Assembly: GCA_938044775.1 (NCBI GenBank)
Contig: CALIOE010000025.1
Span: 1-41,731 of the forward strand
Direction of reading: 5' to 3'
Origin: an uncultured Rhizobiaceae group bacterium
GTDB lineage: Bacteria; Pseudomonadota; Alphaproteobacteria; Rhizobiales; Rhizobiaceae
DNA: 41,731 nt
This document shows, piece by piece, positions 1 to 41,731 of this stretch. Every line of letters begins with the position of its first letter. Position 1 is the stretch's first letter. The notes below the pieces were generated by a model. That model did not search any database and was not told where the DNA came from. It saw only the letters and a list, made by a program, of their open reading frames with translations. The position numbers and the translations under genes are program-made.

Positions 1-1
1 A

Positions 2-865
2 AAATGGCTGAGAGAACAATTGACTGCGCTGGAAAAAGACCAGTCCACCCGAAAGTTCGACATCACATTCGGTCTGATACCCCGCAAACTGGGAAAGGCT
101 GACCTCGAATTGAGCGAAGACGACCTCGCAGAGGCTTCTGCACTGCGCACCGGCTGGAACCCGACGCGGTGGAGCGTCGATGTGGCAGCCCGCATTCTGG
201 TGTTGTTGACCGTGTCGCGCACTTCCAATGTACCATTTGCCGAACGGTTCAGGGAATTGCACCGCACAGCTGATGTGAGCGAGTTGCTCGCACTCTATTA
301 CGGACTTCCTCTCTATGCGTTTCCTGAAACCCTGATTGAGCAGGCCGCTCTGGGCCTGCGGACCAATATTCGCTCCGAGTTCGAAGCCATTGCCCATAAC
401 AATCCCTTTCCATCAGAACAATTTGAGCAAAATCCCTGGAACAACATGGTCCTCAAGGCGCTTTTCATCGGCGCCATGCTTGAGCCGATCTACGGGCTGG
501 ATGAACGGGCCAATCCGGATCTGGCACGCATCCTGCGAGACTATGCTCACGAACGCTGGGCCGCAGACCGGGTGGTATCGCCTGAACTATGGCGGTGCAT
601 TGGACCGTTTGCGACGGGCGAATTCATGGATGATTTCGAACGCGTCGCCGGGGTCGGAAATGAGACCGAAAAAAAGGCCATAGCCCTGGCGTTGGCCACG
701 GCGCCAGCGTCGCCTCAAAAAGACAAAGTCTCGGCAAGCCTTTCGCAATACCAGCAGGCTATCGAGGATGGCACGCTGACATGGGAAGCGATAGCCGAGG
801 AAATGTTTGACAATTCGCTCGCTACAACACGCAAACTCAACACCGAAGTGGAACTCACCCGATGA
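2..865 (+). CDS. eboA: EboA-like protein (5' end cut by window edge)
   Basis: The frame is open from base 2 to the TGA at 863-865, so the gene starts upstream of the window. The first visible residues (KWLREQLTAL) already resemble the usual N-terminus of EboA proteins, so few codons are probably missing. About 287 residues are visible, mostly helical, with no signal peptide and no catalytic motif that I can name. EboA is a family of unknown biochemical function defined by its place in the ebo cluster. The identification rests on the sequence type and on the four-base ATGA overlap with eboB, which implies translational coupling. A TTG at 20 could serve as an internal start, but nothing favours it. 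Confidence 0.8.
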   Translation, partial: KWLREQLTALEKDQSTRKFDITFGLIPRKLGKADLELSEDDLAEASALRTGWNPTRWSVDVAARILVLLTVSRTSNVPFAERFRELHRTADVSELLALYYGLPLYAFPETLIEQAALGLRTNIRSEFEAIAHNNPFPSEQFEQNPWNNMVLKALFIGAMLEPIYGLDERANPDLARILRDYAHERWAADRVVSPELWRCIGPFATGEFMDDFERVAGVGNETEKKAIALALATAPASPQKDKVSASLSQYQQAIEDGTLTWEAIAEEMFDNSLATTRKLNTEVELTR

Positions 866-1788
866 TGTTCATCGACTCCCACGCCCATATGATTTCGAGG
901 ACAACAGACGATTACGAAGCAATGGCCGCTGCCGGCGTTGTCGCGGTGATCGAGCCCGCATTCTGGATTGGGCAGCCACGGACGCATGTTGCCACTTATA
1001 TCGATTATCTTTCGTCCATAGTCGGGTTCGAACGGTTCCGGGCAGGTCAGTTTGGCATCCGCCACTACTGCACCGTCGGGCTGAACTCCAAGGAAGCCAA
1101 CAATCAGGAACTGGCTGAAGGCGTGATGGATATCCTGCCACGGTTTGCTCTGAAGGAAGGCGTCGTTGCGATCGGAGAGATCGGCTATGATGATCAAACC
1201 GAGCTGGAGGACAAATATTTTCGCCTGCAGATCGACCTTGCCATGGAGCTGGGCCTGCCGGTCATGGTTCACACACCACACCGCGACAAGAAACGCGGAA
1301 CCACGCGTTCCATGGATGTCTGCGAAGAGCACGGCATCGATCCATCCATGGTTGTGATCGATCACAACAACGAAGAAACGGTGCGGGAAGTTCTGGATCG
1401 CGGTTATTGGGCTGCATTCTCGATCTATCCCAGCACCAAGATGGGCTCGGCCCGGATGGTTGAATTGCTGAAGGTCTATGGACCCGAGCGGATTATCGTG
1501 GATTCGGCCTGTGATTGGGGAATCTCCGAACCGCTTGGTGTCGCCAAGACCGCGATGCTGGCAGAACGGGAGGGAATTGACCGCGAGGCCATCCGGCTTA
1601 TCTGCTATCAAAATGCCCTGGATGCCTATGGACAGAGCGGACAAATGAAAGAGGATGACTGGCTGAACCCGCCTGCAATTGACCAGCGTACGGTTTACGA
1701 GGGCAATTCAATTCTGCGCGGCCAGCGGGAACCAGTTGTGTCTGATCCCAAAGACAAAATGAATCTCGACAATCTGTTGATCGACTAG
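862..1788 (+). CDS. eboB: EboB, TatD-like metal-dependent hydrolase
   Basis: 308 residues forming a TatD-type amidohydrolase TIM barrel. The metal-binding residues are visible in order: HAH near the N-terminus (FIDSHAH), a Glu in AIGEIGYDD, His in MVHTPH, His in VVIDHNN and the late Asp in IIVDSACDWG. All expected ligands are present, so it should be an active hydrolase; the substrate is unknown. The start overlaps the eboA stop (ATGATG at 862) and the stop shares a base with the next start (TAGTG), so these genes are probably one translation unit. TatD nucleases have the same fold, but the ebo neighbours make EboB the better name. Confidence 0.88.
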   Translation: MMFIDSHAHMISRTTDDYEAMAAAGVVAVIEPAFWIGQPRTHVATYIDYLSSIVGFERFRAGQFGIRHYCTVGLNSKEANNQELAEGVMDILPRFALKEGVVAIGEIGYDDQTELEDKYFRLQIDLAMELGLPVMVHTPHRDKKRGTTRSMDVCEEHGIDPSMVVIDHNNEETVREVLDRGYWAAFSIYPSTKMGSARMVELLKVYGPERIIVDSACDWGISEPLGVAKTAMLAEREGIDREAIRLICYQNALDAYGQSGQMKEDDWLNPPAIDQRTVYEGNSILRGQREPVVSDPKDKMNLDNLLID

Positions 1789-2456
1789 TGGCGTCCCGGA
1801 CGCCGGTGGGAATGGGCGGCCCACTCAAATTTTCGCTCATGGTGTTCGGTCTGATTGTCTTTGTTGCAGCGCCATTTTTCTTTTTTGGAGAGCAGCTTGA
1901 GCAGCTCTTCGATGGTGATGGCGCCATCAATCGGCTGCGGGAATATGACGACCTGGCCTGGCTCTTTGCCATTGGCCTGCTCATATCGGACCTGGCATTT
2001 CCAATTCCCACCACGGCGATCATGGCTGCCCTTGGAATCATATACGGACCCGTTTTGGGTGGCATTTACGCCTCTCTTGGCGCGGTGATATCCGGTCTCG
2101 TCGGTTACGCATTGTGCCGCTCTCTTGGACGGCCCCTGGCGCTGAAGCTCGCCGGAGAGCAAGGATTGGCACAAGGCGAAACTCTCTTCCACGACGCAGG
2201 CGGATGGATTGTTGCTCTGTCGCGCTGGCTTCCCATCATCTCAGAAGTTGTCGCCTGCGTTGCCGGCCTGTCAAAAATGAGATTCTCAGTTTTCCTGACA
2301 GCACTGATTTGCGGAGCGGTGCCACTGGGTTTTGCCTACGCCACCATTGGGTATCTGGGCGGTGACAGACCCGTTTTGACGCTCGCCATATCAGCGATAC
2401 TCCCCTTCATTATCTGGTGGTTGGTCCGCCCTCTGGTCCGACGTCGCGGCTCCTGA
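1788..2456 (+). CDS. TVP38/TMEM64 (DedA-like, SNARE-associated) membrane protein
   Basis: 222 residues, an integral inner-membrane protein with about five or six hydrophobic segments. The conserved loop of the family is visible: a proline-rich FPIPTTAIMAALG stretch followed by GPVLGGIYASLGAV and a GYALCRSLGR segment. TVP38/DedA proteins are implicated in lipid or small-molecule transport and membrane homeostasis; the substrate here is unknown. The GTG start at 1788 overlaps the eboB stop; an ATG at 1812 is an alternative without a better ribosome site. Its coupling to eboAB suggests it serves the ebo pathway, for example moving a lipid-linked or polar intermediate; that is inference. Confidence 0.82.
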   Translation: MASRTPVGMGGPLKFSLMVFGLIVFVAAPFFFFGEQLEQLFDGDGAINRLREYDDLAWLFAIGLLISDLAFPIPTTAIMAALGIIYGPVLGGIYASLGAVISGLVGYALCRSLGRPLALKLAGEQGLAQGETLFHDAGGWIVALSRWLPIISEVVACVAGLSKMRFSVFLTALICGAVPLGFAYATIGYLGGDRPVLTLAISAILPFIIWWLVRPLVRRRGS

Positions 2457-2577
2457 GAACCGCATTTGTAGAAACAACAAGCCTGCTGGCATTGGAAAAT
2501 AGTGCACTTGCGCAGTACTGGAATAGCGGCAAAAATGTTATCCCAATCCTTCCACCAGGAGGAAAGGCGCAAAGAAG

Positions 2578-3285
2578 ATGCCTGGAACACCCCCCGACCT
2601 CCGGGACTCGATCTCGGAACAATTGTACAATGATCTGCTAACAGGAATTCAGGTCGGAGATTATCCTTCGCTAGCTCCCCTGCCGACTGAAGCCACTCTC
2701 GCTCACGACTATGGCGTATCCCGCACGATTGTTCGCTCTGCTCTGTCTGTTCTGAAAAAGGAAGGCGTTATCGTATCCCGACAGGGTTCCGGGACCATCG
2801 TGGCCAGAAATGGCCCGTCAAAGCTGCCGAACAGCAAGCCTGTTGTCAGTCCTGAAGACATCAAAAAATGCTATCAATGCAGAGAGGCAATGGAGCCATA
2901 TATCGCGGCTCTGGCGGCAAAGAACCGCCAGGCGCGGGACATCCGCTATTTGAAGGGTCAGTTGAGGACTTTCCGGCAGGAATCTGAAGCCGGTGTAATC
3001 GATACAGGCAACGACACCGAGTTTCACATGCAGTTGGCAAATATGGCCCAGAACCAGTTTTTCGAGTCGGCAATGATGGGACTACGGCCTCACATCCTGA
3101 TCGGCATGAACATCACCAAAACGCTCTCTGAGAAGGACCGCAAGAGCCATGAACGGTCTTCGCTAAGCGAACATCGAATGATCGCCAACGCGGTCATCTC
3201 GGGAGATTGCGATGCGGCAAAGCAGGCGATGTACCGACACATAAACGGATGTCAGAAGCGCATCTTTGGAGCCCTTGAAGGCTGA
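2578..3285 (+). CDS. GntR-family transcriptional regulator, FadR/FCD subfamily
   Basis: 235 residues. Residues about 8-75 are a GntR winged helix (PTEATLAHDYGVSRTIVRSA, then a beta wing with RQGSGTIVARN). The C-terminal helical FCD domain keeps the metal-site pattern: Asp and His in DTEFHMQLANM, His in SEHRMI and His in MYRHIN. FCD regulators sense small carboxylates or sugar acids. The gene sits 120 bp after the TVP38-like gene and directly before the PQQ sugar dehydrogenase, so it probably controls that enzyme in response to a sugar or its oxidation product. The ribosome site AGGAGGAAAG lies somewhat far (about 10 bases) from the ATG. Confidence 0.88.
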   Translation: MPGTPPDLRDSISEQLYNDLLTGIQVGDYPSLAPLPTEATLAHDYGVSRTIVRSALSVLKKEGVIVSRQGSGTIVARNGPSKLPNSKPVVSPEDIKKCYQCREAMEPYIAALAAKNRQARDIRYLKGQLRTFRQESEAGVIDTGNDTEFHMQLANMAQNQFFESAMMGLRPHILIGMNITKTLSEKDRKSHERSSLSEHRMIANAVISGDCDAAKQAMYRHINGCQKRIFGALEG

Positions 3286-3365
3286 GGCCATGGGCAACAA
3301 GCCCTCTCGGGCGTCTGGCCACGAAGCGCCATACCGTTAATCCAAAGTGCGCAAGATGGGCCTGT

Positions 3366-3406
3366 TTGACAGTTTCATTTCAGCAAATTTGTTCAAAAAA
3401 ACAAAT
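3366..3406 (+). promoter_or_regulatory. Candidate promoter -35 with overlapping operator ahead of the sugar dehydrogenase
   Basis: A TTGACA hexamer at 3366-3371 is followed, at the distance of a -10 box, by a perfect inverted repeat ATTTGTT-N6-AACAAAT (3387-3406). No good -10 hexamer is visible, so the promoter may be weak or activator-dependent. A dyad placed like this is where a repressor such as the adjacent GntR protein would act. Site and placement are seen; the regulator is inferred. Confidence 0.35.
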
Positions 3407-3478
3407 AGGCTCTACCAAAGTCGTACGTTAGCTTTTTTGAGTCTTATCTACACACCGCTTCTGGGAGGAACGAAACTG

Positions 3479-4786
3479 ATGCGTATTTCAAAACTTATGC
3501 TCGGCCTGGCTCTGTCCGCTGGTCTGACGACGACGGGCATCGGAGCCGCGAGCGCCGAAACTGCCGTAAAACTGGAGCCTTATGTGACGGGCGTAAATGC
3601 GCCATTGGCAATGGTTCAGCCTGCAGGAGATGAGCGAAAGTTCGTGATCGAGCAGTACGGCAAGGTGAAAATAATCGACAAGGACGGAAACCTCTTACCG
3701 ACTCCGTTTCTCGATATTCGCAACAAAATTGTAGATCAATGGCACGATTTCGACGAACGCGGCCTGCTTGGTCTGGCCTTTCATCCAGATTTTGCAAACA
3801 ACGGAAAGTTCTATGTCGCTTATTCGACGACAACGAATTTTCAGGGCGATCTGGGAAAATTGTTCTGGTGGGACCACACGAACACCGTTGAAGAATATAC
3901 GGTCTCAAAAGATGATCCCAATGTCGCGGATCTGCATTCTGGGCGCATAATTTCTGAAATCGACTGGCCGCAGTTCAACCACAACGGCCACTGGATCGGA
4001 TTTGGCCCGGACAATATGCTCTATATTTCAACCGGCGACGGCGGCTACGCCAACGACTGGGGTATCGGGCACAACGTAACCGAGGGCAACGGACAAGACT
4101 TGTCGGTCCTGCATGGCAAAATACTGCGCGTTGACGTGGATAAGCAGGAAAACGGCAAGAACTACGGCATCCCGGCGGACAACCCGTTTGTTGGAAATGA
4201 TGATGCTCAAAAAGAGATCTATGCTTACGGATTGCGTAACCCCTGGCGCTGCTCTTTTGACATGGGCGGCGACAACAGACTGTTCTGCGGCGATGTGCAA
4301 CAGAATAGCTTTGAAGAGATAGATATCATAGCAAAAGGCGACAACCTGGGCTGGCGCAAGATGGAGGGGGAAAGTTGCTTTGACTACACAAAGCCAGACA
4401 ACCATCCTGCAGACTGTGACAAGACCGGCCTGGTTGACCCGATCATAACCTACAAGAACTGCACAGCCCAACCCGACGGTTGCGCTGGCATTTCGATAAC
4501 TGGTGGTTACGTCTATCGCGGCTCCCATAAGGAGTGGGATGGAAAGTACATCTTTGGCGACTGGAGCAAAAGTTTCGCAGCCATGGACGGCCAGATCTTC
4601 ATCGGGTCTGAAAAGGACGGGAAATGGGAGATGGAGGTCGCTAAGGTGGCTAACATGGACGGCAAGACGCCCTACATTCTCGCCTTCGCACAGGATGAAG
4701 CCGGCGAGGTCTATGCTTTGACCTCGATCACAACAGGCCCGAATGGAACCCTGGATACAATCTACAAGATTGTTCCCGCAAACTAG
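3479..4786 (+). CDS. Exported PQQ-dependent aldose sugar dehydrogenase family protein
   Basis: 435 residues from the ATG at 3479, chosen because GGGAGGAA sits eight bases upstream; the open frame before it is not needed. A Sec signal peptide with an A-S-A cleavage site covers residues 1-24. The six-bladed beta-propeller of soluble glucose/aldose dehydrogenases follows, with the family landmarks LLGLAFHPDF, FNHNGHWIGFGPDNMLYIST, GLRNPWRCSFD, EEIDI plus DNLGWRKMEG, and GGYVYRG. Enzymes of this family use PQQ to oxidise sugars in the periplasm. A terminator follows and an exported cytochrome c gene comes next, a natural electron acceptor. Whether it oxidises a free sugar or the ebo metabolite is unknown. 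No PQQ biosynthesis genes are in the window. Confidence 0.88.
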   Translation: MRISKLMLGLALSAGLTTTGIGAASAETAVKLEPYVTGVNAPLAMVQPAGDERKFVIEQYGKVKIIDKDGNLLPTPFLDIRNKIVDQWHDFDERGLLGLAFHPDFANNGKFYVAYSTTTNFQGDLGKLFWWDHTNTVEEYTVSKDDPNVADLHSGRIISEIDWPQFNHNGHWIGFGPDNMLYISTGDGGYANDWGIGHNVTEGNGQDLSVLHGKILRVDVDKQENGKNYGIPADNPFVGNDDAQKEIYAYGLRNPWRCSFDMGGDNRLFCGDVQQNSFEEIDIIAKGDNLGWRKMEGESCFDYTKPDNHPADCDKTGLVDPIITYKNCTAQPDGCAGISITGGYVYRGSHKEWDGKYIFGDWSKSFAAMDGQIFIGSEKDGKWEMEVAKVANMDGKTPYILAFAQDEAGEVYALTSITTGPNGTLDTIYKIVPAN

Positions 4787-4805
4787 GACCTGACAACGAT
4801 TTGGA

Positions 4806-4838
4806 GGCACCGCCGGGTCAATCCTGGCGGTGCCTTTT
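4806..4838 (+). terminator. Rho-independent terminator after the sugar dehydrogenase
   Basis: A 9 bp GC-rich stem, GGCACCGCC (4806-4814) pairing with GGCGGTGCC (4826-4834), is followed directly by TTTT (4835-4838). It begins 19 bases after the dehydrogenase stop. It should separate the GntR/dehydrogenase unit from the cytochrome c gene, at least partly. Confidence 0.85.
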
Positions 4839-4944
4839 CAAAGCAACCGTAATTTGCAGCAGGGAATGTTAATCGAGTCCGCAAGCTGCACTTAGAGTGG
4901 CGTGACATTCCGCGCCGCTCCGGAAGTTCAACAGGAGCAACGAG

Positions 4945-5304
4945 TTGAAGAGAACAGGCTTGAGAACCGGGGCGATGGTTCTGCTGGTTTCGCTGATGTC
5001 AGCAATGTCTGCTGCCATGGCCGAAGGAACCAAAATTCCAGAGTTTACAGAAACCTATCTGAGCGATCCGGCCAACTTCGAAAAAGGCAAGGAACTGTGG
5101 TACGATCAGTGCACTCACTGTCACGGATTCAAAGCCTATCCCGGTAAGGCACCAAAACTGAAGCCTGTGCGATACACGCCGGAATTTGTCTACAAACGGG
5201 TCAGCAAGGGCTTCAAGAAGATGCCTGCCTGGGAAGAAATCTACGAAGTCGAAGAGATCATGGCGATTGTGGCTTATGTCAAAAGCAAGAAGTTCTCGCC
5301 GTAA
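4945..5304 (+). CDS. Exported monohaem cytochrome c
   Basis: 119 residues. The start is a TTG at 4945 preceded by AGGAG at seven bases; no ATG fits the signal peptide better. Residues 1-27 are a Sec signal peptide (KRTGLRTGAMVLLVSLMSAM, cleavage near AMA). The mature part has one haem site CTHCH and a likely Met axial ligand in KKMPAW. It is a small class I cytochrome that acts in the periplasm. Lying 160 bp after the PQQ dehydrogenase, it is the probable electron acceptor for that enzyme, passing electrons to a terminal oxidase. Confidence 0.88.
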   Translation: MKRTGLRTGAMVLLVSLMSAMSAAMAEGTKIPEFTETYLSDPANFEKGKELWYDQCTHCHGFKAYPGKAPKLKPVRYTPEFVYKRVSKGFKKMPAWEEIYEVEEIMAIVAYVKSKKFSP

Positions 5305-5318
5305 CAAAGAGTTGAGTC

Positions 5319-5681
5319 ATGAGATTTGTGAACGCAGTTCTTTGCGCAATGATGCTGCTTTTCATCGTTGTTCAGTTCAACGATCCCGATGGGCTATTGT
5401 GGGCGGTACTTTATGGCATACCGGCAATTTGGGCTGGCGTCATTGCCTTCAGGTTACGGAGCGTTTCCAGCAATGGTGCGTTGCTGATGATAGGCCTGTG
5501 CCTGTTCGGAGCTCTCGTCATGACATTTGTTTACTGGCCCTCAACACCTGACTTCTGGAAACAGGATGTGTGGTGGGAAACAGAGACGGCCCGAGAAGGT
5601 ATGGGCATCATGATCGCGACGATTGTGCTGCTCATTTCAACAATAACAATCTGGCGAAGCCGCAGGGTCATGGGCAATTGA
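5319..5681 (+). CDS. TMEM220-like small membrane protein
   Basis: 120 residues with four hydrophobic segments. The N-terminal VQFNDPDGLLWAVLYGIPA motif is typical of the transmembrane family 220 (TMEM220), a family of unknown function. The start lies 14 bases after the cytochrome c stop with a modest AAAGAG ribosome site, and eboD follows within 15 bases, so it is co-transcribed with both. No catalytic residues can be recognised. Co-location with cytochrome c and eboD suggests a role in the same membrane or periplasmic process. Confidence 0.75.
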   Translation: MRFVNAVLCAMMLLFIVVQFNDPDGLLWAVLYGIPAIWAGVIAFRLRSVSSNGALLMIGLCLFGALVMTFVYWPSTPDFWKQDVWWETETAREGMGIMIATIVLLISTITIWRSRRVMGN

Positions 5682-5695
5682 GTTGGGATACCGAT

Positions 5696-6892
5696 ATGGA
5701 GAATGATAGCCTGGCTGAAGCCGTCTGGGGAGAGACCATCGTCCAGCGCTTTTCGGTTCCCTACGAGTTTCCGGTAAGTTTTACCGAGTCTCTTTTTGGC
5801 ATTGAAAACAAAACCTTTTTGGAGATCTTGTGCCGCCTCGAAAGCGATAAACGCCACAAAGTCCTGTTTTTTGTCGATGACGGTCTGGTCGAGGCACGCG
5901 CTGGTCTGGTTGACGAGATCGGGATTTATTGCAGCCACCACAAAAACAGCATTGAACTGGTCGCGCAGCCCTTTCTCGTTCCGGGCGGCGAGAAGATCAA
6001 AGCTGAGTTACAGCACGTCGAGCAGATGCAAAAAATTCTGTACGACTACCACATAGACCGCCACTCTTTTGTGGTTGCCATTGGCGGGGGTGCAGTTCTC
6101 GATGCTGTGGGATTGGTGGCGGCAACCGCCCATCGCGGGGTAAGGCACATCCGCATTCCGACAACTGTATTGTCACAGAACGACTCCGGTGTCGGCGTGA
6201 AAAACGGTGCCAATCTATACGGCACCAAGAACTATGTCGGGACCTTTGCTCCTCCCTTCGCGGTCATAAACGACTTTGAATTCATCGCCGGGCTGGGAGA
6301 GCGTGACAAAATCGCCGGTATGGCTGAGGCGGTTAAGGTTGCGCTCATTCGGGATGGTGATTTCTTCGAATGGCTTGAGCAGAATGCCGACAACCTCGCG
6401 ACATTCCACAAGGCTTCGATGGCCCGTATGATCCAACGCTGCGCCGAATTGCACATGAAGCAAATTGGTCAGGGTGGTGATCCGTTTGAGACCGGCAGTG
6501 CCCGCCCGCTGGATTACGGCCACTGGTCCGCTCACAAGCTGGAAAGCCTTACCAGATATCATTTGCGTCACGGTGAGGCTGTTGCAATTGGGATCGCGCT
6601 GGATGCGCGGTATTCCGTTCTGAGCGGCATGTTGTCTCCGGGCGAAGAGGACCGTATTTGTTTCCTGCTTGAACATCTCGGGTTCAAACTTTGGCATTCC
6701 GCTCTCGAGATGAGAACGATAAGCGGCGAGCCCGAGTTAAGCAGCGGCTTGCGCGATTTTCGCGAACATCTGGGCGGCGAACTGACAATAACACTGCTGT
6801 CGAAAATCGGTGTCGGCACTGAGGTTCACGAAATGAACGATGATTTGGTGATGCAATCCATTGCCTGGTTGAAAGCCAGACAGGTCTCCTGA
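5696..6892 (+). CDS. eboD: EboD, 3-dehydroquinate-synthase-like sugar phosphate cyclase
   Basis: 398 residues from the ATG at 5696 (MENDSLAEAVWGE); the frame is open further upstream inside the TMEM220-like gene, but that extension is not protein-like. The dehydroquinate-synthase fold is clear: NAD-binding GGGAVLDAVG, then the loop ending TTVLSQNDSGVGVKNG, and the metal ligands Glu in GMAEAVKVA, His in LDYGHWSAHKLE and His in LRHGEAVAIG. Sugar phosphate cyclases turn a seven-carbon or related sugar phosphate into a cyclitol. EboD is a separate branch whose product is unknown. Its stop overlaps the eboE start (TGATG), so the two are translationally coupled. Confidence 0.9.
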   Translation: MENDSLAEAVWGETIVQRFSVPYEFPVSFTESLFGIENKTFLEILCRLESDKRHKVLFFVDDGLVEARAGLVDEIGIYCSHHKNSIELVAQPFLVPGGEKIKAELQHVEQMQKILYDYHIDRHSFVVAIGGGAVLDAVGLVAATAHRGVRHIRIPTTVLSQNDSGVGVKNGANLYGTKNYVGTFAPPFAVINDFEFIAGLGERDKIAGMAEAVKVALIRDGDFFEWLEQNADNLATFHKASMARMIQRCAELHMKQIGQGGDPFETGSARPLDYGHWSAHKLESLTRYHLRHGEAVAIGIALDARYSVLSGMLSPGEEDRICFLLEHLGFKLWHSALEMRTISGEPELSSGLRDFREHLGGELTITLLSKIGVGTEVHEMNDDLVMQSIAWLKARQVS

Positions 6893-8112
6893 TGAAGCTC
6901 AACAGCCACGACGCTTGTGGCCAAAGCCATGGTCATCTGACCTATTGTACCAACATTCATGCCGGCGAGACATGGGACGACATTCTGGAGGGCATGAAAC
7001 GTCACCTGCCGTCAATCAAACGCGACGTATCGCCGGACGCTCCTTTGGGTGTGGGATTGCGGCTCTCGGCTGCCGCCGCTGAGGCGCTTTGCGATGATGC
7101 GGCTTTTTCGGCGTTCGAGAGTTTTCTGAAGAGCGGTGGCTACTACATCTTTACGCTGAATGGATTTCCATACGGCAATTTTCACGGAAGCCGGGTGAAG
7201 GAAGGTGCCTATCGACCAGATTGGACCGAGCAGAGCCGGCTGGACTACACAAACACGCTTGCAGACCATCTTTCCAAGTGGCTGCCAGAGGGTATGGAGG
7301 GATCGATCAGTACCGTTCCCGGAACATTCAAGCCCTGGGCGTCCGGCGATGATGCAGCGCGGGTCGTGGCCAGGATTGCCGACAACCTGATCCGGCATGT
7401 TGCTCACCTGGTGAAGATTCGAGCAACCACAGGAAAATCCATCAACCTCGCCCTGGAGCCCGAGCCATTTTGCATGATCGAAACAATCGAAGAAACAGTT
7501 CGTTTTTTCGAGGACCATCTTTACAGCCAGCATGCGGCGACACGCCTGACCGAACAGTCGGATCTCGACGACACACAGGCGAAGGCTGCACTCCGCCATC
7601 ATTTGGGTGTCTGCTATGATGTGTGTCACGCAGCGGTTGAATATGAAGATGCGCGAGGCAGTCTTGAAGCTCTGAAAACCGCTGGAATCAAAATATCCAA
7701 ACTGCAGCTCAGTTCCGCGATCCGTATTCCCCAGGTCGGCCCAAAGACCGTCAGCCTGCTCGATCCGCTCGACGAGCCGGTCTATATGCATCAGGTCATC
7801 GAAAGCCGGAATGGTGAGCTCACGCGGTATTCCGATGTTCCCGAAGCTGTGGAGACGATCGATCAGGCTCATGGTTCAGAGTGGCGCATTCACTTTCATG
7901 TCCCGATTTTTCTTGAGGAGATGGAGCATCTGGCAACGACGCAGCAGTTTCTCAAGGAAATCCTCGCCTTACATGCCCACTCGCCCGTGACAGAGCAGTT
8001 GGAGGTCGAGACCTATACCTGGGACGTCTTGCCGGAAGAGTATCGAAAGTCCGGCCTGAGCGCGGCGATAGCGCGAGAGTTGAACTGGGTTAGGGACCAA
8101 TTGTCGAAATGA
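6892..8112 (+). CDS. eboE: EboE, xylose-isomerase-like TIM-barrel metabolite traffic protein
   Basis: 406 residues with the sugar phosphate isomerase/epimerase TIM-barrel layout. Likely metal or active-site positions are LALEPEPF (Glu), GVCYDVCHAA (Asp and His) and IHFHVPIF (His). The N-terminal HLTYCTNIHAGETW is characteristic of EboE. No signal peptide, so cytoplasmic. Its substrate is probably the EboD product or a derivative. The start overlaps the eboD stop and the last four bases overlap the eboC start, so eboD-eboE-eboC form one tight operon. Confidence 0.9.
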   Translation: MKLNSHDACGQSHGHLTYCTNIHAGETWDDILEGMKRHLPSIKRDVSPDAPLGVGLRLSAAAAEALCDDAAFSAFESFLKSGGYYIFTLNGFPYGNFHGSRVKEGAYRPDWTEQSRLDYTNTLADHLSKWLPEGMEGSISTVPGTFKPWASGDDAARVVARIADNLIRHVAHLVKIRATTGKSINLALEPEPFCMIETIEETVRFFEDHLYSQHAATRLTEQSDLDDTQAKAALRHHLGVCYDVCHAAVEYEDARGSLEALKTAGIKISKLQLSSAIRIPQVGPKTVSLLDPLDEPVYMHQVIESRNGELTRYSDVPEAVETIDQAHGSEWRIHFHVPIFLEEMEHLATTQQFLKEILALHAHSPVTEQLEVETYTWDVLPEEYRKSGLSAAIARELNWVRDQLSK

Positions 8113-8981
8113 GATTGTCCGTTGCCCTGAGGCTCGGTCGCGTCTCCAATCTGCCCACGGTTTGGACCAATGCATTGGCTGGAACCGCGCTTGCGGGCAG
8201 TTCGCTGTTCGACATGCGCCTGGTTGCGGTGCTCGTCGCGCTCTCGCTTTTTTATGTTGGCGGGATGTTTCTGAATGACGCCTGCGATGCCGACATTGAT
8301 GCAATTGAGCGTCCCGAACGTCCAATTCCATCCGGAGAGGTTGGCAGGTCCTCCGTGTATTTTTGGGCGTACGGGATGATGGCCGGATCGGTCCTGTTGC
8401 TCTTTGTGGCAGGCATGCTCCTGCCCGGCGGCACAGGTGCAATGCCCGCAATTTGCGGTATCGTGTTGACAGCACTGATTGTGCTCTACAACGCGAAACA
8501 CAAAAACAACCCCCTGAGCCCGCTGATTATGGGCCTGTGTCGCGTCATGGTCTACCTAACGGCAGGCATTGCGGTGTCGACCAGTCCAGGTCCGTCCCTG
8601 TTTGTTGGCGCGGTGTTGTTGGCGGCCTATCTCATCGGTTTGACCTATGTCGCTAAGCAGGAAAACCTTGGACGTGTGGAAAATATGTGGCCGCTTCTGT
8701 TTCTGGCCGCGCCAGTAATATTTGGGCTGACGGTGGTCGCACATGACACCAATGCCCTGCCCTTCTGGTGCCTGTTTGCCGGCTGGATCGTCGTCGGACT
8801 CTATTTCATCCGGCGTCGGGGTCCCGGCGACATTCCCCGTGCAGTTGTCAGCCTCATTGCCGGCATCGCTTTGCTTGACGCCGTCATGATAATGAGCACC
8901 GGTAACCTGCTATGGGCTGCGCTTGCAGTCGCCGGTTTTGGCCTGACACTGCTGCTGCAGAAATTTGTCGCGGGAACCTAG
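8109..8981 (+). CDS. eboC: EboC, UbiA-family prenyltransferase
   Basis: 290 residues with about eight or nine membrane segments. The first Asp-rich prenyl-diphosphate site is NDACDADIDAIERPERPIPSG, read here as two adjoining motifs, NDxxDxxxD and RPIPSG. UbiA enzymes transfer a polyprenyl chain onto an aromatic or cyclic acceptor at the membrane. The second Asp-rich motif is weaker (VAKQENLGR region), which is common for EboC-type members. The start overlaps eboE by four bases; the 3' end overlaps the convergent eboF by four bases. Together with eboD it could lipid-tag the cyclitol; that is inference. Confidence 0.88.
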   Translation: MRLSVALRLGRVSNLPTVWTNALAGTALAGSSLFDMRLVAVLVALSLFYVGGMFLNDACDADIDAIERPERPIPSGEVGRSSVYFWAYGMMAGSVLLLFVAGMLLPGGTGAMPAICGIVLTALIVLYNAKHKNNPLSPLIMGLCRVMVYLTAGIAVSTSPGPSLFVGAVLLAAYLIGLTYVAKQENLGRVENMWPLLFLAAPVIFGLTVVAHDTNALPFWCLFAGWIVVGLYFIRRRGPGDIPRAVVSLIAGIALLDAVMIMSTGNLLWAALAVAGFGLTLLLQKFVAGT

Positions 8982-10369
8982 CTCTTTATCTGAAACACGT
9001 GATCCAGAACCAGTTGTTTGAAATCAGTTGCGGCAACCGGTCCCTCCCCGAGAAGCTCCGGACGCGAACTGATCACCATTGGTCCATCATCGGGATCGTC
9101 GGTGAGGCGACCATGCGAACCCTTCACCAGACTGGTTTCGCGGAGTGATATGACATCCATCAAATTTCGCATTCCCAGTTTCCGCTTTGCGAGCTTGAGG
9201 CCTGACGCAAGCTTCGGAAAGCGGATCTGGGGATCAAAGAAGAGTTCGACCGGATCGTATCCCGGTTTGCGGTGAATATCGACGGTACGGGCATAGTCCG
9301 GCGCTTTTTCGTCGTCGAGCCAGTAGTAGTAACTGAACCATCGATCTGCATTGGATATAGCCACCAATTCTCCCGACCGATCGTGATCCAGGCCCGCAGC
9401 CCTCTTGCCTTCGGCGTCGAGAACCTGCTCAACGCCCTCCAGGTCTTCAACGAGTTTTTTAACCTCAGCCAACCGATCAGGTGATTTTACATAGATGTGC
9501 GCGAGCTGATGATCTGAGAGTGCGAAGGCATCCGACGCCCCGGCGTCAAACACTTCACGTCCAAGCTCTTCCCGCACGGCGATCAATCCTGCTTTGCGCA
9601 GCGCCCGATTAATGTGAACAGCGTCGGTGACAGGCGTGATTCCGTATTCGGAAACAACCACGACCTCGCGGCCCTCCTGGTCAGCGGCATCAATCAACTC
9701 ACCACAAAGGTCGTCGATCTCTTTCAAATCAGCGATCAAACGTGGGTGGGTTGGGTCCGGGCCGAGGCGCTGCAGATTGTAGTCCAGATGAGGGAGGTAG
9801 GTTAGAGCAAGCGTCGGCTTCCTGGTGTCAATGACATGTTGCGTTGCTTTTGCAATCCAATCGCTTGAAGTGATGTCAGCCAACGGCCCCCAGAATTTGA
9901 AAAGGGGGAACTTTCCAAATTTGGCGTCGAGCTCGTCGCGTAAGCCTTGCGGGAATGCATAGTGGTCCGGAATCTTGCGCCCGTCTGCAGGATACATCGG
10001 CCTCGGCGTGGCGCTCCAGTCGGCGGTCGCATACATGTTGTACCACCAGAACATTTTGGCGCAGGTGAAGTCGGGATCCTTGCGTTTGCCTGCTTCCCAG
10101 ATCTTCTCACCATGCACCAGCTGATTTGGTTGACGCCACAACAGGACTTCAGCCAGATCACGAAAGTACCAGCCGTTAGCGACTGCGCCATGACCACCAG
10201 GCAGCGCACCGGTTACAAGAGTCGACTGAACGGTACATGTTACGGCAGGGACAACCGTTTTCAGCGGCCGTGCTCCGCCGCGATCAGCGAGACGCTTCAG
10301 GTGAGGCGTATGTTCTCCAACCAGGGAGGGGCTCAGACCAACAACCAGAATAACAAGAGTAGGTCGCAT
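8978..10369 (-). CDS. eboF: EboF, alkaline-phosphatase-superfamily phosphodiesterase
   Basis: 463 residues from the ATG at 10369 (MRPTLVILVVGLS), which matches where EboF-type proteins begin; a longer start at 10414 has a better-spaced AAGG and cannot be excluded. The alkaline phosphatase core is visible: nucleophile region VPAVTCTVQSTLVTG followed by HGAVANGWY, and a later EYG plus ALSDHQLAH metal site. The first metal Asp of classical members is replaced in VVGLS, as is normal for EboF. Likely a nucleotide or phosphoester phosphodiesterase. In this window it is convergent with eboC and overlaps it by four bases, unlike the usual co-directional arrangement. Confidence 0.85.
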   Translation of the reverse strand: MRPTLVILVVGLSPSLVGEHTPHLKRLADRGGARPLKTVVPAVTCTVQSTLVTGALPGGHGAVANGWYFRDLAEVLLWRQPNQLVHGEKIWEAGKRKDPDFTCAKMFWWYNMYATADWSATPRPMYPADGRKIPDHYAFPQGLRDELDAKFGKFPLFKFWGPLADITSSDWIAKATQHVIDTRKPTLALTYLPHLDYNLQRLGPDPTHPRLIADLKEIDDLCGELIDAADQEGREVVVVSEYGITPVTDAVHINRALRKAGLIAVREELGREVFDAGASDAFALSDHQLAHIYVKSPDRLAEVKKLVEDLEGVEQVLDAEGKRAAGLDHDRSGELVAISNADRWFSYYYWLDDEKAPDYARTVDIHRKPGYDPVELFFDPQIRFPKLASGLKLAKRKLGMRNLMDVISLRETSLVKGSHGRLTDDPDDGPMVISSRPELLGEGPVAATDFKQLVLDHVFQIKS

Positions 10370-10844
10370 TGTCGGTCGAACTCGAGGTCGGGCGATTTCC
10401 TTACGTGAAACCATACTGCCTTGCTCAAGGCTGGCAAGGCGGTTTTTGTAGATAAACCGCCACCCCAAAACCACCGAGCTCATCGCGGCGGCCCTTGCAA
10501 GCTGACGCACAATCCGATGTATCTGCAAGTGCTGTTGGTCTGCGTTGGTGTCGCTACGTTACTTCACACACCCGGATACTTGTGGTTGCGCCAGTTTACG
10601 CACGGGTTTTGCATTTTTGGTCATCCTTCCCGAACAACCATGTCTCGAACGCAGTTTCGGCGACCCTCTGTCCAAACCGCGGGAGGTGAATGAAGCACTG
10701 GAAAGAGCTGCATTCCAAGACCCGGAATCTTGATCGCGGACTTCTGGACAAGCGGACCGGATCTTGACCCATTGGTTGCTACTGCGCCCCCGCCCCTTCA
10801 TATTTCGGTCCAGAAATCGAAATTTCATCGGGAATGCTTTCTCC
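10370..10844. other. Gene-free stretch between eboF and the sterol desaturase
   Basis: About 475 bases that should hold the divergent promoters of eboF and the hydroxylase gene. The only clear structure is a perfect 8 bp inverted repeat, GGCGGTTT (10438-10445) and AAACCGCC (10454-10461), upstream of eboF, which could be an operator or a leader hairpin. Short open frames here have no protein-like composition. No convincing promoter hexamers were found. Confidence 0.6.
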
Positions 10845-11855
10845 ATGACAAATATTGCACCGGCCAATGATGGAGCTGAGTCAGAGATGCAGCGAAACTG
10901 GCACTATCGTCCAGATGTGCCGATCGAGAGCTCGCCCTTCTTTTCCTGGCCCCCACGGCCGATGAATATGTTGCGTTGGGTTACGGCGCGTTGGTTCGCA
11001 ATTGCGGAAAACTCCATTCTTACGCTGCTGGCAATTGTCTGCTGGCGCTGGGCATCACCAACTCTGGAAGAGACCAGATTGCTGCAGATCGGTTGGGTCG
11101 CTGAAATCTGGCTTCGGAACATGGCCCTAATGATCGCGGTTGCCGGCGGATTGCACCTGTATTTCCATGTCTGGCGAAAACAGAGACAGAAGCTCAAATT
11201 TGATCCCCGCGAAATGTTGCCGCGGGGCAAAAAATTCACGTTCAATTCGCAGCTGTGGGACAACGTGTTCTGGACGCTTGCCAGCGGAGTTACCTTCTGG
11301 ACGGCCTACGAGGTTCTGATGCTCTGGGCCATGGCCAACGGTTATGCGCCAACGATAAGCTGGCAGCACCACCCGCTCTTGATTATTGCACTCCTGTTCT
11401 TAACGCCGGTGTGGATCTCGTTTCACTTTTACTGGATCCACCGCTGGTTGCACTGGCCACCGCTTTATCGATTTGCCCATTCCCTGCATCACCGCAATAC
11501 CAATGTGGGTCCATGGTCCGGATTATCCATGCATCCACTTGAGACGGCGCTCTTTTTTTCCTCGGTTCTGGTTCACTTCCTGGTTGCGGCCCATCCCGTG
11601 AACATCCTGTTTCATATGTTCCATCAGGGGATAACGGCCGCGACTTCTCATACCGGATTTGAAGGCCTCCTTGTGAGGGACAAAAACCGCCTGAGCCTGG
11701 GCAATTTCCATCATCAGATGCATCACCGCTATTTCGAGTGCAACTATGGCAACCTCGAAGTACCCTGGGACAAGGCTTTTGGGTCGTTCCATGATGGAAC
11801 AGAAGAGTCGCACGCCAGGTTCAAGGAACGCAGGCGGCGTCTGATGGGCGGCTGA
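10845..11855 (+). CDS. Sterol desaturase / fatty acid hydroxylase family protein
   Basis: 336 residues from the ATG at 10845; an ATG at 10887 with a GGAG upstream is also possible, and the TTG at 10764 is unlikely because the extra residues are not family-like. Several membrane segments are followed by the eight-histidine di-iron motif: HFYWIHRWLHW, HSLHHRN, and HHQMHHRYFECNYGN. Such enzymes hydroxylate or desaturate lipids, carotenoids or sterols using O2 at the membrane. The gene is next to eboF but has its own upstream region. The substrate cannot be read from sequence. Confidence 0.9.
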   Translation: MTNIAPANDGAESEMQRNWHYRPDVPIESSPFFSWPPRPMNMLRWVTARWFAIAENSILTLLAIVCWRWASPTLEETRLLQIGWVAEIWLRNMALMIAVAGGLHLYFHVWRKQRQKLKFDPREMLPRGKKFTFNSQLWDNVFWTLASGVTFWTAYEVLMLWAMANGYAPTISWQHHPLLIIALLFLTPVWISFHFYWIHRWLHWPPLYRFAHSLHHRNTNVGPWSGLSMHPLETALFFSSVLVHFLVAAHPVNILFHMFHQGITAATSHTGFEGLLVRDKNRLSLGNFHHQMHHRYFECNYGNLEVPWDKAFGSFHDGTEESHARFKERRRRLMGG

Positions 11856-11888
11856 GCTCGACAGCGGGTTTCGTCATACAGTCAGGCG

Positions 11889-12290
11889 TCAGTTGTTTCT
11901 TACCGACACCGGCCCTGTCGTGCATTGCCCGATCGCCATCAACGCACCGCCTTCTTGGTATATTCGCTGGCTGAATCGTCCATCAGCCTCTGTTCTGATC
12001 CATTCATGCGACCTTAAGAGCCGGAAAATCCGTGCGCCGTTCGAACCGGAATATTTGGCCAACGCTGTACGTCCATCATCAAATTTCACAAATGCCATTT
12101 CGCCTTGCAGGGTTAGTGTAAATGCAGAAGTGGGGACCGAACTGCGTCCGGCGCAGGCGATGTGGACATTCTTGCAAAACGCAGGATAAAGAGGTTTGCA
12201 GCGCGCCATTTCACGCGCAAACGCGACCGCTACATGTCCTTCAATCAAAGCAAACGCGACGATTCCGATTTGAAAGGTGCGAAGGATCAT
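11889..12290 (-). CDS. Small secreted cysteine-containing protein of unknown function
   Basis: 133 residues from the ATG at 12290. Residues 1-25 form a Sec signal peptide (hydrophobic core, cleavage near VAFA). Three cysteines lie within residues 31-46 and another near the C-terminus, suggesting disulfides in the periplasm. I do not recognise the family. The open frame upstream of 12290 runs through the neighbouring GNAT gene in the wrong frame and is not protein-like. No clear ribosome site is visible, so confidence in expression is moderate. It is convergent with the hydroxylase gene, 33 bases apart. Confidence 0.6.
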   Translation of the reverse strand: MILRTFQIGIVAFALIEGHVAVAFAREMARCKPLYPAFCKNVHIACAGRSSVPTSAFTLTLQGEMAFVKFDDGRTALAKYSGSNGARIFRLLRSHEWIRTEADGRFSQRIYQEGGALMAIGQCTTGPVSVRNN

Positions 12291-12336
12291 CGGCTTATTT
12301 TTCTGTAATTGCGAATTCGAACTGCTTAGCAGTTGA

Positions 12337-12867
12337 CTACGGCAGCCATAGTGTGCGGTCCATCCATTCTTCGGGCAGGAGGCAATGTCCTGCGGCCAGA
12401 GGCGCTGCATTTGAAAGCAACAGAGATTGCCATGCGTCAGCCCATTTCTGGGGCAGCGGATAGGGCGGCAGCATAAGTCGTTCTGGCCGAAAGCCGAAAC
12501 GTGAATAGTATTTGGGGTCACCGAGGACAAACACTTGTCTTGTCCCCTGCGAGTCCAACCGTTCAAGTCCGCGTTGCACGAGGCCGCTTCCAATGCCCTG
12601 ACCCTGAAGTTCCGGCAGGACGCCGAGCGGCCCCAGCAGTGCGCCAGCCCCCTTGTCGCCCGCGTCGTCGCCATTGAAGACAGTGAATACTACATGACCG
12701 ATCAATGCGCCTTCATGAAAAGCAGCAAGCGAAAGAACTTCCGCTGTACCTTTAATCAAGCTGGACACAACGGGCCGCAGCTCTTCGTCAGGGAAGGCAG
12801 CAGGGTATATCGCGAGAATCTGTGAAAGCTCGTTTTTGGCGGTTTCGCGAATGGTGATGTTTTTGAT
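12337..12867 (-). CDS. GNAT-family N-acetyltransferase (possible AUC start)
   Basis: About 176 residues with the GNAT fold: the acetyl-CoA loop ELQGQGIGSGLVQRGL (Q/R-x-x-G-x-G/A), then VFVLGDPKYYSRFGFRPE as the motif B strand. It resembles YhbS-type acetyltransferases. No ATG, GTG or TTG occurs near the expected N-terminus (IKNITIRETAKNELSQ). A perfect AAGGAGG (12882-12876) lies eight bases before an in-frame ATC (12867-12865), so I placed the start there. The nearest conventional start is a TTG at 12936 (or 12921), which would add 23 (or 18) residues unlike the family. Substrate unknown. Confidence 0.82.
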   Translation of the reverse strand: MKNITIRETAKNELSQILAIYPAAFPDEELRPVVSSLIKGTAEVLSLAAFHEGALIGHVVFTVFNGDDAGDKGAGALLGPLGVLPELQGQGIGSGLVQRGLERLDSQGTRQVFVLGDPKYYSRFGFRPERLMLPPYPLPQKWADAWQSLLLSNAAPLAAGHCLLPEEWMDRTLWLP

Positions 12868-13032
12868 GGACCAATCCTCCTTGCAACCGCACAGATTGAT
12901 CGGTCTTCCTGCACCAATCAACGGACCGCGTTGCAAACATCATCTGCAGACGGCGGTCGTGCCAGACCTCAGGCCGCATTTCATATTGAGGCAAGAGCGT
13001 GGCCGCAGTTCAGAGAGTTCAGAGCTTTTCTG

Positions 13033-13902
13033 TCAAGTCTTCTCATGTTCTGCAAAGGCAGCGAGGAAGTCAGGATGCCATCGTGACAATGCCGGGCGGT
13101 TCTCGAGAATATCTCCCAGCGACCACTGCACCCTCTTAAGATCACGCTCGCGCGAAACGTCATTGTCGGGGCACAAAACGTAGAAATCACCAGCTGACAT
13201 TCGCTCAATTAAATAATCGACTGCTTGCTGACTTGTCCAAGCGGCGGCGGGTTTTGTGGGCATAAAGCGCTGTATCATTCCGGTATATGTAAACCCAGGC
13301 ACAAACAGATGGGCAGAAATTGGCGCTCCCGCTTCACGTAGCTCGTGAGCCAACATCTCTGTCATGACCTTCACACCGGCCTTACTGACATTGTAGGCGG
13401 CATTTCCGGGTGGCGTTGTAATGCCCTGCTTGGAGCCCGTGTTGACCACCACTGCCGGGCGATCCGCTGTGATCATGCGGGGCAAGAAGGCGTGATGGCC
13501 GTTGATGACGCCAAAAAGGTTAACTTCAAGCAGCCTCCTCCAATTGTCAGCATTTTCCCAACTGCCGGATGGAATGCCAATCCCGGCATTGTTCATCAGA
13601 ACTGCAACTTCTCCGGCGGCGAAGGAAGCATCAGCCAACGCGTTGACGGCCTCGGCGTCGCTGACATCTGTGGGGACAGCAAATACGCTAGCGTCCTCAT
13701 TCGCGGTTTCACGCACCTGCGCTGTAGCAGCGTCCAGAGATTCGCCCGGCAGATCAGCGAGCACCACACCCAGGCCGGCCTGCGCGAAGCGCATCGCCGC
13801 AGCGTGTCCGACACCGCTGGCCGCTCCCGTTACAACAGCAAGACCGCCTCTTTCCACTGCATCATGATACATCTCTATTTCTCCCTGACGTTGCTGACTC
13901 AT
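13033..13902 (-). CDS. Short-chain dehydrogenase/reductase (SDR)
   Basis: 289 residues from the ATG at 13902, which overlaps the stop of the preceding SDR gene (ATGA). A second ATG at 13872 has the better ribosome site (AGGGAGAAATAGAG) and gives 279 residues. Classical SDR features: cofactor loop TGAASGVGHAA, NNAGIG, catalytic Ser in NTGSKQG, and YNVSK containing the catalytic Tyr and Lys. It oxidises or reduces an alcohol/carbonyl with NAD(P). The two SDR genes are coupled and divergent from an AraC-type gene, a common layout for an inducible detoxification or catabolic pair. Confidence 0.9.
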   Translation of the reverse strand: MSQQRQGEIEMYHDAVERGGLAVVTGAASGVGHAAAMRFAQAGLGVVLADLPGESLDAATAQVRETANEDASVFAVPTDVSDAEAVNALADASFAAGEVAVLMNNAGIGIPSGSWENADNWRRLLEVNLFGVINGHHAFLPRMITADRPAVVVNTGSKQGITTPPGNAAYNVSKAGVKVMTEMLAHELREAGAPISAHLFVPGFTYTGMIQRFMPTKPAAAWTSQQAVDYLIERMSAGDFYVLCPDNDVSRERDLKRVQWSLGDILENRPALSRWHPDFLAAFAEHEKT

Positions 13903-14714
13903 TGCGCCATCCGCTGTTTCATATTGCCAATAAAAGTTGCGTCATCCTGCACCTTGCGCTCATCAAGCAAGGCTTCGGCATCGGAGCCGGCGCGATAGCG
14001 CAAGGTATCGGTGCCATCGGTGGCGGCCTGCCAGATAACCTCCGCGACGACCAGCGGTTCCGAAGGATTGGCCGCGTAGGAACCCATGGCCTTCTGCATT
14101 CCGGCGACGGTGGGAAGGTATTCGGTCATGCTTTCGTCCAGTACAAAATCGAACGAACGACCACCAAAATTCGTCTTAATCATTCCGGGCTCAACGATCT
14201 TCACCATCACACCGAAAGGCTCCAGTTCGTAGTGCAGCGCTTCTGACAACCCTTCCACCGCGAATTTGGTACCATGATAAAGCGTGCCGAGAGGGAAAGT
14301 CATTTGTCCACCGATGGACGAGACATTGACAATGATGCCGGATTTGTTCTGCCGGAAATGAGGCAACAAAGCCTTGGTGGTTGCCAGCAGGCCGATGACA
14401 TTGGTGTCAAACTGACGTTTGATCCGATCCATCGGAAACGCTTCCAGGGGCCCGTAAGCGCCATAACCTGCATTGTTCAGCAGCACATCGATCCGCCCGA
14501 ATCGCTGAATCCCTTCCGCCGCCGCGGCATCGATAGAATCATGATCGTTCACATCGAGCCGTGTCAAAAGCATGTTGTCCAGGCCGACAAGTTCTTTTTC
14601 ATCTTCGGGCGAACGCATTGTTGCAATCACGTTCCAGCCTTTGTCATGAAAAAACTCGGCAGTGGTCTTGCCAATACCGGATGAGGCACCTGTGATGAGT
14701 ATAGTCCGGGTCAC
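13899..14714 (-). CDS. Short-chain dehydrogenase/reductase (SDR)
   Basis: 271 residues from a GTG at 14714. Cofactor-binding TGASSGIGKTT, NNAGYGAYG, catalytic Ser in VSSIGG and YHGTK with the catalytic Tyr and Lys. This is the subgroup often annotated as SDR family oxidoreductase with broad carbonyl substrates. First gene of a two-gene unit with the SDR at 13033, joined by a four-base ATGA overlap. The AraC-type regulator starts 205 bases away on the other strand and probably controls both. Confidence 0.9.
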   Translation of the reverse strand: MTRTILITGASSGIGKTTAEFFHDKGWNVIATMRSPEDEKELVGLDNMLLTRLDVNDHDSIDAAAAEGIQRFGRIDVLLNNAGYGAYGPLEAFPMDRIKRQFDTNVIGLLATTKALLPHFRQNKSGIIVNVSSIGGQMTFPLGTLYHGTKFAVEGLSEALHYELEPFGVMVKIVEPGMIKTNFGGRSFDFVLDESMTEYLPTVAGMQKAMGSYAANPSEPLVVAEVIWQAATDGTDTLRYRAGSDAEALLDERKVQDDATFIGNMKQRMAQ

Positions 14715-14849
14715 TTCATTTCCTTCGTGGTGTGGTGGTACGCGATGACTCAGCCCGCCGCGGCGACTGCTTTTCCGCCTTATAGACTTAAAGGAATGGT
14801 ATTCTCCGCACCTGCCTCATCCTCCGAAAGACTTGCCCATTTCTCTGAA

Positions 14850-14860
14850 TACTCGGAGTA
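14850..14860. promoter_or_regulatory. Possible operator in the SDR/AraC intergenic region
   Basis: A perfect small dyad TACTC-G-GAGTA lies in the 205-base divergent region between the SDR pair and the AraC-type gene, 60 bases before the regulator start. It is a candidate binding site only; no promoter hexamers were clear. Confidence 0.25.
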
Positions 14861-14919
14861 CGCTTTGTTCAAGCGAGATGGCCGTGCTACTTCTGATACC
14901 GTCAATTCGGAGTCAAGAA

Positions 14920-15810
14920 ATGCCATACACTGAGCTGATTGCGGAAATTCAGCGCCTTGTCGACGAACAAGACAATCCGGCAGCTGCATGCCCAAGCGGA
15001 ATCGAAGGATTGTTCGCGCTTCGCAGCAAGGCGCCCACCACCCTTGAGGCAACGCTCTATGAACCTGTCATTTGCCTAATTCTTCAGGGACGCAAAGAAA
15101 CTTGGTTGGGTGATCGGCGTGTCAGCTTCGGTGCCGGCGAGTCGCTCATCGTCAGCCATCACTTGCCGGTTGTCTCCCGTGTTGTGGAGGCGAGTTCCGT
15201 AAAGCCCTATGTCGCTCTGATCATGACCGTTGATATGAATATTATTCGTAGCCTCTACGACGAATTGAGCGAGGCAGATCTCAACGCTGCGCAAGCGCTT
15301 TCTCTGGACGCGGGGGAAACCGATCAAGAGCTCATCCAAGCGATGGGCAGATTGTTCCGCCTAGCCGGACGACCAACAGAAGTTCACGTTCTTGCGCCAC
15401 TGGTGCGACGGGAAATTCACTTCCGGTTGTTGATGGCCCGGCATGGAGCGATGCTGCGACAGCTACTCAGGCACGAAAGCGTCGCGAGCAGAATCGCTAA
15501 GTCGATCAACCGGATCAGACAGGAGTTCAGAACCCAGATTTCCGTTCCGGAACTGGCCCGGACCGCGGGGATGAGCCCATCGACATTTCACGAGCACTTC
15601 AAAACATTTACTGCTACCAGCCCGCTGCAATACCAAAAGAACCTCCGGCTGATTGAGGCCCGACGACTGTTGAGTGATAGCGCCCACTCAGTCTCTGGTG
15701 TGGCATTTGACGTTGGGTATGAAAGCCCTACCCAGTTCAGTCGGGAATATTCACGCAGATTTGGTGTCTCACCACGCAACGACCGCGCAGCAACTCCCCA
15801 GACAGGGTGA
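14920..15810 (+). CDS. AraC-family transcriptional regulator
   Basis: 296 residues from the ATG at 14920 (CGGAG seven to eight bases upstream); the open frame extends to 14833 but those residues are not family-like. N-terminal AraC_N domain with the typical PVICLILQGRKETWLGD and AGESLIVSHHLPVVSRV segments. C-terminal double helix-turn-helix: VPELARTAGMSPSTFHEHFK and ISGVAFDVGYESPTQFSREYSRRFG-type residues (here VSGVAFDVGY). It probably activates the divergent SDR pair in response to an aldehyde, quinone or similar compound. Confidence 0.92.
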   Translation: MPYTELIAEIQRLVDEQDNPAAACPSGIEGLFALRSKAPTTLEATLYEPVICLILQGRKETWLGDRRVSFGAGESLIVSHHLPVVSRVVEASSVKPYVALIMTVDMNIIRSLYDELSEADLNAAQALSLDAGETDQELIQAMGRLFRLAGRPTEVHVLAPLVRREIHFRLLMARHGAMLRQLLRHESVASRIAKSINRIRQEFRTQISVPELARTAGMSPSTFHEHFKTFTATSPLQYQKNLRLIEARRLLSDSAHSVSGVAFDVGYESPTQFSREYSRRFGVSPRNDRAATPQTG

Positions 15811-16056
15811 CCTGCGCCTCGTTCCCGTCGAATGTTTTCCGCAGGCCGAAAACGCCAGTACAAATTCTATGATGAGAACAAACTGCAATTGCAAATGCAT
15901 TGGCATTGACATCGACACCACGTCGTCGCGCTTCCGCCTCTTCCATTTTTAGCAGGTGTTGCATCGCGAATTGAGTTGGTGTAGCACCGCGCCTCAACTC
16001 GTAGGTCAAGACCATGTTCAGCAGTGCAAAACCAGATTTGCCCCGACCGACACCCT

Positions 16057-16131
16057 CAGGGTGTGGGAAAGTGGTAATCCGCTGCGCTTGGAACGCAGAG
16101 AACGCAGGTTCAACTCCTGCCACCCTGACCA
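16057..16131 (+). tRNA. Atypical tRNA-Pro, anticodon TGG
   Basis: 75 bases including the encoded CCA. Acceptor CAGGGTG/CACCCTG (7 bp), D stem GGA/TCC around a loop with G-G, anticodon stem CTGCG/CGCAG with loop CTTGGAA (anticodon TGG), variable AGAAC, T stem GCAGG/CCTGC with loop TTCAACT, discriminator A. All arms fold cleanly. The body differs strongly from ordinary bacterial tRNA-Pro (no C1-G72, unusual D loop) except in the T arm. It is the first of three odd tRNA genes in 330 bases. Confidence 0.8.
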
Positions 16132-16159
16132 ACTGTTATCGAGAGACCGACTGACACGA

Positions 16160-16237
16160 TCTCGCATCGTATAGTCAGGTCCAATATCTCAGAATTTCAA
16201 TCTGAAGACACGGGTTCAAATCCCGTTGCGAGAACCA
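16160..16237 (+). tRNA. Atypical tRNA-Glu, anticodon TTC
   Basis: 78 bases with encoded CCA. Acceptor TCTCGCA/TGCGAGA (7 bp), D stem GTAT/ATAT with an 11-base loop, anticodon stem TCAGA/TCTGA with loop ATTTCAA (anticodon TTC), variable AGAC, T stem ACGGG/CCCGT with loop TTCAAAT, discriminator A. Structure is complete, but the AT-rich D and anticodon arms are unlike normal proteobacterial tRNA-Glu, which begins G1 and carries a GC-rich acceptor. More like tRNAs carried by phages or plasmids; that comparison is inference. Confidence 0.78.
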
Positions 16238-16295
16238 GATTCACGCGCAGTGGCGCAACAAGGAACACGACGATGGAAACGACATATTATATCAC

Positions 16296-16384
16296 GGGCC
16301 CGTTTCCCGTGAGCGGTCTGTAAAACCGTTGTCTTTGAAAAACACGGGTGGTGACGGTAGGTTCGATTCCTAGCGGGCCCACCA
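16296..16384 (+). tRNA. tRNA-Tyr-like gene lacking the D arm, anticodon GTA
   Basis: 89 bases with encoded CCA. Acceptor GGGCCCG/CGGGCCC is perfect. Anticodon stem GCGGT/ACCGT with the canonical Tyr loop CTGTAAA gives anticodon GTA. Between acceptor and anticodon stem there are only ten bases (TTTCCCGTGA) in place of a D arm. The variable region is long (27 bases, 16330-16356) and starts TGTCTTTGA as in real tRNA-Tyr. T loop TTCGATT is normal; the T stem has one G-G mismatch. It may be a decayed tRNA-Tyr or a functional variant with an unusual core. Confidence 0.6.
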
Positions 16385-16812
16385 AATTTTTCGCAACCGC
16401 AGACTCCCGGCGACCTGCCGGGAGGCGTTGAGTTGCAGCAAGTGCGCGAAGGATGCGATCAGCTCTGAAGCCGCAATGGCGTGCCCTGCCCGGCCCGGCC
16501 GGAACAGCAATGCACATCGGCACTTTAACGTCGTCATCGAAAGAACGAGGGCGAGGTTCGATGGGCAACCTTGCTGTCGAACGGCTGGGGCGCAGGCCCC
16601 CCAAAAAAGAATGGTCGCACAGTCCACCTTCTATATTGACATTGCGGCTGTCGGGAAATAATCAGCGATCAGGGCTGAGACCCCTGCCGCTCGCTGGCTC
16701 TGCCAAGGTGAAGTTTCCGTAGAATACATCAACCAACCACAGCTGTATGCGGTTTGTTGGCAATGCGAGCCCCCTTTCAAGTGCCGCATCCGAACACTGT
16801 GTGAGGTTTGTG
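16385..16812. other. Gene-free stretch between the tRNA cluster and the MATE gene
   Basis: About 430 bases. It contains a perfect 8 bp hairpin, CTCCCGGC (16404-16411) with GCCGGGAG (16417-16424), 20 bases after the last tRNA and not followed by a T-run, and a GGGGC/GCCCC hairpin at 16587-16600. A promoter candidate for the MATE gene is listed separately. Open frames here run antisense to the tRNAs and are not protein-like. Confidence 0.6.
16636..16664 (+). promoter_or_regulatory. Candidate sigma-70-type promoter for the MATE gene
   Basis: TTGACA at 16636-16641, a 17-base spacer, then TAATCA at 16659-16664. Perfect -35, good -10 and ideal spacing. Transcription would start about 140 bases before the MATE start codon. 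Confidence 0.5.
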
Positions 16813-18198
16813 ATGTCTGCTTCTGACCCGACCAACGGGAACTTCTATCTGTCTGGCTCTTTGCCAGCCCTGTTTGCAAAAACAGCAACGCCAATCATCG
16901 TCGTCATGGGGGTGAACGGTCTTTTCACTCTGGTCGATGCCTATTTTCTCGGCGCGTATGTGGGGGCCGATGCCCTCACGGCGGTCACCCTGATGTTCCC
17001 GCTCTACATGATGCTCGTCGCCCTATCGACTCTGGTTTCCAGCGGATTTTCAAGCGTGTTTGCCCGGCTTTTGGGTGCAGGCAACATGGACCACGCAGAG
17101 CGGGTTTTCGGTCAGGCGATTCAATTGTCGCTGGTCGCCTGTGCAACGCTCATCAGCTTGTTTTCTATCGGCGGAGAAAAACTCACACTCGCAGCAGCCA
17201 ATCAATCTCCCATACTTGCGAATATGGGCTACACTTATATTTCAATTCTGATTTTCTGCTCCCCGCTGGTCTTCATTCTGGCAATCAACATTGATGCCTT
17301 GAGATGCCGTGGAATGCTGCCAGCGATGGCTGCCATCACGATGATGTCGGCCCTGTTGAACATCGTGTTTGACTATCTGTTCATTGTCGAATTCGATTGG
17401 GGTGTCGCGGGCTCAGCTTATGGCACGGTTCTGGCGCAGGCCTGCTCCATGTTCGCGATCATCGCTTACCGCACGCGGACCGGTGGTGCATTGCAAAGGC
17501 TCCGGCTGAGTTTTGGTTGCAACCACTGGGGAGAGCTTCTTGCCCTCGGGGCGCCGTCAAGCCTGGGCTATATCGGCATCTCTCTGTCGGCAGGCCTGAC
17601 GCTTTTTTGCCTGCAAATGTGGGCCGGTGGAAACTATGAAGCCATCGCCGGGGCGTTTGGCATAATTACCCGGCTTTTGACCTTTTCGTTTCTGCCCTTA
17701 CTGGGGTTGAGCATGGCTTTTCAAACCATAGTCGGAAACAATTACGGCGCAAGAAAACTGGTGCGCTCAAACAGCACTTTGAAACTGGCCATCGCGATGG
17801 CTCTCATCTACTGCACGATTGTCGAAATCAGCTTCATTGTAACGCGAACGGAGATCGCTTTCGTTTTCGTTAATGATGCGGCGATAGCCCGCGAACTGGG
17901 TCGAATAATGCCTTTTGCCGTTCTGCTGATGTTTGTTTTCGGTCCGTTGATGATGATTGGAACCTACTTTCAGGCTATCGGCGACGCCGGACGCGCGGCC
18001 TTGCTGGGCCTGGCAAGAACGTATCTTTTCGCGCTCCCTCTCACATTCCTCATGCCCTTCTGGTTCGGCGAACCTGGCATCTGGTACGCCGGGGTGGTTG
18101 CCGAAATGCTGGTTCTCGGCCTGACAATTGTCGTGCTGCGCAGGCGTCGACACTCCGAAGGGAAAGTATGGGGCCTGTTCGAGCAAAGGGAACAATGA
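16813..18198 (+). CDS. MATE-family efflux transporter
   Basis: 461 residues from the ATG at 16813 (MSASDPTNGNFYLSG); the frame is open further upstream but without ribosome site. Twelve hydrophobic segments arranged as two MatE halves. Landmarks: SLPALFAKTATPIIVVMGVNG, VDAYFLGAYVGADALTAVT, FSSVFARLLGAG, DYLFIVEFDWGVAGSAYGT, and GLSMAFQTIVGNNYGAR in the second half. MATE pumps exchange Na+ or H+ for cationic drugs or metabolites. The NorM-versus-DinF-versus-MepA subgroup cannot be settled by eye; the sequence looks MepA-like. No local link to another pathway. Confidence 0.9.
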   Translation: MSASDPTNGNFYLSGSLPALFAKTATPIIVVMGVNGLFTLVDAYFLGAYVGADALTAVTLMFPLYMMLVALSTLVSSGFSSVFARLLGAGNMDHAERVFGQAIQLSLVACATLISLFSIGGEKLTLAAANQSPILANMGYTYISILIFCSPLVFILAINIDALRCRGMLPAMAAITMMSALLNIVFDYLFIVEFDWGVAGSAYGTVLAQACSMFAIIAYRTRTGGALQRLRLSFGCNHWGELLALGAPSSLGYIGISLSAGLTLFCLQMWAGGNYEAIAGAFGIITRLLTFSFLPLLGLSMAFQTIVGNNYGARKLVRSNSTLKLAIAMALIYCTIVEISFIVTRTEIAFVFVNDAAIARELGRIMPFAVLLMFVFGPLMMIGTYFQAIGDAGRAALLGLARTYLFALPLTFLMPFWFGEPGIWYAGVVAEMLVLGLTIVVLRRRRHSEGKVWGLFEQREQ

Positions 18199-18250
18199 CT
18201 TTCACCGATGGGTGCGGCTGGCGAATGCTCGACTCTCGTCGCAGTGCGGC

Positions 18251-18571
18251 TCAATCAAGTGCTGCGTCTGCTTCGTGACCAAAACCGGCTGCCACAAGAG
18301 TCAGCATCTTCGCCTTGATTCGGTCAGTGAGTGTCGTTTCAGCGCCATACTGAACAAGATGGTCGATCAAAAACCCCATCAATGCCAAAGCGTCTTCACC
18401 GTTCTGCGGTGCATTATCCAACAGTGTATTGAATTGCATCGAAATCCGACGGTCGAGAATTTCGATCTGATCGGAGTCCTCTCGCTCTATGGCTGAGCGA
18501 AGCGCCTCGCCCGTGTCAAAGTAGACATCGATCAATTTGCGGATGGAATGCTTTGTAGGGTCGGCGTCCAT
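18251..18571 (-). CDS. Small helical protein of unknown function
   Basis: 106 residues from the ATG at 18571 (MDADPTKHSIRK). The sequence is acidic, helical and without signal peptide or membrane segment; it ends GHEADAALD. I do not recognise the family. The frame stays open upstream to 18922, but that part crosses a 13 bp tandem repeat whose period is not a multiple of three, so it is not coding. No clear ribosome site precedes 18571. The helical pattern could suggest a protein-protein or regulatory role; no function is claimed. It is convergent with the MATE gene. Confidence 0.6.
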   Translation of the reverse strand: MDADPTKHSIRKLIDVYFDTGEALRSAIEREDSDQIEILDRRISMQFNTLLDNAPQNGEDALALMGFLIDHLVQYGAETTLTDRIKAKMLTLVAAGFGHEADAALD

Positions 18572-18913
18572 GAGAGTGATGCTTTGGGCTGGTGTCTTGG
18601 GCTGGTGTCTTGGGCTGATGTTTTGGGCTGATGTCTGGGCAAAGTCTGCCGGAAAAGTCGTCAGCTGCGGAGGTATCAGCTGAACGTTCCCTCCCCCTAA
18701 AGTATCTTTCCGGAACCCAGGGTGCATTTTGGCACACATCGAAAACGCGCAGGAGGAAATACCGACTGATGAAGGAGAGCCTGAATGAGGTCGGTACACT
18801 TTCGGCACCACACGTGTCGTCAAGAAGCGCTGCGGTACCGCCAATCGATCTGAGCAGGCTCGATCACCCGCCTCGCCGTTGAGCCTGTCGTTCTGGCCGA
18901 CTAGGTTGCCGTC
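18572..18913. other. Divergent intergenic stretch between two unrecognised genes
   Basis: About 340 bases holding the 13 bp tandem repeat and presumably divergent promoters for the genes at 18571 (minus) and 18914 (plus). Apart from the repeat I see no convincing promoter, hairpin or gene. Confidence 0.55.
18585..18636. repeat. Four tandem copies of a 13 bp repeat
   Basis: Units TGGGCTGGTGTCT (18585-18597), an identical copy (18598-18610), TGGGCTGATGTTT (18611-18623) and TGGGCTGATGTCT (18624-18636), followed by GGGC. The array sits 14 bases upstream of the start of the small helical protein gene on the minus strand, in its leader or promoter. Confidence 0.95.
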
Positions 18914-19651
18914 ATGGAACATGGAGCCCGCAACATCATTTCCGTGGTGGCGAATAACAATGCCGACCTGTGCCAGGCGGTATTTTCAGCACATGGCCAA
19001 GAGTTTCACCGGTCGCCTAATGCGCTGCTGCATTGGAGCAGACCGCCGCCCTACTACCCCAATTATGTAACGCTATCGCCTGGTGGCGTTGAACAGACAG
19101 CTTCGGATTTGGGCGCGCTGGCACGCTGTTTTCACGGCAACCTTGTGGTCAAAGATAGTTTCTGTGAGCTCGAACTCACGACCATCGGCTTCAAGTGTCT
19201 CATCGATGCAGAGTGGCTGTATCGCAAGCCCGCAGGAACCGTTTCAGTGCTGCCCGACGGCTGGTGCAAAATCGAATCGGCGGACGACCTGCGGACCTGG
19301 GAGAAGAGCTGGAAGCGCAACGGATCTCCAACCGAGCGGTACATGTTTCCATCCCTTATGTTGTCGATGCCGGATATCGCCTTTTTCGGCAAAAAAACTG
19401 ATCTGGGTTTCGAAGCCGGATGCGTCGCAAATTTGTCCGAACGCTGCATTGGCCTTTCCAACGTTTTCAGCGCCGAGAAGTGCCGCAGAGCGCAAGATTT
19501 CGCCGATGCCGGGGCTTGTGCAGCAACACTTGGACCGCAAAAGAGCCTGGTTGGATACGATTCCGGGAACGACCTGAAAATCATGCGCGATCTGGGGTTC
19601 AGGTCCATCGGGAAGCTGCGGGTCTGGATCGCGGACCCGACCAAATGCTGA
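18914..19651 (+). CDS. Uncharacterised protein with a GNAT-like C-terminus
   Basis: 245 residues, cytoplasmic, no signal peptide. The N-terminal half (HSPNALLHWSRPPPYYPNYV-like, seen here as RSPNALLHWSRPPPYYPNYV) and a central tryptophan-rich part belong to no family I can name. The C-terminal part GLSNVFSAEKC, ADAGACAATLG, LVGYDSGNDLKIMRDLGFR and GKLRVWI follows the order of the last strands of GNAT-type acyltransferases, with the usual acetyl-CoA loop degenerate or absent. It may be a distant acetyltransferase-like protein. Start chosen at the ATG at 18914, with a weak AGG nine bases upstream. It is convergent with a true GNAT gene. Confidence 0.65.
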   Translation: MEHGARNIISVVANNNADLCQAVFSAHGQEFHRSPNALLHWSRPPPYYPNYVTLSPGGVEQTASDLGALARCFHGNLVVKDSFCELELTTIGFKCLIDAEWLYRKPAGTVSVLPDGWCKIESADDLRTWEKSWKRNGSPTERYMFPSLMLSMPDIAFFGKKTDLGFEAGCVANLSERCIGLSNVFSAEKCRRAQDFADAGACAATLGPQKSLVGYDSGNDLKIMRDLGFRSIGKLRVWIADPTKC

Positions 19652-19695
19652 AATCTCCGCTGGCGGTCAGACAGGTGGACTTGCCCGGATGTGAT

Positions 19696-19718
19696 TGTGC
19701 GGTACCCCGTACCGCACA
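19696..19718. terminator. Strong hairpin between convergent genes, no T-run
   Basis: A perfect 10 bp stem TGTGCGGTAC (19696-19705) with GTACCGCACA (19709-19718) and a 3-base loop CCC, located between the convergent genes ending at 19651 and 19730. Neither strand has a following U-tract, so it may be a factor-dependent terminator or a 3'-end stabilising hairpin. Confidence 0.4.
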
Positions 19719-19729
19719 GGGAAGGATCG

Positions 19730-20188
19730 CTAGAGCGATTTCCGGAAAACAACCTTGTCGTCTCCCGCCGCCCAGAAATCGCGTATACGGGCTTCTTCAT
19801 GGTATCCGTTGTTGCGATAGAATTCACGCGCTTGCAGATATCCATCAGTTCCTGATGTATCGACGATCAGCAGACGCTGACCATCTTCCCGCAGATGCTT
19901 TTCGAGATGTTCAACGATAGCGCTGCCCACCCCTTTTCCCTGTTGGCAATCAAGCACGCCTATCGCCAGCATGTTCCAGGTGCCGTCGGTTTGCGCTTCG
20001 GGAGCAGCGTAGCAAAACCCGACAGCTTTGCCATTCAGTTCGCTGGTTAGCCAGATTTCGGCGCAGTCGTCTTCCGACAGAAAGCTCTGCACCATCTGCG
20101 GAAGCATGGCGCCCGGAAACAATTCGATGCTGTCGAGTAATTTCTGAAGACCGGGAATGTCGAATGACTGTGTGGGTCTGATTTTCAT
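19730..20188 (-). CDS. GNAT-family N-acetyltransferase
   Basis: 152 residues covering one full GNAT domain. Acetyl-CoA loop QQGKGVGSAIVEHLEKHL, then LLIVDTSGTDGYLQAREFYRNNGY as the motif B region with the typical AREFYRNNGY. The N-terminal IRPTQSFDIPGLQKLL is the usual first strand and helix. Substrate unknown; similar proteins acetylate amino groups of small molecules. The gene stands alone with 410 bases of upstream space. Confidence 0.9.
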   Translation of the reverse strand: MKIRPTQSFDIPGLQKLLDSIELFPGAMLPQMVQSFLSEDDCAEIWLTSELNGKAVGFCYAAPEAQTDGTWNMLAIGVLDCQQGKGVGSAIVEHLEKHLREDGQRLLIVDTSGTDGYLQAREFYRNNGYHEEARIRDFWAAGDDKVVFRKSL

Positions 20189-20598
20189 GGTTCGTCGTCT
20201 TTCAAGATTTAATTGCTCAAGCGCCTTGCGCCCGCAACAAAGGCATTGGCCTGATGCTCACGTCTGATCTCTGGCGGTTTTGGGTGAGTTGCGGCCGCAG
20301 AAAGCCTGGGACTGACTGAGAAGTCAGCGCCCTGGTATGGATAAGCAACCCCATTGGCCGGGGTTAGCGGTTTCCCGCAATCGTGAACATAAAATCTCCA
20401 TCGCCTGGCTCATTGACCAGACATCGCTGATGAGTAGCGATCTTGCGGGGTAACCGCAAATGGAGCCTCACCGTTGATCCACAGGCACGAATTTGGTTTG
20501 CATCCGAGGTGCGGTAACCTTAATAGTTGTAATATTTCGTTATACAACCTTCGACAATACTTTGAGACTACGTTTTCCATAAATCTATGGAGGCCCCT
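20189..20598. other. Gene-free stretch upstream of the ManC/AlgA-like gene
   Basis: About 410 bases with divergent regulatory regions. Visible structures are a 6 bp hairpin ATCGCT/AGCGAT at 20423-20441 and the inverted repeat at 20526-20548. No RNA gene, known riboswitch or protein-like open frame was recognised. Confidence 0.55.
20526..20548 (+). promoter_or_regulatory. Inverted repeat upstream of the ManC/AlgA-like gene
   Basis: GTTGTA (20526-20531) and TACAAC (20543-20548) form a perfect dyad around an 11-base AT-rich centre, 50 bases before the start codon. The geometry suits a dimeric transcription factor. Binding partner unknown. Confidence 0.35.
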
Positions 20599-21966
20599 AT
20601 GTCTTTGACCGACGACACCATGGAAGCGCCTGTTATCCCGATCGTACTTGCAGGAGGCAGCAACCTGCAGGCCTGGCCCCTGTCGCGAATACACCGGCCG
20701 GCCCAGTTTCAACGCGTTGAGCGTGCTCCCAGCAACTTTCAACAGGCGTTGGCTTGTGCAAACCGACTGGTTGCAGCGGGAGCCCTTGATCCGATTGTTT
20801 CGGTCACAGCCCTGTCGTTGCCCATTGCAAGACAGCAGATAGGCCAATCTGAATTCGACCTCGCCCCTCAGATCATCCTGGAAGCGGTCGAGAGGGGATC
20901 CTGGCCGGCTGTGGTCACCTGCGCCCTGCTGGCCGCGCTCAAATCCCGTTCAGCTCTGATGGTGATCATAGACGCCAATGATCCTCCCGGAGACATCGAC
21001 GCCTTTGAACGGCTGGTTGTCCAGACACGAAATTCCCCGATGGTCCAGGAATCCGTGATCATGTGCGGTGCCCCTTCGACGAATGAAGGCGAAGGCTTGC
21101 ATCTCATTAAGGGCAATGCCACGGCCGATACGTTGCTGCACGAAGCCCACAGAGCGACACCCGGCATGCATGCAGGCGTTTATGCCGCAGGCAAGGTTGC
21201 CTTTATGACGCCCAGGACCCTGCTTCAGCTTTCCGACAAACGCACTCTGGAAACCTGCAACAAGGCGTTCCAACTGGCCCAAACCATGAGTGGTGCTCTT
21301 TGGCCGGCCATCAATGTCTGGTCAAACCTGCAATCGATGGATTTGTTCGACGTTCTGTCGCAGCAGTCCGGAACGCTGTTGCGAATTGTCGATCTGAAAG
21401 GCTCTCCGGATCGACGCCAGGCGAAAGACGACGTGTTTACCGAGGGGTGCAGTCAGTGCCATGTCACCACAAGCGGCCACCTCGTCGCCCTTGCCGGCGT
21501 ATCAGACCTGGAAGTTACTGCGACGCGGGACGCTACTCTGGTCACCCGCAGGGGAGCCGGCCTCGACCGGGAAATGCTGGTCAACCGCCTACGCGCGGCA
21601 GAGCGCCACGAACTGTTTCAACCAATAGAGATTGCACACGACTGGGGTCAGGAAACTCAAATCGATCGTCGGCGCGCCTATAGCGTCATGCGGCTGGAAA
21701 TTTACCCTGGCGCCAAGATACAACCGCATATGCATAAATCACGCAGCGAGACCTGGCTGGTGGTGAGCGGACAAGGTGAAGTGCGTTGTGGTTCCACACG
21801 CAGGATTGTCGCGCCGGGGAACGTTTTCGAAATGCCTCCTGGAACAGTTCATTCCTGCAGCAATACCGGTCAGCATGAACTGATCATTCTGGAGACCCGG
21901 CTCGGGAGCTATCTCGGCGAAGGCGATGTAATCCGGGTTAACGAAATACAGCCCGAGCAGGCATGA
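20599..21966 (+). CDS. Mannose-1-phosphate guanylyltransferase/mannose-6-phosphate isomerase homologue with degenerate transferase domain
   Basis: 455 residues from the ATG at 20599, chosen because GGAGG sits five bases upstream; the ATG at 20587 contains that ribosome site. It is colinear with ManC/AlgA/XanB enzymes: N-terminal nucleotidyltransferase domain and C-terminal cupin isomerase. In the nucleotide-binding signature the G-T-R triplet has become N22-L23-Q24, and the Lys of the PKQF motif has become Ala35. The EPxGRNTAPA and WNSGMF motifs are also lost. The cupin keeps its metal ligands (QPHMH, Glu in SETWLVVSG, His in PPGTVHSC) and the final LGSYLGE. It probably cannot make GDP-mannose; isomerase or binding activity may remain. 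Confidence 0.8.
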   Translation: MSLTDDTMEAPVIPIVLAGGSNLQAWPLSRIHRPAQFQRVERAPSNFQQALACANRLVAAGALDPIVSVTALSLPIARQQIGQSEFDLAPQIILEAVERGSWPAVVTCALLAALKSRSALMVIIDANDPPGDIDAFERLVVQTRNSPMVQESVIMCGAPSTNEGEGLHLIKGNATADTLLHEAHRATPGMHAGVYAAGKVAFMTPRTLLQLSDKRTLETCNKAFQLAQTMSGALWPAINVWSNLQSMDLFDVLSQQSGTLLRIVDLKGSPDRRQAKDDVFTEGCSQCHVTTSGHLVALAGVSDLEVTATRDATLVTRRGAGLDREMLVNRLRAAERHELFQPIEIAHDWGQETQIDRRRAYSVMRLEIYPGAKIQPHMHKSRSETWLVVSGQGEVRCGSTRRIVAPGNVFEMPPGTVHSCSNTGQHELIILETRLGSYLGEGDVIRVNEIQPEQA

Positions 21967-21990
21967 GCATTCTGCTTTACTCCGGAGCTC

Positions 21991-22938
21991 TTACTCCGCC
22001 GGTACCAACGCTGCATCGCCACCATAGTATAATCCCACCGCGTGGCGTGCGGTCGCGAAGAAAAGCCAGCGTTCCACCAACAGGCCCAGCATGTGGGTTA
22101 TGAGAGCAACAAAGGAAAAGAACGTCAGCGCTGCGGGCGCCGCAAGTGCCAGAGCAAGGCAAACCGCCGGCAACACCAGGCCGAGCAGGACGCAAATCTT
22201 CCACAAGAGATTCATATGCCTGCGAGCCACCCTGAATGCCATTTCATTGGTCAGGTAGTTTCCCATGGCATGCGGGCGTTCAAGCAAGCGAACCTTGCCG
22301 ATGTGGCCGAGGCCTGTCGCGCTTTCCATGGTGGACTTGCCGTAGCCAACGCTTGCTGCGTTCTGCACCCACATAAATTTAAACACCCAGGCAGCAATCA
22401 GGATGCCCAGGGCAACAATCGTCCAAACGTCGGTCCGCCCCTCTTCAAGAGGTTTGCGAAACAGACCGACATAGGCGAGCGTGCCCGATGAGAGCGAGAA
22501 ACCAAGATATGTCGCAATGGTCCAACCGCTGTGCCACTGCGGAATTGTGCGCAGAGAATTATAGATCTTGGCTGTGCAGTAGACCGTAACCGCCGCCATG
22601 ATGCCGCCGACATAGCCCAGCGCCAGATTGAATGAATCGCCGAAGATGCTCATGGCCGCCAGCAAAGTCAGCGGAATGAAGGTCAATACCGCCATAACCC
22701 CTTCGCGCGAGAGCCAACTGGACCGCCATTGCGAGAAAGCACGCCAGGCGCGCTGCGGATTGCCCAGATGCAGCGTTGAGCACAGCAGGCCAATGGAAAT
22801 AAGAGTCAGAGCCAGGAACCATGCAATTTTGGTCGAAGTAGCGGCCGGATTGCCATGGCCGAGGGCGAGGACGAAAGCGAGCCCGTATCCAAGACCGGAA
22901 AGTGTCGTGAACGCGATAACAGAAGCTGCTGGATGCAT
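21991..22938 (-). CDS. soeC: SoeC, DmsC-type membrane anchor of a sulfite dehydrogenase
   Basis: 315 residues with about eight membrane segments and the DmsC family layout (N-terminal HPAASVIAFTTLSGLGYGL, central LLCSTLHLGNPQRAWRAF, C-terminal LVERWLFFATARH). In SoeABC this subunit anchors the complex in the inner membrane and passes electrons to quinone. The start overlaps the soeB stop (TAATG), with GGAG as ribosome site. The location after xsc, tauE and soeB argues for SoeC over a DMSO reductase anchor. The catalytic subunit is missing from the locus. Confidence 0.85.
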   Translation of the reverse strand: MHPAASVIAFTTLSGLGYGLAFVLALGHGNPAATSTKIAWFLALTLISIGLLCSTLHLGNPQRAWRAFSQWRSSWLSREGVMAVLTFIPLTLLAAMSIFGDSFNLALGYVGGIMAAVTVYCTAKIYNSLRTIPQWHSGWTIATYLGFSLSSGTLAYVGLFRKPLEEGRTDVWTIVALGILIAAWVFKFMWVQNAASVGYGKSTMESATGLGHIGKVRLLERPHAMGNYLTNEMAFRVARRHMNLLWKICVLLGLVLPAVCLALALAAPAALTFFSFVALITHMLGLLVERWLFFATARHAVGLYYGGDAALVPAE

Positions 22939-23717
22939 TATTTGGCTCCTTTTCCGTCGAGGGTGCCAAGCGCACGGTCAATCCAGCCCAACAGACCCTC
23001 TGCTGCGACAGATTCTTCCTCTGATTCAGGCGGAGCGGAATTTGCCCCCAGTTCGGTGCGTTCACGCGGCGGCAGGTATTTGTTGACCGGCTTGTTCCCT
23101 TGTTCAGGCATCAGGTCAAAGCCACCACGTTCTTTGACCAGCACTGAGACATCAGATTGAGGATCGGCCAGATCGCCGAAATGGCGTGCACCTGCCGGAC
23201 ATGTTTTCACGCAGGCCGGTTGCCGATCGATCTCTTCGAGCTCCTCATTGTAGATTCGGTCAACGCACAGTGTGCATTTCTTCATCACGCCTTCCGCCAG
23301 ATCCATCTCCCGGGCGCCATAGGCGCAGGACCAGGCGCAGAGTCCACAGCCAATGCACTTCTCTTCATCCACCAGCACAATACCGTCGGATTGCCGCTTG
23401 TACGAGGCCCCTGTCGGGCAAACGGTGACACAGGGTGCGTCTTCGCAATGCAAACAGGATTTTGGGAAATGTACCACCCGCGCGTCGCCAGCTGTGCCTA
23501 TCACCTCCCCATCCGGGATGACTTCAAATGTATGGATTCTGTTGAGCCACGACCCTGCTGGGTTAGCACCGTAGGGATCCTGATCTGAGAGTGCGGTGCC
23601 GTAACCTGAGGTATTCCATTCCTTACAGGCCACCACGCAGGCATGGCAGCCAACGCAGGTATCGAGGTCGATGACCAGACCGAGTTTCTTGTCTGTGGAA
23701 GCTGGAAGCGATGTCAT
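22938..23717 (-). CDS. soeB: SoeB, four-cluster iron-sulfur subunit of a sulfite dehydrogenase
   Basis: 259 residues with 16 cluster cysteines in four sets: CVGCHACVVAC, CLHCEDAPCVTVC, CIGCGLCAWSC, and CTLC plus CVKTC. This is the DmsB/PsrB-type electron-transfer subunit. Its neighbours (xsc, tauE, soeC) match sulfite dehydrogenase loci, where SoeB carries electrons from the molybdenum subunit SoeA to SoeC. All cysteines are intact, so the protein is not visibly decaying although soeA is. A C-terminal tail rich in Glu and Pro extends beyond the last cluster. Confidence 0.87.
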   Translation of the reverse strand: MTSLPASTDKKLGLVIDLDTCVGCHACVVACKEWNTSGYGTALSDQDPYGANPAGSWLNRIHTFEVIPDGEVIGTAGDARVVHFPKSCLHCEDAPCVTVCPTGASYKRQSDGIVLVDEEKCIGCGLCAWSCAYGAREMDLAEGVMKKCTLCVDRIYNEELEEIDRQPACVKTCPAGARHFGDLADPQSDVSVLVKERGGFDLMPEQGNKPVNKYLPPRERTELGANSAPPESEEESVAAEGLLGWIDRALGTLDGKGAK

Positions 23718-23721
23718 CTGG

Positions 23722-23892
23722 TCAACTCCGGTCCGGGATGCAGGAGTTGTATACGGTTTCGCATCGAATCCGCTCAGCGAACTTACCTGACTTCAAATTG
23801 ACATTGTTTCCTGAGCGCAGGGCACGCATGTAGCAAGTTGTCCGGCGTTTCTCGCCTACAGGTTTGGGCAGGCCCAGTACCGGATCAGCCAT
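23722..23892 (-). pseudogene. soeA: Remnant of soeA, the molybdopterin catalytic subunit gene
   Basis: A 56-codon frame from an ATG at 23892, with GAGGAG twelve to fourteen bases upstream, to a TGA four bases before soeB. Its first 37 codons align with the start of SoeA-type molybdopterin oxidoreductases: PKPVGEKRRTTCYM then R-A-L-R-S-GNNVNLKSGK, where intact proteins have a CYMCACRCGINVHLKDGK-type 4Fe-4S site. The first Cys is kept; the next three cluster cysteines are now Arg, Leu and Ser. The remaining roughly 900 codons of a normal soeA are absent. Either a decayed remnant after internal deletion, or a short peptide still translated to keep soeB coupled. Confidence 0.7.
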
Positions 23893-23916
23893 ATCAATTT
23901 TTACTCCTCAAATTGA

Positions 23917-24693
23917 CTATGCGATTGCCATTCTCATCAGCCCGATTGCAGCCAGAAATATCAGCAGGCCAAGGCAAAACGGCCTGTAGTAAGGTTGCAG
24001 ACGCGGACGGAACAAGGCTTGACCTGCCAGAACTCCAGCCATGCAAAACGGTATCCAGGCCAGGCCTCGTGTGACGGCCCGCGGTGTAAGCATACCGTAT
24101 AAGTAGAGGTAGATCAGGCTGCTGAGCGAACTGCCGAACAGGAACAGAACAAGAGATGCCCGCATGACCGGCGGGGGCGCATCGCGCGCAAGTACATATA
24201 GCGCAACCACCATGCCGCCGACGGACGCAAGCCCGGAGACGGTACCGGCAAGAATACCCGCTGCGTAGAGCCCGGAATTGGTTGCCAAAAAAGTCGCACG
24301 TACCTTCAGCAATTGCAGAAAAGCGAGCGCCAATATGACAATCAACGCGATTGCCTTGCTCGTCTCTACCGGAAGCGTGTTGGTGAGATACAAACCTATG
24401 GGTCCGCCTATTGCCGAGCCGACGACCAGTCCGATGACTACTTTCCAGTTGGCCTGCTTGACGCCACCACGGACCATCAACAGGCTTGCCGACATTTCGA
24501 GAAACCAGCAGATCACGATCAGCTCGATCGGTGGAATGAAGAGGACGAGGCTGGCCATAACCAGTGCCGACAGGGCAAAGCCGGAAAATCCGCGCACCAT
24601 CCCCGCGACGAAGATCACCATCACGCAGATTGCGAACTCCGTTCCGGTCAGCCCAGCCGTGTCCAGCAGGTAAGCCAAATGTTTCGGCACCAA
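23917..24693 (-). CDS. tauE: TauE/SafE-family sulfite (sulfonate) exporter
   Basis: 258 residues, seven or eight membrane segments, TauE/SafE family, with the repeated GxxRGFSGFALSALVMA-type motif (here MVRGFSGFALSALVMA) in the first half and SGLASVGGMVVALYVLAR in the second. It is predicted to export sulfite released by Xsc. The start is a TTG at 24693 or a GTG at 24690; neither has a clear ribosome site, and a strong hairpin lies just upstream. It lies between xsc and the soe genes on the same strand, so one operon is likely. Confidence 0.88.
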   Translation of the reverse strand: MVPKHLAYLLDTAGLTGTEFAICVMVIFVAGMVRGFSGFALSALVMASLVLFIPPIELIVICWFLEMSASLLMVRGGVKQANWKVVIGLVVGSAIGGPIGLYLTNTLPVETSKAIALIVILALAFLQLLKVRATFLATNSGLYAAGILAGTVSGLASVGGMVVALYVLARDAPPPVMRASLVLFLFGSSLSSLIYLYLYGMLTPRAVTRGLAWIPFCMAGVLAGQALFRPRLQPYYRPFCLGLLIFLAAIGLMRMAIA

Positions 24694-24704
24694 AATATGA
24701 ATTC

Positions 24705-24735
24705 AGCTCGCCGGAAAAGTCCTTTCCGGCGAGCT
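24705..24735 (-). terminator. Strong hairpin between xsc and tauE
   Basis: A perfect 13 bp stem (24705-24717 with 24723-24735, arms AGCTCGCCGGAAA and TTTCCGGCGAGCT) around the loop AGTCC. It lies 33 bases after the xsc stop and only 12 bases before the tauE start. In the direction of transcription no T-run follows; on the other strand T-rich sequence follows. It may be an attenuator, an mRNA 3'-end stabiliser or a processing site that sets xsc above tauE-soe expression. Confidence 0.5.
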
Positions 24736-24767
24736 CATTTTCGTTTTCGTTTGGGGTGTGCCCCGAA

Positions 24768-26549
24768 CTAGACACCGACCTGCGGGCGCATATCGTCAGC
24801 GTTGATGCCTGCCACAGCGACGGGCTTTTTCATCGCATCGCGGCGGAAGGGTTCACCCAGTTCCTGATTCAGCAAAACCTCGATGAATGTGGTCTCACCG
24901 TTTTTCATCTGAGCTTCAATGGCTTTGTCGAGTTCCGCACTCAATTCGTCCATAGTGATGACCTGAACACCCTTGACGCCACATGCCTGTGCGATCTTCG
25001 AATAGTCCACGTCCATGTCGAGTTCTGTGCCAACAAAGTTGTCTTCAAACCACAGTGTGGTGTTGCGCTTTTCCGCGCCCCACTGGTAGTTGCGGAAGAT
25101 CACCATAGTGATGGCTGGCCAGTCGTCGCGGCCAACGGCCGTCATCTCGTTCATGGAAATACCGAATGCGCCATCGCCGGCAAATCCAACCACTGGTGTA
25201 TCTGGCTGGCCCATCTTCGCTCCAACGATCGCCGGGAAGCCATAGCCACAGGGGCCGAACAGGCCGGGTGCGAGGTATTTACGACCAACTTCGAAGGTCG
25301 GATAGGCATTGCCAATGGCACAATTGTTACCGATGTCGGAAGAAATGATGGCTTCCTTGGGAAGAACCTTCTGGATCGCGCGCCATGCCATGCGCGGCGA
25401 CATCTTTTGTGGTTCACGATCCCGCGAACGCTCATTCCAGTTTGTACCCGGATCGTCGTCCTCGTGATCCATCGAAGAAAGCGTCTGCAGCCAGGCCGAC
25501 TTCGTCTGTGAAATCATGCCTTCGCGCTCTTTCAACTCGTCAGAACTGGCAGCAGGAGAAACTTTGGCGAGAAGCTGCTCTGCCACTTTCTTTGCATCAC
25601 CCTGAATTCCGACCGAGACAGGCTTAGTGAGACCAATGCGATCTGCGTTAATGTCGACCTGGATCAGCTTGGCGTCCTTGGGCCAATAGTCGATGCCGTA
25701 TCCTGGAAGGGTCGAAAACGGGTTGAGACGGGTTCCAAGCGCCAGAACAACATCAGCTTTCGAGATGAGTTCCATCGCCGCCTTGGAGCCGTTATAGCCG
25801 AGGGGGCCGACGGACAATTTGTGACTGCCAGGGAACGCATCGTTGTGCTGATAATTGCAGCAAACCGGAGCTGACAATGCTTCAGCCAGTTTGGCTGAAG
25901 CGTCGATGGCGCCGCCGATAACGACACCGGCGCCATTCAAAATGACCGGAAATTTCGCATTTGAAAGCAGATCGGCAGCCCGGCTTATGGCCTCCTGGCC
26001 GCCCGACGGCAGTTCAAACTCAACGATCTGCGGCAATTCGATATCGACCACTTGTGTCCAGTAATCGCGCGGGATGTTGATCTGGGCCGGACCGCAGCCG
26101 CGCCAGGCCTTGGAGATTACCCGGTTCAGAACTTCCGCCATACGTGATGGGTCACGGACCTCTTCCTGATAACAGACCATGTCTTCGAACAGCTTCATCT
26201 GTTCGATTTCCTGAAATCCGCCCTGCCCGATCGTTTTGTTGGCCGCCTGGGGTGTGACCAGCAGCAAAGGTGTGTGGTTCCAGAATGCTGTTTTGACCGG
26301 CGTTACGAAGTTGGTAATTCCCGGGCCGTTCTGGGCGACCATCATCGACATCTTGCCGGTGGAACGTGTAAAGCCGTCGGCCATCATACCGGCGTTGCAT
26401 TCATGGGCGCAGTCATAAAACTTGATGCCCGCCTGCGGAAACAGGTCAGAAATCGGCATCATTGCCGACCCTATGATACCAAAAGCGTGGTCAATTCCGT
26501 GCATCTGAAGCACTTTTACGAAGGCTTCCTCGGTGGTCATCTTTGTCAT
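24768..26549 (-). CDS. xsc: Sulfoacetaldehyde acetyltransferase
   Basis: 593 residues from the ATG at 26549, which has GAGG seven bases upstream; an ATG at 26555 is too close to it. Thiamine-diphosphate enzyme: N-terminal domain FGIIGSAMMPISDLFPQAG with the Glu-containing HECNAGMMADG, and C-terminal ThDP site GDGAFGISMNEMTAVGR with NYQWGAEKRN. The long KTIGQGGFQEIEQM stretch is diagnostic for Xsc. It converts sulfoacetaldehyde and phosphate to acetyl phosphate and sulfite in taurine/sulfonate catabolism. First gene of xsc-tauE-(soeA remnant)-soeB-soeC. No tpa, pta or tau transporter genes lie in the window. Confidence 0.95.
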   Translation of the reverse strand: MTKMTTEEAFVKVLQMHGIDHAFGIIGSAMMPISDLFPQAGIKFYDCAHECNAGMMADGFTRSTGKMSMMVAQNGPGITNFVTPVKTAFWNHTPLLLVTPQAANKTIGQGGFQEIEQMKLFEDMVCYQEEVRDPSRMAEVLNRVISKAWRGCGPAQINIPRDYWTQVVDIELPQIVEFELPSGGQEAISRAADLLSNAKFPVILNGAGVVIGGAIDASAKLAEALSAPVCCNYQHNDAFPGSHKLSVGPLGYNGSKAAMELISKADVVLALGTRLNPFSTLPGYGIDYWPKDAKLIQVDINADRIGLTKPVSVGIQGDAKKVAEQLLAKVSPAASSDELKEREGMISQTKSAWLQTLSSMDHEDDDPGTNWNERSRDREPQKMSPRMAWRAIQKVLPKEAIISSDIGNNCAIGNAYPTFEVGRKYLAPGLFGPCGYGFPAIVGAKMGQPDTPVVGFAGDGAFGISMNEMTAVGRDDWPAITMVIFRNYQWGAEKRNTTLWFEDNFVGTELDMDVDYSKIAQACGVKGVQVITMDELSAELDKAIEAQMKNGETTFIEVLLNQELGEPFRRDAMKKPVAVAGINADDMRPQVGV

Positions 26550-26576
26550 GGTCATTCCTCAAATCTGCCAAAAAAC

Positions 26577-26591
26577 GAGACAGATAGTCTC
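26577..26591 (-). promoter_or_regulatory. Inverted repeat in the xsc leader
   Basis: GAGAC-N5-GTCTC, a perfect 5 bp dyad, 28 bases upstream of the xsc start. It could be an operator or a small leader hairpin. Confidence 0.3.
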
Positions 26592-26636
26592 AATTTTAGT
26601 GCGTACCACAGAATATCGCTATTTGACATGGAGAAA

Positions 26637-26677
26637 TTAGTACCAGTTGAAGCAGGTTGATAGAACCAAGAACCAGT
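26637..26677 (-). promoter_or_regulatory. Direct repeats upstream of xsc, possible TauR-type site
   Basis: On the minus strand ACTGGT-T-CT and ACTGGT-A-CTAA lie 30 bases apart (ACCAGT at 26672-26677 and 26642-26647 on +). The second, CTGGTACTAA, matches seven of ten positions of CTGGACTTAA, the type of direct repeat reported for TauR. Weak evidence. Confidence 0.25.
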
Positions 26678-26765
26678 CGCGGCATTGTGACAATAATCAC
26701 CATCAAAAAACAATTTTCAGGCTATAGGTCAGTCGTCAATCATGAAACCAGGAAGGTGCCCTCCA

Positions 26766-27086
26766 GTGACAGTCTCAAAAACCGGATTTGTCGTCGCCGC
26801 CGCCCTCTCAATTGCCGCCATTTCTCAGGCCGGCCACGCCCGGCCAGGTACTCAGTCATACACGTGTGAAGGTGTGCGCGACTTGATAGCGCAGCGCGGT
26901 GCGATTGTAATGAACACGACAAGCAGTCACGTCTATCGCCGCTTCGTCGCTAATCGCAGCTTTTGCAGCTATGGCGAGCGAACAAAGCGCTATTCAGTAC
27001 CAACCAGAAGCGGGCGCTGCAGCTTGCGCATCTGTGTGGAATTCGACAACGATGATGACTTGTTCCGCAGAGGCGGACGAAACTAA
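26766..27086 (+). CDS. Small secreted cysteine-containing protein of unknown function
   Basis: 106 residues from a GTG at 26766, preferred because AGGAAGG lies nine bases upstream and the product starts with a clean signal peptide (VSKTGFVVAAALSIAAIS, cleavage near GHA). An ATG at 26742 would add eight residues. The mature part is basic and has four cysteines (YTC, FCSYG, GRCS, RICV), suggesting two disulfides in the periplasm. I recognise it only as a small exported type seen in Rhizobiales; no function is known to me. It is divergent from xsc and convergent with the GH25 gene. Confidence 0.7.
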   Translation: MTVSKTGFVVAAALSIAAISQAGHARPGTQSYTCEGVRDLIAQRGAIVMNTTSSHVYRRFVANRSFCSYGERTKRYSVPTRSGRCSLRICVEFDNDDDLFRRGGRN

Positions 27087-27159
27087 GCTGCGATAGAGCT
27101 TTGCAGAAAGGTCTTATGGCAACCTGCGGCATTGCGCTTTGTCCCAAAGGACGACCGCA

Positions 27160-28467
27160 TTAACTGGCGCCCGTGCTGGTCTGGATTTCAACACCCACAT
27201 CCTTGTCGGCTTTCTGCGCCGGACGAATGCTTCTAACCGTGATCATGCTGCCGGGGCGCCAGCTCGGCAGCGGCGCCGATGATGGCAATGGGAATGCCGC
27301 GCCGGGGCGCAGCTTTGGCAAAGAAGCTTTAGCTGTGCGGGTGGTTGCGTCATTGTCGACAAGCGAGATTCGTTCTGCAACCTGGCCAGGCCCAACCATG
27401 GCCGATCCGGCGCCCAAATAGGCAGTGACAAGCGTCGACACCGCCCGCAGATTTCCCGGCACATCAGGCTCTTGCGTGCGATCAGGCGACGGCTGGACCA
27501 GTGGCAGAACACCCGCCACAACGGGCGAACCTTCTGTTTCGACGGGTTTCGCTGGAAGCACAGGCACCTTTGCCGGCAAAAGCTGTTTGGCCGCGGCTAC
27601 CAATGGATTCGGGCTGGGTACAGCGAGCGGTCCGGGTTCGGGTTTCCGAGCGGTGAGTTCCGAAAATGGCCACGCTTTGCGGGCTGCATCGGGGCGCATG
27701 GCAATGACATTTACATCGATCCTGTGGTCAACCCCCTTCATTCGCCGAAGGCAACGCTTACGATTGCAATTCACCTGCGTTGAAAACTGCCACATTGTGT
27801 AGCTGTCCCAGTTTCCCATTGGAAAAGCGCCCTGCACTTCGCTGCGGTAGCGTGCATACCAGAGGTTCATACGGGCTAAAATCGGATACTTTTTTTTGTT
27901 TTGCGCAATGAACTTGGCGGTGGAATGGTTCGTGTACAGCAGGGGATAGCGCCCCAGCCGTCGATAGATAACCCGGGAGAACCGCTCCGCATCCTTGAGG
28001 GACATCCATTTCTTGGGGTCGTTATCCTCGATATCAAGCGCAATGAGATCGTCTTTTTCCGGCCGTGCAAAACTAAGGAAGTGGAGCGCCTGTCTGATTG
28101 GATTGCCGGGCCGCGCCAGATGGTAAGCCCCCCATTTCATTCCCATCTGCTTAGCAAGGCTCTTTCGCGTGTGATAAAGTTCCTTGGCGATCGAATAGCG
28201 GCGCCATGCCAAGCGGCAATACTTATCACTGCCCCGGCAACTGGCGGTTGGAGGCAATCCGTCCGAAGCTTTGTTCACAAAGCCGATAAGCCGCGTGTTT
28301 TCTCGAAGCTTGTTCCAGTTGATGGGCGTGTATTCGTAGGCATCAACAACAATCGACGAGTTGCTGCCATACCAAGGTCCCGAAAACTCCGAGGCCGCCC
28401 GGGCCGCTGAATGCGCGGCAAACCAAAGAAGCGCGAGACAGAGCACTCTTGTTCCAAACCGCAACAT
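27160..28467 (-). CDS. Secreted GH25-family muramidase (lysozyme)
   Basis: 435 residues from the ATG at 28467, with GAGGG about ten bases upstream; upstream extension to 28560 is not needed. Signal peptide at residues 1-24 (VLCLALLWFAAHSAARA). GH25 TIM barrel at about 35-240: first catalytic-site Asp in VVDAYEYTPINW, KASDG, GAYHLARPG, the Asp-x-Glu pair in LIALDIEDND, and YTMWQFST at the end. These enzymes cut the glycan of peptidoglycan. The last 190 residues are a Pro/Ala-rich low-complexity tail without a recognised binding domain. It sits between xsc and tauR without obvious link to them. Confidence 0.88.
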   Translation of the reverse strand: MLRFGTRVLCLALLWFAAHSAARAASEFSGPWYGSNSSIVVDAYEYTPINWNKLRENTRLIGFVNKASDGLPPTASCRGSDKYCRLAWRRYSIAKELYHTRKSLAKQMGMKWGAYHLARPGNPIRQALHFLSFARPEKDDLIALDIEDNDPKKWMSLKDAERFSRVIYRRLGRYPLLYTNHSTAKFIAQNKKKYPILARMNLWYARYRSEVQGAFPMGNWDSYTMWQFSTQVNCNRKRCLRRMKGVDHRIDVNVIAMRPDAARKAWPFSELTARKPEPGPLAVPSPNPLVAAAKQLLPAKVPVLPAKPVETEGSPVVAGVLPLVQPSPDRTQEPDVPGNLRAVSTLVTAYLGAGSAMVGPGQVAERISLVDNDATTRTAKASLPKLRPGAAFPLPSSAPLPSWRPGSMITVRSIRPAQKADKDVGVEIQTSTGAS

Positions 28468-28638
28468 AGTAATCAGCCCTCGACGGCCGGTGATTTTCCC
28501 GGCGCTTTGCACTTCAGGATGCGCAAACATGGTTATCAAAGACTTAACACTCATGGGCACCCGTTAAGCGGCTTAAAACTCGAACGGGCACAACCGCTAT
28601 GTCCCGATAGCTGTCGCATGGTGGTTAAGGTGGCCCGA

Positions 28639-30102
28639 TTATGCAAGCTTCGCGAGTTTCTCGATACCTGGATCGATGAGCTCGGATGATATCGAGGAGA
28701 AACCAAGCCTGAAGGACGACAGGTCATCGTCCTCTTGAAAGTAAACATTGCCGGGTTCGATGAATATGCCACTTTGCAGCGCTCTCTCCGCGAGCAGGTC
28801 GGTGTTGCAGCTGCCGGAATTCAGTGTGACCCAGTACGAAGATCCGCCCATTCCTCTTGTCGCTTTTGCTTCGGGAAAGTGTTGCGCGAGGGATCGGCCC
28901 ATTTGAGTCCAGCGGTTGCGATAGGCGCGTTGAAGACGCCGAACGAACACATCGTAGTGACCAAGCGAAAGAAAAAATGCTGTGCTGCGCTGGTTGTTGG
29001 TTGGAGGGTGGCGCACCATCAGGCGCCGCAGGGCGCGCATTTCTGCAACGAGCTCTTGCGGCGCGACGACGAAACCCAGCCTCAAGCCGGGGAAAAGGGT
29101 CTTCGAAAAACTTCCCACATAAATGACCCTGCCGTCCTGATCGAGCGACTTGAGCGCCGGGAGCGGCTTGCCCATGTAGTTGGTTTCCAGTTCATAGTCG
29201 TCTTCAACGATCAAAAAGTCGTTTTTTTCCGCTGACTCCAATAGCGCGCGCCTCCGTTCTGTCGGCATCGTTACGGTGGTCGGCAACTGATGACTGGGAG
29301 TCGTGTAGACTATATCGGCGGTTGCAAGCCGGTCATCGACCGGCAGTCCGTCGCTATCAACCCGTACGGCACTGATGTTTTGGGTCCGCAAAGCAAAGAT
29401 GTTGCGCGCATCTGCATAGCCGGGATCCTCGACCACCACCCTGGTTCCTTGCTCCACCAGCAGGCTGGCGACCAGGTAAAGGGCCTGCTGTGCGCCCAGT
29501 GTGACCAGTATCTGACTGTCACCGACAAGAATTCCGCGGCGCGGTAAAATGCGCGTGCGAATCTGGTCAACGAGCATCGGGTCGTCGTTGTCCAGCGTGT
29601 CCTGGCTCCAGGCATCGAGCCATTTCTTGCCCATAGCCTTGTAGACGCAATCGCGCCAGTCAGTGATGGGAAACAATGACTGATCCGGCTGCCCGTAGAT
29701 GAATGGATAGGGCAAAGACTGCCAGTCGCGCACCTTGGAAATGTTGCGCTGTCGGCTCGGACGCTTGAACAGCCGGCTCTCCCAGTCGACCGAGCTCGCT
29801 GCGTCTGAGAGCGGATCCGGCATTTCAGCGGCACTGTGGACGCCCATTTCAATGACCGTCTCGTTGACGAAATAGCCGGAGCGCTCCGAGGTGCGCAGAT
29901 ATCCGTCGTCGGTCAGCCCCTGATACACCAGCACCGCCGTATTGCGGGAGATGCCAAGCTGGTGCGACAAATGTCGCGTGGACGGCAGTTTCTCACCCGG
30001 CTTCATGTGTCCGGCCAGAATAGCCGATACCAGCACTTCACGCAGCTGTGCCTGAAGGCTCTTCGGTGAACTGCGATCCAGGGTCATCAAAAAATCGCGC
30101 AT
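28639..30102 (-). CDS. tauR: MocR-type PLP-dependent transcriptional regulator, probable TauR
   Basis: 487 residues. N-terminal GntR winged helix (GEKLPSTRHLSHQLGISRNT) and a C-terminal aminotransferase-like domain with the PLP lysine in VYVGSFSKTLFPGLRLGF-type sequence (here GSFSKTLFPGLRLGF), VEDPGYADAR and VEDDYELETNY. In Rhodobacter TauR activates taurine genes. The nearby xsc operon and the CTGGAC repeats in its own promoter support TauR. GabR and other MocR members are the alternatives. The gene is separated from xsc by two unrelated genes. Confidence 0.8.
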   Translation of the reverse strand: MRDFLMTLDRSSPKSLQAQLREVLVSAILAGHMKPGEKLPSTRHLSHQLGISRNTAVLVYQGLTDDGYLRTSERSGYFVNETVIEMGVHSAAEMPDPLSDAASSVDWESRLFKRPSRQRNISKVRDWQSLPYPFIYGQPDQSLFPITDWRDCVYKAMGKKWLDAWSQDTLDNDDPMLVDQIRTRILPRRGILVGDSQILVTLGAQQALYLVASLLVEQGTRVVVEDPGYADARNIFALRTQNISAVRVDSDGLPVDDRLATADIVYTTPSHQLPTTVTMPTERRRALLESAEKNDFLIVEDDYELETNYMGKPLPALKSLDQDGRVIYVGSFSKTLFPGLRLGFVVAPQELVAEMRALRRLMVRHPPTNNQRSTAFFLSLGHYDVFVRRLQRAYRNRWTQMGRSLAQHFPEAKATRGMGGSSYWVTLNSGSCNTDLLAERALQSGIFIEPGNVYFQEDDDLSSFRLGFSSISSELIDPGIEKLAKLA

Positions 30103-30144
30103 GAAGCGAGGCCAAATGGTTGGTGGTTGTGGGGAAGGCTTTAT

Positions 30145-30177
30145 CTGGACTTATAATACCAAGTCAATCTGGACCCA
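30145..30177 (-). promoter_or_regulatory. TauR-like direct repeats in the tauR/moaA intergenic region
   Basis: CTGGACTTAT (30145-30154) and CTGGACCCA (30169-30177) lie 24 bases apart and match the CTGGAC(C/T)TAA half-site reported for TauR. Between them GACTT-N8-AAGTC forms a dyad, and on the minus strand TTGACT (30167-30162) could be the -35 of tauR. This suggests autoregulation. Confidence 0.45.
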
Positions 30178-30249
30178 CACGCATCAGCGATTATCCGGTC
30201 TCTTGAAGAAAGCGCTTTTGTTTTTGCAATCCCACGTTACATTTCAGGT

Positions 30250-31257
30250 ATGAGCCCATTACCAAACATGATCGATCCGTTTGGCCGTCACGTGGAATAT
30301 CTACGCGTTTCGGTGACGGACCGCTGTGACTTCCGCTGTGTGTACTGCATGGCTGAAGACATGACATTTCTCCCCAAGCGAGATCTCCTGACTCTCGAAG
30401 AACTGGACCGCCTGTGCTCGGCCTTTGTCGACAAGGGTGTTCGCAAGCTGCGCTTAACCGGCGGCGAACCACTCGTCCGCAAAAACATCATGACGCTGTT
30501 CCAGTCGCTGTCTCGACACCTTGTATCCGGCGCTCTGCAGGAACTCACGCTCACGACCAACGGTTCACAGCTGGCGAAATACGCGCAACAGCTGGCCGAT
30601 TGCGGTGTCGAGCGCGTCAATGTCTCTATCGACACTCTTGACCATGACAAGTTTCACAAGATCACCCGCTGGGGCCAGCTCGGCAAAGTAATGGAGGGAC
30701 TCGAAGCTGCCCGAAAGGCTGGTCTCGCTGTCAAAATTAATGCGGTAGCCCTGAAGGGTGTCAACGAGCACGAAATCGACTCGATGATGAACTGGGCTCA
30801 TGGAGAAGGTTTCGACCTGACGCTGATCGAAACCATGCCGCTGGGCGAAATCGAGGAAGACCGAACGGATCAGTATCTGCCGCTCAGCCTCGTTCGCAGA
30901 CGGCTGGAAGAGAAATACACGCTGACCGAAATCCCCTACAAGACCGGGGGGCCGGCCCGTTATCTGGAAGTTGCTGAAACCGGAGGACGGCTGGGACTGA
31001 TCACGCCGCTGACACATAATTTTTGCGAAAGCTGCAACCGCGTAAGGGTAACCTGCACCGGTACTCTTTATATGTGCCTTGGGCAGGATGACGCTGCAGA
31101 TCTGCGCACGCCGTTGCGTGCATCGGAATCCAATGATGAAATATACGCCGCCATCGATGAAGCCATTGGCCGCAAGCCAAAGGGCCATGATTTCGTTATC
31201 GAGCGACAAGGCGAAAAGGCAGCCGTCGGTCGGCACATGAGCGTCACCGGAGGTTAG
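30250..31257 (+). CDS. moaA: GTP 3',8-cyclase MoaA
   Basis: 335 residues. Radical-SAM cluster site CDFRCVYC (C-x3-C-x2-C) near residue 26, the SAM-binding [13 protein letters not shown], the second cluster in [13 protein letters not shown], and the C-terminal GG tail (MSVTGG) needed for activity. It makes the first molybdopterin intermediate from GTP. Start ATG at 30250, with a GG-poor upstream. It stands alone, divergent from tauR. The window also contains the ghost of a molybdenum enzyme (soeA), but housekeeping demand for Moco explains moaA well enough. Confidence 0.96.
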
Positions 31258-31345
31258 TCCGTCATCATCGGGCTTGAACGCCCTGACGCGATATGAGGTT
31301 CCAGCGATGCTTTGCCCCTGACGCGTCGACCGCTGCTGGAAATCC

Positions 31346-31370
31346 AAAGCAGGCCGTTCGGCCTTTAAAA
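31346..31370. terminator. Probable terminator between convergent moaA and prfB
   Basis: AGGCC (31351-31355) pairs with GGCCT (31360-31364) around GTTC; outer AAAG and TTT extend the stem with one bulge, and TTAAAA follows. It lies between the moaA stop (31257) and the prfB stop (31387) and could serve both strands. Confidence 0.45.
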
Positions 31371-31386
31371 GCCGAGTCGAGCCGCT

Positions 31387-32511
31387 TTACTCAACATCCT
31401 CAATCTGTTTGTCTTCGCCGGAAACCTGGTGCGCCAGCGCTGCTTCCATAAACGCGTTAAGGTCGCCGTCGAGTACAGCTGCAGGATTAGTGCTCTCAAC
31501 CCCGGTCCGCAGATCCTTGACCAATTGATAAGGCTGCAGGACATAAGACCGTATCTGGTGTCCCCAGCCGATGTCGGTTTTGCTGTCATGGGCAGCCTGA
31601 GTTGCTTCTTCGCGCTTTTTCATCTCCATATCATAAAGCCGCGCACGAAGAGCCTTCATAGCATTGGCGCGGTTCTGATGCTGGGATTTCTCTGAGGAAG
31701 TGACCACAATGCCTGTCGGGATGTGGGTAATGCGGACTGCCGAATCCGTCGTGTTGACGTGCTGGCCGCCAGCCCCCGAAGAACGGTAGGTATCGACGCG
31801 GATCTCACTGTCGGGAATGTTGATCTCGATGTTGTCGTCGATCACCGGGTATATCCAGACTGAGGAGAACGAGGTATGGCGCCGTGCATTTGAGTCATAG
31901 GGCGAAATGCGAACCAATCGGTGGACGCCGGATTCGGTCTTCAACCAGCCATAGGCATTGTGTCCCTTGACCAGCACAGTGGCCGATTTGATCCCAGCTT
32001 CATCACCCGCTGTGGTCGCCTGAATTTCTACCTTGTAGCCGTTCTGCTCTGCCCAGCGGACATACATGCGCAGCAGCATGTTAGCCCAGTCATTTGACTC
32101 GGTGCCACCGGCGCCGGCATGGACTTCGAAATAGGTATCATTAGCGTCGGCTTCACCGGACAGGAGCGTCTCCACCTGCCGTTTGCCGAGTTCGCCGTGG
32201 AGCTTGCGAAGGCTGTCCTCGGCCTCCTGCAACACCGCCGCATCCTCTTCCATCTCGGCAAGTTCGATCAGGTCGATCGCGTCGCCCATGTCGCCCTCGA
32301 GACTGTCGATCGCGTTGATACTCGACTCCAGCAGCTGACGCTCCTTCATCAATGCCTGCGCCTTGCCGGCGTCATTCCACAGATCAGGGTCCTCGGCTGC
32401 ATCATTCAACTCGGCCAATCGTATTTTCGCCGGTTCCCAGTCCAGATGCCGCCGCAGCAGGCTGATAGCCTGCTTAATCTCATCTGCAAGGTTCTGCATT
32501 TCGGCGCGCAT
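31387..32511 (-). CDS. prfB: Peptide chain release factor 2
   Basis: 374 residues from the ATG at 32511 (MRAEMQNLADEIKQ), the usual alphaproteobacterial N-terminus; the frame is open further upstream inside recJ. Catalytic GGQ in SSGAGGQHVNTTDSAVR and the stop-codon recognition segment RISPYDSNARRHTSF (SPY in place of E. coli SPF). It releases peptides at UGA and UAA. The codons around LLRRHLDWE read CAT CTG GAC TGG in one frame, so the in-frame UGA of the programmed +1 frameshift found in many bacteria is absent. It follows recJ by 70 bases. Confidence 0.97.
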   Translation of the reverse strand: MRAEMQNLADEIKQAISLLRRHLDWEPAKIRLAELNDAAEDPDLWNDAGKAQALMKERQLLESSINAIDSLEGDMGDAIDLIELAEMEEDAAVLQEAEDSLRKLHGELGKRQVETLLSGEADANDTYFEVHAGAGGTESNDWANMLLRMYVRWAEQNGYKVEIQATTAGDEAGIKSATVLVKGHNAYGWLKTESGVHRLVRISPYDSNARRHTSFSSVWIYPVIDDNIEINIPDSEIRVDTYRSSGAGGQHVNTTDSAVRITHIPTGIVVTSSEKSQHQNRANAMKALRARLYDMEMKKREEATQAAHDSKTDIGWGHQIRSYVLQPYQLVKDLRTGVESTNPAAVLDGDLNAFMEAALAHQVSGEDKQIEDVE

Positions 32512-32581
32512 GAACGTATCCGGTTCTGAAAAGGAATTGGTGCAGGAATAGGTGTGCTCGACGGGGCTGTAAAGGGCCGCT

Positions 32582-34387
32582 CTATAGGCGACTTGGAACC
32601 ACAGCGGCATCCAACAGACGCAACTGAACCCGCTTGCTGCCACGATAGAAATCGCTGCTCAGTGTTCCGGCGAAATGCATGGTCTCGCCGCGACCGTTTA
32701 ACAGCGCTTTTCCCAGAGGGTCATCTGCAATCCGAAACGCTATCCCACGCAATTCTGCCCCGTCTGAAGAACCAATCGCAAACCGGACGTGGTTTGCACC
32801 AACGACGTCAGCAAAGCGCACCACATGGTGGGGAAACGCAAATACCGGTTGTGGATGGCTCGCGCCGAAGGGACCGGCTTGCTCAAGCGCATCAATAAAC
32901 TCGACCGTGGCACCACGAGCGCTCAACGCCGAATCGATTTTCAACTCGCGGACACTCCGCTGTTGACCAACTTCTTTAGCCAGATGCTCCTCCAGAAAAG
33001 AGCGGAAAGCGCCCAGTTTCTCGCGTTGAATTGTCAGACCGGCAGCCATTGCATGCCCTCCGCCTTTTTCCAGCAGGCCGAGTTCCACTGCGGCACGAAC
33101 GGCAGCACCGAGATCAACCCCGGCTATAGAACGCCCCGATCCGGCACCGATGCCGCGATCATCAAATGAAATGGCGAAGGCCGGTCGACGGAATTTGTCC
33201 TTCAAACGCGAGGCCAGCAGGCCCACCACTCCGGCATGCCAGGTTTCACTTTCGGTCACCAGAACAGAGGGCCCCTCACCGAGTCCAATCTCGGCCTCCG
33301 CCTCGTCAATCGCCTGTTTCAGCATGACCTTTTCCATCTCCTGACGCTCACTGTTGAGCTTGTCGAGATTTGTGGCGATTTCCTCCGCCTCCACCGGGTC
33401 ATCTGTCGTCAGCAAGCGAGCGCCCAGAGCTGCGTCTCCAATGCGGCCCCCGGCATTTATGCGCGGGCCGAGCAGAAAGCCCAGATGCCAGGGAGCGGCG
33501 GGCCCATCCTGACGAGCTGCCCGAGCCAGTGCCACCAGTCCCGCGTTTCGCTGGCGGTGCATGATATCAAGCCCGCGCATAACAAATGCACGGTTCAAGC
33601 CCTTCAACGGCACAACGTCGCAGACCGTCCCCAGGGCGACGAGGTCAAGCCATTGCATCAGATCGGGTGCCTGCCGGTTGCCCCCATACCAGCCGCGCTG
33701 ACGCAAAGTCCGATTCAAAGCGACCAATGTCAGAAAAACTACCCCGGCGGCACACAGATGTCCCTGCCCCGACATGTCGTCGTGCCGGTTGGGATTCACC
33801 AGCGCGGCTGTGTCGGGCAACGTTTCTGCGACCTGATGATGATCGAGAACCACCACCTCAGCACCCAGCCGCGCCGCTTCAGCCACAGATTCATGACTGG
33901 TGGATCCACAATCCACCGTGACGATCAGCGTCGCACCGCGCTCAACCAGTTCGCGTATTGCCGGAATGTTGGGACCATAGCCCTCGAAAATGCGATCGGG
34001 GATGTAGATTTCAGTGTCCATGCCGCAACCGGCGAGAAACCTGAAAAGCAGCGCTGAAGAGGTGGCGCCGTCAACATCGTAGTCGCCAAATATGGCCACT
34101 CGCTCGCCGCGCTTCACGGCATCAGCAAGACGTTCCGCAGCTGCGTCCATGTCGGTCAGGGCGGACGGGTCAGGCATCAGGTCACGCAACGTGGGATTCA
34201 GAAAGGCGACGGCATTTTCTACCTGAACATCGCGTCCGGCCAAAACCCGCGCCACTCGATCGTCGATGCTGAAGCGTTCGGCCATGGTCTCAGCCTCCCG
34301 CCGTGCAAGCGGCGTCAGCCGCTCTTTCCAGCGCTGACCGGTGACAGACTCTTCGACTTCCAAAAAGGGGCGTTCAGATTGATCCAT
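32582..34387 (-). CDS. recJ: Single-stranded-DNA-specific exonuclease RecJ
   Basis: 601 residues from the ATG at 34387, which overlaps the end of ctaA by 14 bases; earlier in-frame starts lie deeper inside ctaA. DHH phosphoesterase motifs are present: AIFGDYDVDGATSS, IVTVDCGS, VVLDHHQV, and GPRINAGGRIGDA, plus the DHHA1 GGGHAMAAG motif. It degrades single-stranded DNA 5' to 3' in recombination and mismatch repair. Between ctaA and prfB. Confidence 0.96.
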   Translation of the reverse strand: MDQSERPFLEVEESVTGQRWKERLTPLARREAETMAERFSIDDRVARVLAGRDVQVENAVAFLNPTLRDLMPDPSALTDMDAAAERLADAVKRGERVAIFGDYDVDGATSSALLFRFLAGCGMDTEIYIPDRIFEGYGPNIPAIRELVERGATLIVTVDCGSTSHESVAEAARLGAEVVVLDHHQVAETLPDTAALVNPNRHDDMSGQGHLCAAGVVFLTLVALNRTLRQRGWYGGNRQAPDLMQWLDLVALGTVCDVVPLKGLNRAFVMRGLDIMHRQRNAGLVALARAARQDGPAAPWHLGFLLGPRINAGGRIGDAALGARLLTTDDPVEAEEIATNLDKLNSERQEMEKVMLKQAIDEAEAEIGLGEGPSVLVTESETWHAGVVGLLASRLKDKFRRPAFAISFDDRGIGAGSGRSIAGVDLGAAVRAAVELGLLEKGGGHAMAAGLTIQREKLGAFRSFLEEHLAKEVGQQRSVRELKIDSALSARGATVEFIDALEQAGPFGASHPQPVFAFPHHVVRFADVVGANHVRFAIGSSDGAELRGIAFRIADDPLGKALLNGRGETMHFAGTLSSDFYRGSKRVQLRLLDAAVVPSRL

Positions 34388-35471
34388 AAACCGGGTGTAC
34401 GGGCGTGATGCCGTCATGGGAAGAGCCATGATCGCGCGGGGCAAGGCCTCGCCAGTGCGCTGTTGCGAAACCAAGCAGGATAACGGCCCCGAGCTGGTGC
34501 GCCAATGCCCAGCCCATAGGCACCTGCATAACCAGAGTCAAAATACCCAAAAGCGCCTGAACTGAAACCAACGCAAAGATCATCCAGCCTCGGCGGGCAT
34601 GGTGTGAGTGCGGGCGAGCTCTTTGCAGCGAAATGGCGTGGTACAATACAAGCGCCCAAAGAATGTAGGCAGTCAGCCGGTGTACAAACTGCACAGTCGT
34701 CGCGTTGTCGAAGAAGTTTTTCCAAGCCGGTTGTATGGCCAGCAGACCTTCGGGCACAAACGCGCCATTCATCAGCGGCCAGCTGTTGAAGGCCATACCG
34801 GCATCGAGCCCCGCCACGAGGCCGCCCATGAAAGTCTGTGCCAGAATGAGCAGAACGAGAAACCCTGCCGGTCCTTTGAATTCTGGCGCGCTGTCCGGGC
34901 TATGGGGCGCAATCGAGCGCGCCAGCCAGATCGTGAATGTGAATATGACACAGGCCATGGTGAGATGAACAGCCAATCGAATCTGGCTCACATCAACGCG
35001 GTCAACCAACCCAGACTTGACCATCCACCAGCCTATGAAGCCCTGCAGGCCGCCCATGGCCAGCAGCAGCAGCAGTGCAGGCTTCAGCCAGTCGACAAGA
35101 CGCCCTTTGATCCAAAAATACAGCAGCGGGATGGCAACAACAAATCCAATGAGACGGGCTAGAAATCTGTGTCCCCATTCCCACCAAAAAATCAACTTGA
35201 ACTGATCCATTGTCATGCCCTTGTTGATCGTCTGGTATTCCGTCGTTGTGCGATATTTCGCCAGCTCGGCCTCCCACTGGCCAATACTCAGGGGAGGAAT
35301 GATACCGCGAACGGGTGCCCACTCGGTGATCGAAAGGCCCGAGTCGGTCAAGCGCGTAGCTCCTCCGACCAGCACAATGGCCGCTACCAGAAAGGCCACA
35401 AAATACAGCCACCACCGCACGACACGAAGCTCACGAACCGGATCGTATAAAGGCTTGTTGATCAATGACAT
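34374..35471 (-). CDS. ctaA: Haem A synthase (Cox15/CtaA)
   Basis: 365 residues with eight membrane segments in two four-helix halves. Conserved His-containing segments: LTDSGLSITEWAPVRG, WEWGHRFLARLIG, LAVHLTMACVIF, FVHRLTAYILW and LAHQLGAVILL. The long loop with KYRTTTEYQTINKGMTMDQF marks the mitochondrial/alphaproteobacterial Cox15 type. It oxidises haem O to haem A for cytochrome c oxidase. Start ATG at 35471. Confidence 0.96.
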   Translation of the reverse strand: MSLINKPLYDPVRELRVVRWWLYFVAFLVAAIVLVGGATRLTDSGLSITEWAPVRGIIPPLSIGQWEAELAKYRTTTEYQTINKGMTMDQFKLIFWWEWGHRFLARLIGFVVAIPLLYFWIKGRLVDWLKPALLLLLAMGGLQGFIGWWMVKSGLVDRVDVSQIRLAVHLTMACVIFTFTIWLARSIAPHSPDSAPEFKGPAGFLVLLILAQTFMGGLVAGLDAGMAFNSWPLMNGAFVPEGLLAIQPAWKNFFDNATTVQFVHRLTAYILWALVLYHAISLQRARPHSHHARRGWMIFALVSVQALLGILTLVMQVPMGWALAHQLGAVILLGFATAHWRGLAPRDHGSSHDGITPVHPVYGSI

Positions 35472-35665
35472 AGGGCCGGTTTAGAGGTTGAAGTTGCGTT
35501 GATGCTTCACAGCTCTATCTGCGGCAAACGGGCATTCATGTAAAGGTGGCATTGCCGCGCGACAGACCGGGAAAGAATGTGGCAAGCGGTCGCGGCCTGT
35601 GTTGTGTGGCCTTTTGCGCGAGACCGTTCTAAACAGCGTCGGGCAACCAACACGAACCTGATATC

Positions 35666-35899
35666 ATGCGCACCACACTCCCCATCCGGGCCCGAAAATT
35701 CATTGGCACGATTTTCATCATCGTCCTGGTCCTGGTTTATGCCGTTGTGGCCGTCGCCGTCGCCAGCGCGACACTGGCCGAAGCCCCCTGGTACGCCCAT
35801 GCACTCTACTTCATGTTCAGCGGCGTCTTATGGGTCGTTCCTGCGATGGTCATCATCAAGTGGATGTCGACAGAGAATCCACCTGGTGCCGGACGCTAG
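35666..35899 (+). CDS. DUF2842 family small membrane protein
   Basis: 77 residues with two membrane segments (RKFIGTIFIIVLVLVYAVVA and YFMFSGVLWVVPAMVIIKWM) separated by the typical LAEAPWYAHALYF loop. DUF2842 is a family seen mainly in alphaproteobacteria, often beside respiratory genes such as ctaA. Function unknown. It overlaps the convergent deacetylase gene by four bases. Start ATG at 35666 has no strong ribosome site. Confidence 0.85.
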   Translation: MRTTLPIRARKFIGTIFIIVLVLVYAVVAVAVASATLAEAPWYAHALYFMFSGVLWVVPAMVIIKWMSTENPPGAGR

Positions 35900-36945
35900 G
35901 CAACATCCAAACGACGCATGCGTGACCTCAGTCGTGTGGGCAATCCCGAAGTGAGTGGCGCAAAGTAGCGCTTCTCCTGGTACAGCCCATTGGCCGAAAT
36001 ACGGGGCAGACCCGTCAGGTAGTTTGCGTGTTCAGCAAACACCATGCCGGGGCGTGTTGTCACAGCTGTTTTGAACCCGGCTTTCCGGGCGAGATCAAAT
36101 TCTCTTGGACCGGCGGCCTGGTGGTACCCATAGGGATACGCAAAGTGGTCTGGTTTGCGACCCAGTTTGGCGGCAAGAACATCGGCGCCGTTGACCATTT
36201 CGCTGCTGGCATCATCCTCCGTGAGCCGTGCCAGCGCAGGATGATCGACGGTATGAGCACCGATTGTGCACAACGGATCTGCCGCCAGCTGCCTGATCTC
36301 GTCCCAGGTCATCAGTTGCCTCTCACGGTGGGCTTCGAGGTCAACCTCATATTGCGAGCACAGGGTGTTGACGAAAGATCGTTGAAGGTTCTCCGGTAGC
36401 TCCTCGGTCAGATAGTCCATCAGCTTCACAAAGCTCGATTGCTTCGCGGCAAGGTTTGAACAATCCAGTTCCACCTCTTGTCCTGACATGTCGAACACCA
36501 ATGAAGTGTTCTCGCGAACGAGCGCTTCGATCCCCTCCCACCAGACATTGGCTGTTCCTTCTATCATCCCGCTCGCGATATACATGGCATAGGGCACACG
36601 TTGCTCACGCAACAGCGGAATGGCATGTTCCAGATTGTCTCTGTAGCCATCGTCAAATGTAATCGCGGCAAAGCGATTTTTTCTTTCCGGGGACTGGATG
36701 CGTGCGCGGACTTCGTCCATGCAGACCAGCTCAAAGCCCCGCTGCCTGAGCACCCTGATTATCTCGCTCAGGAACTCTGGATCCACCGCCAGATGGGCGT
36801 TCGGGGAAAATGCCTGAGGCAGGCGCGGATGTACGTGATGAAAAGTCAGCAAAACACCGAGCTCGGCATCAAGCTGCTGATAGAGGCGATCCAGCCCTGA
36901 ATAATTCAATCCGGCCAGAATTTTTCGGGTGGTAGTCGTTTTCAT
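35896..36945 (-). CDS. Polysaccharide deacetylase (NodB/CE4 family)
   Basis: 349 residues from the ATG at 36945 (MKTTTTRKILAG); a TTG at 36960 would add five residues. NodB motifs: TFHHV, catalytic-site FAAITFDDGYRDN (Asp-Asp), metal His pair in IGAHTVDHPALARL, and YPYGYHQ. No signal peptide, so it may act on a lipid-linked intermediate at the inner face, or export is by another route. It probably removes acetyl groups from N-acetyl-sugars of the polysaccharide made by the following genes. Confidence 0.88.
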   Translation of the reverse strand: MKTTTTRKILAGLNYSGLDRLYQQLDAELGVLLTFHHVHPRLPQAFSPNAHLAVDPEFLSEIIRVLRQRGFELVCMDEVRARIQSPERKNRFAAITFDDGYRDNLEHAIPLLREQRVPYAMYIASGMIEGTANVWWEGIEALVRENTSLVFDMSGQEVELDCSNLAAKQSSFVKLMDYLTEELPENLQRSFVNTLCSQYEVDLEAHRERQLMTWDEIRQLAADPLCTIGAHTVDHPALARLTEDDASSEMVNGADVLAAKLGRKPDHFAYPYGYHQAAGPREFDLARKAGFKTAVTTRPGMVFAEHANYLTGLPRISANGLYQEKRYFAPLTSGLPTRLRSRMRRLDVA

Positions 36946-37016
36946 GCCTAAGCCAGCCAACTTTTGCGACAGAGCCAGGTTAGGAAAAAGGTATTGAGAA
37001 TTTATTCACGCAGAAG

Positions 37017-39155
37017 TTACGATGAAGCCGATACCAGACCCGCCATTTCGCGCTCTTCCTGATCCACGCGAACGATAAGCGGTTCCCGGTATCCCGCACG
37101 CACAACCATGTCATTGGCAAGCTGCACTTCCGACCCTTCCGGGTTCACAGCATTGATGACATTGACCGTCGACATGTCAGAAATTTTTGAAAGCCCCGCA
37201 ATGTCTGTCGCACCGCAGTCAACCACCAGATAGTCGTAAGCCTGCTCGAGCGCATCCAGAACACTCTCCAGGCGTTGCGCACTTCCGACAGCCAGCTCAT
37301 TCGGCGCGAGCCCGACCGGCATAACATGTGCGGCTGACAACCGGTCGCGGTGGATGGCATCGCTGTAGGACACCGTTCCCGCCAGCAGATCACGGACACC
37401 GGCAGCGGTTTCTGTATCCAGCATGGCGTTTGTCACTCCCGAACCGGTAACATTCATGTCGATTACCAGTACACTTGGTCCCTGAGCAGCAATGGTGCGG
37501 GCAATCACAATTGTTCCCTCGGCATTGCCATCACCTTCAGGCGAGAGCACCGCAATACGGGCTCTGCCTAACATTGCAATTGAGGAAGCGGCGATGCTTG
37601 CTGCGTGAACATTGTGCGCTTCGACAGATTCGGTAAGGTTCACCTTGCTCGGTGCGATCGGCGGAGCGCTGACAGCCTTCAGATCGTCATCAATCACCCC
37701 CGCGCCCATTTCCGGATCGATCTTTGACCGTGGGTCCCTGTTGCCTGTCGAATAGACATCACGTGCGACTCCTCCGCTGAGGATACTGCCTGCCAGTGTA
37801 AACATGGAACCAAGCAGAAAACTGCCGAAGAACGCTCCTGCCAGCGTCGGCAGCTTCCTCGGGAAATACGCCTTTGAAGACACTTGCGCACGCGAGAAGA
37901 TGAAGGCATCTGCGGGCAGGAATTCACGGTCTTGTCGAGCGCGCGCTTCTTGAAAACGAACCTCGTAGGATTCAAGCAGGGACCGTTGTGCACTGGCTGC
38001 CCGCTCCAGAGCCCGCAGGTCGACTTGATCCCGATCAACTCGCCCGGCTTCCGCTTTGAGGGAATTGCGACGTTGGATGAGGTCCTTCTCTCGTGCCTTG
38101 GCGACGCGCAAATCCGCCTTGATGCTGGCGAGTATTTTGCCCGCTTCGCGGTTGATCTGAGCCGTCAGAGTCGAAATTTGTGATCGCAGACGTTGGATCT
38201 GAGGATGCCCCGAAAGCAGTGTGGTTGAACGGTCGGCCAGGTCAGCGTTCAGCGTCACCTGGCGTTCACGCAGTCGCTGAATCAGGGGAGATCTCAAGAC
38301 ACTACTGGCAGTATCCAGCGCGCCGCTACTCAATGCACGCTCAACTGCAGCAGCCTCTGCTTCACTTCGCGAAACCTGTCCTCGCACGCGACCCAGCTCC
38401 GTGGAGAGTTCGGAAAGCTCCTGCGTCGCCAAGCTGGCGTTATCCCTGCCCTGCAGCAGGTCTGAAGAGCTGCGGAAGTCGGCTACCCTGGCTTCGGCCT
38501 CGACAAGTTTTTTGCGCAAAGCCACAAGCTCCGGTTCAAGCTTTTGCAGCTCGGCTGGTCCGGCGCCCCGCTTCAGCTCTTCCTGAAGCCGAACGTATTC
38601 GTCTGCAATCATGTTTGGAATCTGCGCTGCCAATTGCGGGTTCTTTGACCAGAATTGCACCACTACCACGCGGGCACGCTCGGCCTGATACACGCGCAGC
38701 TTCTCGTAGTAGCGTTCCAGCACACGATCCTCGGCGGTTACAGCAGACGTATCGTCGCTCAATCCAAGGATCGAAAGCGTGTTGGCGAGAAGCGAGCTGT
38801 CTCTGGCATAGTCAAACTCGGCGCTGTCTTTGAGATTGAGCTTCTCAATGACAGCTCTGGCAATTGTCCTCGACTGCAGCAATTGAACCTGACTGGCGAT
38901 GCCTTGCTCGTCGAGTGGCATTGCAGCACGTCCTGGATTCGCGGCGGCGGGAGCTGTCAGAACCGCATCAACCGGCCGAATAAGAATACTGGCTTCCGAC
39001 CGATAGCGCGGCGAAATGACCTGCAACAGCACAAACACAATCGCGGTCACAATCAGACTTCCGATCAACAACGTAAATTTCCGCTGCCACAGACTGGCAA
39101 AAATGCCGCCCAGATCAACGTCAACGTCCCGACTGAGCTCGTGTTCAGAGGCCAT
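37017..39155 (-). CDS. ExoP/Wzc-like chain-length and export protein with degenerate kinase domain
   Basis: 712 residues. Wzz domain at the N-terminus (membrane helix LLIGSLIVTAIVFVLLQV), a long coiled-coil periplasmic part at about 170-420, second membrane helix LAGAFFGSFLLGSMFTLAGS, then a cytoplasmic Rossmann-like domain from about residue 535. That domain keeps strands VLVIDMNVTGSG and YDYLVVDCG, but the Walker A position reads SPEGDGNAEGTIVIART with no GKS/T, and the C-terminus (LVSASS) lacks a tyrosine cluster. It should set chain length or gate export without BY-kinase activity. Divergent from the wza-like gene. Confidence 0.88.
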   Translation of the reverse strand: MASEHELSRDVDVDLGGIFASLWQRKFTLLIGSLIVTAIVFVLLQVISPRYRSEASILIRPVDAVLTAPAAANPGRAAMPLDEQGIASQVQLLQSRTIARAVIEKLNLKDSAEFDYARDSSLLANTLSILGLSDDTSAVTAEDRVLERYYEKLRVYQAERARVVVVQFWSKNPQLAAQIPNMIADEYVRLQEELKRGAGPAELQKLEPELVALRKKLVEAEARVADFRSSSDLLQGRDNASLATQELSELSTELGRVRGQVSRSEAEAAAVERALSSGALDTASSVLRSPLIQRLRERQVTLNADLADRSTTLLSGHPQIQRLRSQISTLTAQINREAGKILASIKADLRVAKAREKDLIQRRNSLKAEAGRVDRDQVDLRALERAASAQRSLLESYEVRFQEARARQDREFLPADAFIFSRAQVSSKAYFPRKLPTLAGAFFGSFLLGSMFTLAGSILSGGVARDVYSTGNRDPRSKIDPEMGAGVIDDDLKAVSAPPIAPSKVNLTESVEAHNVHAASIAASSIAMLGRARIAVLSPEGDGNAEGTIVIARTIAAQGPSVLVIDMNVTGSGVTNAMLDTETAAGVRDLLAGTVSYSDAIHRDRLSAAHVMPVGLAPNELAVGSAQRLESVLDALEQAYDYLVVDCGATDIAGLSKISDMSTVNVINAVNPEGSEVQLANDMVVRAGYREPLIVRVDQEEREMAGLVSASS

Positions 39156-39401
39156 TCACTTTGCGCACCTTACTCGCACCATATCGCGCGTGATATTCGC
39201 TCTTTATGGTAACTAAGGCGTTAAATTTCGCAGCTTCAGCGCTTGCTGGACCGTGAAAATGCGGCCACCGATCAATTTACGTCAAATTAACCACGTTCCG
39301 TGTTTACTCGCAGTCCATAACGGGCGTGCACCGTGATGCGCGCAAAAGTATCGGATGGATTGGGGAAACCCAAAAAGCCGGAGTTGAGTAGAGGGTCAAA
39401 A

Positions 39402-39974
39402 ATGAACCGCCGTTCATTTCTTTCGTCATGCCTGTCGGGGACGGTTGCCGTTGCCCTGGCTGGTTGTGCATCTGCGTATCAGCCGGCACCACCTGCCTTT
39501 CACAAGGTCCTTCAACAGCCTTACAGACTTGATGCCGGCGATCGCCTTCGGGTCACAGTGTTTGAGCAGACCGACCTGACCAACACTTATACTGTCGACA
39601 AGTCGGGTTATATTGCGTTTCCGTTGGTAGGATCTGTCGCGGCACGCGGCAGCACGGCCAAGCAGATTGAGGCGAGCATTGCGAGCAAGCTCGCGAACGG
39701 CTTCATCCGCACCCCGGATGTTTCGGTAGAGATCGACCGCTACAGGCCTTTCTTCATCATGGGTGAAGTGGGAGCAGCAGGACAATACACCTACGCGCCG
39801 GGCATGACCGTTCAAAACGCAATTGCTGTCGCCGGTGGGTTTTCCGCAAGAGCCTTTCAGGGCGATGTCGATATTACACGCCATGTCAATGGCAAGGTCC
39901 TGACGGGACGCGTGCCCATCACGGATCCGATCTTGCCCGGCGACACGATCTTTCTTCGAGAACGGTTACTCTAA
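39402..39974 (+). CDS. Outer-membrane polysaccharide export lipoprotein (Wza family) with Tat-type signal
   Basis: 190 residues from the ATG at 39402 (GAGGG six bases upstream). The N-terminus has R3-R4-S5-F6-L7, a twin-arginine motif, a hydrophobic stretch and a lipobox L19-A-G-C22. The Poly_export domain begins YRLDAGDRLRVTVFEQ; a SLBB domain with FIMGEVGAAGQYTYAPGMTV follows. Shorter than E. coli Wza (about 380), like the single-SLBB types of Rhizobiales such as ExoF-like proteins. Partner of the ExoP-like protein encoded divergently. Confidence 0.88.
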   Translation: MNRRSFLSSCLSGTVAVALAGCASAYQPAPPAFHKVLQQPYRLDAGDRLRVTVFEQTDLTNTYTVDKSGYIAFPLVGSVAARGSTAKQIEASIASKLANGFIRTPDVSVEIDRYRPFFIMGEVGAAGQYTYAPGMTVQNAIAVAGGFSARAFQGDVDITRHVNGKVLTGRVPITDPILPGDTIFLRERLL

Positions 39975-41159
39975 GTGACCCTGCACGCCCCTCCATCACC
40001 AGACGATGTGAGGCACGATGAACCGGACGGCAAGCTGCGGATCGTGCATTGCTTTCGCTCACCCGTTGGCGGAATTTTTCGGCATGTCCGTGATCTGGTG
40101 GATGAGCAGATCAAAAATGGCCACGAGGTCGGCATCATCTGCGACAGCAACACCGGCGGTGCCTTTGAAGAGAGCCTCTTCGCTCAGCTGAAAGGGAGAT
40201 TGGCGCTTGGTTTGCACCGCATTCCCATGGATCGCGCAGTCGGCCCCTCGGATATCCGTGCGACGTGGCAATTATACAACAAAATCAGAAGCTTGAAGAT
40301 CGACGTTCTCCACTCACATGGAGCAAAGGGGGGCGCCTATGCGCGTCTTATTGGCACCGCCATGGGCTGGCTTGGCAAGCGGCCCGCGCGACTCTACTGC
40401 CCACATGGCGGATCGATTCACTATGATCAGACCCGATTGTCCGGGCGTATCTATTTTCGCCTGGAACGCTTTCTGGAGAGACTCACCGATCGTCTGATTT
40501 TTGTCAGCAGGTACGAGCGCGAGGGGTATTTTGCCAAGGTCGGCAAAACCAAATGCCCCCACAGCCTGATTTACAATGGCCTGCGCGAAGAAGAATTTGT
40601 ACCCGTGACTACCTCTCCCGATGCGGCCGACTTCGTTTACGTTGGTATGATGCGGGACCTCAAGGGCGTTGATTTGTTTCTGGAGGCTCTGCCCCTCGTT
40701 GCACGACAATCCGGCAGACCGGTCTCGGCCGTGCTCATCGGCGATGGGCCCGACCTGGACAGATACAGGCGCTTGGCTGACGGGCTCGGCAACAACGCGA
40801 CCACGACCTTTATGTCTCCCATGCCCGTGCGCGAGGCCCTCGCTCTGGGTAAATGCCTTGTGGTTCCATCCCGGGCGGAGAGCTTTCCTTACATTGTTCT
40901 CGAAACACTGGCAGCCCAACATCCGCTCATCGCCACCCGAGTCGGGGGCATTCCCGAAATCTATCAGGATCATTCGGACTCACTGGTCGAACCCGGCAGT
41001 CTCGCCGCGCTCTCCCAGGCAATGGAAATGTCGCTGCAACAGCCGGCAGACCCGGTCTTTGTGCTTGACCTCGCCGCCAACGTGGCTCGCAACTTCTCCT
41101 CCACGGCCATGGCCGACAAGGTCATGCAAGCCTATCGCGCAGCCCTAAACGACGCCTGA
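39975..41159 (+). CDS. Glycosyltransferase family 4 protein
   Basis: 394 residues from a GTG at 39975, directly after the wza-like stop. GT-B fold: N-terminal VHCFRSPVGGIFRHVRDLV, HSHGAKGG, CPHGGSIHY, and VSRYEREG; C-terminal VYVGMMRDLKGVDLF, IGDGPDLDRYR and the E-x7-E motif SRAESFPYIVLETLA followed by VGGIPEI. It transfers a sugar from a nucleotide donor to a growing lipid-linked glycan. Co-transcribed with the wza-like gene. Confidence 0.92.
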   Translation: MTLHAPPSPDDVRHDEPDGKLRIVHCFRSPVGGIFRHVRDLVDEQIKNGHEVGIICDSNTGGAFEESLFAQLKGRLALGLHRIPMDRAVGPSDIRATWQLYNKIRSLKIDVLHSHGAKGGAYARLIGTAMGWLGKRPARLYCPHGGSIHYDQTRLSGRIYFRLERFLERLTDRLIFVSRYEREGYFAKVGKTKCPHSLIYNGLREEEFVPVTTSPDAADFVYVGMMRDLKGVDLFLEALPLVARQSGRPVSAVLIGDGPDLDRYRRLADGLGNNATTTFMSPMPVREALALGKCLVVPSRAESFPYIVLETLAAQHPLIATRVGGIPEIYQDHSDSLVEPGSLAALSQAMEMSLQQPADPVFVLDLAANVARNFSSTAMADKVMQAYRAALNDA

Positions 41160-41237
41160 TCCTTAAAGGGTTCCTTAGGCCCTGCTGAGTAAAATGAGCA
41201 ATCTATTGGTGCAATAAATGAATCCCGAGAAAGCTCC

Positions 41238-41731
41238 ATGAGCGGCAACAGCCAACAGCCACAAGGTGGCGCCTTCAGCGTTGAAGCTGTTCTGGCAGCT
41301 GATGACGCCGTTTCTTCAACCGAGCGGCGGGCTGCAGTAAGGTTGAGCAACCGCGCTGAACAGGTAGCGCAGCAGTTTGCTGCCAACGCGATTTCGCCGG
41401 GAATCCTGGCCAGCGTTCTCAGAGTTGTTGAATTCCTGGCGGTGTGCGGCATCGGAATGGCCGTATACTTTTTCTACGTCGTACCGATGGACGGGGTTAA
41501 GACATTCTATTTGCTGACCTGTTTTCTGGGCGCCGTCCTGTCGCTTCTTGCCCTGCAGGCAGCGGACACGTATCAAGTGGCCAATCTGCGAACCAATATA
41601 CGTCAGCTTGGCCGGGTTCTGATCGCGTGGACACTGGTATTCTCTGTGCTTGCGCTCATCGGATTCTTTTTGCGCATCTCAAGTGACTTTTCGCGGGTCT
41701 GGTTTGGCAGCTGGTATCTCAGCGGCATCGC
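41238..41731 (+). CDS. Probable polyprenyl glycosylphosphotransferase, N-terminal part (cut by window edge)
   Basis: 165 codons from the ATG at 41238 (GAGAAAG eight bases upstream) run open to the end of the window. After a polar N-terminus come several membrane segments (VEFLAVCGIGMAVYFFYVV, FYLLTCFLGAVLSLLALQAA, VLIAWTLVFSVLALIGFFL) and the phrase SRVWFGSWYLSG. This is the usual membrane part of undecaprenyl-phosphate sugar-1-phosphate transferases (WcaJ/PssZ type), which start exopolysaccharide synthesis. The catalytic domain lies outside the window, so the call rests on the N-terminus and the neighbours. Confidence 0.75.
   Translation, partial: MSGNSQQPQGGAFSVEAVLAADDAVSSTERRAAVRLSNRAEQVAQQFAANAISPGILASVLRVVEFLAVCGIGMAVYFFYVVPMDGVKTFYLLTCFLGAVLSLLALQAADTYQVANLRTNIRQLGRVLIAWTLVFSVLALIGFFLRISSDFSRVWFGSWYLSGI

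Follow-up and report, generated by a model that had tools for sequence, protein, structure and literature searches.

Within the window, by which we mean the whole stretch of 41,731 nucleotides that was analysed, a taurine/sulfite operon has kept soeB and soeC intact and its native soeA has been reduced to a scar; very probably, a full-length paralog encoded elsewhere in the same genome, hereafter SoeA2, has taken over in trans and completes a SoeA2BC enzyme together with the operon-borne SoeB and SoeC. In this genome (G000), the locus is organized as follows:

21991..22938, minus strand: soeC (315 aa), DmsC-like membrane subunit (PF04976, E 2e-16)
22938..23717, minus strand: soeB (259 aa), 16 cysteines in four [4Fe-4S]-type motifs
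23718..23735, minus strand: 3' scar, the last soeA codons, containing the GGAG-N8-ATG of soeB
23722..23892, minus strand: soeA relic, a 56-codon frame (23725-23892) plus stop codon (23722-23724)
23904..23908, minus strand: ribosome-binding-like site AGGAG derived from the native soeA, aligning with GGGAG in the related genome G011
23917..24693, minus strand: tauE/safE sulfite exporter gene (Pfam PF01925, E 1.3e-19)
24768..26555, minus strand: xsc, sulfite-producing sulfoacetaldehyde acetyltransferase (TIGR03457, E 2.8e-281)

The frame at 23725-23892 on the minus strand is what decay has left of the 5' end of native soeA, the bulk of the gene having been deleted. Its translation aligned significantly to SoeA N-termini from the same genus, for which 15 genomes were available (59% over residues 1-41, E 3.5e-9 and 4.0e-9), whereas a Pfam search with the 56-residue peptide gave no hit up to E 0.1. 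At the DNA level, homology to G011 soeA extends from the ribosome-binding site to ∼130 bases inside the gene, with a local score of 144.5 compared to a maximum of 77.5 among 500 mononucleotide shuffles. These results bear out the first-pass annotation, which had recognized the frame as the ghost of a soeA gene in a taurine/sulfite operon. Moreover, the relic reads PVG-EK, as native operon-borne SoeA does, without the additional residue that every one of the six SoeA2 carries (PIGDE, for instance), and is therefore a remnant of the native, operon-borne soeA. An intact homologue occupies the same place in relatives and the copy in G000 is disabled by deletion, as expected of a pseudogene: soeA measures ∼2850 bases in intact relatives as compared to 175 bases from the relic start to soeB here, so that ∼2.7 kb are gone.

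It had further been suggested that three of the four N-terminal cluster cysteines were changed to Arg, Leu and Ser. When the cluster ligands are assigned by alignment to Thermus PsrA (C20, C23, C27 and C60, G011 numbering), C20 is kept and the changes to Arg (C23) and Ser (C27) do affect ligands, but the change to Leu falls on C25, to which no PsrA cysteine corresponds, and C60 lies within the deleted part. At the opposite end, a spacer of four bases (CCAG) separates the relic frame from the soeB ATG at 23717. The 3' scar matches G003 at 14 of 18 bases in a fixed register (by-eye count); this similarity is not significant by shuffling (36.0 versus a shuffle maximum of 53.0), and the scar is assigned by its fixed position only.

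As had been noted before, soeB retains all 16 cluster cysteines, a number shared by the 14 genus genomes that have soeB, and soeC is full length. No second close SoeB was found in G000, the next best match being 35% with partial protein coverage. Among the intact loci that were fetched, the order xsc-tauE-soeA-soeB-soeC was observed in five of seven, with tauE undetected in G009 and xsc undetected in G007. Further upstream, the window contains moaA, a molybdenum-cofactor gene (30250-31257, plus strand, TIGR02666 above cut-off, ∼3.7 kb upstream of xsc), and a MocR-like regulator (28639-30102, minus strand, NF052282 above cut-off), which is possibly a TauR-type regulator of the xsc-tauE-soeBC operon. 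A glycosyl hydrolase family 25 protein (27160-28560, minus strand, PF01183) is encoded between this regulator and xsc.

The relic is the only soeA next to soeB in G000. The previous conclusion that the catalytic subunit had been lost thus holds for the locus but not for the genome, since a genome-wide search retrieved a full-length SoeA (SoeA2) on contig C59, 74% identical to the operon-borne SoeA of G011. SoeA2 of G000 has a cysteine at each of the nine positions where the seven operon-borne SoeA proteins of the genus (SoeA1) invariably have one, and of the 646 columns without variation in SoeA1, 556 are identical across all six SoeA2. Constraint on SoeA2 is also apparent in the G002-G004 comparison (dN 0.045, dS 1.33).

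On C59, which ends ∼290 bases past soeA2, the gene is divergent from aprM-aprB-aprA, beyond which come two small genes, sat and what is presumably a phosphodiesterase-like gene. AprA, AprB and Sat scored above curated cut-offs (TIGR02061, TIGR02060 and NF003166, respectively). The gene that we take to be aprM is so named from its position, and its product had no hit in Pfam at E 1e-5 or in NCBIfam at 1e-10. This placement is conserved: in all six genomes with soeA2, aprM, aprB and aprA adjoin it and soeA2 is divergent from aprM. The apr genes are followed by sat in five of the six; in G002 sat was not found, and no ORF of at least 90 residues lies beyond aprA on that contig. In G013, minus-strand ORFs resembling an IS element by eye are present ∼2-3 kb after soeA2, and in G002 a related minus-strand ORF lies from 18 bases past the soeA2 end.

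Across the genus, soeB is present in 14 of 15 genomes and absent from G014 (0.9 Mb). A full-length soeA adjoins it in seven (G001, G003, G005, G007, G009, G010 and G011), and G012, in which the last 226 soeA codons are found at a contig end, was counted as intact on that fragment. The remaining six (G000, G002, G004, G006, G008 and G013), hereafter split genomes, carry only scars at soeB and have soeA2 elsewhere, and all of them keep soeB and soeC. Exactly these six also have aprM, which was not found in the eight genomes with soeA adjoining soeB; as G012 is only 61% complete, the absence of soeA2 and aprM there is weak. Such a perfect split would arise with a chance of 1 in 3003 if labels were independent, a guide figure only, as the genomes are related. 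Linkage on one contig was seen in G013 only, where ∼1.5 Mb separates soeA2 from soeBC on a 4.45-Mb contig.

The scars have decayed to different degrees. Pieces of both soeA ends are left in G002 and the soeA 3' end in G004, whereas the G006 stretch is degenerate and sits where the contig ends, and almost nothing of soeA is left in G008 and G013. The GGAG-N8-ATG of soeB is exact in five of the six split genomes, the exception being G006, and in intact genomes it lies within the last soeA codons (five shown, GGGG in G005; all by eye). The soeA 3' end thus appears to linger without a coupling role, because it holds this element.

Despite the missing soeA in situ, soeB and soeC are under purifying selection in the split pair G002-G004 (dN/dS 0.033 and 0.045), akin to the intact pair G010-G011 (0.030 and 0.053); these values come from selected pairs, several others of which gave infinite dS. 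Of the three accounts offered by the first-pass annotation, very recent loss is accordingly unlikely as a general one, given this selection and the unequal decay of the scars in five related species, and recruitment of another molybdenum subunit fits best, with SoeA2 present in all six split genomes. For G000 itself the main caution is SoeC, its more diverged subunit, which is 63-70% identical to relatives, with dN/dS of 0.12-0.21 where dS was computable, values of little use since dS is saturated. In the combined SoeB+SoeC+Xsc tree, the G000 end branch (0.22, like that of G007) is the longest of the genus. Split and intact genomes are told apart by a single column in SoeB and by none in SoeC, and therefore no adaptation to a partner switch is visible.

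In the main SoeA tree (49 rows, the family being represented by 20 sequences fetched from among 126 genomes with a match), SoeA2 forms one clade (100/100), genus SoeA1 another (100/99), and the two together a single clade (100/98) with respect to 36 other SoeA, among which 20 belong to the family and include the nearest genus by identity. The same grouping was obtained in an earlier tree with few family sequences (64 of 112 extracted sequences used, seven short-match loci omitted). Arrival of SoeA2 from another genus is thus unsupported, although an unsampled donor close to the genus is conceivable. The SoeA2 stem branch is long (0.19, compared to 0.11 for SoeA1), and SoeA2 could work with a partner other than SoeBC.

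In both the SoeB+SoeC+Xsc and the RpoB tree the split genomes are scattered, the intact G003 grouping with G002 and G004. A single clade of split genomes was rejected for SoeB+SoeC+Xsc (p-AU 7.58e-9; Xsc available for 12 of 20 rows, and G006 and some others covering less than half of the columns) and for RpoB (p-AU 0.00215, with four of the six in the tree). Missing from the rpoB trees are G006, G008 and G012, for which no match was found, as well as G699 and G015 (split rpoB matches); the AU test also omits G695 (wrong frame, very long branch). As the split genomes do not form one clade, native soeA has been lost repeatedly, and a single ancestral loss is rejected by both tests. Well-supported branches of the SoeB+SoeC+Xsc tree force three label changes, in either direction, and by reading of the same tree there were at least four losses if soeA was never regained.

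Between G002 and G006, aprA is 95.2% identical, as compared to 88.7% between the sisters G002 and G004, whereas soeB (78.1% versus 85.8%) and soeC (75.8% versus 87.1%) show the reverse order; aprM (81.4 and 80.9%) and soeA2 (82.2 and 82.3%) are about equal in the two comparisons. Because of this reversal, the apr-soeA2 block, or parts of it, may move between species, a moderate sign that is clear for aprA only. Early duplication followed by sorting is a serious alternative to such spread.

The unusual nature of the arrangement is evident from wider surveys, in which soeA and soeB were called adjacent when less than 2.5 kb separated them on the same contig. Among 297 genomes of the family (five from the genus), 124 have both genes above threshold and 121 of these have them as neighbours, the exceptions being G131 and G263, at contig edges, and G000. 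In the class (385 genomes), they are neighbours in 90 of 92 genomes with both, the exceptions being G420 (contig edge) and G000. Conversely, no soeA was found within ∼9 kb, or to the contig end, of 18 apr loci from other genera of the class (19 AprM matches outside G000, of which 18 were fetched, G500 lying at a contig edge), and we came across no description of soeA next to aprM in searches of open-licence papers. The nearest apr genes among the 18 are those of G593, from another family (L200, 9045-13317; aprA 89% and aprM 56% identical to G000), where the same two small genes follow aprA; aprM looks as if its history had been a different one. Two other loci, L208 (G603) and L209 (G513), carry aprMBA with xsc ∼4 kb away in genomes of 1.2-1.3 Mb, linking taurine and indirect sulfite oxidation in small genomes.

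Several other readings of these data have to be considered. That the assembly collapsed an intact soeA, or that C59 is foreign to the bin, might be suspected in a draft genome of 168 contigs and 92.4% completeness, but is extremely unlikely: an assembly deletion is difficult to reconcile with a relic that has its own substitutions and with related scars in other assemblies (G002 and G004), and G013 carries soeA2 and soeBC on a single contig. It is also very unlikely that the 56-codon frame encodes a functional small protein or serves as a coupling leader. Its 56 open codons, its end four bases before soeB and the preserved ribosome-binding-like site of soeA would be in line with such a role, yet the frame is not conserved, the other five split genomes having different or almost no remnants, and what persists is the Shine-Dalgarno-like GGAG-N8-ATG of soeB. 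The earlier suggestion that the frame is kept for translational coupling is hence unneeded.

SoeA2 might act in the adjoining AprM/AprBA route, leaving SoeBC with another role or partner, a reading favoured by the position of soeA2, divergent from aprM with aprA and aprB alongside in six of six genomes, and by the proposal that AprM is an electron entry point into the membrane (PMC3779200). We consider it quite unlikely, as none of the 18 class apr loci has soeA nearby and Apr therefore does not generally need SoeA, soeB and soeC are kept in every soeA2 genome and constrained in the measurable pair, and G000 has no other close SoeB. Unlikely, too, is a shared catalytic subunit, in which SoeA2 would serve SoeBC and also dock on AprM or be co-regulated with AprBA/Sat, a mobile apr-soeA2 module taking control of the resident direct pathway at each arrival. 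A different matter is the history, which would leave SoeA2 function unchanged: with somewhat less than even chances, two soeA copies were already present in the genus ancestor and one or the other was retained in each lineage, with no repeated acquisition of a block. SoeA2 being sister to all seven genus SoeA1 with high support is what early duplication predicts, redundancy would also yield mutual exclusion, and the identities of aprM and soeA2 do not clearly point to transfer; against this stand the G002-G006 aprA identity, out of order relative to soeB and soeC, and the lack of detectable aprM in any SoeA1 genome.

Taken together, we favour a model of displacement in trans. The native soeA of the xsc-tauE-soeA-soeB-soeC operon has been deleted down to its scar, and its product would be replaced by SoeA2, a full-length paralog that is sister to genus SoeA and encoded beside APS-reductase and ATP-sulfurylase genes, and which most likely docks on SoeB and SoeC from the taurine operon. 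Xsc releases sulfite in the cytoplasm. The predicted SoeA2BC would oxidize this sulfite and pass the electrons to quinone, with the apr/sat genes providing a parallel route with ATP gain (PMC10356861). The same displacement would have occurred several times in the genus, possibly through spread of an apr-sat-soeA2 block between species. This would represent a repeated and scarred case in which one subunit of a three-subunit membrane enzyme is displaced in trans while its partner genes stay, and it would link direct sulfite oxidation (SoeABC) with the indirect route (Apr/Sat) at a single locus. Any annotation expecting soeA beside soeB would wrongly deny direct sulfite oxidation to these species.

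In PMC8076601 the SoeABC enzyme, known from Allochromatium vinosum and Aquifex aeolicus, is presented as a sulfite:quinone oxidoreductase whose catalytic subunits are believed to face the cytoplasm, and soeABC lies near taurine genes in Ruegeria pomeroyi (PMC8076601, PMC4334477). Similar to these systems, G000 has a SoeB with 16 cysteines, a DmsC/NrfD-like SoeC, the N-terminal cluster cysteines in SoeA2, and a locus with xsc and tauE; in contrast to them, its catalytic subunit gene lies away from soeBC, beside apr/sat, and the native soeA is a scar. With respect to the sat-aprMBA operon of indirect, AMP-dependent sulfite oxidation, seen in A. vinosum (PMC3779200), G000 likewise combines aprM, aprB, aprA and sat in one cluster, but has a divergent soeA2 adjoining aprM, a feature absent from the 18 other class loci. 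Finally, a taurine-to-sulfate route through Xsc and then AprAB/Sat is described for the sponge symbiont Ca. Taurinisymbion and for SAR11 (PMC10356861). G000 resembles these organisms in having Xsc and apr/sat genes within one genome and differs from them in also keeping soeBC, with SoeA encoded in the apr cluster.
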